Under the pieces are notes generated by a model. It had not been told where the DNA came from, did not search any database, and saw nothing but the letters and a program-made list of their open reading frames with translations. From Alphaproteobacteria bacterium (GTDB lineage Bacteria > Pseudomonadota > Alphaproteobacteria > UBA8366 > Aestuariispiraceae): a stretch of 64,000 bases of DNA. The stretch spans positions 644,001 through 708,000 of the forward strand of contig JASJDC010000002.1 in the NCBI GenBank assembly GCA_030065235.1. Direction: 5' to 3'. Every line of letters begins with the position of its first letter. Positions within the stretch are counted from its first letter, which is position 1. Shown here piece after piece: positions 1 to 64,000 of this stretch. The position numbers and the translations under genes are program-made.

Positions 1-1
1 G

Positions 2-301
2 GATTTCCGGCTGGCGATGGAGAAAGTGAATAGGGCGATGGGCGACGCGGCGGATCGCAGCGCCCGGTTCGTCTGCGTCCTTAGCCTGGCCTGGCCGGAC
101 GGCCATATCGAGAGTTTCGAAGGGACCGTCTCGGGCGACCTGGTCTGGCCGCCGCGCGGCGATAGAGGCTTCGGCTATGACCCGATCTTCATCCCCACGG
201 GCGGGACGATCACGTTCGGCGAGATGGATCCCGACCGGAAACACGCGATCAGTCATCGCGCCGTCGCGTTCGAGAAATTGGTGAATGCCTGTTTCCGATA
301 A
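2..301 (+). CDS. rdgB: RdgB/HAM1-type non-canonical purine NTP pyrophosphatase, 3' part
   Basis: This is the C-terminal half of a house-cleaning pyrophosphatase that hydrolyses dITP, dXTP and XTP to monophosphates in the cytosol. The gene begins before the window and the reading frame is open from base 2. The family signature is visible: [10 protein letters not shown], the TFGEM segment and the KHAISHRA motif that contacts the purine and triphosphate. About 99 residues remain of a protein that is usually near 200. Its stop codon lies 17 nt inside the start of hemW, so the two are probably co-transcribed and translationally coupled. The assignment is firm; only the N-terminus is unseen. Confidence 0.93.
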
Positions 302-1469
302 TCTGGGGTCGGACGGGTCGCCGGGCGCGCTGGCGCTCTATGTGCATTGGCCCTTCTGCCTCTCGAAATGCCCTTACTGCGATTTCAACAGCCATGTCCG
401 CGACCGGGTCGATCACGGCGCTTGGCGTACCGCGCTGATCTCAGAACTGAACGAGGCGGCGGACCGGACCGGGCCTCGGCGCTTGACCAGTATCTTCTTC
501 GGCGGCGGCACGCCGTCGCTCGCGGAACCGGAAACCATCGGCGCGGTGGTGGCGGCGGCGAAAGCGCGTTGGGCCGCCGACGCCGATCTCGAGGTCACGC
601 TGGAGGCCAACCCGACCAGCGTCGAGACGGACCGGCTGCGCGCGGTCGCCGAGGCCGGCGTCAACCGCCTGTCCCTTGGCGTGCAATCGCTGGATAACGA
701 CGCCTTGCGCTTTCTGGGCCGACGCCATGATGCGGGCGAGGCGCTCAAAGCGCTGGAGACCGCCGCATGCTTGTTTCCGCGTTTCAGTTTCGACCTGATC
801 TACGCCCTGCCGGACCAGACCCCGGCCGTCTGGGCCGCGCAGTTGAAACAGGCGTTGGCGCGCGCCGGCGACCATCTATCGCTGTATCAATTGACGATCG
901 AGCCGGGCACCGCCTTCCACACCGCGCATCGGCTGGGCCAATTCGACATCCCGGACGAGGCGGCCGGCGAGGCGCTCTACGATCTGACCCAAGAACGCTT
1001 GGAGACAGCCGGCATGCCGGCCTATGAGATCAGCAACCACGCACGGCCCGGCGCCGAGTCGCGCCACAATCTGAGCTATTGGCGCTCGGACGACTATGTC
1101 GGGATCGGGCCGGGCGCCCATGGCCGCGTCACGATCGGGGGCGAGAGACGGGCGCAGCGCCGCGTCCGGCTGCCGGAGAAATGGCTGGCGCGGGTCCAGG
1201 CCGACGGCGCGGCGATGGAAGAAGAGACCGTGCTGAGCCGGGACGAGGCCATCCGGGAAAGCCTCTTGATGGGACTGCGGCTGTCGGAAGGAATCGACGC
1301 GGCGCGGTTCCAGGACCGGTTTGGGGCGCCGCCGGAAGAGGTTTTGGACTGCGCCCGGCTCAAACCGCTGTTCGATGAGGGGCTGCTGGAGCATAAGGCC
1401 GGCGCGCTTCGAACAACGCCGGCGGGGCGCAAACGTCTGAACGCGGTCTTGTCCTATCTGCTGGCCTGA
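285..1469 (+). CDS. hemW: Radical SAM heme chaperone HemW
   Basis: HemW is a cytosolic radical SAM protein that binds heme and delivers it to respiratory enzymes. It is often mis-annotated as oxygen-independent coproporphyrinogen oxidase. Residues about 17-30 carry the [11 protein letters not shown] motif (CxxxCxxC) that binds the [4Fe-4S] cluster. FFGGGTPSL and the GVQSLD segment are typical of the HemN/HemW TIM barrel, and the C-terminal HemN domain follows. At 394 aa it matches HemW rather than the longer HemN. The ATG lies 17 nt inside rdgB, the usual arrangement in alphaproteobacteria. It converges on the sensor kinase gene downstream with 21 nt between stops. Confidence 0.93.
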
Positions 1470-1490
1470 ACGCCCAACCCAAAGGCGCGG

Positions 1491-2783
1491 TCACGCGGTC
1501 TGCACCGCCTTCGCCGCATCGGGCGCCAAGGGACGCGCGACAGGGGCCGGGCCCAGCGGCAGCCCAACACGAAAGGTGCTGCCTTCGCCTTCCTCTGACG
1601 TGATGGCCAGCCGGCCGCGATGCCGGTTGACGATATGTTTGACGATGGCGAGGCCGAGCCCGGTGCCGCCCAACTCGCGCGAGCGCGCCGCGTCGACACG
1701 GTAAAACCGTTCGGTCAGGCGCGGCAGATGTTCGCGCGGAATGCCCGACCCGAAATCGCGCACCGAAATCCAGAAGACATCCTCGGCGATCTCGCCCGAG
1801 ACCAAGACCTCCGTCCCACGGCCGCCATATTTCAGCGCGTTTTCGATCAGATTCTGAAACACTTGCGTCAACTGATCTTCGTCGCCAAGCACCGGCGGCG
1901 GGTCTTCCAGCGTCTCGATCCGGATCGTCATACCCAGACTGTCCGCCTTCTGCGACAGCGTCTCGGCGACCCGCCGCGCCACCGCCAACGCGTCGACCTG
2001 GCCGCGCGGCGCGCTGTGCTCCTCCATCTCGATCCGGGACAGCGACAGCAGATCGGAGATCAGTCGGAACATCCGGTCCGCCTGCTCCTGCATGATCGCC
2101 AGAAACCGCTCCTGCGCCGCCGGATCGTCCCGGGCCGGCCCGCGCAAGGTCTCGATAAAGCCGATCAGGCTGGACAGCGGCGTGCGCAGCTCATGACTCA
2201 CATTGGCGACGAAATCGGCGCGGAACTTTTCGGTCTGCATGATCGGCGTGATGTCGAGCATCATGATCAGGGCCGCGGGCGTGTCGGCGACGAGGCCGGC
2301 TCTCGCCGGCTCGGCCGCGCCGGGCAGCGGTTCGATCTTGACTAAGAACGAGCGTTCCAGGGGAACCGAGATTTCCAACGTCATCTCTTGGCTGCTCTGG
2401 CTTTCGATCGCTCGCGCGACCGCGCGCGACAATTCCGGCTGGCGAAAGCCCGCCGACAAGGACCGCCCGCGCATTTCCTTGCCCGCGATGGCGATGGCGG
2501 CGGCGTTGTCGCGCAACACAAGCGCGTCACGGTCGATCAGATAGAGCGGCGTCGGAAGGCCTTCCACCAGGGCTTCGGCCGCCTCCCCTTCGCGCGCCGA
2601 GGCGGCCCGGTCGATTTGCGACCGCCCAAGGGCCGATTCGAGCGCATGGATGGCGGCGCGATGATCCGCACGCCAGCGCCGCAGCAGCAGAAACGCCGCG
2701 CCGCCCGCCAGCGCGCCGCCCAGCATCACTCCCAGAATAAAGGCTTCTTCCACGGCGCGCTCCGATCCGTCGGCCCGTCCCAC
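1491..2783 (-). CDS. PhoR-like membrane sensor histidine kinase
   Basis: This 430-residue two-component sensor has one N-terminal membrane helix (about 15-35) and a PAS-like region (about 70-180). A HisKA domain has VSHELRTPL with phospho-acceptor His197, and a HATPase_c domain carries N, G1 (DFGSGIP) and G2 (GTGLGLAIVK) boxes. Its architecture and the SLIGFIETL segment resemble alphaproteobacterial PhoR, the phosphate-limitation kinase. No phoB or pst gene lies within the window, so its partner is unknown. The gene follows maeB on the same strand, 60 nt after the maeB stop. The chosen start is GTG; a GTG ten codons later is also possible. Confidence 0.8.
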   Translation of the reverse strand: MGRADGSERAVEEAFILGVMLGGALAGGAAFLLLRRWRADHRAAIHALESALGRSQIDRAASAREGEAAEALVEGLPTPLYLIDRDALVLRDNAAAIAIAGKEMRGRSLSAGFRQPELSRAVARAIESQSSQEMTLEISVPLERSFLVKIEPLPGAAEPARAGLVADTPAALIMMLDITPIMQTEKFRADFVANVSHELRTPLSSLIGFIETLRGPARDDPAAQERFLAIMQEQADRMFRLISDLLSLSRIEMEEHSAPRGQVDALAVARRVAETLSQKADSLGMTIRIETLEDPPPVLGDEDQLTQVFQNLIENALKYGGRGTEVLVSGEIAEDVFWISVRDFGSGIPREHLPRLTERFYRVDAARSRELGGTGLGLAIVKHIVNRHRGRLAITSEEGEGSTFRVGLPLGPAPVARPLAPDAAKAVQTA

Positions 2784-2843
2784 GCCCCAACTGTACGATA
2801 GACCAGGTTACCGCATTACGACAGCGATCCAGAAATTCGCAGC

Positions 2844-5108
<2,265 letters not shown>

Positions 5109-5179
5109 GTGAGTTCTTTCCTCCGAGAGGGCCCCCCTTGTCGTCGGAAGGTCCGCGCCATAATCGGACGCCAGAATAG

Positions 5180-5240
5180 GAGGCCGAAAAACGGCCTCAA
5201 GGCCATCGGATTAAGACGGCTTGCCAATCAGAAGGCAAGC
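5180..5240. other. Two adjacent perfect hairpins in the maeB-mutS divergent spacer
   Basis: A 7-bp stem GAGGCCG/CGGCCTC with an AAAAA loop lies at 5180-5198. A second 7-bp stem GCTTGCC/GGCAAGC with an 8-nt loop lies at 5219-5240. Both are inside the 216-nt region between the divergent starts of maeB and mutS. They could be leader-RNA structures or protein sites; neither is followed by a T run on either strand. The function is not known. Confidence 0.4.
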
Positions 5241-5324
5241 GCGCATCAGCGGCGTAAGAGCCATACGGCCCGCTTACTCCGCCAGCCGATTGTCGGGTCC
5301 GCGCGAATGTGGTGAATCAAGGCG

Positions 5325-8042
5325 ATGAGCGCCGCCGCCAAACCCGACCCGACCGGCGAAAAATCGCCAACGCAAGCCGATGATACTGCGCGGCGGCGCG
5401 GCAAGTCGGCCGACGCCGCGACCCCGATGATGAGCCAATATCTCGCCATCAAAGCGGCGCACGCCGATTGCCTGTTATTCTATCGGATGGGCGACTTTTA
5501 CGAGCTATTCTTCGACGATGCGGTAGAGGCGGCCGCCGCGCTCGACATCACGCTGACCAAGCGCGGCCAACATCAAGGCGACGACATTCCGATGTGCGGC
5601 GTCCCGGTGCACGCCGCCGACGGCTATTTGGCGCGGCTGATCCGAAAAGGCTTCCGCGTCGCGGTCTGCGAACAAACCGAAGACCCGGCGGAGGCCAAAA
5701 AGCGCGGGGCGAAGTCGGTGGTTGCGCGGGATGTGGTGCGCATCGTCACGCCGGGCACGCTGACCGAGGATGCGCTGCTGGATGCGCGCACGAACAATTA
5801 TCTGGCCGCGCTGGCGCGCGCGCAGGGCGGCTTGGCCCTAGCCTGGCTCGATGTCTCGACCGGCGTTTTCGCCGTGCAATCGGTGACGCCGGCGACCCTG
5901 TCCGCCGTCTTGGCGCGGGTCGGTCCCAGCGAGATCATCTGCCCCGAGCGCGTCACCCAGGATGCGGCGCTGTTCGACATTTTCGCGGATTGGCGCGAAG
6001 CCCTGGCGCCGCAGGCTGACAGCCTGTTCGATTCAATCAATGGCGAGCGCCGCCTGGAGGATCTGTTCGGCGTCGCCTCGCTGGATGCGTTCGGGGATTT
6101 CAGCCGCGCCGACCTTTCCGCCGCCGGGGCTTTGGTCGACTACGTGACGCTGACCCAAGTCGGCAAGGCGCCCAACCTGCAGCCGTTGCGGCGGTTTAGC
6201 GCCGGGGCGGTGATGGAAATCGACCCGGCGACCCGGCGCAATCTGGAGCTAACCCGGACGCTCGGCGGCGACCGTAAAGGCAGCCTTTTGGCGACGGTGG
6301 ATTTCACCGTGACCGGCGCCGGCGCGCGGCTGCTCGCGAATCGGCTCTCGGCGCCGTTGACCGATCCGGAGGCCATCGCGGCGCGGCTGGAGTCTGTCAG
6401 CTATTTCGTCGACGCAACTGCGCTCTGCGACGCCGTGCGGGATCTATTGCGCGCCCTGCCGGACCTGGAACGCGCGCTGGCGCGGCTGACCGTCGGGCGC
6501 GGCGGTCCGCGCGACCTGCTCGCCCTGCGCGAAGGGTTGCGGCAGGTTCCCCGCCTGAAGGCCCTTTTGGGACAGACGGAGACGCCGCCGCCTGCGGACC
6601 TGGCGGAAGCCGAGCGCGATCTCGGCCTGCATGAGGTCTTTGTCGACAAGCTCGATCGGGCGCTGATCGACGAACCCCCGGCCCTTGCGCGCGACGGCGG
6701 GTTCATCCGGCAAGCCTATGCGCCGCATTTGGACGAGGTTCGAAAACTGCGCGACGAAAGCCGCCGGCTGATCGCCAATCTCGAAGCGCGCTATCGCCGA
6801 GAAACCGGCGCCGAGACGCTGAAGATCAAACACAACAATGTCTTAGGCTATTTCATCGAGGTAACAGCGAAACATGCGGAGAAGATCGGCGACGGCTTCA
6901 TCCATCGCCAATCCATGGCCAATGCGACCCGCTTCTCGACGCCGGAGCTGGCGGACCTGGCCCGCGCCATCGCTGAGGCGGGCGACAAGGCCCTGGCGAT
7001 GGAGGAGGAAATCTTCGCCGATCTGACCGGCGAAGCGACCGCGCGCGCCGGCGAGATCGCCCTGGCCGCCGCGGGTTTCGCGATCTTCGATTGGGCTTCG
7101 GCCGGCGCGGAGCTGGCGCGACGGCGGCGCTACAACCGGCCGACGGTCACCGGCGGGCTGGACTTCACCATCACGCAAGGCCGGCATCCGGTGGTTGAAG
7201 CGGCGCTGAGCGCGGCAGCGGAGGATTTCGTCGCCAATGATTGCGCGCTTGAGCCGGAGCAGCGTCTCTGGCTTCTGACCGGCCCCAACATGGCCGGCAA
7301 GAGCACCTTTCTGAGGCAGAACGCCTTGATCGCGATCCTCGCCCAGTCCGGCTATTTCACGCCGGCGGAGAACGCCCGAATCGGCGCCGTGGATCGGTTG
7401 TTCAGCCGCGTCGGGGCGTCCGACGATCTGGCGCGCGGGCGGTCGACCTTCATGGTCGAGATGGTCGAGACCGCCACCATCCTGAACCAGGCGACGGAGC
7501 GCTCGCTGGTGATCCTGGACGAGATCGGGCGCGGCACCGCGACCTTCGACGGCCTTTCGATCGCCTGGGCCTGCGTCGAGCATCTGCATGACGGGTCCAA
7601 GGCGCGCGCGCTTTTCGCGACCCATTATCACGAACTGACCGCTCTTTCCGAACGCCTGCCCGCCCTGGCGCCGCATTGCCTGCAGGTGAAGGAATGGCGG
7701 GGCGAGGTCGTGTTTCTGCATTCGGTCGGACCCGGCGCCGCCGATCGCTCCTACGGCATCCATGTGGCGCGGTTGGCGGGGCTGCCCGCCCCGGTCGTTT
7801 CGCGTGCGGAACAGGTGCTGCATGCGCTCGAGCGCGGCGAACAATCGGGCGCCGTCACGCGTCTCGTCGACGACCTGCCGCTGTTTCAGGCGGCGGCGTG
7901 GGGAACTCCGGAACCGACGCCTGCTTCCGGTCCCAGCGCGCTTGAAACCGCGCTGACGGAAATCGATCCCGACGCCTTGTCGCCGCGCGACGCGTTGGAG
8001 GCGCTGTACCGTTTGAAAGCGCTTTCTCAAGACGGCGACTGA
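5325..8042 (+). CDS. mutS: DNA mismatch repair protein MutS
   Basis: MutS recognises base mismatches and small loops and starts methyl- or nick-directed repair with MutL. The 905-residue product has the mismatch-binding FYELFFDDA motif (the Phe that wedges at the mismatch) near residue 60. Connector, lever and clamp domains follow. The ATPase has Walker [11 protein letters not shown] near residue 660, Walker [11 protein letters not shown] and the FATHYHEL switch. An N-terminal extension of about 35 residues precedes the conserved core. An AAGG element lies just before the ATG. glnD follows 91 nt downstream on the same strand. Confidence 0.97.
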
Positions 8043-8133
8043 CCGGCTGACCCGCGACGCAACCGCCGCAAACGCGCAAAGCCGAACGATTTCCCGCTCG
8101 CTTCACGGCGCCACCGCCCCTATCTTCCCTGCA

Positions 8134-10944
8134 ATGGATTTCACTTCGATCAAAAAGCGGCGCGCGATTATCGACCGCAAGGGGCTGACTCTGGCGCTGG
8201 AAGCGGTGCTGGAGCGAAGGCTCGCCGACGCTGAAGACCGGGCGGCGCGCCTCTCCCTGCTGAAAGAAGCGTTGGCGCGCGGCCGCGCCGAGGTGAAACG
8301 CCGGTTCATGGCCGATCAGGACGGCGCTGTGGCTGTGGCGGGGCTGGCTTTTCTGGTCGATCAACTGGTCCGGGTTCTCTATGACATCGCGTCCCGGCGG
8401 CTCTATCCCAGCGCCAACCCGACCAAGGAAGAGCTGCTCGCGATCGCGGCGGTCGGCGGCTATGGCCGCGGCGAGCTGGCGCCGCAATCGGACGTCGATC
8501 TGCTGTTCATTCACAGCTACAAGCTGACCGCCCGCTCCGAACAGATCGTCGAGAACATCCTCTACACGCTCTGGGACCTCGGCCTGACCGTCGGTCACGC
8601 GACCCGGTCGGTCGACGAATGCATCCGCCAAGCCAAGAGCGACGTCACCATCACGACGGCGATGCTGGAGGCGCGGTTCGTCTGGGGCGAGCGCAGCCTC
8701 TATGACAGGTTTCGCCGGGCCTTCGAGAAATCAGTGCTCAGCGCCGGCGGCGCCGCCTTCCTCGAAGCCAAGCTGCGCGAACGGGATGAGCGGCACGGAC
8801 GGTTGGGCGACAGCCGCTATGTCTTGGAGCCGAACATCAAGGACGGCAAGGGCGGGTTGCGCGACCTGCATACGCTCTATTGGGCGGCGAAATATCTCTA
8901 CCGCGTGCGGACGCTTGAGGAGCTGGTCGAGCGCAAGATGCTGACCAAGCGTGAGTTGGCGCGATTCGACAAAGCGCAGCAGTTCCTCTGGACCCTGCGC
9001 TGCCACCTCCACTATCTGACCGGCCGGGCCGAGGAGCGCCTGACCTTCGACATCCAGCCGGAACTGGCCCGGCGGATGGGCTATGTCGGCCGCAACGGCG
9101 CCAGCGGCGTCGAGCGGTTCATGAAACACTATTTCCTGATCGCCAAGGATGTCGGCGATTTGACGCGGATCTTCTGCGCCGGGTTCGAAGCGCAGCATCA
9201 GAAAATACCGCTCTTCAGTCTCGCGCGCTTCGCCAGCGACAAGGTGGTCGAGGGCTTCCCGGTCAACGCCGGCCGTCTCGATCGCCCCGAGCGCGCCTGG
9301 TTCAAGTCGAACCCGGTCGACATGTTGCGGATTTTCGACGTGTCGCACCGCACCGGGCTCGACATTCACCCGGACGCGCTGCGCTCAATCACCCGGCATC
9401 TGCGCGCGATCGACACCGAAACCCGCGACGACCCCAAAGCGAACGCGCTGTTTCTGGGGATTCTCTGCAGCAATAAAAATCCGGAAACGACGCTGCGCCG
9501 GATGAATGAATGCGGGCTGTTCGGCCGTTTCATGCCCGATTTCGGCCGGGTCGTCGCGCAGATGCAGTATGACATGTACCATGTCTACACGACCGATGAG
9601 CACACGATCCGCGCCATCGGCATCCTCAACCGGATCGAGGCGCAGGAACTGACCGACGATCACCCGCTCGCCTCGAAGATCATCTCGAAGGTGCTGTCGC
9701 GCGAAGTGCTCTATGTCGCGCTGTTACTGCATGACATCGCCAAGGGCCGCGGCGGCGATCACAGCACCCTCGGCGCCGACGTCGCCCGTGAGGTTTGCCC
9801 GAAACTGGGATTCAACGAGGAGCAGACGGAAACCATCGCCTGGTTGGTCTTTTATCACCTCGCGATGTCGAACACGGCTTTCAAACGCGACATTGACGAT
9901 CCCAAGACAGTCGCCGATTTCGTTGCGCTGGTGCAGTCGCCGGAACGGCTGCGGCTGCTGCTCTGCCTGACGGTCTGCGATATCCGCGCCGTCGGTCCGA
10001 GTGTCTGGAACAATTGGAAAGCGACCCTGCTGCGCGACCTATATTACCGAGCGGAAGCGCTGATCACCGAAGGCCTTGAGAGCGGCGGGCGCGAGGCGCG
10101 CGCCGAGGTCGCGCGCCGGGATCTCAATCAGGCGCTTGCCGGCGCATCCTGGCCGCAAGAGTGGGTCGAGACGCATATCGGCCGATTACCGGATCCTTAC
10201 CTGCTGGCGAGCGACGTCGGGACGCTGGTGAAACACGCCGAAATGATCCGCGACGCCGAGGCGCGGGGGCAGCCGCTGGCCATCGACGCGCGCGTCTTGG
10301 CCGACAAGGACGTCACCGAGGTGACGATCTTCGCCCAGGACCATCCCGGCCTGTTCAACCGGCTGAGCGGCGCGCTGGCGGTCTGCGGCGCCAGCATCGT
10401 GGATGCGCGGATCACGACACTGAAAGACGGCATGGCGCTGGATGTCTTCACCGTCCAGGACGCAGCGGCCGGCGGCGCTTTCAAGTCCTCCTCGAAGCTG
10501 GCGCGGCTCTCGGTTCTGGTCGAACAGGTGCTGTCGGGCCGGATCAGCCCGCTCGAGGAGTTGGACAAGCGCGCGACTCAGCTGCCGAGCCGGATGGAGG
10601 CCTTCTCCGTGCCGCCGCGCGTCCTGATCGACAACGGCGCGTCCAACACGCACACGCTGATCGAGGTGAACGGCCGCGACCGTTCGGCGCTGGTCTATCG
10701 CCTAACCCGCGCCCTAATCGGGCTTGGGCTACAGATCTCGACGGCGAAGATTTCGACCTTTGGCGAGCGCGTGGTCGACGCATTCTATGTTAAAGACGTC
10801 TTCGGCATGAAAGTGACCCACGAGGCGAAACTGGCCGAAATCCGCAAGACCCTGCTCGCCGTCCTCGACGCCGCCAACCCGGACCCGCCCGGCGCCTCCG
10901 AGAGTGACAACCCGGCCGTCGCCGCGCGCCTGGCGGCGGAGTAG
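8134..10944 (+). CDS. glnD: Bifunctional [protein-PII] uridylyltransferase/uridylyl-removing enzyme
   Basis: GlnD senses glutamine and reversibly uridylylates PII proteins, setting nitrogen metabolism. The 936 residues show the full layout. The nucleotidyltransferase domain has GGYGRGELAPQSDVDLLF with the metal-binding D-x-D (about 110-127). A GlnE/GlnD linker comes next. The HD domain (LLLHDIAKGRGGDHS, about 530-545) removes UMP. Two C-terminal ACT domains bind glutamine, beginning near EVTIFAQDHPG and HTLIEVNGRDRS. No strong ribosome-binding site precedes the ATG. Its neighbour mutS is a common alphaproteobacterial partner. It converges on an acetyltransferase gene nine bases downstream. 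Confidence 0.96.
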   Translation: MDFTSIKKRRAIIDRKGLTLALEAVLERRLADAEDRAARLSLLKEALARGRAEVKRRFMADQDGAVAVAGLAFLVDQLVRVLYDIASRRLYPSANPTKEELLAIAAVGGYGRGELAPQSDVDLLFIHSYKLTARSEQIVENILYTLWDLGLTVGHATRSVDECIRQAKSDVTITTAMLEARFVWGERSLYDRFRRAFEKSVLSAGGAAFLEAKLRERDERHGRLGDSRYVLEPNIKDGKGGLRDLHTLYWAAKYLYRVRTLEELVERKMLTKRELARFDKAQQFLWTLRCHLHYLTGRAEERLTFDIQPELARRMGYVGRNGASGVERFMKHYFLIAKDVGDLTRIFCAGFEAQHQKIPLFSLARFASDKVVEGFPVNAGRLDRPERAWFKSNPVDMLRIFDVSHRTGLDIHPDALRSITRHLRAIDTETRDDPKANALFLGILCSNKNPETTLRRMNECGLFGRFMPDFGRVVAQMQYDMYHVYTTDEHTIRAIGILNRIEAQELTDDHPLASKIISKVLSREVLYVALLLHDIAKGRGGDHSTLGADVAREVCPKLGFNEEQTETIAWLVFYHLAMSNTAFKRDIDDPKTVADFVALVQSPERLRLLLCLTVCDIRAVGPSVWNNWKATLLRDLYYRAEALITEGLESGGREARAEVARRDLNQALAGASWPQEWVETHIGRLPDPYLLASDVGTLVKHAEMIRDAEARGQPLAIDARVLADKDVTEVTIFAQDHPGLFNRLSGALAVCGASIVDARITTLKDGMALDVFTVQDAAAGGAFKSSSKLARLSVLVEQVLSGRISPLEELDKRATQLPSRMEAFSVPPRVLIDNGASNTHTLIEVNGRDRSALVYRLTRALIGLGLQISTAKISTFGERVVDAFYVKDVFGMKVTHEAKLAEIRKTLLAVLDAANPDPPGASESDNPAVAARLAAE

Positions 10945-10953
10945 CCGACGGGG

Positions 10954-11457
10954 TCAGTCGGTTCTGGGGAAAGCGTAGACCGAACGTTCGACGCCATCAG
11001 GGAACCGCTCTCGCGCGAAGGCGACCCCGCCGAGCCGGGCGACAAGGGCGGCGGCGGCGCTGTTTTCATCCTTAAAATGCGTCTCGACGCGGTCCCAACC
11101 AAGCGTCTCATAGCCGTATCCGATGGCGGCGCGCGAAGCCTCGGTGGCGTGCCCTCGTCCGCGTCCGGACGGGAGGAGCCACCAGGTCAATTCGGCCCGA
11201 GGCCACCCATCGGGATGATAGAGACCGCATGCGCCAAGCGCGGCCCCGCTCTGTTGATCGACCAGAATCCAGACCCCGAACCCTTTCATCGCCCAATGGC
11301 CCACATCGACCGCCAAGCGCTTCCAAGCCTCAACCGGCGGTTTGGGCCCGCCATAGAAATGCGACGCCTCGCTATCGGCGAAAAAGTCGCAATAGAGCGC
11401 GAAATCGCCCGAGCCGGGCGGCCGCATCGACAACCGTTCGGTCGACAGCACCGTCAT
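10954..11457 (-). CDS. GNAT family N-acetyltransferase (RimJ/RimL-like)
   Basis: This 167-residue protein has the GNAT fold of the Acetyltransf_3 type. It starts with TERLSMRPP, has an AELTWWLLPSGRGRGHATEA segment that matches the acetyl-CoA-binding motif A (R/Q-x-x-G-x-G/A), and ends with a DENSAAAALVARLGG motif typical of the RimJ/RimL group. The acceptor cannot be named: proteins of this group acetylate ribosomal N-termini, antibiotics or small metabolites. It is a single gene converging on glnD, and the thiolase gene upstream is on the same strand 31 nt away. Confidence 0.82.
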   Translation of the reverse strand: MTVLSTERLSMRPPGSGDFALYCDFFADSEASHFYGGPKPPVEAWKRLAVDVGHWAMKGFGVWILVDQQSGAALGACGLYHPDGWPRAELTWWLLPSGRGRGHATEASRAAIGYGYETLGWDRVETHFKDENSAAAALVARLGGVAFARERFPDGVERSVYAFPRTD

Positions 11458-11488
11458 GTCCGCGCAGTTTCGTCGAAGCGCGCCATTA

Positions 11489-12691
11489 TCATCCCTTCAG
11501 ATTCTCGACGATCAGGGCGATGCCTTGGCCGCCGCCGATGCACATGGTGGCGAGGCCGTAGCGGCCGCCGGTGCGGGCCAGTTCGTTGATCAGCTTGACG
11601 GTGATAATCGCGCCGGTGGCGCCGACCGGATGGCCCAAAGCGACGGCCCCGCCGTTCGGGTTCACGATCGCCGGGTCGAGGCCGAGCTCCTTAGTGACGG
11701 CGCAGGCCTGCGCAGCGAAGGCTTCGTTGCTTTCCACCAGGTCCAGATCGTCAATCGTCAGACCGGCCTTCTCCAGCGCCTTGCGCGTCGCGGGGATCGG
11801 CCCCGCCCCCATCTCGGCAGGCTCCACCCCGGCATGGCCGTAGGCGACGATCCGCGCCATCGGCTCGAGGCCGCGCCGCGTAACCTCGGCGCCGGACATC
11901 AGGACCACGGCCGCCGCCCCGTCATTAATGCCGGACGAATTGCCGGCCGTGACCGAACCGTCCTTTTTGAAGACCGGGCGCAGCTTGGCCATGTCGTCGG
12001 CTGTCGCGTCTATCCGGACATGCTCGTCCACCGCGAAATCGACCGTCTCGCGCTTGCGTTTCACCGGGATCGCTTTGATCTGGCTTTCGAACCGGCCGTC
12101 CCGGATCGCCGCCGACGCGCGCCGGTGGCTCTCTAGCGCGAACGCGTCCTGATCGTCGCGGGTGATCTGATAGCGCTCGGCGACATTCTCCGCCGTTACG
12201 CCCATATGGCCGTGGCCGAACGGGTCCTGCAACGCGCCCAGCATCATGTCATGGGTCTTGGCGTCGCCCATTTTCTGGCCCCAGCGCCCCACCGTCATCA
12301 GATGGCCCGAACGGCTCATGCTCTCGGCGCCGCCCGCGACGGCCGTCTCCGCGTCGCCCAGCATGATCGATTGCGCCGCCGACACGATGGCCTGAAGACC
12401 GCTGCCGCAAAGCCGGTTGACGGTGAGCGCCGGGGTCTCTTTCGGCACGCCCGCATTGAGGGCGGCGACGCGGGAGACATACATATCCCGCGCCTCGGTG
12501 TGGATGACGTTGCCCATCACCACATGCTCAACCGCCTCCGGTTCGACGCCGGCCCGGTCCAGCGCGTCTTCGATCACCGCCGCGCCGAGATCCACCGGCG
12601 CCGTTCCGGCCAGCGCGCCGCCGAAGGTCCCGACCGCCGTACGGCAACCATCGACAATATGAACGGCGCGATCACTTGCATCCCCGGCCAT
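11489..12691 (-). CDS. Acetyl-CoA C-acyltransferase (thiolase)
   Basis: This is a type-II thiolase of 400 aa that condenses or cleaves acyl-CoA, as in acetoacetyl-CoA formation or beta-oxidation. The nucleophilic Cys is in NRLCGSGLQA near residue 90. The SNEAFAAQ segment, the catalytic His in GGAVALGHPVG and the second Cys in CIGGGQG are all present. I place the start at 12691 because GGAGG lies 8 nt upstream and the family N-terminus begins here; the frame stays open for 55 more codons upstream but lacks conservation. Its sequence alone does not separate biosynthetic from degradative use. It is divergent from murJ. Confidence 0.92.
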   Translation of the reverse strand: MAGDASDRAVHIVDGCRTAVGTFGGALAGTAPVDLGAAVIEDALDRAGVEPEAVEHVVMGNVIHTEARDMYVSRVAALNAGVPKETPALTVNRLCGSGLQAIVSAAQSIMLGDAETAVAGGAESMSRSGHLMTVGRWGQKMGDAKTHDMMLGALQDPFGHGHMGVTAENVAERYQITRDDQDAFALESHRRASAAIRDGRFESQIKAIPVKRKRETVDFAVDEHVRIDATADDMAKLRPVFKKDGSVTAGNSSGINDGAAAVVLMSGAEVTRRGLEPMARIVAYGHAGVEPAEMGAGPIPATRKALEKAGLTIDDLDLVESNEAFAAQACAVTKELGLDPAIVNPNGGAVALGHPVGATGAIITVKLINELARTGGRYGLATMCIGGGQGIALIVENLKG

Positions 12692-12867
12692 TTTCGTTCC
12701 TCCCTGAGTGTCTTTGCTTGGTGGAGTGTGCGCCGGGCCGGCCGCTCGGAACAAGCCCAATGGCCGCGCTTTCGCCGCAAAACCGCCGCATCGTCGCTTC
12801 TCCGAACGGCTCGAATCCCGTAAGGGCGAAGGGCGGCGATCCAAGAGCGGCGCCAAGAGAGCAGCGC

Positions 12868-14427
12868 ATGCAGATTTTCAGGGCGATGGCGACGATCGGC
12901 GGCTGGACCATGGTCAGCCGCGTGCTCGGCTTCGTCCGGGATGTGTTGATCGCCCAGACCCTGGGCGCCGGCCTGATCGCCGACGCCTTCTTCATCGCGT
13001 TCAAGTTCCCCAATCTGTTCCGGCGGTTGTTCGGCGAAGGGGCGATGAACGCCGCCTTCGTGCCGCTCTATGCCGGAAGATTGGAAGGCGAGGGCAAGGA
13101 GGCGGCGGATCGGTTCGCAGCCGAGACCCTTTCGGTGATGGTCGCCTGGATGATCCTGCTCTGCCTGCTGGCGATGGCGGCGATGCCCTGGATCATGACG
13201 GTGCAGGCGGCGGGCTTCCTGGATGAGCCGGAGAAATTCGACCTGACCGTCACCCTGGCCCGCATCACCTTCCCGTATCTGATGTTCATGGTGCTCGCAG
13301 CGATGCTGTCGGGCATGCTGAATTCGGCCGGCAAATTCGCCGCCGCCGCCGCCGCGCCGGTCCTGCTGAACCTGGTCCTGATCGCCGTCCTGCTGGCGAT
13401 CCACGCCAAACTCTTCACCCTGCCGGGCCAGGCCCTGGCGCTGGGAGTCGCGCTCGCGGGCGCGCTGCAATTCGCAATGCTGGCGACGGCCTGCCGACGA
13501 GCCGGGATCATGGTCCCGCTGCCCTGGCCGCGCCTGACGCCGCAGGTCAAACGCCTGCTGGTCCTGATGGCGCCGGGCGTCTTGGGCGCGGGCGTGGTGC
13601 AGATCAATGTGATGATCGGCGACCTGCTGGCGACCCTGCTGGCGGAAGGGTCGGTCTCCTACCTTTATTACGCCGACCGGGTGAACCAGCTGCCGCTGGG
13701 GGTCATCGGGGTCGCGGTCGGGATCGCCCTGCTGCCCATGCTCACGCGGCAGTTGAAGGCCGGCGACGGCGCCGGGGCGGAAGAAAGCATGAACCGGGCG
13801 ATCGAGGTCTCGCTGATCCTGACCCTGCCCGCGGCCTTCGCCCTGGCGGCGATGCCCTGGCCGATCATCACGGTGTTGTTCGAGCGCGGGGCATTCACGC
13901 CGGAAGCCGCTCTCGCCACAGCCGACGCGCTGCGCGCCTATGCGTTGGGGCTGCCCGCCTTCGTCATGATCAAGGCCTTGGCGCCGGGCTTTTTCGCGCG
14001 TGAGGATACGCGTACGCCGGTGAAGATCGCGGTCGCCGCGATGGTCGCCAATGTGGTTCTGGCGGCCTCGCTGATGCAGGTCTTCGCCCATGTCGGGATC
14101 GCCGCCGCCACGGCGATCACCGCCTGGGCTAACGCCGCCGCGTTGATGCTGATCCTCCAGCGCCGCGGTCATTGTCGGATCGATGATCGGCTGCGACGCG
14201 CCGTCCCGCGCCTGCTGGCCGCCTGCCTGATCATGGGCGCGGCGCTTTGGGCGGCGGCGGAGGCGGCGACGCCGATGCTGGCCGCCCCGGGCTATCTCAA
14301 GGCCCTTGTGCTGGCGGGTCTGATCGCCGGCGGCGCCGTGCTGTTCTTCGCCGCCGCGCAGCTCTTCGGCGTTGTCCGGCTGCGGGAGCTGCTCGGCATG
14401 CTGCGGCGAAAGCGCGCCAACGCCTGA
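12868..14427 (+). CDS. murJ: Lipid II flippase MurJ
   Basis: MurJ flips lipid II across the cytoplasmic membrane for peptidoglycan synthesis. The 519-residue product is almost entirely hydrophobic, consistent with 13-14 membrane helices. It begins with the family hallmark around [14 protein letters not shown], followed by [24 protein letters not shown], a sequence diagnostic of the MviN/MurJ family. The start at 12868 is taken because the conserved N-terminus begins there with a purine-rich GAGAGC element upstream; a longer open frame to 12676 overlaps the divergent thiolase start. trpS follows after 125 nt. Confidence 0.95.
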
Positions 14428-14552
14428 GTCCTCGCCTCATCGGCCGTCCGAACGGCGGCTTGACCGGATTTCATGGGCGCGGCATACCCCCGGGCTCTCA
14501 CGAGGCTTTGCCCGTCCCTGCAAGACCAACCGAAAAAGCGACGATCCGCGCC

Positions 14553-15602
14553 ATGTCCGACGCCTCTCCCTTGACGCCCTCCCTCTCCGACGTCGAATTC
14601 CCAAAACGGATTTTCTCCGGTATTCAACCGTCCGGCGGGATGACGCTCGGCAACTATCTGGGCGCGATCCGCAATTGGGTGGCGATGCAGGCCGAGTTCG
14701 ACTGCGTCTATTGCGTCGTGGATTGGCACGCCATCACCGCCAGTTTCGACGCGCCTGAGAGTTTCCGCACCGCGACGCGGGAGATGGCCGCCAGCCTGAT
14801 CGCCTGCGGCATCGACCCCGAAAAGCACATCCTGTTCAACCAGTCGCAGAACCCGGACCATGTCGAGCTGGCCTGGATCTTCAACTGCGTCGCGCGGATG
14901 GGCTGGCTGAACCGGATGACCCAGTTCAAGGAAAAAGCAGGCAAGAACCGCGAGAACGCCTCGACCGGCCTGTTCGTCTATCCCAATCTGATGGCGGCGG
15001 ACATTCTGGCTTACAAGGCGACCCATGTGCCGGTCGGCGATGATCAGCGCCAGCATTTGGAGCTGACGCGCGACATCGCCCAGAAATTCAATCATGATTT
15101 CGAGCGGACGGTGTTTCCGATCGTCGAGCCGCTGATCCTGGGGGCCGCGACCCGGGTCATGTCGCTGCGCGATGGCACGAAGAAAATGTCGAAATCCGAC
15201 GCGTCAGACATGAGCCGGATCAATCTGCGCGACGATTCCGACACGATCGCGGCCAAGATCCGCAAGGCGAAGACAGACCCGGAGGCCCTGCCAAGCGAGC
15301 CCGAGGGGCTGGCCGGTCGGCCCGAGGCCGAGAATCTCGCGAATATCTACGCGGCCCTGCGCGGCGTAACGCTGGAAGAGGCGTTGCGCGAGGTCGGCGG
15401 CAAGCAATTCTCCGAATTCAAACCGATCCTGGCCGAGACCGCGATTGCGATCTTTGCCCCGATCGCCGAATCGCTGAATCGGATGATGGCCGACCCGGCT
15501 GAGATCGACCGCATTCTGGCCAAAGGCGCCCAGCGGGCCCGGGCCGTGTCAAACCCTGTCCTGGCGGAATTGCGCGAGGTCATCGGCTTCGTCCACGGGT
15601 GA
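14553..15602 (+). CDS. trpS: Tryptophan-tRNA ligase
   Basis: TrpS is a class I aminoacyl-tRNA synthetase that charges tRNA-Trp in the cytosol. The HIGH-equivalent region is [17 protein letters not shown] near residues 31-47, and the KMSKS loop is intact (KKMSKSDAS near residue 212). The length of 349 aa is normal. The ATG at 14553 matches the usual short N-terminal lead-in before FSGIQPSG; a longer in-frame opening reaching into murJ is not conserved. It sits between murJ and a DUF2333 gene, all on the plus strand, an arrangement repeated in many alphaproteobacteria. Confidence 0.96.
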
Positions 15603-15643
15603 CGCTCTTGCGGCGTCCCGGTCGCAGCCTCATGTGATAGCCT

Positions 15644-16609
15644 ATGTTTGAGAGATTGAGACTTGGCCTCGGCGGCTGGCCGGCTCTGCCGCGGCCGGAA
15701 GGCCGGACGGCCCGCGCCGCCTTGAGCCTGGGCGCGTTCCTGCTGATCGGCGCGCTGCTTTATTACCCGATCGGCATGATCCTGACGCACAAGATCGACG
15801 ATGACGTCGCCTTTACGCCCGCGCGCACGCCGGGCGGCGCCTATACGGTGGACATGACCATCGGCCTGATCGCGCGCGAAGTGGATGAGAACACCTGGAC
15901 CGCCAACAATCCCTGGTTCTTCGCCAACGCGCCGCTCGACAATATGCCGAATTTCCAGCAAGGGGTGATCGACGCGCTCAGTCGTTTCGCTCTGGAAATG
16001 ACCGATCAGATCGGCCGAATTCGGGGCTCCAGCCAGGTCGATCCCGACCTCGAGAAAGCGGCCGGCCATCTGCGCATTCCCGGCGACCGTTGGGTCTTCG
16101 ACCTGCAAACCTCGATCTATCCGGTCGCCAGCTCGGAGGCGGAATACAAAGCAGCAGCAGCCGCATTGAGCCGCTACAATGAGCGCCTCGCAGACGGCGT
16201 TGCGGTGTTCGACCCGCGCGCGGATAATCTCATCGGCGCGCTCGACCGGTTCGCCGCCGATATCGGCTCCGCCTCCGCCAGCCTCGATTCGGCCGTCACC
16301 GACCTGAACACGATCTCTTTTCAAGCCGACGATGTGTTCTACCGGACCAAGGGCCGGCTCTACGGCTATCTGATGCTCATGAAGGCGATGGAGATCGATT
16401 TCGGCGACGTGATCGCCGAGAAAGACCTGACGAACCTCTGGGCCGAGACCATCAAGTCGCTGCAACAGGCGGTCGAGTTGGATCCGCTGATCGTCCTCAA
16501 CGCCACGCCCGACTCTGCGATCCTGCCCAGCCATCTGGCGGCGCAGGGTTTCTACCTGCTGCGCGCCCGGACCCAAATTCGGGAAATCTCGAACGTCTTG
16601 CTCAAATAG
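15644..16609 (+). CDS. DUF2333 family membrane-anchored protein
   Basis: This 321-residue protein belongs to the uncharacterised DUF2333 family. It has one N-terminal membrane helix (about 27-48, LSLGAFLLIGALLYYPIGM), then a long hydrophilic region that should lie in the periplasm. The segments WTANNPWFFANAPLDNMPNFQ and RIPGDRWVF are recognisable family blocks. The helical C-terminal part contains conserved KGRLYGYL. No enzyme motif is visible. It lies 41 nt after trpS and may be co-transcribed with it. The family assignment is good; function is unknown. Confidence 0.82.
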   Translation: MFERLRLGLGGWPALPRPEGRTARAALSLGAFLLIGALLYYPIGMILTHKIDDDVAFTPARTPGGAYTVDMTIGLIAREVDENTWTANNPWFFANAPLDNMPNFQQGVIDALSRFALEMTDQIGRIRGSSQVDPDLEKAAGHLRIPGDRWVFDLQTSIYPVASSEAEYKAAAAALSRYNERLADGVAVFDPRADNLIGALDRFAADIGSASASLDSAVTDLNTISFQADDVFYRTKGRLYGYLMLMKAMEIDFGDVIAEKDLTNLWAETIKSLQQAVELDPLIVLNATPDSAILPSHLAAQGFYLLRARTQIREISNVLLK

Positions 16610-16619
16610 CCGGAATCGT

Positions 16620-16649
16620 TTGGCGGCTTTCGCGGAAGGCTGATACACT
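16620..16649 (+). promoter_or_regulatory. Candidate sigma-70 promoter for the universal stress protein gene
   Basis: TTGGCG and TACACT hexamers are separated by 18 nt, and TGA before the -10 gives an extended -10 element. The -10 ends 35 nt before the start codon. This is a by-eye match only. Confidence 0.33.
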
Positions 16650-16684
16650 CCGTCGTCATAGGGAGTGAAAGGCCAATTAAGGCG

Positions 16685-17218
16685 ATGGAAGCCAGCGTGG
16701 AAAAGGCCGACGCCATTGCACAGGACCAAGCCGGCGCGCCGACCATGGCGCCGGCGGCGGATCGGGTCTTCCTGGTCCTGGTCGACGATTCGGAAGAAAT
16801 GCGCGTCGCGCTGCGTTTCGCCTGCCAGCGGGCCAAGAGCACCGGCGGCCGGGTCGCCTTGCTGCATGTCCAGGAGCCCGCCGAGTTCATGCATTGGCTA
16901 GGCGTCGAGACCCTGATGAAAGAAGAAAGCCGCGCCGAGGGCGAGGCGCTGCTGCAGAAACTGGCCGCCGACGTCCTGCGCCGCACCGGCATGCAGGCGA
17001 TCCTGTATTTCCGCGAAGGCGACAAGCCCCAGGCCGTGGCGGAGCTTCTGGAGGAGGATGAGGCGATTTCCATTCTGGTGATCGCCGCCAGCACCAGCAG
17101 CGAAGGCCCTGGCCCGGTGCTCTCCTATTTGACCGGCAAAGGGCTCGAACGGCTCAAAACGCCGATCACGATCGTGCCCGGCGGCCTCAGCGACGAAGAG
17201 ATCGACGCGATCACGTGA
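16685..17218 (+). CDS. Universal stress protein (UspA) family
   Basis: A single-domain UspA-like protein of 177 aa, with a disordered N-terminal tail of about 27 residues before the first strand (RVFLVLVDDS). The alternating strand and helix pattern, VALLHVQEP, the SILVIAAS strand and C-terminal TPITIVPGG match the family. The usual ATP-binding G-x2-G-x9-G-S/T motif is degenerate here (SSSEGPGPVLSYLTGK), so nucleotide binding is uncertain. Family members form dimers and affect stress survival. A later ATG at 16745 would remove the tail. It stands alone between DUF2333 and nfu. Confidence 0.82.
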   Translation: MEASVEKADAIAQDQAGAPTMAPAADRVFLVLVDDSEEMRVALRFACQRAKSTGGRVALLHVQEPAEFMHWLGVETLMKEESRAEGEALLQKLAADVLRRTGMQAILYFREGDKPQAVAELLEEDEAISILVIAASTSSEGPGPVLSYLTGKGLERLKTPITIVPGGLSDEEIDAIT

Positions 17219-17390
17219 ATCGACGCAGGCCGGAGCGGCCAGATCGGTGGCGGACCCAATGTCCCTAACTTTTTTATGGTTGAAGCGGGACGCGCGCCCG
17301 CCCATGTTCCGCGCAATCCAAAACCAACCGGAATCGTAGGTTGTCGGCTTGGTAAGAGCCATCCGGCGGCCGGATCGGAAAGATCGCACG

Positions 17391-17981
17391 ATGTTCATTC
17401 AGACCGAACAAACTCCCAACCCAGCGACCCTGAAATTCATTCCCGGCAAGGAGGTGATGGCGCAAGGCTCCGTGGATTTCCCGGATGCCGAGGCTGCTGC
17501 AGACGTGTCGCCCCTGGCCGAGAAGCTGTTCTCGATCAGCGGCGTGCGCGCGGTTTTCTTCGGCCATGACTTCATCACGCTGACCAAAGGCGACGAGGTT
17601 GAGTGGTATGAACTGAAGCCTGCGGTCCTCGGCGCGGTGATGGAGCATTTCACCGCCGGCCGGCCATTGCTCTACGATACCGCGGAAGCGCAAGCCGGCG
17701 CAGCGTCGAGCGGCCACTCGGACGGGGCCGAGTCCTTTGACGAGGCGGATAAGGAGATTGTCGGCCAGATCAAAGAACTCTTGGATACGCGCGTGCGGCC
17801 CGCCGTCGCTCAGGATGGCGGCGACATCGTTTTCCACGGTTTCCAGCAAGGGGTCGTCTATCTGACGATGCAGGGCGCCTGCGCCGGTTGCCCCAGTTCG
17901 ACGGCCACGCTGAAAATGGGGATCGAGAATATGTTGCGGCATTACATCCCGGAAGTGACGGAGGTGCGCGCCGCGCTGTAG
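17391..17981 (+). CDS. NifU-family Fe-S cluster scaffold/carrier (Nfu)
   Basis: This is a 196-residue Nfu protein that carries [4Fe-4S] clusters to client enzymes. The N-terminal Nfu_N domain (about 1-90, starting MFIQTEQTPNPATLKFIPG) is followed by an acidic linker and the NifU-like domain (about 118-196). The cluster-binding cysteines are Cys164 and Cys167 in GACAGCPSS. The domain order matches mitochondrial NFU1 and alphaproteobacterial homologues. The start at 17391 is fixed by the conserved N-terminus. It lies 172 nt after the universal stress protein gene, and a long gene-free region follows it. Confidence 0.93.
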   Translation: MFIQTEQTPNPATLKFIPGKEVMAQGSVDFPDAEAAADVSPLAEKLFSISGVRAVFFGHDFITLTKGDEVEWYELKPAVLGAVMEHFTAGRPLLYDTAEAQAGAASSGHSDGAESFDEADKEIVGQIKELLDTRVRPAVAQDGGDIVFHGFQQGVVYLTMQGACAGCPSSTATLKMGIENMLRHYIPEVTEVRAAL

Positions 17982-18318
17982 ACCGCCGATCCACGCTGTC
18001 TTGAAAGACCAAGCGCCTCAGAGGGTCGAAAATCAGGCGAAAGCATGATAGCTTCTCTTCGTCGCTCTGGGGGAGGGGCTCCGATTGATCAATCGGACAA
18101 AAGACAATTCAGGATGAGGAATCGCCGAAAGCGGGCGGGCGCTGGTTCGAACAGCGCCTGATCTAGCCGCGACGGCGAGCGAACAACGAAACGGACCGGC
18201 AAAGGCGCATCGAGCGTCGTCGGGCCCGACCTGGCGACATGACCCGGCGCTGTGCGCCCATTAGAACAAGGGAAGCGGGACAAATCCTGGTGCAGCCAGG
18301 ATCGACCCGCCGAGAGAG
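17982..18318. other. Gene-free region between nfu and the glucosaminidase gene
   Basis: This 337-nt stretch has no convincing open frame on either strand. It contains an 18-bp perfect palindrome (18080-18097) and two hairpins: a 7-bp stem GGCGCTG/CAGCGCC at 18138-18158, and a 7-bp stem ATCCTGG/CCAGGAT with a 5-nt loop at 18284-18302. The second ends 16 nt before the start codon downstream, so it could influence translation. I see no known riboswitch or tRNA. Confidence 0.5.
18080..18097. repeat. 18-bp perfect palindrome, candidate operator
   Basis: TCCGATTGATCAATCGGA reads the same on both strands. It lies about 100 nt after the nfu stop and 220 nt before the glucosaminidase start. A perfect dyad with no central spacer looks more like a binding site for a dimeric regulator than an RNA hairpin, which would need a loop. 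The regulator is not identified; the TTGATCAA core only loosely resembles FNR-type half-sites, which normally have a 4-nt gap. Confidence 0.45.
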
Positions 18319-19380
18319 ATGAGTATATCCAACGGGCCGGAACCGACGCCATCTGACGCGGCGTCGTCTTTCCAAGCCTTCCAATCAAACCGTCTTACGC
18401 TGGGCCTGGCGTTGGCCCTCAGCTTTGGCGTCGGCGCCTATTACGCATCGACCTACGAGCCTGTCACGGTTGCCGTCGTCGAACCGCCGGTCCGCATTGC
18501 GCCGCCCGACATGCGCATCCCCATCGCGCCGCCGACTGAGAGCCGGGCGATGGCGAACACGCGGGTCGACGCCGCGCCTTTGTCGTCGCCGACCGCCGAC
18601 CGCATGGTCGCCAATCTCGATCGTTTCGAGTTCGACCTGGCCGCCATTCGCGACGGCGCGGCGCTGGTGCCGCGCGTCTTGGTCGATACGGTGCCTGTCG
18701 ACCTCGGCTCTATCGAGATCGTTGAGGACAGAAAACGCGAATTCATCCGCATGATGCTGCCGATGGTTCTGGTTGTGAATGAGAAGATCGAAGCGGATCG
18801 AGAGCGGGTCGCGGATCTGCGGCAGGCTCTTGAGGCCGACAGGCCGGTTTCGATGCGCGAGCGCGCCTGGTTGGAGGATCAGTTCGTCGAATATGGCGTC
18901 CCGTCGGATGATTTTGACGCATTGCTGACACGCATGGATATCGCGCCGCCCTCGCTGGCCTTGGCGCAAGCCGCGATCGAAAGCGGTTGGGGCTCGTCCC
19001 GGTTCGCCCGCGAGGGCAATGCGCTGTTTGGGCAATGGACGACGGAGGAGTATGAAGGGATCGTCCCGGCCAGCCGCGAAGAGGGCAAGACCCACAAGAT
19101 CCGCGCCTTCGACGCGCCCAGCGACTCGGTCGAATCCTATATCCGCAACCTGAACACCCACCGCGCCTATCGTGAGTTTCGCGCGATGCGGGCCGATATG
19201 CGCGCTCGCGGCGCTGCAATCGACAGTATGCGGCTGGCGGAGACCCTGATCGACTATTCCGAGAAAGGTCCTGTCTATGTCGATCTGGTGAAGAGCGTGA
19301 TCGGCGTCAACGATCTGCGCGATCTCGACAAGGCGCGGCTTGCGCCAGGCCGTCCGCTGCCGCGCCGTTCGAACGCCTAA
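18319..19380 (+). CDS. Bax-like glucosaminidase domain protein, membrane-anchored
   Basis: A 353-residue protein with one N-terminal membrane helix (about 26-43) and a proline-rich periplasmic stretch. Its C-terminal glucosaminidase domain (about 140-335) is of the Bax type. SLALAQAAIESGWG contains the likely catalytic Glu221, followed by SSRFAREGNALFGQW, KTHKIRAFD and NLNTHRAYREFR, all signatures of the family. Enzymes with this fold cleave N-acetylglucosaminyl links in peptidoglycan. The N-in, C-out topology fits action on the cell wall. It converges on the deacetylase-like gene with only 6 nt between stops. Confidence 0.87.
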   Translation: MSISNGPEPTPSDAASSFQAFQSNRLTLGLALALSFGVGAYYASTYEPVTVAVVEPPVRIAPPDMRIPIAPPTESRAMANTRVDAAPLSSPTADRMVANLDRFEFDLAAIRDGAALVPRVLVDTVPVDLGSIEIVEDRKREFIRMMLPMVLVVNEKIEADRERVADLRQALEADRPVSMRERAWLEDQFVEYGVPSDDFDALLTRMDIAPPSLALAQAAIESGWGSSRFAREGNALFGQWTTEEYEGIVPASREEGKTHKIRAFDAPSDSVESYIRNLNTHRAYREFRAMRADMRARGAAIDSMRLAETLIDYSEKGPVYVDLVKSVIGVNDLRDLDKARLAPGRPLPRRSNA

Positions 19381-19386
19381 GGCGCG

Positions 19387-20451
19387 CTATTCGGCGGTGT
19401 AATATTGCATGCCGAACCAGCGCCAGCGGCCTGTCGGCCCCGGCGCCGTGCAATTGATCCGGTTCCGGCCCGCGGCGAACGGCTCCGGAAAGCGCAGTTC
19501 GACGCGCTTCTCGCCTAACAAGGTCATTTCTTCGACTTTGCCGAATGCTGAGTGATAGCAGGCCAAGTCCCGAACGCCTTTGAAATCCGGCGGCAGGGTG
19601 AAGCCGAAGGCGGGCGGATTGAGTTGGCCGGGCGCAATATAGGGATCGGACGGGCTGATATCGCTGACCGCGATCGGCAACGTGTTGATGACCCGCCGAA
19701 ACCGCTCCACACCGCCGAAGTTCATGTTGATCGGATAGCGCGGCAGGTAGAACGCGTCGGCGTCCGGGTAGGGCGCGCCGGAATGCTGACCGAACGCGAC
19801 GCGATAGCCGACTGCGCGCGCCAGCGCCATCACCGAGGCGCTGGCCTCGCCATAAGGATAGGCGAGCATCACCGGATCGGCGCCGATTTCGGCCTGGATC
19901 CGCGCGAAGGACTCAGCCAGTTCGGCCCGCGCTTCGGCCTCCGACAGATCTGGCAGATGCGGATGATTGACGGTTTGAGAACCGATCTCGACCCCGGCCG
20001 CGCTCAACTCCCTCAGCTCGTCCCAAGTCATATAGTCGGCCGCGCCCCGATCGATCGCCGCAGTTGCGACAAAGACCGTGAAGGGAAGGCCCGCGTCTCT
20101 GAAGCGTGGCCAGGCGACGTCATAAAGCGACCGAAAGGCGTCATCGACGGTGATGGCCACCGTGCGATCCGGCAGCCGCTCGCCGTTCTGCAGCGCGGCC
20201 GCAATCCGGCTCAATGGAACAACCGTGTAATCGCCGGAGGTGAGTTCGGCGATATGCGCGTCGAACTGCTCGACCGTGACGCTGGTCGAGGGAAAGGCGT
20301 CCTCGCCGAACCGGTGATACATGACGATCACGCCGGACCCTGCGGCCAGCGCTGGGGCCGCCGCGCCCAACACAGCCGCCGCAACTCCCGCCGCAGCCAG
20401 CGCGCGGGCCTTGGTCAGCCCTGCGACGATCGCCTTCAACCAGAACCTCAT
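19387..20451 (-). CDS. Exported polysaccharide-deacetylase (NodB-like) protein with altered zinc site
   Basis: A 354-residue protein with a signal peptide (about 1-37, cut near ALA-AGS) and a NodB homology domain, the fold of carbohydrate esterase family 4. VMYHRFGED, ITVDDAFRSLYD (the TFDDG position, Asp103-Asp104) and LAYPYGEAS are visible. The second motif reads SQTVNHPHL: Gln159 stands where the first zinc His normally lies, while His163 is kept. About 90 extra C-terminal residues form a separate region. The start at 20451 gives the signal peptide; the frame extends upstream without support. The substrate is unknown. Confidence 0.82.
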   Translation of the reverse strand: MRFWLKAIVAGLTKARALAAAGVAAAVLGAAAPALAAGSGVIVMYHRFGEDAFPSTSVTVEQFDAHIAELTSGDYTVVPLSRIAAALQNGERLPDRTVAITVDDAFRSLYDVAWPRFRDAGLPFTVFVATAAIDRGAADYMTWDELRELSAAGVEIGSQTVNHPHLPDLSEAEARAELAESFARIQAEIGADPVMLAYPYGEASASVMALARAVGYRVAFGQHSGAPYPDADAFYLPRYPINMNFGGVERFRRVINTLPIAVSDISPSDPYIAPGQLNPPAFGFTLPPDFKGVRDLACYHSAFGKVEEMTLLGEKRVELRFPEPFAAGRNRINCTAPGPTGRWRWFGMQYYTAE

Positions 20452-20559
20452 GCGGCCAGGGAAAGCCGAAACCGTCAGCGGGTCAAGGACTGTCCCAGAG
20501 GTCGCTGTTCGATGCAGCGCGCCCTTTGCAGCATCCGGCGATCTGGGCGATAGGAGGGC

Positions 20560-21300
20560 ATGACGCCCCCTCGCGACATTCTCGCGCTCGATTGCGCCGG
20601 CCCGGCCTGTTCGGTCGCCTATCGCCGCGCTGGCCAAACTTTATCCGCGCGCCACGAAGCGATGACGCGCGGCCATGCCGACCGGATCGCGCCGATGATG
20701 CGGGACGTCCTGGCGGAGGCGAAGCAAATCGGGGCGCACCTGGACGAAGCGGACGGATTCGCCGTCGCGGTTGTCATCGGTCCCGGCGCGTTCACCGGCA
20801 TCCGCATCGCGATGGCGGCGGCGCAGGGATTAGCGCTGGCGCGCGGCGCCCCGCTCCTTGGGGTCACGCGGTTTGAGTCCGTGTTGCAGGCGCTCGCCTC
20901 GACCGGTTGCGCAGGGGTCGAGGATCATCGCACTCTGATCGTGCTCGAAACCAAACGGACGGACTATTACGGACAAGCTTTCAAAGCCGGCCGCCCGGTC
21001 ATGGACCCGTTAGCGGCCTCGGCGCGAACCCTGTGCGACCGCACGCTTGGGAGCGACGGCGCGGCGCTTCTGGCGGGCGACGCAGCGAACCGATTCCGAA
21101 ACGACCCGGAGATCGCCGAGCGCGCAGAGCGATTCATCCTCTCCGACCCCATCGAGGTCACCGCCGTGCATGTCGCTCAGGCGGCGGCGGCGCAGATGTC
21201 GCACCCTGGACGCGAAACGGCCAGCCGCCCGGTGCGACCCCTTTATCTACGCCCCGCCGATACGGGCGCGCCGGGGACTTCAGGCCGTGACGGCGGATAG
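20560..21300 (+). CDS. tsaB: tRNA threonylcarbamoyladenosine biosynthesis protein TsaB
   Basis: TsaB is the non-catalytic partner of TsaD and TsaE in making t6A37 in ANN-decoding tRNAs. It has the ASKHA fold: ILALDCAGPACSVA at residues 6-19 and GPGAFTGIRIAMAAAQGLA near residue 75 are signatures. At 246 aa it is of usual length. AGGAGG lies right before the ATG. rimI starts 14 nt before its stop, a conserved tsaB-rimI pairing. It is divergent from the deacetylase-like gene. Confidence 0.94.
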   Translation: MTPPRDILALDCAGPACSVAYRRAGQTLSARHEAMTRGHADRIAPMMRDVLAEAKQIGAHLDEADGFAVAVVIGPGAFTGIRIAMAAAQGLALARGAPLLGVTRFESVLQALASTGCAGVEDHRTLIVLETKRTDYYGQAFKAGRPVMDPLAASARTLCDRTLGSDGAALLAGDAANRFRNDPEIAERAERFILSDPIEVTAVHVAQAAAAQMSHPGRETASRPVRPLYLRPADTGAPGTSGRDGG

Positions 21301-21781
21301 GCCGACCATCCGGCTGCCTAAGTCGGTCGGCGAGCGCGACCGGGCGGCGATGGGCGCGATTTTCGAGAGCGCCTTCGACGAACCCTATGGGGCTGCGGCC
21401 GTCGACGACCTGCTCAAGCCGGCCGCCGCCTGGGCGGCGATCGCCGAGATCGACGGCGCCGGCCCGGTTGGGTTCGCCATCGCCGCCACCGCCGCCGACG
21501 AAGCCGAGCTCTATACAATCGCCGTTCCGACGTCGTTTCAAGGCCGGGGCGTTGGCGCAGTCTTGCTGCAAGCCGTCGCCGAAACCTGCGCGAACAAAGG
21601 GGCGCGATCCCTATTTCTGGAGGTCGCCGAGGACAATGAAGCCGCCCGCGCGCTCTATGGAGGCTTTGGGTTCCGCGAGATCGGCCGCCGGAACGCCTAT
21701 TATCGGCGCGCCGAGGGCGTGCGAAGAGACGCGCTTATCCTAAAAGGAATACTGGCGAACTCGGACAATATCTCGAAATGA
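21287..21781 (+). CDS. rimI: Ribosomal protein N-acetyltransferase RimI-like (GNAT)
   Basis: This 164-residue GNAT protein is probably RimI, which acetylates the N-terminal Ala of ribosomal protein S18. LYTIAVPTSFQGRGVGAVLL is motif A, and FLEVAEDNEAARALYGGFGFREIGRRNAYY is the typical RimI C-terminal run ending in the conserved Tyr pair. The GTG start overlaps tsaB by 14 nt and follows a GGGGA element, so translation should be coupled. The adjacency to tsaB supports RimI over other GNAT proteins, though substrate range in alphaproteobacteria can be broader. Confidence 0.88.
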   Translation: MTADRPTIRLPKSVGERDRAAMGAIFESAFDEPYGAAAVDDLLKPAAAWAAIAEIDGAGPVGFAIAATAADEAELYTIAVPTSFQGRGVGAVLLQAVAETCANKGARSLFLEVAEDNEAARALYGGFGFREIGRRNAYYRRAEGVRRDALILKGILANSDNISK

Positions 21782-21782
21782 A

Positions 21783-21804
21783 AACCATGAAATTATTCAT
21801 GGTT
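21783..21804. repeat. AT-rich inverted repeat upstream of mucR
   Basis: AACCATGAA and TTCATGGTT form a perfect 9-bp inverted repeat around ATTA, starting two bases after the rimI stop. The surrounding 100 nt is the most AT-rich part of this neighbourhood. MucR proteins bind AT-rich DNA and often repress their own genes, so this may be an autoregulatory site. It lacks a GC stem and T run, so it does not look like a terminator. Confidence 0.42.
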
Positions 21805-21841
21805 ATCGGCATGTGATTTGCATTAATGGGCGCCGCTTTAC

Positions 21842-21870
21842 TTGAAGCGCCCACCTTATTGCTGTTTACT
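21842..21870 (+). promoter_or_regulatory. Candidate mucR promoter
   Basis: TTGAAG and TTTACT are spaced by 17 nt, ending 50 nt before the mucR start. The -35 overlaps the right arm of an imperfect GC hairpin (21828-21852). It is a moderate sigma-70 match only. Confidence 0.33.
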
Positions 21871-21920
21871 TTATCTGCGCCTTTGGGGAACTGGCGCGGA
21901 AACGGATAAGGGGAGACCTC

Positions 21921-22412
21921 ATGTCCAACTCGGATCGGCTTGACGCACAGGCCCGCGCAGCGCTGACGGATTTGTCCGGGCCAGCGACGCCGCCGGAGAC
22001 GCCACGGGTTACGGGCCCCGGCGGCGATGTGCTGTCGCATACCTCGCGCATCGTCGCCGCGCATGTCTCGAACAACCGCGTCGAGACGGACGAATTGCCC
22101 GGCTTGATTGAGCGCGTCTATGAAGCGTTGGCGGCGGTCGGCGAAGCTGCTGAAACCGGGCCCGGGGCCGCGACCCCGGCCGTTCCAATCAAAAAATCGA
22201 TCACGCCCGACTATCTGATCTGCCTGGAAGACGGCAAGAAGCTGAAAATGCTGAAACGTCACCTGAAAACAGCGTATAACTTGACGCCCGAAGAATACCG
22301 GGAGCGCTGGGGCCTGCCGTCGGACTATCCAATGGTGGCCCCAAACTACGCGAAGCAGCGCAGTCGTTTGGCGAAACAGATCGGGCTCGGCACCAAACCA
22401 ACCAGCCGATGA
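21921..22412 (+). CDS. MucR/Ros family zinc-finger transcriptional regulator
   Basis: MucR proteins are H-NS-like DNA-binding regulators of alphaproteobacteria that control exopolysaccharide, motility and virulence genes. The N-terminal part (about 40-75) matches the MucR oligomerisation region. The DNA-binding domain spans about 88-158, with PIKKSITPDYLICLEDGKK and the very conserved YPMVAPNYA block. Zinc-finger positions are Cys101, Asp104 and His114; the second Cys of Ros is Asp here, as in many MucR proteins. A GGGGAGA element lies 5 nt before the ATG. It has its own leader and likely its own promoter. Confidence 0.95.
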   Translation: MSNSDRLDAQARAALTDLSGPATPPETPRVTGPGGDVLSHTSRIVAAHVSNNRVETDELPGLIERVYEALAAVGEAAETGPGAATPAVPIKKSITPDYLICLEDGKKLKMLKRHLKTAYNLTPEEYRERWGLPSDYPMVAPNYAKQRSRLAKQIGLGTKPTSR

Positions 22413-22468
22413 CCGGCGCGCCGTTGGACGATCATGCGTGAACAGGCCCTAACGGGCTCGGGCCGAGA

Positions 22469-22909
22469 ATGAAAGCTTCTGACACCCCAAACCGGATTGA
22501 GCGCCTTTGCATCGAAAAAGGCCTGAAGATGACCGGACAACGCCGCGTCATCGCCCAAGTCCTCTCTGAGTCAGAAGATCATCCTGATGTCGAGCTTCTG
22601 CATCAGCGCGCCACCGAACGCGATCCCCGGATCAGCATCGCCACGGTTTACCGCACCGTCCGGCTGCTTGAGGAGGCGGACATTCTGACCCGTCATGATT
22701 TCGGAGACGGGCGAGCGCGCTATGAAGAAGCGGCGGAAGATCATCACGACCACCTGATCGACATCGACACAGGCGAGGTGATCGAGTTCCAGAATGAGGC
22801 GATCGAAGAGCTGCAGGCGGAGGTTGCGCGGCAACTGGGCTTTCGCTTGGTCGACCATCGATTGGAGCTGTACGGCGTGCGCTTGACCAAGACGCCGCCG
22901 CGCCGATAG
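22469..22909 (+). CDS. fur: Fur family metal-responsive regulator (Fur/Mur type)
   Basis: A 146-residue Fur-family repressor. The winged helix (about 15-85) contains ISIATVYRTVRLLEEA, the recognition helix. The dimerisation domain has the HHDHLIDIDTG metal site (His92, His93, His95) and VDHRLELYGV. The paired cysteines of E. coli Fur are replaced by Asp and Thr, so no structural CxxC zinc site is present. This is the alphaproteobacterial pattern, where the protein may act as the manganese regulator Mur rather than an iron sensor. It follows mucR by 56 nt, and olsB lies 144 nt downstream. Confidence 0.9.
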   Translation: MKASDTPNRIERLCIEKGLKMTGQRRVIAQVLSESEDHPDVELLHQRATERDPRISIATVYRTVRLLEEADILTRHDFGDGRARYEEAAEDHHDHLIDIDTGEVIEFQNEAIEELQAEVARQLGFRLVDHRLELYGVRLTKTPPRR

Positions 22910-23053
22910 GACCGCCCGGACGGCTGCGGTTCGGTATTCGGCGTGTATTTTGACCTACGAGTCGCCACATAACCGTCTCAGGCGTTACGCATACCGGTAA
23001 CAAAGGCGCCCTATATCCCGAGAGGCCTGCAACAGAACGTGAACGGTTCAGCC

Positions 23054-23896
23054 ATGACTCTCACCGCCTTGCGCGCCGTCCCGCAGGAACCGCGGGCGGC
23101 TCTCTCGGATTCAAGCCTGCGCGACGGTTTCGCCGGTCTCGCTTCTGGCAATCTGGAAATCCGGCTCGCCCGAACCGACGACGAGGTCCACGCCGCCCAA
23201 CGGCTGCGCTACCGGGTGTTCTATGAGGAAATGTCCGCCCACCCGACCGCCGAGATGGCGGCGACAGGGCGCGATTTCGACTCATTCGACGGCGTGGCGG
23301 ACCACCTCTTGGTGCTCGAAAACGATCTGGACGGCGACGACAGGGTCGTCGGCACCTACCGCCTGATGCGCCGCGAGGGCGCCGACAAGATCGGGCGATT
23401 TTATACATCGGGCGAATACGCGATCGAGAAACTGGTCGCTTCGCAGGGCGAAATCCTGGAATTGGGCCGCTCTTGCGTGGCCGAACCCTATCGCTGCCGG
23501 CGGGTCATGGATCTTCTGTGGCGCGGCGTCGGCGCCTATGTCATGCGCTACGACATCCAGTACATGTTCGGGTGCGCTAGCTTCCCGTGCATCGATCCCG
23601 ACGCCGTCGCCCTCCCGCTCTCCTATCTGCATCACCACCATCTGGCGCCTGAGGCCATCCGGCCGATCGCCAACGCCGACCGCCAAGTCGCGATGGACCG
23701 TCTGCCGAAAGACGCCTTCAGCGCCAAGGCCGGTTTCGTCTCCGTCCCGCCGCTTGTGAAAGGCTATATCCGGCTGGGCGGTTTTGTCGGCGACGGCGCT
23801 GTGATCGATCCGCAATTCAATACGATCGATGTTTGCGTCGTGGTGAAGACCGCCCTGGTCACGGCGCGTTATCTCAACCGCTACAACGGTCAATAA
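23054..23896 (+). CDS. olsB: L-ornithine N-alpha-acyltransferase OlsB-like
   Basis: OlsB transfers a 3-hydroxyacyl group from acyl-ACP to ornithine to form lyso-ornithine lipid. The 280-residue product has the GNAT-like fold of this family: AAQRLRYRVFYEEM near residue 55, VGTYRL, ILELGRSCVAEPYR and the DIQYMFGCASF segment are shared with rhizobial OlsB. The ATG at 23054 is used; an in-frame GTG at 23039 is equally near the start of homology and neither has a good ribosome-binding site. olsA follows after 34 nt, which strongly supports the lipid assignment. Confidence 0.88.
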   Translation: MTLTALRAVPQEPRAALSDSSLRDGFAGLASGNLEIRLARTDDEVHAAQRLRYRVFYEEMSAHPTAEMAATGRDFDSFDGVADHLLVLENDLDGDDRVVGTYRLMRREGADKIGRFYTSGEYAIEKLVASQGEILELGRSCVAEPYRCRRVMDLLWRGVGAYVMRYDIQYMFGCASFPCIDPDAVALPLSYLHHHHLAPEAIRPIANADRQVAMDRLPKDAFSAKAGFVSVPPLVKGYIRLGGFVGDGAVIDPQFNTIDVCVVVKTALVTARYLNRYNGQ

Positions 23897-23930
23897 GGCG
23901 ACCAGAGCGATAAGGGCGACAGCGACGAGG

Positions 23931-24830
23931 ATGGCGATCAGCGACGATAGGTCGGATCAGACGCCCAACTGGGCCGCGCGCGGCAGCCCGGCGCTGGCGA
24001 TACTGCGCATCGCCGCACTGGGCGGCCTGTGTCTGTCGCTTCTGGCGCTCGCCCCGATTCGGGCGCTGCGCAAGCAGCCGTTCCCCCGCAGGCTGGTGCG
24101 GCGCTGGCACGCCGGAACCTGCGCGATCGCCGGGCTGGAGCCCGCGATCCATGGCGCGCCGGTCACCAACCGGCCGGTATTGTTCGTCGCCAATCATGTC
24201 TCCTATCTCGATATCTCTATTCTCGGCGCGCTCTTGGACGCCAGCTTTGTCGCCAAGTCGGATGTGCGGGGCTGGCCGGTCTTCGGTTATCTGGCGGTTC
24301 TGCAACGCACGGTCTTCATTGAGCGGCGAGCCCGTCGCTCGACCGACGCGCAACGAAACGCCATGCGCGACCGGCTGGGCCAGGGCGGCAGCCTGATCCT
24401 GTTCCCCGAAGGCACCAGTTCCGACGGGACGCGCGCCCTCCGTTTCAAGTCAGCTTTGTTCGACGCGGCCGCGACCGACTGGACCGACGGCCAAATCGAC
24501 GTCCAGCCAATCTCGATCGCCTATTCCCGGTTTGACGGCATGCCGATGGGCCGGATGCTGCGGCCATTCTACGCCTGGTATGGCGATATGGAATTGGCGC
24601 CGCATCTCTGGCGCGCGATCGGACTGGGGCAGGCCGGTGTCGATGTCGTCTTTCATGAGCCGGTCCGGATGTCGGATTTCGCCTCGCGCAAGGACCTCGC
24701 TCGGCATTGCGAGCGTGTCGTGGCGAACGGGTTGAGCGGCGCCTTGACGGGCCGCTACGCGCGGACTGCGCCGGCGCAAGAGCCGCGCTACGACGGGTTC
24801 GACCTGCCCTTTGCGCCGAAATCCGCTTGA
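23931..24830 (+). CDS. olsA: Lyso-ornithine lipid O-acyltransferase OlsA-like (PlsC family)
   Basis: This 299-residue membrane acyltransferase should add the second fatty acid to lyso-ornithine lipid, completing the phosphorus-free membrane lipid. Motif I is NHVSYLDI (the HxxxxD catalytic pair) near residue 88, and motif III is [11 protein letters not shown] hydrophobic segment near residues 25-45 anchors it. PlsC-type acyltransferases for phosphatidic acid look similar, but adjacency to olsB favours OlsA. Ornithine lipids often rise under phosphate limitation; no Pho box was sought or seen. Confidence 0.86.
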
Positions 24831-24939
24831 AACCGCCGATTTCCGGGTGCTATCCCCTGCGCTGTTTTCGATTACCACGGCCGAGGACGCGGCGTGCGCA
24901 ACGGGCTGCGCCGTCAATCTCGGCCAACAGGCGCGCAGA

Positions 24940-26352
24940 ATGACGAAAAAGCTGCATATCAAGACCTATGGCTGCCAGATGAATGTCTACGATTCCGATC
25001 GTATGGCGGAATTGCTTGCGCCGCTCGGCTATGGGCTGACGGACACGCCGGAAGGCGCCGATCTGGTGATCCTGAACACCTGCCATATCCGCGAGAAGGC
25101 CGCCGAGAAGGTCTATTCGGATCTCGGACGCATCCGTCCGCACAAAGCGGCGAAGGAGAAGCAGGGAGAGCGGATGATCGTCGCCGTCGCCGGCTGCGTC
25201 GCCCAAGCGGAAGGCGCGGAGATCGTCAATCGCGCGCCGATGGTCGATATGGTCTTCGGCCCCCAGACCTATCACCGGCTGCCGGAGATGGTGGCGAAAG
25301 CCGCGCGCGCGGCCGGCCAACCGGTGCTCGACACCGGATTTCCTGTCGAGGACAAGTTCGACCGACTGCCCGAGGCGCGGCCCGGCACCGGCGCCGTCAC
25401 CGCTTTCCTCACCGTTCAAGAAGGCTGCGACAAGTTCTGCACCTTCTGTGTCGTGCCCTATACGCGCGGCGCCGAGTTTTCGCGCCCGGTCGCGCGCATT
25501 CTGGCGGAGGCGCGCCATCTCGCCGCGAATGGCGTTCGCGAAGTCACGCTGCTCGGCCAGAACGTCAACGCCTATCACGGCGAAGGGCCCGATGGCCGCG
25601 AATGGGGTCTGGGCCGGCTCATTCGTGCGGTGGCTGAGGTCGAAGGAATCGACCGCATCCGCTACACGACAAGCCACCCGCGCGATGTGGATCAGGAGCT
25701 GATCAACGCCCATCGCGACATCCCGGCGCTGATGCCCTATCTGCATCTGCCGGTGCAAAGCGGATCGGACCGGGTGTTGGAGGCGATGAACCGCAAACAC
25801 ACGGCGGATGATTATCGCCGGATCGTGGATCGCCTGCGCGACGCGCGTCCCGATTTGGCCCTGACATCGGATTTTATTGTCGGATTTCCCGGAGAATCTG
25901 ATATGGATTTTGCAGAGACGATTCGTCTGGTCACCGATATCGGCTATGCGGGATCGTTCTCGTTCAAATACTCGGAACGGCCGGGCACGCCGGCCGCCGC
26001 GATGGGCCAACAAGTGGACGCGCGTGTGAAGTCGGAGCGTTTGTCGAGCCTTCAACAACTGCTCGAAAGCCAGCAAGCGGCTTTCAACGCCGCCACGCGC
26101 GGAACCATTCTGCCCGTCCTGTTTGAAAAACGCGGCCGCCGCGACCGCCAGATCGTCGGTCGGTCGCCCTATCTGCAGCCGGTCCATGTCGACCTGCCGC
26201 CTGACCAGGCCGCCGGTCTGGACGCCCATATTGGACAAATCGTCGACTGCCGGATCACTGAGGCGGCGGGCCACAGCCTGTTCGCCGAAATCGAGTGCTC
26301 CGGTCAGCCCCGGCCATTGGCCGTCGATCCTGACGAAAGGATATCCGCTTGA
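24940..26352 (+). CDS. miaB: tRNA-2-methylthio-N6-dimethylallyladenosine synthase MiaB
   Basis: MiaB is a radical SAM methylthiotransferase that converts i6A37 to ms2i6A37 in tRNA. The 470-residue protein shows the UPF0004 domain ([11 protein letters not shown] at 7-17, with further cysteines in NTCHIREKA and AGCVAQAEG), the radical SAM motif [15 protein letters not shown] and a C-terminal TRAM domain. The start at 24940 matches the canonical N-terminus; an open frame running 43 codons upstream is not conserved. phoH overlaps its stop by 4 nt, beginning the conserved miaB-phoH-ybeY-corC-lnt run. Confidence 0.96.
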
Positions 26353-27356
26353 GCCTGACTTCGCCGCAATCCGTCGCGTCGACCTCCCCGCTTGGGCCGA
26401 TCCTGATCCAATTCGACGATAATCGTCTTCTGCCGATGCTGTTCGGCGAGCATGACAAGAATCTCGTTCAAATCGAGAATTCCCTAAGCGTGCAGCTCAT
26501 CAACCGCGGCAACCAGTTGGCCATCGAAGGCCCGCGCGACGCGGCCGAAGTCGCCCGTCTGGCGTTGGAGCGGCTCTATGCGCGCTTGAAAGACGGCGAC
26601 GCGCTGGAGCCGGGCGATGTGACGGCGGCCGTCCGCATGGCCAGCGCGCCGGTCGATCTGTTCGGTCAGCATCAACCGGTCTTGCGCACGAAACGCAAAC
26701 AGATCAGCGCCCGGACGCCGACCCAGGCGCGCTATATGGAAGCGATCATCAATGACGAGCTGGTCTTCGGGATCGGCCCGGCGGGCACCGGCAAGACCTA
26801 TCTGGCCGTCTGCGCGGCGGTGTCGATGCTGACCAGCGGCCAGATCGATCGGATCATCCTGTCGCGCCCGGCGGTCGAAGCGGGCGAGCGGCTCGGCTTC
26901 CTGCCCGGCGACATGAAGGAGAAGGTCGACCCCTATCTGCGGCCGATCTATGACGCGCTCTACGATACGCTGCCGGCGGATCTGGTGAACCGGAAGCTGG
27001 AATCCGGCGAGATCGAGGTCGCGCCGCTGGCCTTCATGCGCGGCCGGACCTTGAAGAACGCTTTCATCCTGCTGGACGAGGCGCAGAACACGACGACGGT
27101 CCAGATGAAAATGTTCCTGACGCGGTTGGGCGAAAACAGCCGCATGGCGATCACCGGCGATGTCAGCCAGGTGGACCTGCCGCGCGGGGTGCGTTCCGGT
27201 CTGGTCGACGCGATGCAAACCTTGGAGGGTGTGAAAGGCGTGTCGGTGGTGCATTTCGGCGCCGGCGACGTCGTCCGCCATCCGCTGGTCGCCCGCATCG
27301 TCAAAGCCTATGAGGCGCAGAACCGGGCGGTTGCGGACGGCGCAAGCGATTCCTAA
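26349..27356 (+). CDS. PhoH-like ATPase (YbeZ family)
   Basis: A 335-residue P-loop protein. An N-terminal KH-like region (about 20-90) is followed by the PhoH ATPase domain: Walker [13 protein letters not shown] near residue 140, [16 protein letters not shown], and Walker [10 protein letters not shown]. The E. coli homologue YbeZ interacts with the RNase YbeY, and the gene order here (phoH then ybeY) fits that partnership in rRNA maturation. Translation starts at TTG overlapping the miaB stop (TTGA), so coupling is likely. ybeY starts 34 nt downstream. Confidence 0.93.
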
Positions 27357-27390
27357 ATAGAGCGTCTTCAGCGCACACCCTGATTTAACC

Positions 27391-27930
27391 ATGCCCGACC
27401 CATCAGACCCCGACCCTTCGTCTAGCAACGCCGATCCGGACCTGCAGATCGCCATATCTGTCTCGCCGGATTGGCCATCCACGGCGCAAAACCGCGTCGA
27501 AACCGCGTTACGGGCGGCTTACCGCGACGCCGCCGATCTGGAGTCCGACCGGCGCTGGGAAGTCAGCGTCGCCCTGACCGACAACGCGGCGCTGCAAGCG
27601 CTGAACAAGGCCTGGCGCGGCAAGGACCGGCCGACCAATGTTCTGTCCTTTCCCGCCGAGATGCCGGACCTGCCGCCAGGGGCCCTTCAAGCGACGCCGC
27701 TTGGCGACATCGCCTTGGCGGCCGAGACGGTTCAGCGCGAGGCGCGCGAGCAGGACAAGAGCTTTGACGACCACCTGACGCATCTCACCGTGCATGGCCT
27801 GCTGCATTTGCTTGGTTACGATCACGAAACGACGGCCGATGCGGCCGAGATGGAAGCGCTGGAGGTCGAGATATTAGCGCGGCTCGGCGTCGCCGACCCG
27901 TATCGCGACGCCCAACCGGAGCCCGCATGA
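27391..27930 (+). CDS. ybeY: Endoribonuclease YbeY
   Basis: YbeY is a zinc-dependent endoribonuclease for 16S rRNA 3' end maturation and ribosome quality control. The signature [16 protein letters not shown] (HxxxHxxxxxH) near residues 131-146 holds the three zinc His residues. [13 protein letters not shown] and [11 protein letters not shown] are also diagnostic. The 179-residue length is normal, with an acidic N-terminal lead. Its stop overlaps the corC start (ATGA). Confidence 0.95.
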
Positions 27931-28889
27931 TGGCCGATGACGCTCAGACGCCAACCCAGGGCGAGCCGGCGAAGCCCGGCGGTCTGGCGCAGATGCTGCG
28001 CGGCCTGATCGGCCGCACGGGGGAATCGCATCTGCGGGAAACGCTGGAAGAGCTGATCGAAGAGGCGGAAGAACGGGAATCGCCGATCGATCCCGGCGAA
28101 CGGGCGCTGATCGCCAATATCCTGAAATTCGGCGCCATGACCGCGTATGACGTGATGGTGCCGCGCGCGGATATCGCCGGGGTCGAGGTCGATACGCCGG
28201 TCGACGAACTCGTCGCGACCCTGATCAAACAGCCGCACTCCCGCTATCCAGTCTATCGCGAGGTCTTGGACGACATTCTCGGCGTCATCCATATTAAGGA
28301 CGTGATGGCGGCGGCCACCGCCTCGACGCACGCGAAGGCCGAAACCGAAACGCCGTCGACGGAACCGGAGGCCGAACCTGCTTTCTCCCTGCGCGAATTG
28401 ATGCGGCCGGCGATGGTGATCGCGCCGAGCATGCGCGTGCTGGACCTTTTGCTGCAGATGCGGCTGCAGCGCCGCCACATGGCGCTGGTCGTCGACGAGT
28501 TCGGCGGCATTGACGGCTTAGTGACGATCGAGGATTTGGTCGAAGAGATCGTTGGCGAGATTGAGGACGAGCATGATGTGCTCACAGGCCCGCAGATCGA
28601 GGCGACTTCGGACGGAGCGCACACAGCCGACGCCCGTCTGATGCTGCAGGATCTGGAATCGGAGTTCGGCGCGATCTTGAGCGACGAGGAGCGGGAAGAG
28701 GACATCGATACGATCGGCGGTCTGGTCTTCACCATCGCCGGTCGGGTGCCGAGCCGCGGCGAACTGATCAGGCACGACCCCAGCGGCGTGGAATTCGAAG
28801 TGTTGGACGCCGATCCGCGCCGGATTAAACGGCTGAAGTTGCGGCATCTGGACCGGACCAGCCGCGTAGCGGTCGAGCAGAAGGCCTAG
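27927..28889 (+). CDS. corC: CorC/HlyC-type CBS domain protein
   Basis: A 320-residue cytosolic protein of the hemolysin C/CorC family. Two CBS domains (about 75-215, starting with [13 protein letters not shown] and including [28 protein letters not shown]) are followed by the CorC_HlyC transporter-associated domain (about 235-315). There is no N-terminal DUF21 membrane part, so it is the soluble E. coli CorC form linked to Mg/Co efflux. A proline/glutamate-rich insert lies between the CBS domains (about 125-150). It overlaps ybeY by 4 nt. Confidence 0.93.
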
Positions 28890-29014
28890 CGCCCATTCGC
28901 CCGCTTGCGCAGCCCGCCCTTTTCGCCACGCCGACCGCCGAGCGCCTCTGGGCCGCCGTCGACCGGGCGGCGGCGTGGGCGCAACGGATCGGCGGCGGCG
29001 GGCTGGGACGCGGC

Positions 29015-30559
29015 GTGGTCTGGTGCGTCGGGCTCGGCACCGTCAGCAGTCTCGCCTTCCCACCCGCTTACGCCTTTCCACTGCTTTGGCTGACCATCCC
29101 GTTGCTGATCTGGACCCTGGATGGGGCAAGCGGCTGGCGTCGCGCCGCCTTTCTCGGCTGGGCTTTCGGGTTCGGCCTGTACGCCGCCAGTCTTTATTGG
29201 GTCGGCAACGCGCTTCTGGTGGCGTCTGACAGCCTTTGGTGGCTCGCGCCGATCGCGGCTTTGGCGCTGCCAGCCGGCCTCGCCCTATTCACGGCGCTGG
29301 CGGCCGCGACGACACGCCTGACGCCCCCCGGCGCGGCGCGGGTTCTGGGGTTCGCCGCCGCTTGGGCGATCGCAGAATGGCTGCGCGGCTTCATCTTCAC
29401 CGGCTTTCCCTGGAACCTGATGGGTCATAGCTGGGCCGGCGTCGCGGCGCTGGTCCAAGGCGCCAGCGTCGTCGGACTCTATGGCTTGACGGCCTTGGCC
29501 ATCCTCAGCGCCGTTTTGCCCGCCCTGGCGGCGGCGCGCCCGAAGGCGAACGCGGACGATCAGGCGGACGCGCCGAAAGGTCCAAGCCACCGGCAGCGCG
29601 GGCTCTGCCTCCTGGTCGCGGTCAGCCTGCCGCTGGCCGTCGCCGCCGCCGGCGCGGCTCGCTTGGCGCAAGCGCCGCCGTTGGGCGTTGCGGACCATCC
29701 GAATATCGGCATCCGCATGGTGCAGGCCAACATTCCCCAGCGTGAGAAATGGGATCGGGCGAAACGGGGCGAGAACTTCCAGAAACACCTTCGGCTCAGC
29801 GCCCAGGACCGACCGGATTGGATCAGCCATATCGTCTGGCCCGAGACGGCGGCGGCGTTTCCGCTGCATGACGCGCTGCCGGCGCGGCAGGCGATCGCCA
29901 GCATCCTGCCGCCGGATGGGGCGCTGCTGACAGGGACGCTGCGGTATGAGGCCGATACCGGCCGCGCCTTCAACAGCATGGGCGTCGTCGATCGCAGCGG
30001 CGCCGTGATCGAGACCTATGACAAGGCGCATCTGGTGCCGTTCGGCGAATATAATCCTCTCGCCGATATCGTCTCCATGGGAACGGTCACAGGCGGCGGC
30101 TTCACCCCAGGCCCGGGGCCGCGCGCGGTCGCGATCCCGGGCCTGCCGCCGGTCAGCCCCCTGATCTGCTATGAGGCGATATTTCCAGGGGCGGTGACGC
30201 CCGAGGGCGCGGCGGCGGACGATCCGCAGGCGCGGGCGCATTGGCTTCTGAATTTGACCAACGACGCCTGGTACGGCGAGACGGCCGGGCCGCACCAGCA
30301 TGCGGTGATGGCCCAACTTCGGTCGATCGAAGAGGGTTTGCCGCTGTTCCGCGCCACCAACACCGGCATCACCATCGCCTATGACGCTTATGGCCGGGAG
30401 CTTGGCCGCATCCCGCTTAATGTGGAAGGGGTGCTGGACCTGCGCTTGCCGCGGCCGGCGCCGCGCACGCTGTTCTCCGACTACGGCGCGCTCGGCTTCT
30501 GGCTGATCGTCGCCGGGGTGGCCGGCTGCGCCGGATTTCTCGGCCGCCGTCGCCGCTGA
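29015..30559 (+). CDS. lnt: Apolipoprotein N-acyltransferase
   Basis: Lnt adds the third acyl chain to lipoproteins at the outer face of the cytoplasmic membrane. Membrane helices fill about 1-215, then the periplasmic nitrilase domain carries the triad: Glu in WPETAAAF, Lys in YDKAHLVPFGEY and Cys in LICYEAIFPG. A final helix ends the 514-residue protein. The GTG start used here cuts the first membrane helix short. The frame is open back to 28889, just after corC, and the extra sequence (LWAAVDRAAAWAQR) looks coding, so the true start may be a rarer codon such as ATT at 28895. Confidence 0.92.
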   Translation: MVWCVGLGTVSSLAFPPAYAFPLLWLTIPLLIWTLDGASGWRRAAFLGWAFGFGLYAASLYWVGNALLVASDSLWWLAPIAALALPAGLALFTALAAATTRLTPPGAARVLGFAAAWAIAEWLRGFIFTGFPWNLMGHSWAGVAALVQGASVVGLYGLTALAILSAVLPALAAARPKANADDQADAPKGPSHRQRGLCLLVAVSLPLAVAAAGAARLAQAPPLGVADHPNIGIRMVQANIPQREKWDRAKRGENFQKHLRLSAQDRPDWISHIVWPETAAAFPLHDALPARQAIASILPPDGALLTGTLRYEADTGRAFNSMGVVDRSGAVIETYDKAHLVPFGEYNPLADIVSMGTVTGGGFTPGPGPRAVAIPGLPPVSPLICYEAIFPGAVTPEGAAADDPQARAHWLLNLTNDAWYGETAGPHQHAVMAQLRSIEEGLPLFRATNTGITIAYDAYGRELGRIPLNVEGVLDLRLPRPAPRTLFSDYGALGFWLIVAGVAGCAGFLGRRRR

Positions 30560-30582
30560 AAGCCTTTGAGGCGGAAGTCGGT

Positions 30583-30607
30583 CGGCGCGCCGCGCCGCCT
30601 TTCTCTT
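30583..30607 (+). terminator. Rho-independent terminator after lnt
   Basis: CGGCGC and GCGCCG form a tight 6-bp stem with a 3-nt loop, followed by CCTTTCTCTT. It lies 24 nt after the lnt stop and before a good promoter for the next gene, which supports a transcript end here. Confidence 0.5.
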
Positions 30608-30688
30608 ACCATCACGCAACGCTTGCCCGACCCTTGAGATATGGGCTTAAAGTGACTTTGCGTTCGCCTGGGTAGAGACGCATTACTC

Positions 30689-30716
30689 TTGACCCAACGT
30701 AAGCGTGTGGTATGTT
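30689..30716 (+). promoter_or_regulatory. Sigma-70-type promoter for the HTH regulator
   Basis: TTGACC and TATGTT are spaced by 16 nt, ending 27 nt before the ATG at 30744. The region is notably less GC-rich than its surroundings. This is one of the best consensus matches in the window. Confidence 0.6.
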
Positions 30717-30743
30717 GGTGTTTAGAGTGGTTTTGGGGTGGGT

Positions 30744-31208
30744 ATGGCTGGCGCAAAGAAACCGTCGCGCAAAAGACGTCTAGGCACTGTCCGGGACGAG
30801 GGTCCGAATCCGATCGACGTCCATGTCGGTCAGCGCATGAAATTGCGACGTACGTCGATGGGGCTGACGCAGCAGGAGCTTGCGGAGGCGTTGGGCGTCA
30901 CGTTCCAGCAGGTTCAGAAATACGAGCGCGGCGCGAACCGGATCGGCGCTAGTCGGCTGTATGACATTAGTCAGATCCTGGACGCGCCCTACGCGTTCTT
31001 TTTCGACGGGATGAGCGGAGAGACCGCCGAACAGAGCCCGATGCGCAGGATCGGCGCGTCAGAACCGCCGACCCCGCCCCTGCAGCCGGACGCGCCCATG
31101 GACCGGGCGACCATGGACCTGCTGGTGGCCTTTCGCGAGATCAGCGACCCGGCCTTGAAGCGGCGGGTGATCGATCTTTGCCGCGCGTTGAGTTCGGCCG
31201 ACGCCTGA
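30744..31208 (+). CDS. XRE-family helix-turn-helix regulator upstream of metK
   Basis: A 154-residue protein with a Cro/C1-type HTH domain (about 24-80): VGQRMKLRRTSMGLTQQELAEALGVTFQQVQKYERG includes both helices of the DNA reader. A basic N-terminal tail (KKPSRKRR) precedes it and the C-terminal half has a helix (MDLLVAFREISDPALKRRVIDLCRAL). It belongs to a widespread alphaproteobacterial group found just before metK, sometimes annotated as SinR-like. Its target genes are not known; the location suggests a link to SAM synthesis. Start ATG 30744 chosen over GTG 30738. Confidence 0.85.
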   Translation: MAGAKKPSRKRRLGTVRDEGPNPIDVHVGQRMKLRRTSMGLTQQELAEALGVTFQQVQKYERGANRIGASRLYDISQILDAPYAFFFDGMSGETAEQSPMRRIGASEPPTPPLQPDAPMDRATMDLLVAFREISDPALKRRVIDLCRALSSADA

Positions 31209-31417
31209 CAGCGGTCGTGCGGTCCCGGCGGCCGACGCCGGCGGCGTGTCTTGAATGGGCGCGGCTTGACCGGGAAGGCGGCGCCTGCGATATCCCCGCC
31301 TGATCACAAAACAACCGCGCGCCTGCGCCGCCCATCGGGTCCGCGCGCATTCCCAAAGCTCCAAGCCAAGCCGCATGGGTCGTCAAAAGGCCCGCGCCCC
31401 GTCGGAGGAAACCGCCC

Positions 31418-32605
<1,188 letters not shown>

Positions 32606-32617
32606 GCGGCCCCGCCG

Positions 32618-33325
32618 GTGACCGGCGGCGACGCGGATCCCGACGCGCCGGCGCGACGCTTCTTCGGGCGCCGCAAGGGGCGGCCGTTGAGAGGTCGCCG
32701 CCAAGCCTTGCTCGACACGCTGTTGCCGCGTGTTTCGGTCCCCGCGGGCGACGAGCCGCTCGACCCAAAAAGCCTGTTCCCTATGGCGATCGACGCCGTA
32801 TGGCTCGAAATCGGCTTCGGCGGCGGCGAGCATCTGGCGCAGCAAGCACAAGCGCGGCCTAAAACAGGCTTCATCGGCTGCGAGCCTTTCGTGAACGGGG
32901 TGGCGAGCCTGCTCGGCCAGATCGAGGAACAAAGGCTCGAGAATGTCCGCGTCCATGCCGACGACGCCGGGCCGCTAATCGCCCGCCTCCCGGACGGCTG
33001 CTTCGACTGTCTCGCGATCCTATTCCCCGACCCATGGCCGAAGCGTCGCCATTGGCGACGACGGGTGATCGGGCCGGCGACGCTGCCCGCCTATACTCGG
33101 ATCCTGAGGCCGGGCGGGGAATTCAGAATCGCCACTGATCACGCCGGCTATCTGGAATGGATCCTGCGCGCTGCGACGGCGCAGCCTGAGCTCGACTGGC
33201 TGGCGGAGAGCCCCGGGGACTGGCGCGCGCGGCCCGACAGCCCGCACGATCCCTGGCCCGCGACCCGCTACGAACGGAAATCCCTGGCCGGCCGTCCGCA
33301 TTTCCTGACGTTTCGACGCCGATAG
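32618..33325 (+). CDS. trmB: tRNA (guanine-N7-)-methyltransferase
   Basis: TrmB methylates G46 of tRNAs using SAM. The 235-residue protein shows the Rossmann motif LEIGFGGGEHLAQQA near residues 68-82, IGCEPFVNGVA, and the catalytic ILFPDPWPKRRHWRRR block diagnostic of the family; TRYERKSLAGR near the C-terminus is also typical. The GTG start lies 12 nt after metK with no clear ribosome-binding site. Its co-location with metK, the SAM source, is conserved in alphaproteobacteria; the rimP-nusA genes that often follow are absent here. Confidence 0.94.
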   Translation: MTGGDADPDAPARRFFGRRKGRPLRGRRQALLDTLLPRVSVPAGDEPLDPKSLFPMAIDAVWLEIGFGGGEHLAQQAQARPKTGFIGCEPFVNGVASLLGQIEEQRLENVRVHADDAGPLIARLPDGCFDCLAILFPDPWPKRRHWRRRVIGPATLPAYTRILRPGGEFRIATDHAGYLEWILRAATAQPELDWLAESPGDWRARPDSPHDPWPATRYERKSLAGRPHFLTFRRR

Positions 33326-33408
33326 GCCGGGCGCAGCCTGTGCCATTCATCACTGCGCTTCGCGGACGGCTTCGGCTAAGAGTCACTCGAATTTGGAGAC
33401 AGACCCCG

Positions 33409-33810
33409 ATGGTCGACGCCATTCTCAGACCCGCGCTCAGCGGACTGTCCGCCGCCGCAACGCGGGTTGCGGTCAGCGCCGACAACATCGCCAATGCGCA
33501 GACAACCGGCCGGATTGGCGCCGCCCCCGGCTCGGAAGACGCGGCGTATCAAGCGCGCCAAGTCACTCAGACCGCTATCCAGCGCGGCGGCGTCCGCACG
33601 ACGGTCGGACCTGCGGACCCGGCGACCGTGGCGGTCTTCGATCCGCGCTCGCCCCTCGCCAATTCGGACGGCCTGGTCGCCGCGCCGAATGTTGATTTCG
33701 GCCAAGAACTCGTCAACCAATCCGCCTCGCGTACGGCCTTCGCCGCCAGCGCCGCCCTGGTGCGGGCCGTCGACGAACAGTCGGACACGCTACTCGACAT
33801 TCTCTCCTGA
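33409..33810 (+). CDS. FlgC-like flagellar basal-body rod family protein, orphan
   Basis: A 133-residue protein with the N-terminal rod signature LSGLSAAATRVAVSADNIANAQTTG and the C-terminal rod-domain form NVDFGQELVNQSASRTAFAASAALVRAVDE. Both ends match FlgC-type proximal rod proteins, which polymerise at the base of the flagellum. No other flagellar gene lies within the window, and it sits between trmB and alkB, so it may be a stand-alone member with another role. A GGAG element lies 11 nt before the ATG at 33409; an upstream GTG at 33340 has no support. Confidence 0.75.
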   Translation: MVDAILRPALSGLSAAATRVAVSADNIANAQTTGRIGAAPGSEDAAYQARQVTQTAIQRGGVRTTVGPADPATVAVFDPRSPLANSDGLVAAPNVDFGQELVNQSASRTAFAASAALVRAVDEQSDTLLDILS

Positions 33811-33816
33811 CGCTCT

Positions 33817-34443
33817 TCAGGCGCGGGTCACCCGGCGCAGGGTGAGATTGAGCCGCTGCGGCGACGTCAACAGAGTGGAGCTGTCCGGCACGATCCGGTC
33901 GATCCCGTGATAGAAATGGCGGCTCTTGCCGGCCAGCGCCAGCACGTCGCCGGAGCTCAGTTTCATCCGTCGGGTCGGGTCTCCCCGTCGCAGCCCGCCT
34001 AGTCGAAACCAGGCGTCGGCGCCCAGCGAGACCGACAAGACCGGCGTCTCCAGATCCTCCTCATCGCGATCCCGATGCAGCCCCATTCTCGCGCCCGCCT
34101 GACCGTACCAGTTAATCAAGCAGGCCTCGGGCGGCGGGGCGTCTGGCAGTATATCCGACCACAGCGCCAGCAGCCGCGCCGGGATCGGCGGCCAGGGCGC
34201 GCCGGTCGCCGGATGAGTCGCCTGATAACGATAACCGTCTTGTTTATCGGTCACCCAGCCCAGCGCGCCGGCGTTGCTCATCCGCACCGACAGCGGCGCG
34301 CCGCTGCGCGGCATGGTCGGCGTATAGAGCGGGGCGCGACGCAGCACGGCGCGCACATCCTCAAGCAGAACCTGCTGCGCGGCGCGATCGAGCCAACCCG
34401 GCGCCCAGATCAAACCATCTTCGCCGTGCAGCGGCGCCGCCAT
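33817..34443 (-). CDS. alkB: 2-oxoglutarate/Fe(II) dioxygenase AlkB
   Basis: AlkB oxidatively removes alkyl groups from 1-methyladenine and 3-methylcytosine in DNA and RNA. In this 208-residue protein the iron ligands are His123, Asp125 (in MGLHRDRDE) and His179 (in RHFYHGIDR), and Arg203 near LNLTLRRV is placed to bind 2-oxoglutarate. NWYGQAGARMG is the conserved Asn-x-Tyr region. No ada gene or adaptive-response operon is near. It is divergent from dnaK across 284 nt and converges on the FlgC-like gene with a 6-nt gap. Confidence 0.92.
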   Translation of the reverse strand: MAAPLHGEDGLIWAPGWLDRAAQQVLLEDVRAVLRRAPLYTPTMPRSGAPLSVRMSNAGALGWVTDKQDGYRYQATHPATGAPWPPIPARLLALWSDILPDAPPPEACLINWYGQAGARMGLHRDRDEEDLETPVLSVSLGADAWFRLGGLRRGDPTRRMKLSSGDVLALAGKSRHFYHGIDRIVPDSSTLLTSPQRLNLTLRRVTRA

Positions 34444-34502
34444 ACCGTTTTACCTCGATCAACAGTTATTCCGATGGGCCGGCGCGTGGAGTCGGGAAAT
34501 CC

Positions 34503-34534
34503 GTTGCAAGCCCCCGGACGCCTCCCTATATCCG
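34503..34534 (+). promoter_or_regulatory. Sigma-32 (RpoH) type promoter upstream of dnaK
   Basis: CCTATATCCG at 34525-34534 fits every fixed position of the alphaproteobacterial RpoH -10 consensus CYTATNTNNG. GTTG at 34503-34506 stands 18 nt upstream, one base from the CTTG -35 core. The element lies about 194 nt before the dnaK start, implying a long leader. Heat-shock control of dnaK is expected from other alphaproteobacteria. Confidence 0.58.
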
Positions 34535-34727
34535 CCACAACGACGGTATCCAACCGACCCTTTTCCGCACTGTCGAGACCCCGGGGCGCGCGTCGCTGAG
34601 ACCGCCGCCCATCGCACGGCGATCGGCCCCTCCCGGCCGCGAGAATGATTGTGCGCCCTAAAGGGACTTCGTCACGGCGCCGCGCGGCGGGCCAATCGAA
34701 GTCTGCTTGACCATAGGAGACGAGTGA

Positions 34728-36659
<1,932 letters not shown>

Positions 36660-36670
36660 TCTTGTCCGTT

Positions 36671-36713
36671 AAAGGGCGCGAGGAACCGCCGTTTCTCGCG
36701 CCCTTTCGCTTTT
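36671..36713 (+). terminator. Strong intrinsic terminator between dnaK and dnaJ
   Basis: AAAGGGCGCGAG at 36671-36682 pairs perfectly with CTCGCGCCCTTT at 36695-36706 (12 bp, 12-nt loop), and TTTCGCTTTT follows. It begins 12 nt after the dnaK stop. Some read-through or a separate promoter must supply dnaJ. Confidence 0.8.
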
Positions 36714-36790
36714 CCGGCCCCCTTTTTCATGGACCGTCTCTCATAGACCTGCGTCCCGGGGCGTCCTTCTGAACGACGCGATTCACTTCC

Positions 36791-37924
36791 ATGGCAAAAC
36801 GCGACTATTACGAAATCTTGGGCGTCTCCAAGGACGCGGACGCCGGCGCGTTGAAGAGCGCCTATCGCCGTATGGCGATGAAATATCACCCTGATAAAAA
36901 CCAGGGCGACGCCGAAGCCGAGGCGCGCTTCAAGGAAGTCAACGAAGCCTATGAGGTCCTGAAGGACGATCAGAAGCGCGCCGCTTATGACCGGTTCGGC
37001 CATGAAGCGTTCGATCAGGCTGGCGGTTTCGGCGGCGGCGGCGCGGGCGGCGCCGGTTTCGGCGGCTTCACCGACATTTTCGAGGAAATGTTCGGCGATT
37101 TCATGGGCGGCGGCCGGCGTGGCGGTCAGCAACAGCGCGGCGCCGATCTACGCTATAATCTGGAAATCAGCCTGGAGGACGCCTTCAAGGGCCGTCAGGT
37201 CGAAGTGAAGGTGCCGAGCTCGGTCGTCTGCAGCGCCTGCGACGGCAGCGGCGCCGAGGAAGGGGCTAAGCCGAAAACCTGCCCGACCTGTCACGGCGCC
37301 GGTAAAATCCGCGCCCAGCAGGGCTTTTTCACCATCGAACGAACCTGCCCGACCTGTCAGGGTCAGGGCACCTTCATCGACAATCCCTGCAAACTCTGCA
37401 ACGGAACGGGCCGGGAATCGAAGGAGAAGACGCTCTCGGTCAATGTACCGAAAGGCGTCGAGGACGGCACCCGCATCCGTCTATCGGGCGAGGGTGAGGC
37501 GGGGCTGCGCGGCTCGCCGCCGGGCGATCTTTATATTTTTATCTCGGTCGCGCCGCACCGGATTTTCCAGCGCGAAGGGGCGAATATCTTCTGCCGCGTG
37601 CCCTTGAACATGGCCGACGCGACGCTTGGCGCGGAGATCGAAGTGCCGACCGTCGATGGCGGCCGGGCCAAGGTGAAAGTCCCGCCCGGGGCCCAGACCG
37701 GCCAACAGTTCCGGCTCCGCAACAAAGGCATGTCGGTGCTGCAAAGCGCAGGCCGCGGCGATATGTATATCGAAATGCTGATCGAGACGCCGGTCAATCT
37801 GACCAAGCGCCAGAAAGAGCTTCTCGAAGAGTTCCGCAAGGCCGGCCAAGGCCGCTCCACCAGCCCCGAATCCGAGGGTTTCTTCAGCAAGGTCAAGGAA
37901 TTCTGGGACGACCTGACCGAATAG
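36791..37924 (+). CDS. dnaJ: Co-chaperone DnaJ (Hsp40)
   Basis: DnaJ delivers substrates to DnaK and stimulates its ATPase. The 377-residue class A protein has a J domain (1-70) with the HPD motif in KYHPDKN, then a Gly/Phe-rich stretch (about 75-105). Four zinc-binding repeats follow: [24 protein letters not shown] and CKLCNGTG. Two C-terminal beta domains complete it. All parts are complete. It lies 131 nt after dnaK, beyond a terminator, and dapB follows after 78 nt. Confidence 0.97.
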
Positions 37925-38002
37925 CGCCCCGTCCGGTTAGGTCTTGCACCCATCTACGCCTTGTGGCGCTCTCCAAGCGTTACTCTACGGGGAACGCGTA
38001 TC

Positions 38003-38854
38003 ATGACTTCATTGAACATCGTCGTCGCAGGGGCGGCCGGTCGGATGGGCCAGATGCTAGTCGCCGAAGTGGCCGAAACCGAAGCCTGCCATCTCAGAGG
38101 GGCGACGGAGCCGGAGGGCTCCCCCGCGCTGGGCGCCGATCCGGGCGTCTTGGCGGGCGCTGCGCCAACGGGGCTGGCGATCCAGGAAGACCCGGCGGGA
38201 CTGATCGCCGCGGCTGATGTGGTGATCGACTTCACCACGCCGCAAGCGACCGTCGCCCACGCCCGTCTCGCGGCGCAGGCCGGCACCGCGCTGGTGGTCG
38301 GGACCACCGGCCTGTCGGCTGAGGACGAGAATTCCCTCTCGCTCGCCGCCCGCCATGTGCCGGTGGTCTATGCCGCGAATTACAGTCCCGGCGTCACCTT
38401 GCTTCTCGATCTGGTCAAACGCGCCGCGGCGGCGCTGGATGCGGATTACGACATCGACATCCTGGAAATGCATCACCGGCACAAGGTCGACGCGCCGTCC
38501 GGCACCGCCCTCGCCTTAGGCAAGGCGGCGGCGGTCGGCCGCGGCGTCGATCATGAGACGGTCAAACAGACCGTGCGGTCCGGCCAGACCGGCGCGCGGC
38601 CGCGCGGCGAGATCGGCTATGCAACGCTACGCGGCGGCGATGTGGTCGGCGAGCATGACGTCATCTTCGCGACCGAGGGCGAGCGGTTGACCTTGAGCCA
38701 TAAGGCCAGCGCCCGGCGGGTCTTCGCCGCCGGCGCGGTAAAGGCGGCGCTCTGGACGGCGGGCAAACATCCCGGCCTCTACGATATGCGCGATGTCCTG
38801 GGACTGCGCAGAGAGGCGGCCGAGACCATTCCGGATGCGGAACGGCATCTGTAG
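38003..38854 (+). CDS. dapB: 4-hydroxy-tetrahydrodipicolinate reductase
   Basis: DapB reduces hydroxy-tetrahydrodipicolinate in the diaminopimelate/lysine pathway. The 283-residue protein begins with the dinucleotide-binding motif VVAGAAGRMGQML; VVIDFTTPQATV, the catalytic region ILEMHHRHKVDAPSGTAL (paired His and Lys) and GEIGYATLRGGDVVGEHDV are intact. The start at 38003 fits the normal N-terminus. Its position after dnaKJ is common in alphaproteobacteria. It converges on the DUF2244 gene 13 nt away. Confidence 0.96.
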   Translation: MTSLNIVVAGAAGRMGQMLVAEVAETEACHLRGATEPEGSPALGADPGVLAGAAPTGLAIQEDPAGLIAAADVVIDFTTPQATVAHARLAAQAGTALVVGTTGLSAEDENSLSLAARHVPVVYAANYSPGVTLLLDLVKRAAAALDADYDIDILEMHHRHKVDAPSGTALALGKAAAVGRGVDHETVKQTVRSGQTGARPRGEIGYATLRGGDVVGEHDVIFATEGERLTLSHKASARRVFAAGAVKAALWTAGKHPGLYDMRDVLGLRREAAETIPDAERHL

Positions 38855-38867
38855 TCCTTCCGACGCG

Positions 38868-39407
38868 TCAGGCCTTCAGATGGTCCGGCGAGCGATATTG
38901 CTCCAAGGCCGACTGCAAAGCGCGGGCGACCTCCAGACGTTCGCCGGGCGTCAGGAACTCGCCGAGCACTACGCCCTTGCCATGACTCGCCAGCACAAGC
39001 TGGCTGTGATGCGCCGGCGGATCGTCCATCCGCACCGATAGCCAGGCTGGCTCGAGCGTTAGGCGCGTTCGGCGGCCGTTGGGCAACGTCCGGAGAATCT
39101 CTAACCCGGCGTCGGTCAGGCGCAGCCGCTCCGACCGTTTCGCATCGCGGTAGTTCAGCTTGAAAGCGAAGAACAACATCAGGATTTCGAGCCCGGCGAA
39201 GCCAGCGACTGGCCAGGCCCCGGCGAGCGAGAAGGCCAGGCCGACGGCGAACCCGCCGAGCGCGATCGCGCCCATCACCAGCATGAAACCATGCGGACCC
39301 AACGACCGGTGCGGCTGCAGCGTCGCATCGAAATAAATCGAACCGTCTGGAGACTCGGCAGCCGGCGCGGATCCGTCCTGTTTCTGTGCGGGCGGCGGTT
39401 GGGTCAT
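38868..39407 (-). CDS. DUF2244 family integral membrane protein
   Basis: A 179-residue protein of the uncharacterised DUF2244 family. After a Pro/Gln-rich N-terminal tail and YFDATLQPHRSLGPHGF, two membrane helices (about 50-72 and 73-92) include GFAGLEILMLFFAFKLNYRDAK, the family hallmark. The soluble C-terminal half is a beta-rich region with PAWLSVRMDD and FLTPGERLEVARAL. Function is unknown. It is divergent from nth, a pairing seen repeatedly in alphaproteobacteria. Confidence 0.85.
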   Translation of the reverse strand: MTQPPPAQKQDGSAPAAESPDGSIYFDATLQPHRSLGPHGFMLVMGAIALGGFAVGLAFSLAGAWPVAGFAGLEILMLFFAFKLNYRDAKRSERLRLTDAGLEILRTLPNGRRTRLTLEPAWLSVRMDDPPAHHSQLVLASHGKGVVLGEFLTPGERLEVARALQSALEQYRSPDHLKA

Positions 39408-39522
39408 CGTCGCTGTCCTTCCCGACCCGGCATGCTATAGGACGGGTCTCATCGCATGCTATCGGAGCGTGCGGCGCGTGCGCCACCCCGCGCGCCCGCT
39501 CATAGTGTCACAGGTCCCGCCT

Positions 39523-40170
39523 ATGCCGCGCATGAAAAACGCCGATGTCGAAACCTTTTTCGCCCGTCTGGCGGAAAAAACGCCCGAACCGAAAGGCGAG
39601 CTGGATTATGTAAATCCCTACACGCTTCTGGTCGCGGTCGCCCTGTCGGCCCAGGCGACCGACGTCTCGGTCAACAAGGCGACGGGTCCTTTGTTCAAGC
39701 GCGTGACCACGCCGCAACAGATGCTCGAGCTGGGAGAGGCCGGGCTGAAAGACCATATCAAGACCATTGGTCTTTATAATTCCAAGGCCAAGAACGTGAT
39801 CGCCATGGCGCGATTGCTGATCGAAGAGCATGGCGGTGAGGTCCCACAAGACCGCGAGGCCCTGGAGAAGCTGCCCGGCGTCGGCCGTAAGACCGCAAAT
39901 GTCGTTCTGAATATGGCCTTCGGCATGCCGACCATCGCGGTGGATACGCATCTTTTCCGCGTCTCCAACCGCACGGGCTTGGCGGCGGGCAAAACGCCGC
40001 TGGCGGTCGAGAAGGCGCTTGAGAAACGGGTGCCGGAACCCTATCGGCTGCACGCCCATCATTGGCTGATCCTGCATGGGCGCTATGTCTGCAAGGCGCG
40101 CAAGCCGGACTGCCCCGCCTGTGTCGTCCGGGATGTCTGCGGCTTCAAGGCCAAGACCACGCCCGCCTGA
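39523..40170 (+). CDS. nth: Endonuclease III
   Basis: Nth is a base-excision repair glycosylase/AP lyase for oxidised pyrimidines. The 215-residue protein has the helix-hairpin-helix LPGVGRKTANVVL with catalytic Lys, then VDTHLFRVSNR with the catalytic Asp. A complete [4Fe-4S] loop follows, C-x6-C-x2-C-x5-C, in CKARKPDCPACVVRDVC. The ATG at 39523 begins the usual N-terminus; another ATG lies three codons later. A hotdog thioesterase gene follows 24 nt downstream. Confidence 0.96.
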   Translation: MPRMKNADVETFFARLAEKTPEPKGELDYVNPYTLLVAVALSAQATDVSVNKATGPLFKRVTTPQQMLELGEAGLKDHIKTIGLYNSKAKNVIAMARLLIEEHGGEVPQDREALEKLPGVGRKTANVVLNMAFGMPTIAVDTHLFRVSNRTGLAAGKTPLAVEKALEKRVPEPYRLHAHHWLILHGRYVCKARKPDCPACVVRDVCGFKAKTTPA

Positions 40171-40194
40171 CGCCAGCTATAGGGAAATAAGGTG

Positions 40195-40626
40195 ATGCGC
40201 TACCAGACCGACGACCCGGTTCGCGAGTTTAACGCCATGGCGCAGACCGGCTTGCCGGGCCTGCTCGGCGTCGAGATGGTCTCGATCGAAGACGATGTCT
40301 ATCACAGCAAGATGGCGGTCGCGGCGCACCATATGGCGCCGAACGGCTATCTTCACGCCGCCAGCATCGTCGCCCTGGCCGACACGACCTGCGGCTTCGC
40401 CTGCCGCAGCAAACTGCCCGAGGGCGCGCGTGGCTTCACCACGGCCGAATTAAAGAGCAACCATATGGGCACGGCGCGCGAGGGCGTGATCCATTGCAAG
40501 GCATCGCCGCTGCATCTGGGCCGCACGACGCAAGTCTGGGACGCGCAGGTCTACAATCCCGACAACAGCAAGACCTTGGCCGCCTTCCGCTGCACTCAGA
40601 TCGTACTCTGGCCGACGACGACCTAG
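40195..40626 (+). CDS. PaaI-like hotdog-fold thioesterase
   Basis: A 143-residue hotdog protein. HMAPNGYLHAASIVALADTTCGFAC contains the central helix and its HG-like turn, and TTAELKSNHMGTAREG matches the beta region of the 4HBT/PaaI family. These enzymes cleave acyl-CoA or aryl-CoA thioesters; the substrate here cannot be read. A purine-rich AATAAGG element precedes the ATG; a GTG one codon earlier is an alternative. The stop overlaps the end of the convergent lipoprotein gene by four bases. Confidence 0.82.
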   Translation: MRYQTDDPVREFNAMAQTGLPGLLGVEMVSIEDDVYHSKMAVAAHHMAPNGYLHAASIVALADTTCGFACRSKLPEGARGFTTAELKSNHMGTAREGVIHCKASPLHLGRTTQVWDAQVYNPDNSKTLAAFRCTQIVLWPTTT

Positions 40627-41183
40627 CCCGACCGGAGCTGCTGGGCGCGTATCATCGCCGCCAGACAGGCCCGGCGCTCCTCAAGGCTCGCCGCCGCGCC
40701 GCGCAAATCGACAAAGCGCACTTCCAACCCGCCCGGCGCCGGCGGCGCGTCCGCATCCCGCTCGGAACCAGCCGATTCGGCCGGTCCGTACAGAAACACA
40801 TCCAGGGCGCAGCTGCGGCCGCCCGCCGCGCCGCGATATTGCCAGACCTCGGCGGCGCCGTCGCGGCGGATCAGATCCGGCGCGCCAAGCAGTTGGGCGA
40901 CGGCGACGCCGCTCTGGCCGAGAAATTGATCGGGATCGTCATTCACCGGCTCGGGCTCCGGCGGCGGCGCGGGTCTAGCCGCCATCCGCGCCTGTTCTGA
41001 GGGACCCTGTCGCCGCGGGGCTGCGGCCGCCGGCGGCTTCGGCGCTTGGGTGGCGGTCTCGCGCACCGCCGGATTTTCAGTCTTGGTCTTGTTCGGCTGC
41101 GGCGGCGGCGTGCACGCGGGCACAGCGATCAGCGCCGCTGACAGAAGGGCCCCCGCCAAAACGCCCTGAATCGCGCCCCTCAT
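40623..41183 (-). CDS. Putative lipoprotein with disordered Pro/Ala-rich stretch
   Basis: A 186-residue protein with a lipoprotein-like signal peptide ending in a VPAC lipobox (Cys near residue 25). A Pro/Ala/Lys-rich low-complexity stretch (about 26-80) follows. The folded C-terminal part (about 85-186) has FLGQSGVAVAQLLGAPDLIRRDGAAEVWQY, similar to SmpA/OmlA-like folds that begin with a small helix and an EVWQYR strand. Its start overlaps the stop of the EI24-like gene by four bases (ATGA), so the pair is coupled. Specific function unknown. Confidence 0.68.
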   Translation of the reverse strand: MRGAIQGVLAGALLSAALIAVPACTPPPQPNKTKTENPAVRETATQAPKPPAAAAPRRQGPSEQARMAARPAPPPEPEPVNDDPDQFLGQSGVAVAQLLGAPDLIRRDGAAEVWQYRGAAGGRSCALDVFLYGPAESAGSERDADAPPAPGGLEVRFVDLRGAAASLEERRACLAAMIRAQQLRSG

Positions 41184-42052
41184 GCGCTTGGATCGCGCAG
41201 ATCGCCGCGGCCCGAGCGCTGCGCGACATCGCTGGACGCGCCGGCCCGCGGCCCCGCCGCGTGAGCGCCGCGCTCGGCCGCATCCTGCGTGGGCATGTCG
41301 CTCTCGATCGGTACGCCTTCCCGCGCGCGCACAGCCTCGAAAACATGCACCATCATCGCCGCCGCCAGGACCGGCGTGAATAGGTTGAGGATCGGGATCG
41401 TCATCCCGAACACGATCAGCGCGCCGCCCAGCGTGATCAGCGCGCCGCACCGTTTACGCAGCAAAAGGGCGGTATGGGGCGAAAGGCGCCGGACCGCGAC
41501 CATCTCGTAAAACTCACGTCCGACAAGATAGCCGTTCAGCCAATAATAAAAGACCAGGTTGAACGGCGGCAGAAACAGCAACAGCGCATAGATCGGCAGC
41601 GCCAGGATGTTGACCCCGATTGTGACGCCAAGGAACTTCGCCGATTCGCCGATGATCTCCGTCAGCTTCTGAGCGCGCGGCGGCGGCCGGCCGGCATAGT
41701 GCACGTCCTCGACCGCGCCGGCGATTTTATCCAGAAACAGGCTGACGATCATGGTCGTGACCGCCGGGAACAGCAGGAAAGTGACGCTCAGCATCACCGA
41801 GAAAAAGGCGAGATCGACCAGCCAACCGAGCCAATCGCCGACCCACTCGATCGCCGCGACGACGCCGCCGAAAATCCAGCCTACATAGGGAAGATCGGAC
41901 CACGGGATCACCCCGACCACCCAACTGGCCGCAATCCAAAGAATGGTGAAGACAATTATCGCGCCTGCGACCCCCATCATCATCACGTTGCGAAAGGCGG
42001 GGTCCCCTGTTTGCGCGAAGGCGCGCGACAGGCTGCGGATCAATATCGTCAT
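41180..42052 (-). CDS. EI24/CysZ-like integral membrane protein
   Basis: A 290-residue membrane protein with four to six hydrophobic segments (about 27-50, 78-110, 150-180, 210-245). LPPFNLVFYYWLNGYLVGREFYEMVA is the recognisable EI24/CysZ block, and the early AFAQTGDPAFR also fits. E. coli CysZ takes up sulfate, but many alphaproteobacterial members are unstudied and lack a cys context, as here. The hydrophilic C-terminus (about 250-290) is unconserved. The start codon lies 135 nt beyond the end of the cyclase gene, with a plausible promoter between. Confidence 0.78.
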   Translation of the reverse strand: MTILIRSLSRAFAQTGDPAFRNVMMMGVAGAIIVFTILWIAASWVVGVIPWSDLPYVGWIFGGVVAAIEWVGDWLGWLVDLAFFSVMLSVTFLLFPAVTTMIVSLFLDKIAGAVEDVHYAGRPPPRAQKLTEIIGESAKFLGVTIGVNILALPIYALLLFLPPFNLVFYYWLNGYLVGREFYEMVAVRRLSPHTALLLRKRCGALITLGGALIVFGMTIPILNLFTPVLAAAMMVHVFEAVRAREGVPIESDMPTQDAAERGAHAAGPRAGASSDVAQRSGRGDLRDPSA

Positions 42053-42119
42053 CGGAAGCTTCCTAGATGAGGCGCTGGCGACGAAACGACGGGCGAGAAG
42101 CCGGTCGACCAGTCTTCGG

Positions 42120-42148
42120 TATGTAGAGCCGGCTTTCCCGGATCACAA
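42120..42148 (-). promoter_or_regulatory. Candidate promoter for the EI24-lipoprotein pair
   Basis: On the minus strand TTGTGA and TACATA are spaced by exactly 17 nt. The -10 ends 67 nt before the EI24 start. By-eye consensus match only. Confidence 0.42.
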
Positions 42149-42186
42149 GTCGGCGGCTGTGCCGACCCTCGGTCGAACCGGATCGC

Positions 42187-43962
42187 CTACTCCGCCGCGC
42201 GCGCGACCAGCTCATCGACGGTATAGAGCGCAACCGGCGCCTCGCGTCCGCGGATCGGCATGGAGCCGATGGCCCGTAGCGGGATCTCCTCGACCAGCGC
42301 CGCCGTGGTCCCCGAGACCAAGATCGTCGTTTCCGTTTCTTTGTTCATTTGCTCCAGCCGGGCGGCGACATTCACCGCGTCGCCATGGACCGTGTAGCTC
42401 AAGCGGTTCGACGCCCCGACGGCGCCGCTGACCAACGGCCCGGTATTCACCCCGATCCGGCAGCTCAACTGCTGGCCCGCAAAACGCTCATCTCGGGCGG
42501 CCTCGCAAATCGTCTGCGCCGATTTCACCGCGTGGTAAGCGTGATCCGGGTCTTCAACCGGTGTGTTGAAAACGGCGACAACGGCGTCGCCCTGGAATTG
42601 CGTGACCACGCCCTTGTTCTCTTCGATGATTTCGACCGCACGCGAGAAGAAGGCGTTCATCGTTTCGATCACCTGCCGGGGCGTCATCTTCTCCGACATG
42701 CTGGAGAAGCCTGCGATATCGAGGAAAAAGACCGTCGCGGTGGCTTGCCGCGGTTCTGAGGCGCCCTCGTCCGAGATCAGCATTTTCGCGACATTTTCCG
42801 GCACATATTTGCCGAACAGATCGCGGATTTTCGCCCGCTCGCGCAGGCCGTCGACCATGCCGTTGAAGGCGTGGGCCGCCTCGTTCAACTCGATCAATCG
42901 GCTTGGCCGCAAAGTCGGCGTGCCGTCCAGGTCGCCGCGCTCGACGCTGCGCGCGGCCTCGGCGAAGGCGCGAATGGGCCGTGCGGCGCGGGCCCCGATC
43001 CACAGAGCCACCGCCAAGGACGCCACCACCAACGCGACGCCAACGGCGATGCTGACATAGAGACGGTTGATCTCGGCGTCGCCGGCGGCCCTTTCGAAAT
43101 GTACGCCGATGGTCACCCGCCCGCCGGTTTGGCGGTAGGTGTCTTGGCGCACGGCGAAGACCTGATCGTCCAAGCCGGGCTTGGCCAAAAAGAAAATATC
43201 GGCGTTCTCGATCGGCGCCACCAGACGCGGGGTCAGACGATCCGCGGTCGCCAACGCCATCAAATAGGGGTCGTCCACATCGTCGATCGTCGGTCTGAAA
43301 TTCGGGCCGGCGTCGGCCAGATTCGGATGCGCCAGCACGACCCGGTCGTTGAACAGTAAGAAGCGCGTCAGCGAGAAGCCTCGAAACTCGGCGTCCTGCG
43401 ACAACCTCTGGGACAACAGAGACGGATCGATCCGGATGCCGAACGTGCCGAGCGGCGCGCCATCCCCATCCCGAGCCGTGCTCACGAAAGTGGCGCGATG
43501 CGAGCCATCAAGGGCTGAAGGCCGCAGGACCCAGACGCCGCCGGCGCGGACGCCGCGGTCGGAAACGCGCCACCCGCGCGGCCAGGTCACCGATGTAATC
43601 GCCCCCGTCGCGCGGTCGTAATAGAAGCCTGCGCCGTCCGGCAATTGATAGGTCACCGCCTCGATCTGCGGTTGGGTCGAGAGGGCGCCGGCCAGAACCA
43701 ACTGCATCGCCTGGGCGTCGCCGGGGGCGATGACGCCATCCTCGACCGCTTCGGTCAGCCAGCGCGCTTCCGCTTCCGCCATCCCGTAGAACAGACGCGA
43801 TTCCTGTTCCGCCTCTTCGAGCAGCTTTTCAACTTCGAACGACAGGGCGAGCTGGGTGTTCTCCACCGCCTGTTGCAGCGCCAGCACCAAGAGCGCCATG
43901 GCGGAAACCAGGACAAGCCCGCCGAAGCTCAGGATCAGAACGGTGACGACGCGAAACTTCAT
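42187..43962 (-). CDS. Membrane-bound class III adenylate/guanylate cyclase, second of tandem pair
   Basis: A 591-residue receptor-type cyclase. A membrane helix (8-30), a periplasmic sensory region (about 31-295, Cache-like), a second helix (about 301-322), a HAMP linker (about 323-375) and a cyclase domain (about 405-575) follow in order. Metal ligands Asp415 and Asp459 and transition-state Asn531/Arg535 are present. The purine-reading Lys position is Gln455 (TQFQGDA) and the partner position is Thr524. The nucleotide made is therefore unclear. It lies 8 nt after its paralogue in an apparent operon led by an AraC gene. Confidence 0.87.
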   Translation of the reverse strand: MKFRVVTVLILSFGGLVLVSAMALLVLALQQAVENTQLALSFEVEKLLEEAEQESRLFYGMAEAEARWLTEAVEDGVIAPGDAQAMQLVLAGALSTQPQIEAVTYQLPDGAGFYYDRATGAITSVTWPRGWRVSDRGVRAGGVWVLRPSALDGSHRATFVSTARDGDGAPLGTFGIRIDPSLLSQRLSQDAEFRGFSLTRFLLFNDRVVLAHPNLADAGPNFRPTIDDVDDPYLMALATADRLTPRLVAPIENADIFFLAKPGLDDQVFAVRQDTYRQTGGRVTIGVHFERAAGDAEINRLYVSIAVGVALVVASLAVALWIGARAARPIRAFAEAARSVERGDLDGTPTLRPSRLIELNEAAHAFNGMVDGLRERAKIRDLFGKYVPENVAKMLISDEGASEPRQATATVFFLDIAGFSSMSEKMTPRQVIETMNAFFSRAVEIIEENKGVVTQFQGDAVVAVFNTPVEDPDHAYHAVKSAQTICEAARDERFAGQQLSCRIGVNTGPLVSGAVGASNRLSYTVHGDAVNVAARLEQMNKETETTILVSGTTAALVEEIPLRAIGSMPIRGREAPVALYTVDELVARAAE

Positions 43963-43970
43963 GCTGCGCT

Positions 43971-45902
43971 TTACTCGGCCGCATTGGCCGCCGTGTTCGC
44001 CGCAGCCCTCGATTCGGCCTTCGCCGTCGCCGCCGCGCCGGTCGATCCACTGACCGTCATGCCGGGCCCGGGCTCGTTGACGTCGATTGTGAAGACCCGC
44101 ACGGCGGTGTCGCGGCCGCGCACCGGCATCGACCCGATTTCCTGATAGGGATAGTCCGGGGTCAGGCTGACGGTGGTTTCCGAGGCGAGGAGCTTGGTGC
44201 CGGTCTCCTTGTTCATTTGCTCAAGCCGTGCGGCCAGGTTCACCGCATCGCCATGCACCGTGTAGCTGAGCCGGTTCGTCGCCCCCACAGCGCCCGCCAC
44301 CAATTCGCCGGTATTCACCCCGACCCGACAGCAGAGTGTCTGGCCGGCGAACGTGTTGGTCGCAACCGATCGTTCGATCCGAACCGCCGCCCGGATCGCC
44401 GCCCCGGCGTGATCAGCCTGTTCCACCGGCAGATTAAAGACGGCCAAGATCGCATCGCCCTGGAACTGCGTGACCATGCCGCCTTCGGCCTCGATCTCGC
44501 TTACGGCTTCGGAGAAGAACGCGTTCAGCGTCGCGACCACTTCGGTCGGCGACAGGTTCTGAGCCATGCTGGTGAAGCCCGCAAGATCGAGAAAGAGCAC
44601 CGTCGCCGTGGTGTTTTTCGGCTGGTCCGCCAGCTCGTTGCGCATCAGCAATTGCGCGACGCCTTCCGGCACATAGCGGCCGAACAATTCACGCACCCGC
44701 TGCCGATCGCGCAGCCGCTCGACCATCCGGTTCAAGGATTGAGTCGCATCGTTATATTCTTGCACCCGGCTGCCTTCGAGCGGGGTGAAGCTCGCGATCG
44801 CGCCTTCGTCGATCGTCCTCGCCGCTTCCGCAAATTCTCGGATCGGCGACGCCAGTTTCCGGCCAAGTATGACTGCGCCGACGCCGGCGAGCGCCAGAAT
44901 CACCAGGCCGGCGGCAAGCAGCTGCAGCATAGCGGCGAAATCGGCGGCGCCGGCGTCCGTCTCCAAATAAGCGCCGATCGCGACATCCGATTCGGACCTC
45001 TCAGAGAAGGGACGCCGCACAACGGCGACATATTCCTGCTCGCCGACCTCCGCGTCTTCGACTTCGACAATGGCGACTTCATCCGGACCCGTCGCTTGGA
45101 AAAAGTTCGGGATAAACACATCGCCTAAGAAAAGCTTGTCGAGGACACGGTCGCCGGAATCCGGGATCTGCGGCGCCTCGCCGACCCAGCCTTCGCTGAG
45201 CAGCGTCGAATGCGCGATCACATTTCGCCGATCGGTCACCAGGAAACGGGTCACTTCAAAACCCTGATAATCCGACCCTTCGCTGAATATCCGGCTCAGG
45301 CCGCCCACATCCGCAAAGACTTCCAGAACGCCATAGTCGTCGTCGCCATCGATCACCGGCGTGATGCGGCCGCCGCGAACCTGTTCGCTGCCCGGCATTT
45401 CACGCACACGCCATTTAGGGCCATCGACCTTCAAGTAATCCGGACTGGGCAGAGAGTCGTCGCGCGGCGCGGTGCGCCAGGTCCGGTCTTCGAGATCGAC
45501 AAAAATCCGCGCTTTCGTCGGATCGGAAGGATGAAAGATGGCGTAGCGCGCCTGTGGCTTCGGCCCAAAGGCGAATTGGATCGCATTGGCCAAGGCGACC
45601 GGTTCATCCGGCGCGAGACGCCCTTGGATCATTTCCTCAGCCAACCAATCACTGATATCTTCCACCGGCATCAAGAAGGAAGCGGCGAGGGTCTCCACCT
45701 CGTTCGCCAACGCTTCGATGCGGCTGGAGAGGATCCTGTCGGTCTGGTGCGACATGTTGATCATAGCGACGAGGAAAACCGCGCCGGCGGACAGCGCCAC
45801 CAGGCCCCCCAAGGTCGCGACCATCAACGCCGTAATGCTGAACTTCGTCCGTCGCGCCGACGCCTCAAGTGTCACAGGCAGGGAGGCTTGCTGGTCGATC
45901 AT
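43971..45902 (-). CDS. Membrane-bound class III adenylate/guanylate cyclase, first of tandem pair
   Basis: A 643-residue paralogue of the next cyclase gene, with the same order: helix (about 27-50), periplasmic sensory region (about 51-325), helix (about 326-346), HAMP (about 347-400) and cyclase domain (about 432-605). Asp439, Asp483, Asn555 and Arg559 are in place, and Gln479 and Thr548 occupy the purine-recognition positions, as in the paralogue. The tail after about 610 is Ala-rich and unconserved. Its ATG lies 2 nt after the AraC gene stop, so co-transcription is nearly certain. The sensory regions differ, suggesting two ligands. Confidence 0.87.
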   Translation of the reverse strand: MIDQQASLPVTLEASARRTKFSITALMVATLGGLVALSAGAVFLVAMINMSHQTDRILSSRIEALANEVETLAASFLMPVEDISDWLAEEMIQGRLAPDEPVALANAIQFAFGPKPQARYAIFHPSDPTKARIFVDLEDRTWRTAPRDDSLPSPDYLKVDGPKWRVREMPGSEQVRGGRITPVIDGDDDYGVLEVFADVGGLSRIFSEGSDYQGFEVTRFLVTDRRNVIAHSTLLSEGWVGEAPQIPDSGDRVLDKLFLGDVFIPNFFQATGPDEVAIVEVEDAEVGEQEYVAVVRRPFSERSESDVAIGAYLETDAGAADFAAMLQLLAAGLVILALAGVGAVILGRKLASPIREFAEAARTIDEGAIASFTPLEGSRVQEYNDATQSLNRMVERLRDRQRVRELFGRYVPEGVAQLLMRNELADQPKNTTATVLFLDLAGFTSMAQNLSPTEVVATLNAFFSEAVSEIEAEGGMVTQFQGDAILAVFNLPVEQADHAGAAIRAAVRIERSVATNTFAGQTLCCRVGVNTGELVAGAVGATNRLSYTVHGDAVNLAARLEQMNKETGTKLLASETTVSLTPDYPYQEIGSMPVRGRDTAVRVFTIDVNEPGPGMTVSGSTGAAATAKAESRAAANTAANAAE

Positions 45903-45904
45903 TG

Positions 45905-46759
45905 CTATGCCGCATCCTTGGTCATAAAGGCGGTCGGCGTCCGGCCGACCGCTTTGCGAAACATGGCGATGAAGGCCGACGGACTTTCATAGCCGAGATC
46001 AAACGCCACTGTGGTCACCGGCGCGCCGGCGGAAAGCCGTTCGACCGCCGTCACGATCTTCAAGCGCCGCCGCCATTCGCCGAGCGACAGGCCTGTCTCC
46101 TCGACAAAGCGGCGGGCGAGGGTCCTTGGGCTGGCCCCCACCCGGGACGCCAGCGCGGCCGCCGGTTCGGCGTTTCCAAGATCGTTCAGCAGCAAATCAG
46201 CCAGTCGCTTCAATCGAGGATCGCGCGGCATCGGGAGATGCAAGGGCGCTTCCTCCTCCATGGCGAGGATCTGATCAAGCAGGACCTGCATCAACCGCCC
46301 GTCCGGTCCGTCTTGGTTATAGTCTGTCGGCAGCCGCGCGGTTCGTCGAATGATCTCACGCAAAAGCGGCGTTACATGCAGCACCCGGCAGCGCGCGCCA
46401 AGCGGACCGGCCCAATCCTTGGCGACGTAGACGCTGCGGAACGCGGCGCCGGTGGTCGGGCTGGTGATGGCGTGCTCGATATCCGGCGGCAGCCAGACCG
46501 CCCGCGCCGGCGGCACGGTCCAAGCGCCGAAATCCGTCCTCACCACCAAGATGCCTTCCGATGCATAGGCGAGTTGACCCCAGGCATGGCTATGCGGCGT
46601 GAATTCGCCGCCTGCGGGCATTTCAAACGCGCGCACCATCAGCGGTCGGATCATCTGGGACGGTATCGGACCGCGCATGGCGTAAGTCGGAACAGGTCTC
46701 GCCGTCCCAAGATCGGCGGGCTGGTCCTGTTCCGGCGCGTTTTGGCCATCTTTCAACAT
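45905..46759 (-). CDS. AraC family transcriptional regulator with cupin sensor domain
   Basis: A 284-residue AraC-type protein. The N-terminal cupin half contains GGEFTPHSHAWGQLAYASEG, a common ligand pocket. The C-terminal double HTH (about 185-280) has ALASRVGASPRTLARRFVEETGLSLGEWRRR and VAFDLGYESPSAFIAMFRKAVGRTP. The group resembles NimR/YdeO-like regulators that control a divergent transporter. Two cyclase genes follow directly on the same strand, and an MFS transporter starts divergently 159 nt away, so either could be its target. Confidence 0.88.
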   Translation of the reverse strand: MLKDGQNAPEQDQPADLGTARPVPTYAMRGPIPSQMIRPLMVRAFEMPAGGEFTPHSHAWGQLAYASEGILVVRTDFGAWTVPPARAVWLPPDIEHAITSPTTGAAFRSVYVAKDWAGPLGARCRVLHVTPLLREIIRRTARLPTDYNQDGPDGRLMQVLLDQILAMEEEAPLHLPMPRDPRLKRLADLLLNDLGNAEPAAALASRVGASPRTLARRFVEETGLSLGEWRRRLKIVTAVERLSAGAPVTTVAFDLGYESPSAFIAMFRKAVGRTPTAFMTKDAA

Positions 46760-46918
46760 CGATTGGCTATTTATCGCAAGATCGCCGTTCGCGCGAGAAG
46801 TATTTCAGTATCGGAGCGAGGGGCGATCCGGTTGTGACTGAGCCTTCGCTTCTCCTCATATGGACTGCGCAGCGCGTTTTGGAAAGGCGCGCCGCCATCA
46901 CGAAAGGGCTAGTCCGCC

Positions 46919-48208
46919 ATGCGTTCGGTACATGACGATCACGCGCCACGCTTTCTTCCCGCCTTTTTGCGCGGGCCGGAGGGCATGCTAGTCATTATGG
47001 CGATGGCGATGGCGGTCAGCATGCATGGCTGGTTCGCCTTGCTGAACAATTTCGTGATCGAGCGGGCCGATTTCACCGGCCGCGAGATCGGCTTCTTGCA
47101 GTCAATCCGAGAGATCCCCGGTTTCTTGTCTTTCTGCGCGATCTTCCTGCTGCCGTTCATCCGGGAACAGAATCTGGCGCTGCTGTCGCTGCTGGCATTG
47201 GGCGTTGGGACGGCGCTGACCGGGTTCTTCCCGACCGAATACGCGCTCTACGCCACGACCTTTCTGATGTCGATGGGGTTTCACTATTACGAGACGATGA
47301 ACCAGTCGCTGACCTTGCAATGGTCGTCGAAAGAGCGGGCCCCGCATGTCTTCGCCCGACAGTTGCGCGCCAGTTCCATCGGCACATTGGCGATCTTCGT
47401 CGTGATCATATTGACCTTTAACCAAGACGTGTTCGACCGGATCGCCGGTTGGTTCGGCGCGACGACATCGATCCGCACCATCTCTTTGGGCTTCGAGCCG
47501 CTCTACCTGATCGCCGGGATCTTCACGATCGCGGTCGGCGTCTTCTGTCACTTCGCCTATCCGCGCTTCAGCGCGCCGCATGTTCAGACGAAGACCCTGT
47601 TCCTGCGCCGGCGCTATTGGCTCTACTACGCGCTGACCTTTATGGGCGGGGCGCGGCGGCAGATTTTCATGGTCTTCGCCGGTTTCATGATGGTCGAGAA
47701 GTTCGGCTATGACGCGACGGCGATCACGCTGCTTTATCTGATAAACCTGATCGCCAACATTTATATCGCGCCCTATATCGGGAAGTTCATCGCCCGGCTG
47801 GGCGAGCGCACGGCGCTGGTCTTCGAATATATCGGCCTGATCGGCGTGTTTATCGGCTATGCTCTGGTCGAGGATCATATGACGGCGGCGGCGCTCTATG
47901 TCATCGATCACCTATTTTTCGCCTTCTCCATCGCCATCAAGACCTATTTCCACAAGATCGCCGATCCGAAGGATATGGCCTCGACCGCCGGCGTCAGCTT
48001 CACCATCAACCATATCGCAGCGGTCGGCATTCCCGCCGCCTTCGGCTTCATCTGGCTGAAGGATCCAGGCGCAGTGTTTTTCATCGGCGCTGGGATGGCG
48101 TTGATCTCGCTGATCCTGGCGCTGAACGTGCCGCGCCATCCGCGGCCGGGAAATGAGGTGACGGTCGGTCGGAGTCCAAACGCGCCCTCCGCGGCGCCGG
48201 CGGAATAG
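46919..48208 (+). CDS. Major facilitator superfamily transporter
   Basis: A 429-residue membrane protein with about 12 hydrophobic helices. GREIGFLQSIREIPGFLSF in the first half and the central break FAYPRFSAPHVQTKTLFLRRRYW fit an MFS fold with a cytosolic loop. There is no clear substrate motif. A conserved block GGARRQIFMVFAGFMMVEKFGY starts the second half. It is divergent from the AraC gene, the usual position for an AraC-controlled exporter, and converges on hinT. The substrate is unknown. Confidence 0.8.
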   Translation: MRSVHDDHAPRFLPAFLRGPEGMLVIMAMAMAVSMHGWFALLNNFVIERADFTGREIGFLQSIREIPGFLSFCAIFLLPFIREQNLALLSLLALGVGTALTGFFPTEYALYATTFLMSMGFHYYETMNQSLTLQWSSKERAPHVFARQLRASSIGTLAIFVVIILTFNQDVFDRIAGWFGATTSIRTISLGFEPLYLIAGIFTIAVGVFCHFAYPRFSAPHVQTKTLFLRRRYWLYYALTFMGGARRQIFMVFAGFMMVEKFGYDATAITLLYLINLIANIYIAPYIGKFIARLGERTALVFEYIGLIGVFIGYALVEDHMTAAALYVIDHLFFAFSIAIKTYFHKIADPKDMASTAGVSFTINHIAAVGIPAAFGFIWLKDPGAVFFIGAGMALISLILALNVPRHPRPGNEVTVGRSPNAPSAAPAE

Positions 48209-48224
48209 AGAGTCGGATCCCCGG

Positions 48225-48590
48225 TCAGTCCTGTTTCTTCAGCATCGGCCCGGCCGGAGCGCCGCCGATCACATGCATGTGGAAATGCGGCACTTCCTGA
48301 TGGCCGTCTTCGCCGGCGTTTGAGATCAGCCGATAGCCGCTCTCAGCCACGCCGCGCTGTCGCGCCACCTCCCCGACGGTGCGAAAGAAATCGGCGATCT
48401 CTGCGTCGCTGGCGCGGGCCGAAAAATCATCCGACGAGACATAGGCGCCTTTTGGGATCACCAGGACATGAACAGGCCTTTGCGGGGCGATGTCGTTGAA
48501 AGCCAGCGTGTGCTCGGTCTCCATCACCATGTCATTGGGAATTTCGCCGCGCAGAATCTTGGCGAAAATGTTGCTGTCGTCATACGCCAT
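48225..48590 (-). CDS. hinT: HIT family purine nucleotide phosphoramidase (HinT)
   Basis: A 121-residue histidine triad protein that hydrolyses adenosine phosphoramidates. The triad lies in VPHFHMHVIGG near the C-terminus; NIFAKILRGEIP and AFNDIAPQRPVHVLVIPK are typical of HinT. The start at 48590 is preferred because GGAG lies 9 nt upstream; an ATG at 48608 sits too near its own GAGG. It is the last gene of the his operon, 21 nt after hisE, a common alphaproteobacterial association. Confidence 0.92.
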   Translation of the reverse strand: MAYDDSNIFAKILRGEIPNDMVMETEHTLAFNDIAPQRPVHVLVIPKGAYVSSDDFSARASDAEIADFFRTVGEVARQRGVAESGYRLISNAGEDGHQEVPHFHMHVIGGAPAGPMLKKQD

Positions 48591-48611
48591 GGCGCCGTCT
48601 CCATTCATTCC

Positions 48612-48956
48612 TCAACTCAGGGAGTTCTGGCTGCGCTCTTTGCGCTCAGCCTTTTCAGCCAGGCCGGATTTCGCCCGCCGGGCCTCCAGATTCCGCCAGA
48701 CATCCTCTGGCGCAACGCCGGCCTCGGCCCACAAGACAAGAAGATGGTAAAGAAGGTCCGCCGATTCCGAGGCGATCTCCGCCGTGTCGCGCCGGACGCC
48801 GGCGATCACCGTCTCGACCGCCTCTTCGCCAAGCTTCTGCGTTATTTTCAGCAGGCCTTTCGCGAACAAGGCGGAGGTGTAGGACTCGTCGGCCGGCGCG
48901 CCCCTGCGCGCTTCGATCACCGCGAACAGCTCGGCCAGAACCTTTTCCGTCGCCAT
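48612..48956 (-). CDS. hisE: Phosphoribosyl-ATP pyrophosphatase
   Basis: HisE removes pyrophosphate from phosphoribosyl-ATP in the second step of histidine synthesis. The 114-residue all-helical protein shows KITQKLGEEAVETVIAG and ESADLLYHLLVLW, holding the Glu/Asp metal ligands of the MazG-like fold. HisI is not fused to it and is not in the window. It sits between hisF and hinT. Confidence 0.95.
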   Translation of the reverse strand: MATEKVLAELFAVIEARRGAPADESYTSALFAKGLLKITQKLGEEAVETVIAGVRRDTAEIASESADLLYHLLVLWAEAGVAPEDVWRNLEARRAKSGLAEKAERKERSQNSLS

Positions 48957-48977
48957 CGCCCCGTTTCCTTTCCGGTC

Positions 48978-49766
48978 CTATTCCGCAACGATGCGTGTGG
49001 CGGCGGCGGCGGGCCGCACCGGCAGGCCGGCCGCTTTCATATGCGCCTTGGTCTCGGCGATCGAGTATTCCCCAAAATGAAAAATAGAGGCGGCCAAGAC
49101 CGCCGAGGCGCGTCCTTGGGTCACGCCTTCCACCATATGATCGAGCGTGCCGACGCCGCCGCTGGCGATCACCGGAATGCTCACCGCGTCGGCGATGGCG
49201 CGGGTCAGTTCCAGATCGAAGCCGGATTTCGTGCCGTCCTTATCCATCGAGGTCAGCAGGATCTCGCCCGCGCCCAAATCCTGCATCCGCTTGGCCCAAT
49301 CGACGGCGTCCAACCCGGTCGGATCGCGTCCGCCATGAGTGAAGATCTCCCATTGCCCGGGCGCCGTCGATTTCGCATCGATGGCGACCACAATGCACTG
49401 GCTGCCGAACCGCTCCGCCGCCTCGCGCACGAAGTCGGGATTGTGGACCGCGGCCGTGTTGATCGAAACTTTGTCGGCGCCGGCCAAAAGCAGCTTGCGG
49501 ATATCCTCGACCGTGCGAACGCCGCCGCCGACGGTCAGCGGCATGAAGACCTGCTCGGCTGTGCGCCGGACCACATCGAAGATCGTGTCGCGGTTCTCGT
49601 GGCTAGCGGTAATGTCGAGGAAGGTCAGCTCGTCCGCGCCGGCGTCATTATAGAGCTTCGCCTGCTCGACAGGATCGCCGGCGTCGCGCAGATCGACGAA
49701 GTTCACGCCTTTGACGACACGCCCGTCCTTGACGTCGAGACAGGGGATGACGCGCACGCCCAGCAT
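48978..49766 (-). CDS. hisF: Imidazole glycerol phosphate synthase cyclase subunit HisF
   Basis: HisF cyclises PRFAR with ammonia delivered from HisH, giving imidazole glycerol phosphate and AICAR. The 262-residue TIM barrel begins [19 protein letters not shown], with the catalytic Asp at position 11 and a second Asp in [29 protein letters not shown] and [12 protein letters not shown] bind phosphate. It follows hisA by 16 nt. HisH is encoded in the same operon. Confidence 0.97.
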
Positions 49767-49782
49767 GATTCCCCTCCGCTCC

Positions 49783-50511
49783 CTAGGCCGCCAAAGCTAG
49801 GGCTTCGGCCAAATCGATCGCGCCTTCATAGAGCGCGCGGCCGGTGATGGCGCCGGCGATCACGCCGGTCGCGCCGAGCGCTTGAAGATCGGCCAAAGAA
49901 GCGACGCCGCCGCTGGCGATCACCGGCATGGAGACCGCTCGCGCCAATGCTTCCGTCGCCTGGACATTCACGCCGGTCATGGCGCCGTCGCGGTCGATAT
50001 CGGTATAGATCACCGCCGCGACGCCGCAATCTTCGAACCGGCGCGCCAGATCGACCGCCTCGAGCTCGGAGGTTTCGGCCCAACCTTCCACCGCAACCTT
50101 GCCGCCACGGGCGTCGACGCCGACCGCAACCTGGCCCGGAAAGGCCTTGCAGGCCTCACGCACCACCTGCGGCTCGCGCACGGCCACAGTCCCGAGAATG
50201 ACGCGCGACAGGCCCTTTTCGAGCCAGGCGCCCGCCGCCGCAACACTGCGCACGCCGCCGCCAAGCTGCACCCGCGCCGCGCCGGAAGACGCGATGATGG
50301 CCTCGACCGCGGCGGCGTTCACCGCTTCGCCGGCGAAGGCGCCGTCGAGATCGACCACATGAAGCCACCGCGCGCCGGCCGCGACGAAAGACCCAGCCTG
50401 GTCGCCGGGGCTGTCATTGAAGACCGTCGCCTGATCCATGTCGCCCTTATAAAGGCGCACGCATTGGCCGCCTTTCAGGTCAATCGCAGGGTAAATCTCA
50501 AGAGACGCCAA
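49783..50511 (-). CDS. hisA: ProFAR isomerase HisA
   Basis: HisA performs the Amadori rearrangement of ProFAR to PRFAR in histidine synthesis. The 242-residue TIM barrel starts [19 protein letters not shown], with the catalytic Asp in AIDLKGG, and has the second Asp in [20 protein letters not shown] and [14 protein letters not shown] bind phosphate. It is a paralogue of the neighbouring HisF. It lies between hisH and hisF with 9 and 16 nt gaps. Confidence 0.97.
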
Positions 50512-50520
50512 GACTGACCC

Positions 50521-51174
50521 TCACGCCGCCTGACTGGCCGTCTGCGGCGTCCAGCGCAGAAAATTCTCGATCAGGCGCAGGCCCGTCGCCTGGCTCTTCT
50601 CCGGATGGAACTGCACGCCGACCATATTGTCCCGACCGACCATCGCGGTGATCGGCACGCCATACGCGACCGTCGCCAACAGATGCTCAGGACGGTCGCA
50701 GACGAAGTGGAAGCTGTGCACGAAATAGGCGTAGGCGCCGTCGATCAGCCCCTCCAAGACCGGATGGTCGGCCCGCCGCGTCAGTTGGTTCCAGCCCATA
50801 TGCGGGATTTTGAGCATCGGGTCGTCAGGCTGAACGGCCTTCACATGGCCGGGGATCCAGCCGAGCCCTTCATGCGTTCCGTGCTCTTCGCCAATATCGG
50901 CCATCAGCTGCATGCCGACGCAAATGCCGAGAAAAGGCGTTCCGCGACCCAGCACCGTCTCGGTCATCGCCTCGACCATGCCGTCCACCGCGAACAGCCC
51001 GCGCCGGCAATCGCCAAAGGCGCCGACGCCGGGCAGGACAACATGCGCCGCACTCAGCACATCGGCCGGGTCGCTGGTGACACGCACGTCGCGCGCGCCG
51101 CAATGCTCGAACGCTTTAGCCGCCGAACGCAGATTGCCCGAACCGTAGTCGACGATGGCCACATGGTCGCCCAT
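50521..51174 (-). CDS. hisH: Imidazole glycerol phosphate synthase glutaminase subunit HisH
   Basis: HisH hydrolyses glutamine and channels ammonia to HisF. The 217-residue class I amidotransferase starts [17 protein letters not shown]. The nucleophilic Cys lies in [17 protein letters not shown] near residue 86, and the His/Glu pair is in [13 protein letters not shown]. The start at 51174 matches the family N-terminus; an open frame extends 92 codons upstream into hisB without conservation. hisB ends 23 nt upstream. Confidence 0.96.
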
Positions 51175-51197
51175 GACCGCCCCCTGTTGAAACCGAA

Positions 51198-51797
51198 TTA
51201 GAGCGAGCCGCCCAAAACGCCCTTTGTCGACGGCGTGCTGTCCGCCTGACGCGCGTCGATCGCCGTCGCCGCTTTCAGCGCCCGCGCAAGCCCCTTGTAG
51301 CACGACTCCACGATATGGTGGTTGTTCTCGCCATAGAGGTTTTCGACATGCAGCGTCGCCCCGGCCGACTGGGCGAAGGCTTGGAACCATTCCTTGAACA
51401 GCTCCGTATCGAACTCGCCGAGCTTGTCGCGCGTGAAATTCACTTTCCAAATCAAGTAAGGCCGGTTCGAAAAGTCGATCGCCACCCGGCTAAGCGTTTC
51501 GTCCATCGGGATATAAGCGTGGCCGTAGCGTTCGATCCCTTTGCGCGCGCCCAGCGCCTGGCTGACCGCCTCGCCCACGACATAGCCGGAATCCTCGGTC
51601 GTGTGATGGAAATCGATATGCGTGTCGCCCTCGGCCCGAAGCGTCAGGTCCATCAGACTGTGCCGGCTCAACTGCTCGAGCATATGATCGAGGAAGCCGA
51701 TCCCGGTCGCGACGTCATAAACGCCGGTCCCGTCCAAATTGACGCTCGCCGAGATATTCGTCTCGCGAGTCGCGCGGGTCACTGTGGCCATACGCAT
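51198..51797 (-). CDS. hisB: Imidazoleglycerol-phosphate dehydratase
   Basis: HisB dehydrates imidazole glycerol phosphate in histidine synthesis. The 199-residue monofunctional enzyme contains [27 protein letters not shown] and the second His cluster [18 protein letters not shown], which supply the manganese ligands. The start at 51797 has GGAGG 7 nt upstream; the next ATG is two codons later. It is the first gene of hisBHAFE-hinT. Its upstream neighbour is the divergent M48 peptidase gene rather than hslV, its frequent partner. Confidence 0.96.
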
Positions 51798-51956
51798 CAG
51801 ATTGCCTCCACCATCGCGGCCTGCAGAATTCAACGCCACACCGCCGCGCGCGGGTGATAGCAGGCGATAGGCGCGAAGCCAACCATGCGCCGGTTCGCGA
51901 GGATGCGCTGCGACCGCACCGTTGCGGCCGTAACAAGTGATATGGTAGCAAAAAGA

Positions 51957-53114
51957 ATGAAAAAACAAACTTGGGCCGTGCCGGCGCTCCAAAGATTCGC
52001 TCTGCTTACCGTGCTTGTGACCCTGGCCGGATGCGCCGAGCCTGTGGTCAAACGCTATGAGTTTGACGATCAGCTCATGCGGCGCGAGATGATCGAGCAT
52101 GTTAAAGCGGTGATCGCCAAAAGCCATGCCGATGAAGAGCGGCTTTGGGCCGTCGCCAGCCCGATCCTGAGGGAAGGCGTGCCCCTATGCGGAGAGGCGG
52201 TTGGTGTGAGCCTTGGGTGGCGGCTTCACGGACTTGGCGACTACAAAGGCAGCAGCGTGCAAATTGAAGCCGTCGCCGAGTACTATGGCGGCGCCGCGTT
52301 CAACACCTACCGGCCTATGGTCAAGTTCACCGTCCCGGGCGGACCCGCGGAGAAAGCCGGGATCAAAGCAGGCGATATCGTAGTGAAAGTCGGCGACTAC
52401 ACGATGTTGAAAGGACCGACTGCGGTAAACGCGTTCTATAGGGAAGCTCCGAAAATCGACCTCAAAGGCAAGGACTCGATCCGTATCGTGGTCGAGCGCA
52501 ACGAGCGAGAGATTAGCTTTGACGTCGCGCTCGAACTGCAATGCGACTTCCCGCTGATCGTCCAAATCAGCCCGGAGCAAAACGCGTTCGCTGACGGTAG
52601 GCATATCGTCTTCACAACGGGCATGTTGAGAGACGCGAGCGACTATCATCTGGCGATCATTTTCGGGCACGAACTGGCCCACAATGCGATGCTGCATATC
52701 CAAAAGACGGAAGAGAACCTGGACATGGCCATTGTCGCCGGCACGGTGATCGATATCGCCTTGCTGGTCGTCGGCGTCGACACCAACCGGGGCGCAACCC
52801 GTTACCTGATGGATCAGGCGCGAAACTATAAGAGCGTCGAATTCGAGAATGAGGCCGACTATATCGGCATGTATTTCCTGGCGCGCGCCGGTTACGAATT
52901 CCACGACGCCGCCAGCCTCTGGCGCTTCATGGCGACTCACAACCCGGATTCGATCTATGCTGTATCCACTCACCCGCCAACGCCCGAGCGCGCGCTCGCC
53001 TTAAGGCGGACCGCGCGCGAAATCCAGGATCTGATCGATCGCGGCGAAGAGATCATGCCAAAGCTGCCAGACGATTGGGTCGGGCCGGTGCGTGAAAAGA
53101 ATCCGGAAAGCTGA
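51957..53114 (+). CDS. M48 family metallopeptidase lipoprotein with PDZ domain
   Basis: A 385-residue envelope peptidase. A lipoprotein signal ends in LAGC (Cys26). A PDZ-like domain (about 119-192, [22 protein letters not shown]) comes before the M48 catalytic region. HELAH at 238-242 gives two zinc His and the catalytic Glu, and ENEAD at 297-301 supplies the third ligand region. Members with this order are thought to degrade misfolded envelope proteins. It starts at ATG 51957; an ATG five codons upstream is possible. It seems less GC-rich than its neighbours and sits between hisB and hslV. Confidence 0.87.
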
Positions 53115-53146
53115 GACAACCGTCCCACGCAGCGCCGTCGCGCCCC

Positions 53147-53178
53147 ATTGACGCGCCGGGTCGCGATCCGCATATCGG
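53147..53178 (+). promoter_or_regulatory. Weak sigma-32-like promoter candidate for hslVU
   Basis: ATTG and CGCATATCGG are separated by 18 nt, matching most but not all positions of the alphaproteobacterial RpoH consensus. Transcription from it would start at or just after the upstream hslV ATG, which would favour the internal ATG at 53216 as start. Confidence 0.28.
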
Positions 53179-53182
53179 GGCG

Positions 53183-53746
53183 ATGAACAACAGCTCATCC
53201 CAGGGGTCCGCGGCGATGCATGCGACCACCATCCTGTCTGTCCGAAAAGGCGGCGCCGTCGTGGTCGCCGGGGACGGGCAGGTCTCCCTCGGCGACACCG
53301 TCTTCAAGTCGAACGCGCGCAAGGTGCGGTCGCTGGCCGATGGCGGCGTTCTGGTCGGCTTCGCCGGCGCCACCGCCGACGCCTTCACCCTTTTCGAGCG
53401 GCTGGAGGCGAAGCTGGAGCAATATCCCAACCAGCTCACCCGCGCCTGCGTCGAGCTCGCCAAAGATTGGCGGACCGACCGCTATCTGCGGCGGCTGGAG
53501 GCGATGATGGCGGTCGCCGACAAGGATGTCTCTCTGATCCTCTCGGGCACCGGCGACGTGATCGAGCCGGAGGACGGGTTGATCGGCATTGGGTCCGGCG
53601 GGTCCTACGCCTTGGCCGCCGCCCGCGCGCTGGTCGATCGCGATGATTTGGACGCGGAGGCGGTGGCCCGCCGGGCGATGAAGATCGCCGGCGATATCTG
53701 CATCTACACCAACCAGAATATCAGCGTGGAGACCCTCAACGCATGA
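53183..53746 (+). CDS. hslV: ATP-dependent protease subunit HslV
   Basis: HslV is the proteasome-like peptidase of the HslUV complex. The mature enzyme should begin at the first Thr of [12 protein letters not shown], the nucleophile, after removal of about 13 residues. [20 protein letters not shown] and [16 protein letters not shown] are family hallmarks. The ATG at 53183 gives an extended propeptide (187 aa), usual in alphaproteobacteria; a second ATG at 53216 directly before His-Ala-Thr is also plausible. The stop overlaps hslU (ATGA). Confidence 0.95.
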
Positions 53747-55053
53747 CCAGTTTCAGCCCCAGGGAAATCGTCTCCGAGCTGGATCGCTTCATTGTCGGCC
53801 AAAACGACGCCAAGCGCGCCGTCGCCATCGCCCTGCGCAACCGGTGGCGCCGTCAGCAATTGGACGACGCGATGAAGGAAGAGGTGCTGCCGAAAAACAT
53901 CCTGATGATCGGCCCGACCGGGTGCGGCAAGACCGAGATTGCGCGCCGTCTGGCGCGGCTGGCCAAGGCGCCCTTCATCAAGGTCGAGGCGACCAAGTTC
54001 ACCGAGGTCGGCTATGTCGGCCGCGATGTCGAACAGATCGTCCGCGACCTGGTCGAAGTAGCGATCCAGATGGCGACCGAAACCCAGCGCAAGGAAGTGC
54101 GCGCCAAGGCGGAACTGGCCGCCGAGGACCGGGTGCTCGACGCGCTGGTCGGCGAGAACGCCGGCGAGGCGACGCGTCAGAGCTTTCGCAAGAAACTGCG
54201 GGAAGGCGAGTTGGACGAGCGCGAGATCGAGATTCAGGTTCGCGACGCGGGCGGTTTCGGCATGCCGATGATGGAAATTCCGGGCATGCCCGGCGGCCAG
54301 ATGGGCGCAATCAATCTGAACGAGATGCTCGGCAAGGCTTTGGGCCAGCGCACCAAGACCCGCAAATACTCCGTCACCGAGTCCTACCAGGTGTTGCTGG
54401 CGGAAGAGGCGGATAAGCTGATTGATCAGGAGAAGATCACCGAACAGGCGATCGAGATGGTCGAGCAGAACGGCATCGCCTTCATCGACGAGATCGACAA
54501 GATCACCGTGCGTTCCGAACGCCAGGGCGGCGATGTCAGCCGGGAAGGGGTGCAACGCGACCTGTTGCCGTTGATCGAGGGCACCACCGTCGCCACCAAA
54601 CATGGGGCGGTGAAGACCGACCATATCCTGTTCGTCGCCTCGGGCGCCTTCCACCAGTCGAAACCGGCGGACCTGTTGCCGGAATTGCAGGGGCGGCTGC
54701 CCATCCGGGTCAGCCTGCAGGCCTTGGTCGAGGCGGATTTCGGCCGCATCCTGCGCGAGCCGGAAAACAGCCTGATCAAGCAATATGTCGCGCTCTTAGC
54801 GACCGAGCACGTGACCTTGAATTTCACCGAAGAGGCGATCGATCGGCTGGCGGCGCTGTCAGCGGAGATCAACGAAACGGTCGAGAATATCGGGGCCCGG
54901 CGCCTGCACACGGTCTTGGAGAAACTGCTCGAGGAAATCTCTTTCACCGCATCGGACAGGGGCGGCGAGACGATCGAGATCACCGCGGAATATGTCGATC
55001 TTCAGGTCAAGGAACTGGCCAAGAACGCCGATCTCAGCAAGTTCATTCTCTGA
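53743..55053 (+). CDS. hslU: HslU ATPase subunit of HslUV protease
   Basis: HslU is a AAA+ unfoldase that feeds proteins to HslV. The 436-residue protein begins with [25 protein letters not shown] and has Walker [14 protein letters not shown] (about 57-69). The substrate-engaging pore motif follows in [11 protein letters not shown]. The I domain spans about 110-240 and Walker B reads [11 protein letters not shown]. The C-terminal tail LSKFIL docks into HslV. It overlaps hslV by 4 nt and is followed by a dehydrogenase gene 30 nt later. Confidence 0.97.
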
Positions 55054-55083
55054 CCCGTCACTCGATCTCTTTGGAAGCGCGCC

Positions 55084-56025
55084 ATGGCCGTCCTGCTGTT
55101 GAACAGCCTGCATCACCGTGACGACTGGGCGGCCGCCATCCGCAATGCCGCGCCGGACATCAGCCTGCGCGTCTGGCCGGAAGAGGCGGGCGATCTGACC
55201 GACATCCGCCACGCGATCGTCTGTCATCCGGAAATCGGGGTCTTAAAGCGCCTCCCGAACCTGGCGGCGATCCATTCGCTTTGGGCGGGGATCGATCATG
55301 TCACCAAGGACCCGGATCTGCCGAAATCCGTCCCCTTGATCCGTATGGTCGATCACAGCCTCAGCCAAGGCATGCTCGATTACGTCACCGGGCATGTCTA
55401 TCGCTGGCATCTGCAGATGCCGAAATTCGAGGCGCTGCAGAAACGCATCGAATGGCGACAGGAGGTCCCGCCGTTGGTCGAGGAACGCCGAGTCGGGATC
55501 ATGGGGATCGGAACCTTGGGCGCGCCCATCGCACAGCAGCTTGCTACCCTCGGCTTTCAAGTCAGCGGCTGGTCGCGATCACAGAAAAGCGTTCCGGGCG
55601 TCACCTGCTACGCCGGTGATGAAACGTTGCCGACCTTCCTGGCGGCGAGCGAGATCCTGGTCCTACTGCTCCCGAACACGGCGGATACGGCGGATATCCT
55701 CAATGCGGAGACGCTGGCGCACCTGCCCGAAGGGGCCGCGATCATCAACGCCGGGCGCGGGACCCTGATCGACGAGCCGGCGCTGATCGCAGCGCTCGAT
55801 GCCGGCGCGCTCGGCGGCGCGACGCTCGATGTTTTCAAGACCGAGCCTTTGCCGGAAGATCACCCTTTCTGGCGGCACCCGAAAATCACCGTGACGCCGC
55901 ATGTCGCCGCCGAGACCCGGATTTCATCGGCCAGCCAAGTCATCATCGACAATATCCGCCGCCTCGACGCCGGCGCCCCGATCAGCGATTTCGAGGGCGT
56001 CGTCGACCATGCGGCGGGGTACTAA
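55084..56025 (+). CDS. Glyoxylate/hydroxypyruvate reductase A-like D-2-hydroxyacid dehydrogenase
   Basis: A 313-residue NAD(P)-dependent dehydrogenase of the GhrA type. The Rossmann motif is VGIMGIGTLGAPIAQQL (about 137-153). The catalytic Arg, Glu and His are in NAGRGTLIDE, KTEPLPEDHPFW and VTPHVAAET. The SLWAGIDHVTKDPDLP segment is characteristic of GhrA, which reduces glyoxylate and hydroxypyruvate. The exact substrate cannot be fixed. It lies 30 nt after hslU and converges on smr; lactate genes are close by. Confidence 0.87.
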   Translation: MAVLLLNSLHHRDDWAAAIRNAAPDISLRVWPEEAGDLTDIRHAIVCHPEIGVLKRLPNLAAIHSLWAGIDHVTKDPDLPKSVPLIRMVDHSLSQGMLDYVTGHVYRWHLQMPKFEALQKRIEWRQEVPPLVEERRVGIMGIGTLGAPIAQQLATLGFQVSGWSRSQKSVPGVTCYAGDETLPTFLAASEILVLLLPNTADTADILNAETLAHLPEGAAIINAGRGTLIDEPALIAALDAGALGGATLDVFKTEPLPEDHPFWRHPKITVTPHVAAETRISSASQVIIDNIRRLDAGAPISDFEGVVDHAAGY

Positions 56026-56031
56026 CGGCCC

Positions 56032-56586
56032 TCAGCGCTTCCGCTTCAGCAGCACATAGAGGGCGCCGGTCCCGCCGTCGCGCGGCTGGGCGTGCTGGAT
56101 CGAGACGATCTTGGACCGGATGTCCGCCTGATTGAGCCAACGCGGCGCGGCGGCCTGCAACACGCCGCTTCCCTTGCCGGTGATCACCAGGACGCAGCGC
56201 AGCTCGCGCTCATAAGACCGAGCAATAAAAGATTTCAGCGCCCGCTCGCCGGTCTGTTGCGTATGGCCATGCAGGTCGAACCGCGCCTCGATCGGCAGTT
56301 TTCCGCGTTTCAGACGGCCGGCGGTGCGCTTGTCGAGCCCCGGCGCAGCGCCAATCGATAGGTCCGGGGGCGGCGGTCGCGGTATCGGCGGAGCTTTGAT
56401 GGGCGGCGCGTTGAAGGCGGCATGCGCCTTCATCTCCGCTTTCAACCGCGGTTTCGCTGTCGGGTCCACCTGCGATTCAGGGGCGAAGCGCCGCGCGGAG
56501 TTTCGATCCTTCAGCGGCGTGACAGAATCGGTGATCGCTTGCCAGAGGGCGGCGTCGTCATCGCGGGGCGGTTTCTTGCCGGCCAT
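56032..56586 (-). CDS. Smr domain protein
   Basis: A 184-residue protein with a C-terminal Smr domain (about 95-182). FDLHGHTQQTGERAL carries the LDxH motif and VITGKGSG the second conserved loop, which together form a nuclease-like site in MutS2 and related proteins. The N-terminal half is charged and Pro-rich and probably disordered. Stand-alone Smr proteins may be endonucleases. In many alphaproteobacteria this gene follows mltA; here the lut operon lies between them. It is 18 nt after lutC. Confidence 0.88.
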   Translation of the reverse strand: MAGKKPPRDDDAALWQAITDSVTPLKDRNSARRFAPESQVDPTAKPRLKAEMKAHAAFNAPPIKAPPIPRPPPPDLSIGAAPGLDKRTAGRLKRGKLPIEARFDLHGHTQQTGERALKSFIARSYERELRCVLVITGKGSGVLQAAAPRWLNQADIRSKIVSIQHAQPRDGGTGALYVLLKRKR

Positions 56587-56604
56587 GGGTGCGCGCCCGC
56601 CGCC

Positions 56605-57288
56605 TCACGCAGCGTCGACCAGCAGGATATGCAGCCGGCGCGGCCCATGCGCGCCGAGATAGATCGTCTGCTCGATATCGCCGGTGCGGGACGGGCCGGT
56701 GACGAACGTCACCGCGCGCGGCATCGCCCCCACGCCCAGCTTGGCGCGCAAGACGTCCCAGCACTCCTCATAGGTCCCGCCAACCTCATCGGCGCGGAGG
56801 ACGATGACATGGGTTTCGGGCAGAAAGTTAAGGGTCACGGGGCTGTCCGGCCCGGAGCACAGCATCACCGAGCCGGTCTCCGCCGCCGCCGACAAAGCGC
56901 GCGACAGGCCGACCACATCCGCCCCATCGCTCGACCCTGTCTTGATCTCCAGCGCCGGTCGCTCGGCCCATGGCAACGCTTCGAGATCGGGATGCGGGGC
57001 CATGCGGAAAGCCGCCGGCAGATTCTCCGACGCAAGATAGCGGGCCAGCGCGTCCGGGATCGCGGAGGCGTCCGCCAATCGATCCACCGTCGCATTCACC
57101 TTGGTTGCCTGATCGACAAACAAATCGACCAAAGCCGGCGGATCGAGATCGACCCGCTCGGGTCGGATGCCGCGTTCATGAGCCGCGATCCGCGCGTCCA
57201 ACTGCGCGTCGTCTTCTCGTTCCTCCGGCGCCGCTTCGTCGAGCGCGGCGCGGACGCGGCCGAAAATTCTAGATCGGGCTTCACTCAT
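56605..57288 (-). CDS. lutC: Lactate utilization protein C (LUD domain)
   Basis: LutC is a subunit of the L-lactate dehydrogenase complex LutABC, which oxidises lactate to pyruvate. The 227-residue protein has an N-terminal helical part and an LUD domain (about 110-225), including ETGSVMLCSGPDSP and the conserved THVIVLRADEVGGTYEE region, ending PSRTGDIEQTIYLGAHGPRRLHI. The start at 57288 gives the normal N-terminus, 13 nt after the lutB stop. It is the last gene of the lut operon. Confidence 0.93.
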   Translation of the reverse strand: MSEARSRIFGRVRAALDEAAPEEREDDAQLDARIAAHERGIRPERVDLDPPALVDLFVDQATKVNATVDRLADASAIPDALARYLASENLPAAFRMAPHPDLEALPWAERPALEIKTGSSDGADVVGLSRALSAAAETGSVMLCSGPDSPVTLNFLPETHVIVLRADEVGGTYEECWDVLRAKLGVGAMPRAVTFVTGPSRTGDIEQTIYLGAHGPRRLHILLVDAA

Positions 57289-57301
57289 ATCGTCAGCGCA
57301 C

Positions 57302-58735
57302 TCACCGCGCCGAAGGGCGCCGGCGTCCGCCGCGCGCCGACCATTGATCCTGGAACGACGCCCCTGTCGGCGCGGCCATATCGCGGTGATCGGTCCAACC
57401 TGAGGCCAGAGGCGCTTTTCGAAGGCTCCCGCCGCGCGCCGCCAGCCGCATCGCCCAGGAGGCGACCCGGGTTCCCAACCGATAGAGCCTTGGTTTGGTC
57501 GCCGCGAAGCGCCACAGGTCGAGACCGAACCGAGCCGCCGGCGGCGCCAGGCCCTTATCAAATTCTTCCTGCCGGTAATGACGCATCATTTTCGGCAGTG
57601 GGATTCGCATCGGGCAGACATCTTCGCAGCGGCCGCAGAAGGTCGAAGCGTTCGGCAGATGACCGGCCTCGGCGACGCCGAGGAAGGTCGGCGTCAGCAC
57701 CGAGCCGATCGGCCCCGGATAGACCCAGCCGTAACTATGACCGCCGACCGCGTGATAGACGGGACAATGGTTCATACAGGCGCCGCAGCGGATACAGCGC
57801 AGCGCGTCCTGGAACTCGGTTCCGAGCAGATCCGATCGGCCGTTATCGAGAATGACGACGTGATAGTCTTCCGGCCCGTCCGTATCCTCCGGCCGGCGCG
57901 GCCCGGTGGTGAAGGTGGTGTAGGCGGTGAATTCCTGACCCGTCGCCGAGCGCGCCAGCACCCGCAGGATCGAGGACGCGTCCTCCAGCGTCGGGACGAC
58001 CTTCTCGATCGAGGCGATGACGATATGGGTCTTGGCGAGCGTCTGGGTCAAATCGCCATTGCCCTCGTTCGTGACGATGACGCTGGAGCCGGTTTCGGCG
58101 ATCAGGAAATTCGCGCCGGTGATCCCGACATCGGCCTCGCTGTATTTCTCACGCAAGATTGCGCGGGCCTCGTTCAACAGGTCCGACGGTTCGCTCAACC
58201 GGCGCGCATCGTCGAGATGGGTGTGCTCTTCGCGGAAAGCCTCCTCAACCTCCTCCCGCAAGACATGGACCGCCGGCGCGATAATGTGGCTCGGCGGCTC
58301 GTTGCGCAGCTGCACGATATACTCGCCCAGGTCGGTCTCAACCCGCGAGATTCCATCCGCCTCCAAGGCCTCGTTCAGCGCGATCTCCTCGGCGATCATG
58401 CTCTTGCCCTTGGTCACCAGCTTGGCCTGTTTCTGGCGACAGATGTCGAGGATGATCTTGCGCGCCTCGGCGGCGGTCTCAGCCCAATGGACATGGGCGC
58501 CGGCCTCGATCGCCTTCCTCTCATAGCGTTCGAGATAGCGGTCGAGATTGGCCAGCGTATGGTTTTTCAGATCGCGGGCCTGATCGCGCAGCCGATCGAA
58601 TTCAGGAATTTTCTCCGCCGCTTCGCGCCGCCGTTCGACGAAACCGACCTTCATCTGCGCCAGCGCCGATTGCAGATTGTCGTTCGAGAGCGCCTGTTTC
58701 GCGTTCTCTTTAAACTGATGCGATGTCGGGTCCAT
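57302..58735 (-). CDS. lutB: Lactate utilization iron-sulfur protein LutB
   Basis: LutB is the large Fe-S subunit of the lactate oxidation complex. The 477-residue protein has an LUD domain (about 70-300, including GITGANFLIAETGSSVIVTNEGN) and two ferredoxin-like cluster motifs: CIRCGACMNHCPVY and FCGRCEDVCP. The C-terminal 90 residues hold the LutB_C region with a poorly conserved end. The start at 58735 lies 1 nt after the lutA stop, so the genes are coupled. Confidence 0.95.
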   Translation of the reverse strand: MDPTSHQFKENAKQALSNDNLQSALAQMKVGFVERRREAAEKIPEFDRLRDQARDLKNHTLANLDRYLERYERKAIEAGAHVHWAETAAEARKIILDICRQKQAKLVTKGKSMIAEEIALNEALEADGISRVETDLGEYIVQLRNEPPSHIIAPAVHVLREEVEEAFREEHTHLDDARRLSEPSDLLNEARAILREKYSEADVGITGANFLIAETGSSVIVTNEGNGDLTQTLAKTHIVIASIEKVVPTLEDASSILRVLARSATGQEFTAYTTFTTGPRRPEDTDGPEDYHVVILDNGRSDLLGTEFQDALRCIRCGACMNHCPVYHAVGGHSYGWVYPGPIGSVLTPTFLGVAEAGHLPNASTFCGRCEDVCPMRIPLPKMMRHYRQEEFDKGLAPPAARFGLDLWRFAATKPRLYRLGTRVASWAMRLAARGGSLRKAPLASGWTDHRDMAAPTGASFQDQWSARGGRRRPSAR

Positions 58736-58736
58736 C

Positions 58737-59546
58737 TCAGCCTTCCTTGCGCATAGGCTCGTCAATCTGGCCAATCGCCGGCGCGTCGCCCATGCCGGCC
58801 AGCACTTCGGCGACATGCCGCACCTGAATACCGCTTCCTTCACGGCTCAGCTTACCGGCCATGTTCAGCAGGCAGCCCAGATCGCCCGCCAGCAGCGTAT
58901 CGGCGCCGGTGGCGGTGATGTCGTCCGCTTTGTCCGAGACCATTTTGTTCGAGATTTCCGGATATTTGACACAGAAGGCGCCGCCAAAGCCGCAGCAGGT
59001 TTCCGCCGAGGGCAATTCCCGCAGATGCGCGCCCGCGACCGACGCCAGCAATTGGCGCGGTTGCGCCTTGATCTTCAATTCTCGCAAGCCCGAGCAGCTA
59101 TCGTGATAGGTGACCACGCCCTCATAGGCCGCCTCGACCCGATCGACCCCGAGGATATCGACCAGGAAAGAGATCAACTCATGGGTCTTGCCGGCGAGAT
59201 CGGCGGCCATCGGCCCCAATACCGGGTCTTCCTGAAACAGGCGCGGATAATGCTCATGGATCATGCCGGCGCAGGAACCGGACGGCGCCACCACATAGTC
59301 GAACTCGGCGAAGGCGCGCACCACCCCTTCGGCCACCGCCGCCGCGCTCTTGCTGTCGCCTGAGTTATAGGCCGGCTGACCGCAACAGGTCTGGTTCAGC
59401 GGCGCACTGACCTCGCAGCCCGCGTCCTCCAGAAGTTTCACGGCGGCGAATCCGACCTGAGGTCGAAAAAAATCGACCAGACAGGTCACGAACAGGCCCA
59501 CGCGCGGCCTTTCGGGTTCCTGGTGGGTCGATTGATCCGGCGGCAT
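58737..59546 (-). CDS. lutA: Lactate utilization Fe-S oxidoreductase LutA
   Basis: LutA is a 269-residue protein with two cysteine-rich CCG domains that bind Fe-S clusters. The first has VSAPLNQTCCGQPAYNSG and the second has the SCSGLREL and AETCCGFGGAFC segments. LFVTCLVDFFRPQVG begins the family. It leads the operon lutABC. The ATG has GGGAG 9 nt upstream, and a GntR-type dyad lies 17 nt before the start, which implies regulation by lactate or a related acid. Confidence 0.94.
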   Translation of the reverse strand: MPPDQSTHQEPERPRVGLFVTCLVDFFRPQVGFAAVKLLEDAGCEVSAPLNQTCCGQPAYNSGDSKSAAAVAEGVVRAFAEFDYVVAPSGSCAGMIHEHYPRLFQEDPVLGPMAADLAGKTHELISFLVDILGVDRVEAAYEGVVTYHDSCSGLRELKIKAQPRQLLASVAGAHLRELPSAETCCGFGGAFCVKYPEISNKMVSDKADDITATGADTLLAGDLGCLLNMAGKLSREGSGIQVRHVAEVLAGMGDAPAIGQIDEPMRKEG

Positions 59547-59562
59547 CCCGGCGGCTCCCGAT

Positions 59563-59575
59563 TTGGTAATACCAA
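59563..59575. promoter_or_regulatory. GntR-type operator dyad upstream of lutA
   Basis: TTGGTAATACCAA is a 6-1-6 inverted repeat containing TGGTNNNACCA, the pattern bound by FadR-subfamily GntR regulators such as LldR and PdhR. It lies 17 nt before the lutA start, a position suited to repression. No gntR gene is within the window. Confidence 0.62.
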
Positions 59576-59649
59576 TTTGACATTAGTGATATCCGGGCCG
59601 CCGCCCGATGGCAATGGGCGCAGACTGGGTCAGAGACAGAGAGGCCGCT

Positions 59650-60882
59650 TTAGCCGGACGGTCTGATCGTCGCCGCAACGTCGTTGGGCAGGAGAAGGTA
59701 ATAGCGGCCCGTGCTCTTCATCTTACCGGCTTCCGCCAGCGCCTCGGCGCCGAACCCCCAGAAGAAATCTCCGCGCACCGGACCCTTAATCGCGCCGCCC
59801 GTATCCTGCGCCACCATCAAGCGCTGAAGCGGCCGGTCCGGCGCCGAAGGCCAGGTCGTATCCAGCCAGATCAAAGTCCCCATGGCGATATGGGCGCGAT
59901 CCACAGCCAGGCTGCGACCCGGGGTCAAGGGCAGGCCTTCAGCCCCAATCGGCCCGTCGCCTTCTAGTTCGCGGAAAAAGACAAAGCGCGGATTCTCCCA
60001 GAGCAGTTCGTTGGCGCGCTCCGGGTTTTTCTCGATCCAGCCGCGAATGCCGTTCCAGGACGCTTCATGGGCCTGCAAATCCCCGCGATCGATCAGGACC
60101 CGGCCGACCGATTTGTAGGGCCGACCGTTATGACCGTCGAAGCCGATCCGAGCGACCGTCCCGTCCGGCAACACCACCCGGCCGGAGCCCTGAACCTGCA
60201 AGAGGAAGACGTCGATCGGGTCGCGGGCCCAAAAAAGCTCCAGGCCGCGGCCAGGCAGATGGGTCCGCTCCAGATCGGCGCGGGCCGGATAGGGCACAAA
60301 TCGACCGTCCTGAACCCGGCCGACCGCGCGCTGGCCTTTCAAATCCGGGTCGAAGATCCCGAGATCGGCGATGATATGGTCGTCCGGCCGCGCATAGATC
60401 GGATAGGCGTATTGCGCGTCCGGTGCGGCCGCGCCAAGCAGCTCGGCCTCGAAATAACCTGTGATCAGCCCGTCCGGATCTTCCCCGGCGGCGGCGGCGA
60501 AAGGCGTGAAATGGGTTTCGATGGCGCGCCGAAAGGTCTCTTCAGCGCCGCTCTCAATCCCATCCAGAGCGGCCTGGCAAGCAGGGCGCCATTGCGCGGC
60601 CGAGGTCTCCAGCGGCCCGGCTGTGATGGTCCGATCGGCGTCGCCGCGGAGCAGACGTTCACAGGAACGCTTGAGCGCGGGTCCGACCTGAAGCACGGAA
60701 TCCGCGCGCCAACCCGGCAGCGCGTCGTAATCAACTTCCGTCAAATACAGGTTGTCGGGGGACAGGACCGGTTTTGGCGGCTCTTCCTCGCAGGCGGCGA
60801 GACCCAACGCGACCGCCGCTAAGATTGGCAAAAACGAAAGGAGCCGACCGGGGCGCGACCAGCCGCCGACCTTTTCGGTCAA
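59650..60882 (-). CDS. mltA: Membrane-bound lytic murein transglycosylase A
   Basis: MltA cleaves peptidoglycan glycan strands at the outer membrane inner face. The 410-residue product begins with a lipoprotein-like signal (about 16-32, FLPILAAVALGLAAC). GYFEAELLGA, GLELFWARDPIDVFLLQVQGSG with GFDGHNGRPY, and the 3D domain with the catalytic Asp in VAQDTGGAIKG follow. I choose the TTG that overlaps the tim44 stop (TTGA), giving a compact signal peptide; an ATG at 60951 would add a charged 23-residue lead. It is coupled to tim44. Confidence 0.9.
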   Translation of the reverse strand: MTEKVGGWSRPGRLLSFLPILAAVALGLAACEEEPPKPVLSPDNLYLTEVDYDALPGWRADSVLQVGPALKRSCERLLRGDADRTITAGPLETSAAQWRPACQAALDGIESGAEETFRRAIETHFTPFAAAAGEDPDGLITGYFEAELLGAAAPDAQYAYPIYARPDDHIIADLGIFDPDLKGQRAVGRVQDGRFVPYPARADLERTHLPGRGLELFWARDPIDVFLLQVQGSGRVVLPDGTVARIGFDGHNGRPYKSVGRVLIDRGDLQAHEASWNGIRGWIEKNPERANELLWENPRFVFFRELEGDGPIGAEGLPLTPGRSLAVDRAHIAMGTLIWLDTTWPSAPDRPLQRLMVAQDTGGAIKGPVRGDFFWGFGAEALAEAGKMKSTGRYYLLLPNDVAATIRPSG

Positions 60883-61610
60883 TTGCTGCTGCGTGTGGCG
60901 ACCAGGGCCCAGTTCGGATCGCTTTTCCGCGTGTCGCGCTGAAAGGTCCATATGTCCGTCACCGTCGTGATCGTGTTCGGATCGCCTTCCACGACATTGC
61001 CATCGACATCATAAAGCGCGTGCGCTTGCTGACTGACGAACTTCATCGTCACCAGCGCGTTCTTGCCGTCCATCTTCGCTTCCAGGATATCGGCGCTGTC
61101 GATCCCGACCAGCACTTCTTCCAGCCGCTGGCCGGCGTTGATCCGGGAACGGATCGCGGCGCTGAAATTCTCGAATACGTCCGGCGCCAACAGGCCTTGA
61201 AGCGTCTTCTCGTCGCCATCGGCATAGGCGGTCAGGATCATCTCGAAAGCCGCCTTGGCGCCATTCACGAACCCGTTCGGATCGAAATGCGCGTCGGCGT
61301 CTCGGATCGCCATTAGGCCGGCGCCCAGAGGTGTGTCACTTTCTGCAAAGGCCGCCTGATCGCCGGTGTCGGGCCGCTGGTTGTGCGGCAGATGGACGAC
61401 ATTGCCATCGCCGCCGCTATCGACATCGTCCGCGTCATTCGCCGCTTTAGACCGGTCCGACCCTGTCCCGCCGCCAAACAGATCGGCCGCATCCGGCGGC
61501 GGCTTTTGATGCCCGGTCCGCTTTCCGAGCACCGAGCCGAGGCGCATGATCAGAAACAGCGCGACCCCGGCGAAAATAATGATGTCGAAAATGCCAAACC
61601 CGCCGTCCAT
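60879..61610 (-). CDS. Tim44-like domain protein (TimA)
   Basis: A 243-residue protein with an N-terminal membrane helix (about 5-24, FDIIIFAGVALFLIMRLGSVLGKRTG), a disordered middle, and a Tim44-like domain (about 100-240). FVNGAKAAFEMILTAYADGDEKTLQGLLAPDVFENF is typical. Alphaproteobacterial homologues are called TimA and are related to the mitochondrial import protein Tim44; their bacterial role is uncertain. The ATG at 61610 has GGAAGG 6 nt upstream, which decides the start. It is divergent from fxsA. Confidence 0.92.
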   Translation of the reverse strand: MDGGFGIFDIIIFAGVALFLIMRLGSVLGKRTGHQKPPPDAADLFGGGTGSDRSKAANDADDVDSGGDGNVVHLPHNQRPDTGDQAAFAESDTPLGAGLMAIRDADAHFDPNGFVNGAKAAFEMILTAYADGDEKTLQGLLAPDVFENFSAAIRSRINAGQRLEEVLVGIDSADILEAKMDGKNALVTMKFVSQQAHALYDVDGNVVEGDPNTITTVTDIWTFQRDTRKSDPNWALVATRSSN

Positions 61611-61906
61611 AACGCCTTCCAAACCGGTGCTGCACGCTGTTGGCCCTGGCGATCGCCCGTGGCCTCATTACTCGAGCTACTCTCGATCCTCGTCCTTGGA
61701 TCACTTCCTCGGATGGCCCGACCCGCCGCGGTCGCTGCGCCGAACATAGTTGTTGCGCGCAGTTAGACCGCATTTCCAGAGATTCCTCAACCCGGACAGT
61801 CGCGGAAGCGGCGCCCCTGAACCGAGAAATCTGGCGTAAACCAACCGCAAACCTTACATAGGGGCGGTCGCCGCCGCGACCAAACGCAAATGTGAGGAAA
61901 GGGCCG

Positions 61907-62482
61907 GTGCCCGCACTCATTCTGTTTCTTATCCTGTTCGGCGTGCCCGTCGCCGAGATCGCCCTGTTCATTCAGATCGGCGACGCCATCGGCCTTTGGG
62001 CGACTCTGGGATTCATCGTCCTGACGGCGGCGGTCGGCGCGCTGCTGGTGCGCGCCCAAGGCCTGCGGGTCTTGGCGCAGATTCAGGCGGAAGCCGAAGC
62101 CGGCACGGCGCCCGTCGGCGCGTTGATCAGCGGCGCCTGCCTTTTGGTTGCAGGCCTATTGCTGCTGACGCCCGGATTCCTGACGGACGCGATTGGCTTC
62201 GCGCTGCTGTTGCCGCCCGTGCAGGCGGCGCTTGGTCGATCCTTGGTCGGCGGAATCGCCGCACGCAGCGCCGCCTTCCGGTTTCGCACGGCCGGGACAT
62301 CGACCCGGCGCGGGCCGGCGGGCCGGGCGGGCGCCGGCGGCTTTCGACGAGACCGGCGCGGCGTTGTTATCGATGGCGAGTTCCAGGAGATCGATCCGGA
62401 AACAGCCGAGCCCGATCAGGACGCCTCCAGCCCGGCCGATGTGATCGAACCGCCGCGCGACAAGAAGGATCCACATCTGTGA
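61907..62482 (+). CDS. fxsA: FxsA family membrane protein
   Basis: A 191-residue FxsA protein with three or four membrane helices (about 3-20, 22-43, 68-90). FGVPVAEIALFIQIGDAIGLW and LLLTPGFLTDAIGFALLLPPVQ are family hallmarks. E. coli FxsA suppresses F-exclusion of phage T7, but its normal role is unknown. The charged C-terminal third is variable. The GTG at 61907 follows GAGGAAAGG, better than an earlier GTG at 61892. The 296-nt divergent spacer to tim44 holds only a small GC hairpin (61866-61881). Confidence 0.9.
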   Translation: MPALILFLILFGVPVAEIALFIQIGDAIGLWATLGFIVLTAAVGALLVRAQGLRVLAQIQAEAEAGTAPVGALISGACLLVAGLLLLTPGFLTDAIGFALLLPPVQAALGRSLVGGIAARSAAFRFRTAGTSTRRGPAGRAGAGGFRRDRRGVVIDGEFQEIDPETAEPDQDASSPADVIEPPRDKKDPHL

Positions 62483-63063
62483 TCCTGATCCGCCATGCGC
62501 AGTCCGAATTCAACGTGATCTACGCCAAAACCCGCATAGACCCGGGCATCCGCGACCCCAGGATCACCGATCATGGCCGCAATCAGGCGCACGCGGCGGC
62601 GGAACGATTGGCCCGGTTGCGGGAATCGCGCCCCAATCGCGTCACCAGAATCGTCGCGAGCCCCTATTGGCGTACGCTCGAAACCGCTGAGATTGTCTCC
62701 GCCGCTTTAGACCTGCCGGTTTCGGTCGACCCGCTGGTCGGCGAGCACGCCGCCTTCACGTCCGATCTCGGCTCGCCGGCGGCCGACTTGCGCGCGCAAT
62801 GGCCGGAGATCGATTTCTCGCATATGGAGGAGGAATGGTGGCCGCAATCGCAGGAGGAAGAGCGCCATGTTCAGGATCGCGCCGCGCGCTTCCGCGACCA
62901 GGCCCGAGACCTCGCCGACTACCGTGATGTGCTGATCGTCAGCCATTGGGGCTTCATCCGGGCGCTCACCGGCGTCGAGACGCCGAATTGCGGCATTCTG
63001 TCTTTCGACCCGCACGCGCCGCACCCGACCGGCGGGGAGCTGTTGCACGATGAGGCTGCATAG
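62479..63063 (+). CDS. Histidine phosphatase family protein
   Basis: A 194-residue phosphoglycerate-mutase-like phosphatase. LIRHAQSEFN at residues 3-12 is the RH(G/A) motif with the phospho-acceptor His; ASPYWRTLETAEI holds the second Arg, and IVSHWGFIRALTG the second catalytic His. The substrate is not clear; EEEWWPQSQEE is unusual for glycolytic mutases. GTG start overlaps the fxsA stop (GTGA), so the genes are translated together. Confidence 0.88.
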   Translation: MILIRHAQSEFNVIYAKTRIDPGIRDPRITDHGRNQAHAAAERLARLRESRPNRVTRIVASPYWRTLETAEIVSAALDLPVSVDPLVGEHAAFTSDLGSPAADLRAQWPEIDFSHMEEEWWPQSQEEERHVQDRAARFRDQARDLADYRDVLIVSHWGFIRALTGVETPNCGILSFDPHAPHPTGGELLHDEAA

Positions 63064-63128
63064 CCGGCGCGGCCTGAAGGCGCGTTGATCAGCCTGGACA
63101 TCAATCCTAAACCCCAGTGGAGCGACTC

Positions 63129-63434
63129 GTGAAGCTGCACCACACGACTGAAAAACTATCCGTCGACGACGCAGACCTCTCATCCTCTGTGTTCAACAAC
63201 GCGAACCTGTCCTCATCGAGCTACAATCAGATTGAGTGGTCAGGGGCGCGGATTAACGACAGCAACATGACCGGGTGGTTGATCAATGATGTGAACCTGG
63301 CTGGATCAAAGATCCAAAACGCCAATCTATCCGGGGTCGTATTCGAGAATTGCCGGCTGACCGGCGTGACAATCGATGGCGTCCCGCTTGACGACCTGTT
63401 CAAAGCGTACCGATCGAGCGGGAATTCAAGCTGA
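63129..63434 (+). CDS. Small pentapeptide-repeat-like protein
   Basis: A 101-residue protein with about ten degenerate pentapeptide units: ADLSSSVFNNANLSSSSYNQ, ARINDSNMTGW, VNLAGSKIQNANLSGVVFENCRL. Alternating A(N/D)LSx and xxF/I positions suggest a short right-handed beta helix. GGAGCG lies 7 nt before the GTG at 63129; a GTG at 63117 lacks such a site. The gene seems less GC-rich than its neighbours and sits between the phosphatase and secB. Function unknown. Confidence 0.7.
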   Translation: MKLHHTTEKLSVDDADLSSSVFNNANLSSSSYNQIEWSGARINDSNMTGWLINDVNLAGSKIQNANLSGVVFENCRLTGVTIDGVPLDDLFKAYRSSGNSS

Positions 63435-63482
63435 TGATCCGTCGCCCGCGCGCATGAATAGCGAACCGCTGGTCTTGATGTT

Positions 63483-63511
63483 TTGATCGTGCTAGCCACC
63501 CCTTCTTCAAT
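63483..63511 (+). promoter_or_regulatory. Candidate secB promoter
   Basis: TTGATC and TTCAAT are spaced by 17 nt, ending 60 nt before the secB start. A 10-bp palindrome CCCTTAAGGG follows at 63516-63525, near the expected transcription start. Consensus match only. Confidence 0.33.
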
Positions 63512-63571
63512 CACACCCTTAAGGGCGAACGCGTATGTCAGGCAGCGACCGCGCGCCCACCGGAGATTTTT

Positions 63572-64000
63572 ATGAGCGACGAAACCACATCCGACGCGCC
63601 AACCGACGCCAAGCCGGAAGCGCCCGAGACCCCAGCGGGGGCGGAGGCCGCAGCCCCGGCAGGACCATCGGTGCAGATCCTGCACCAATATGTGAAGGAC
63701 CTGTCCTTCGAGAATCCATCGACGCCGCGGATCCAGCCGAAGCCGGAATCGACGGCGAATGTGAAAATCGACGTCACCGCGACGGCCTTGGCTGAGGGCG
63801 TGTTCGAGGTGGCGATCCACAGCGAGTTTCGCGCCGAACAGACGGTCGAAGACAAGAACGAGACGCTCTATATGGGCGAGTTGGTCTATGCCGGGCTGGT
63901 TCGGCTCGGCCAGGTGCGCCAGCAGGATCTCGAGCCGCTGTTGCTGATCGAGGCGCCGCGCACCCTGTTTCCCTTCGCTCGGGCGGTAATCTACAACGCG
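63572..64000 (+). CDS. secB: Protein-export chaperone SecB, 5' part
   Basis: SecB holds precursor proteins unfolded and passes them to SecA. The 143 residues present run off the window end. An Ala/Pro/Glu-rich lead (about 1-32) precedes ILHQYVKDLSFENPSTP, the usual start of the fold; VYAGLVRLGQVRQQDLEPLLLIEAPRTLFPFAR is diagnostic. GGAG lies 7 nt before the ATG. Most of a protein near 165 residues is covered. Proximity to fxsA and tim44 is typical of the class. Confidence 0.95.
   Translation, partial: MSDETTSDAPTDAKPEAPETPAGAEAAAPAGPSVQILHQYVKDLSFENPSTPRIQPKPESTANVKIDVTATALAEGVFEVAIHSEFRAEQTVEDKNETLYMGELVYAGLVRLGQVRQQDLEPLLLIEAPRTLFPFARAVIYNA

Follow-up and report, generated by a model that had tools for sequence, protein, structure and literature searches.

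The two receptor cyclases encoded at this locus carry glutamine at the position where adenylate cyclases have the adenine-reading lysine. In the alignment and tree of their relatives, this glutamine is a trait fixed throughout an entire alphaproteobacterial branch, and is not special to the probable operon of an AraC-type regulator and the two cyclases. The explanation to which we incline is that both proteins, here called cyc1 and cyc2, are working receptor cyclases that would read the base through an amide and would make mainly cAMP, and that they are tandem duplicates placed beside an AraC–MFS gene pair. All positions refer to the window, the whole stretch of 64,000 nucleotides that was analysed.

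The regulator and the two cyclases are contiguous on the minus strand (Table 1). The gap between AraC and cyc1 is 2 nt and that between cyc1 and cyc2 is 8 nt; the reading frames, strands and gaps agree exactly with the initial annotation. Pfam places a HAMP and a Guanylate_cyc domain in both cyclases, and the pair matches the class III nucleotidyl cyclase family PF00211 with 92.2 and 84.1 bits against a cut-off of 21.9. The regulator is a member of the AraC/XylS family, with HTH_18 at 79.7 bits and AraC_binding at 40.3 bits, in accordance with the cupin-type AraC protein proposed at the outset. An over-extended start of this gene was considered and rejected, the same start codon being used by its homologues. 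A consensus scan found no promoter-like sites. Judged by the two short gaps only, cyc1 and cyc2 are probably co-transcribed from the AraC promoter.

Table 1. Positions of the genes, motifs and conserved element in the window.
Feature	Positions	Strand	Remarks
AraC-type regulator, cupin-like N-terminal domain	45905..46759	-	284 aa; homologues begin at the equivalent start codon
cyc1: TM, periplasmic sensor, TM, HAMP, class III cyclase	43971..45902	-	643 aa
cyc2: TM, dCache-type sensor (predicted), TM, HAMP, class III cyclase	42187..43962	-	591 aa
MFS transporter, divergent from AraC	46919..48208	+	Pfam MFS_1; conserved AraC neighbour in the family
TQFQGD motif of cyc2, residues 454-459	42586..42603	-	Gln at the Lys position, second Gln at +2
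TQFQGD motif of cyc1, residues 478-483	44454..44471	-	Gln at the Lys position
Conserved 31-bp element, abuts and includes the AraC start codon	46757..46787		Putative promoter/operator of AraC, lying between it and MFS

The catalytic and base-reading residues were located by aligning both proteins with solved enzymes and with the other cyclases of the same genome. In cyc2, the metal-binding pair is formed by Asp415 and Asp459, the transition-state residues are Asn531 and Arg535, and the base-reading positions hold Gln455, with Gln457 next to it, and Thr524. The numbering of cyc1 is higher by 24 (Asp439, Asp483, Gln479, Thr548, Asn555 and Arg559). The glutamine at the lysine position lies within VTQFQGD and the threonine partner within SYTVHGD. 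The alignment thus bears out the intact aspartate pair, the asparagine and arginine, and the glutamine that had been claimed for both enzymes, and these four catalytic residues, together with the PF00211 scores, assign both proteins to class III. Adenylate cyclases read adenine by a lysine plus an aspartate or a threonine, while guanine N1/N2 are read by a glutamate (PMC7384201). Both proteins have the threonine partner of class IIIb adenylate cyclases and glutamine in place of the lysine that faces adenine N1; the glutamate of guanylate cyclases is likewise replaced by this glutamine.

Relatives were taken from 80 genomes, from pattern scans of 385 genomes of the class and 399 of the phylum, and from named plasmids, and a tree of 75 rows was computed with both specificity columns removed. 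In this tree, 41 alphaproteobacterial rows (32 with Gln, eight with Asn and one with Ser at the lysine position) split from all 30 Lys rows, with a support of 99/98; one of these Lys rows comes from 6fht, an engineered form of Cya2, which in the wild type (2w01) has Glu. Gln and Asn were exchanged at least once or twice inside the amide side of the tree. Threonine occupies the partner position in 31 of the 32 Gln rows and in 29 of the 30 Lys rows; being common to both, it is ordinary, and the glutamine alone breaks the code. The initial annotation had therefore placed Thr524 and Thr548 correctly but was mistaken in treating them as anomalous, since lysine with either partner is a normal adenylate cyclase pair (PMC7384201), while its view that the Lys/Asp code cannot give the specificity of these enzymes is upheld.

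The positions of Gln455 and Gln457 are each occupied by glutamine in 32/32 Gln rows and in 0/30 Lys rows. At position 457, two residues beyond the base-reading residue, the residue in the Lys rows is Ile, Met, Ala or Val; we take this position to match Ile940 in mammalian adenylyl cyclase, a residue of the purine pocket wall. The second glutamine would thus set a polar group there, and the shift in specificity could go beyond a simple amide swap. Other columns also separate the Gln from the Lys rows: Thr or Asn versus Asp at 454, Asn versus Gly at 466, and His or Tyr versus mostly aliphatic residues at 526. The occurrence of the glutamine in every Gln row, from many genomes, excludes chance as its source, and its remodelled neighbourhood argues against drift; for columns linked in this way, a clade comparison of such size cannot part function from shared descent.

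The pattern TQ[FY]QGD sits in a cyclase in every genome of the class scan that carries it. The scan of 399 genomes of the phylum found it in no cyclase outside the class, the pattern being a strict one with which absence elsewhere is unproven. Ten loci with the pattern and no cyclase domain, nine outside the class and one inside, were taken as chance occurrences. The proposal that the glutamine predates the duplication is supported and can be extended, as the residue is far older and occurs in several families within the class. Neither a characterised TQFQGD enzyme nor an assayed member of the branch was found, and the motif QFQGD gave no match in the collection of papers searched. Glutamine at the lysine position has a precedent in Rv0386; what appears to be new here is a variant that marks a branch and not a single operon.

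The source genome encodes 14 class III cyclases. Other contigs of it carry a TQFQGD cyclase with a Ser partner (L003), an AQFNGD cyclase with a Ser partner (L007) and an LNLNGD cyclase, of the Asn type, with a Thr partner (L001). Five cyclases (L010, L011, L012, L013 and L014) have Arg at the lysine position, mostly within LRF[IV]GD and once within HRYVGD, with Thr, Ser or Val as partners, and may constitute another specificity group. A separate tandem pair of Gln-type receptor cyclases, with ITQYQGD and ITQFQGD, is found in another alphaproteobacterial family without the AraC and MFS genes (L135, G744:C1:564000-581000, 6539-10375). On plasmids of Sinorhizobium meliloti, an Asn-type cyclase with VVNYIGD and a Thr partner (L106/L107, 3308-4657) has a LysR regulator, aldo/keto reductases, a cupin and DUF4405 as annotated neighbours, and this species is a named, culturable host of an amide-branch cyclase.

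Built on the observed architecture, catalytic residues, clade and synteny, the favoured explanation infers ligand, mechanism and product as follows. Both proteins would belong to an alphaproteobacterial class IIIb branch of ancient origin. The periplasmic Cache-like domain would bind a small molecule and transmit the signal via HAMP to the two catalytic domains which, as expected for the family, would form a dimer whose interface holds the active sites, either a homodimer or possibly a heterodimer. The base would be read by Gln455/479 and by Thr524/548, the usual class IIIb partner, and the glutamine amide could act as a donor towards adenine N1 or as an acceptor for guanine N1/N2. Because such an amide is able to serve either base, the product is probably cAMP made with relaxed specificity, that is, cAMP as the most likely main product with some cGMP. 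It would be sensed by one of the cNMP-binding proteins of the genome, in which ten cNMP-binding domains provide possible receptors. Mycobacterium tuberculosis Rv0386, with a Gln–Asn pair, is reportedly an adenylate cyclase with a guanylate cyclase side activity of about 20%.

It is also conceivable, if doubtful, that the product of the Gln branch is cGMP, alone or along with cAMP at a similar rate, with the glutamine accepting from guanine N1/N2 and the threonine donating to O6. The guanylate cyclase Cya2 from Synechocystis, with Glu at this position and a Gly partner, indicates that a single residue at this site can decide which base is used. A Thr or Ser partner occurs in some guanylate cyclases (PMC4215837), and S. 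meliloti Clr, which answers both cAMP and cGMP, exemplifies an alphaproteobacterial receptor for either nucleotide (PMC10127613). However, the branch has no Glu, and glutamine presents one acceptor and one donor instead of two acceptors. Rv0386, a precedent with Gln at this position, moreover reportedly prefers ATP.

Class III cyclases are numerous in alphaproteobacteria, and the substrate of a cyclase is usually assigned from two residues. For a whole branch with Gln or Asn at the main position, this assignment fails. We put forward only tentatively that the TQFQGD...YTVHGD branch, in receptor and other cyclases, reads the base by a Gln-x-Gln motif and is naturally dual-specific or cGMP-forming. 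If so, it would be a second set of alphaproteobacterial makers of purine cyclic nucleotides, missed by annotation for want of a Glu, and its members would be candidate sources for dual receptors of cAMP and cGMP such as Clr. If instead the branch makes cAMP, it would offer a second natural test of an amide replacing the lysine.

The cyclases cyc1 and cyc2 are full-length paralogues, which align end to end with 39% identity over 602 columns (E=6e-125). Identity amounts to 59% between the catalytic domains and 25% between the sensors, which are diverged copies of one region and not the different periplasmic domains described at first. In Foldseek, a model of the cyc2 sensor (pLDDT 61.5, from a two-sequence alignment) hits dCache domains from chemoreceptors and from histidine kinases (4xmq, E=2.7e-8); Pfam dCache_1 backs this weakly, with 13.6 bits against a cut-off of 45. 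The catalytic-domain model matches solved class III cyclases; the AlphaFold model of the whole protein, with a mean pLDDT of 55 from a two-sequence alignment, is too weak for examining the pocket. A scan of the genome contigs with cyc2 yielded one weak relative only. Compared with the single cyclases of two genomes from another genus in the same family (G003 and G008), the sensor identity is 45-49% for cyc2 and 25-26% for cyc1. The sensor tree likewise groups cyc2 with these cyclases (90/93), but the catalytic tree groups cyc1 with them (97/92). The two trees disagree on the order in which duplication and loss took place, a conflict that recombination or fast evolution of the sensor may explain. 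Judged by sensor and position, cyc2 is the orthologue of the single cyclase.

In 11 of the 13 genomes of the family, the orthologues of AraC and MFS are divergent neighbours, in two of these about 1.2 kb apart; in several of the family genomes the pair is found near his genes. A cyclase stands behind AraC just in the source genome, which has two, and in G003 and G008, which have one each in the order cysZ, cyclase, AraC, MFS, HIT and hisE/F/A/H. Nine of the 11 AraC–MFS genomes have no cyclase there, and their Gln-type cyclases are located elsewhere. The retention of the AraC–MFS pair in genomes without the cyclase implies that the conserved partner of the regulator is the transporter, as suspected from the divergent gene, while the three-gene functional cassette is not supported; from this synteny, the cyclase arrangement behind AraC is lineage-specific. 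It is accordingly improbable that AraC, cyc1 and cyc2 form a dedicated functional cassette in which AraC is partnered with the cyclases and not with MFS: the short gaps and the AraC–cyclase order kept in G003 and G008 would suit such a unit, but the nine genomes speak against it on both counts, in what AraC retains and in where the cyclases lie. We favour an origin of the pair by tandem duplication beside a pre-existing AraC–MFS divergent unit, in which AraC itself would most likely control the MFS gene. The 31-bp element is conserved across 10 genomes, with a mean of 8.2/10 agreeing per column versus 5.4 in 46800-46900. As the AraC start codon lies within it, AraC may be translated from a leaderless mRNA, or the operator may overlap the start.

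That the two proteins are catalytically dead sensors, in which loss of the adenine-reading lysine reflects decay, is very unlikely, since the metal-binding aspartates, the asparagine and the arginine are invariant in 32/32 Gln rows, and both the glutamine and that at +2 are fixed across several families, whereas decay would not fix one residue. Also very unlikely is a pyrimidine cyclase of Pycsar type making cCMP or cUMP: the PADLOC PycC model PDLC00734 matches the pair (E=3e-26 and 8e-27), but it does so generically, as five Lys-type cyclases tested score 98-125 bits and the Gln types 83-92, no PycTM/PycTIR-like effector was matched among the four proteins scanned (the neighbours being AraC and MFS), and the long receptor architecture is against it, so that membership in a Pycsar system was rejected.

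Pycsar PycC has the class III catalytic core in common with cyc1 and cyc2, although Lys-type cyclases fit its model better. The class IIIb adenylate cyclases, such as CyaB from Pseudomonas aeruginosa (3r5g) and OaPAC, are like them in fold, metal-binding aspartate pair, threonine partner, asparagine and arginine, and in having N-terminal regulatory domains; they differ by the lysine, for which cyc1 and cyc2 carry glutamine with a second one two residues later. The guanylate cyclase Cya2 (2w01) is likewise a bacterial class III enzyme with the lysine replaced and a partner other than Asp, but its pair is Glu/Gly where that of cyc1 and cyc2 is Gln/Thr. Rv0386 resembles them by the glutamine that replaces the adenine-reading lysine, and differs by its Asn partner in place of Thr and by being a soluble protein with AAA-ATPase and HTH domains rather than a membrane receptor. 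Among the 28 class III cyclases of S. meliloti, CyaD1, CyaD2 and CyaK are likewise receptor cyclases of an alphaproteobacterium; they sense by an extracytoplasmic domain and feed a CRP-type regulator, and their sensors, unlike those of cyc1 and cyc2, are CHASE2 domains (PMC13001267).
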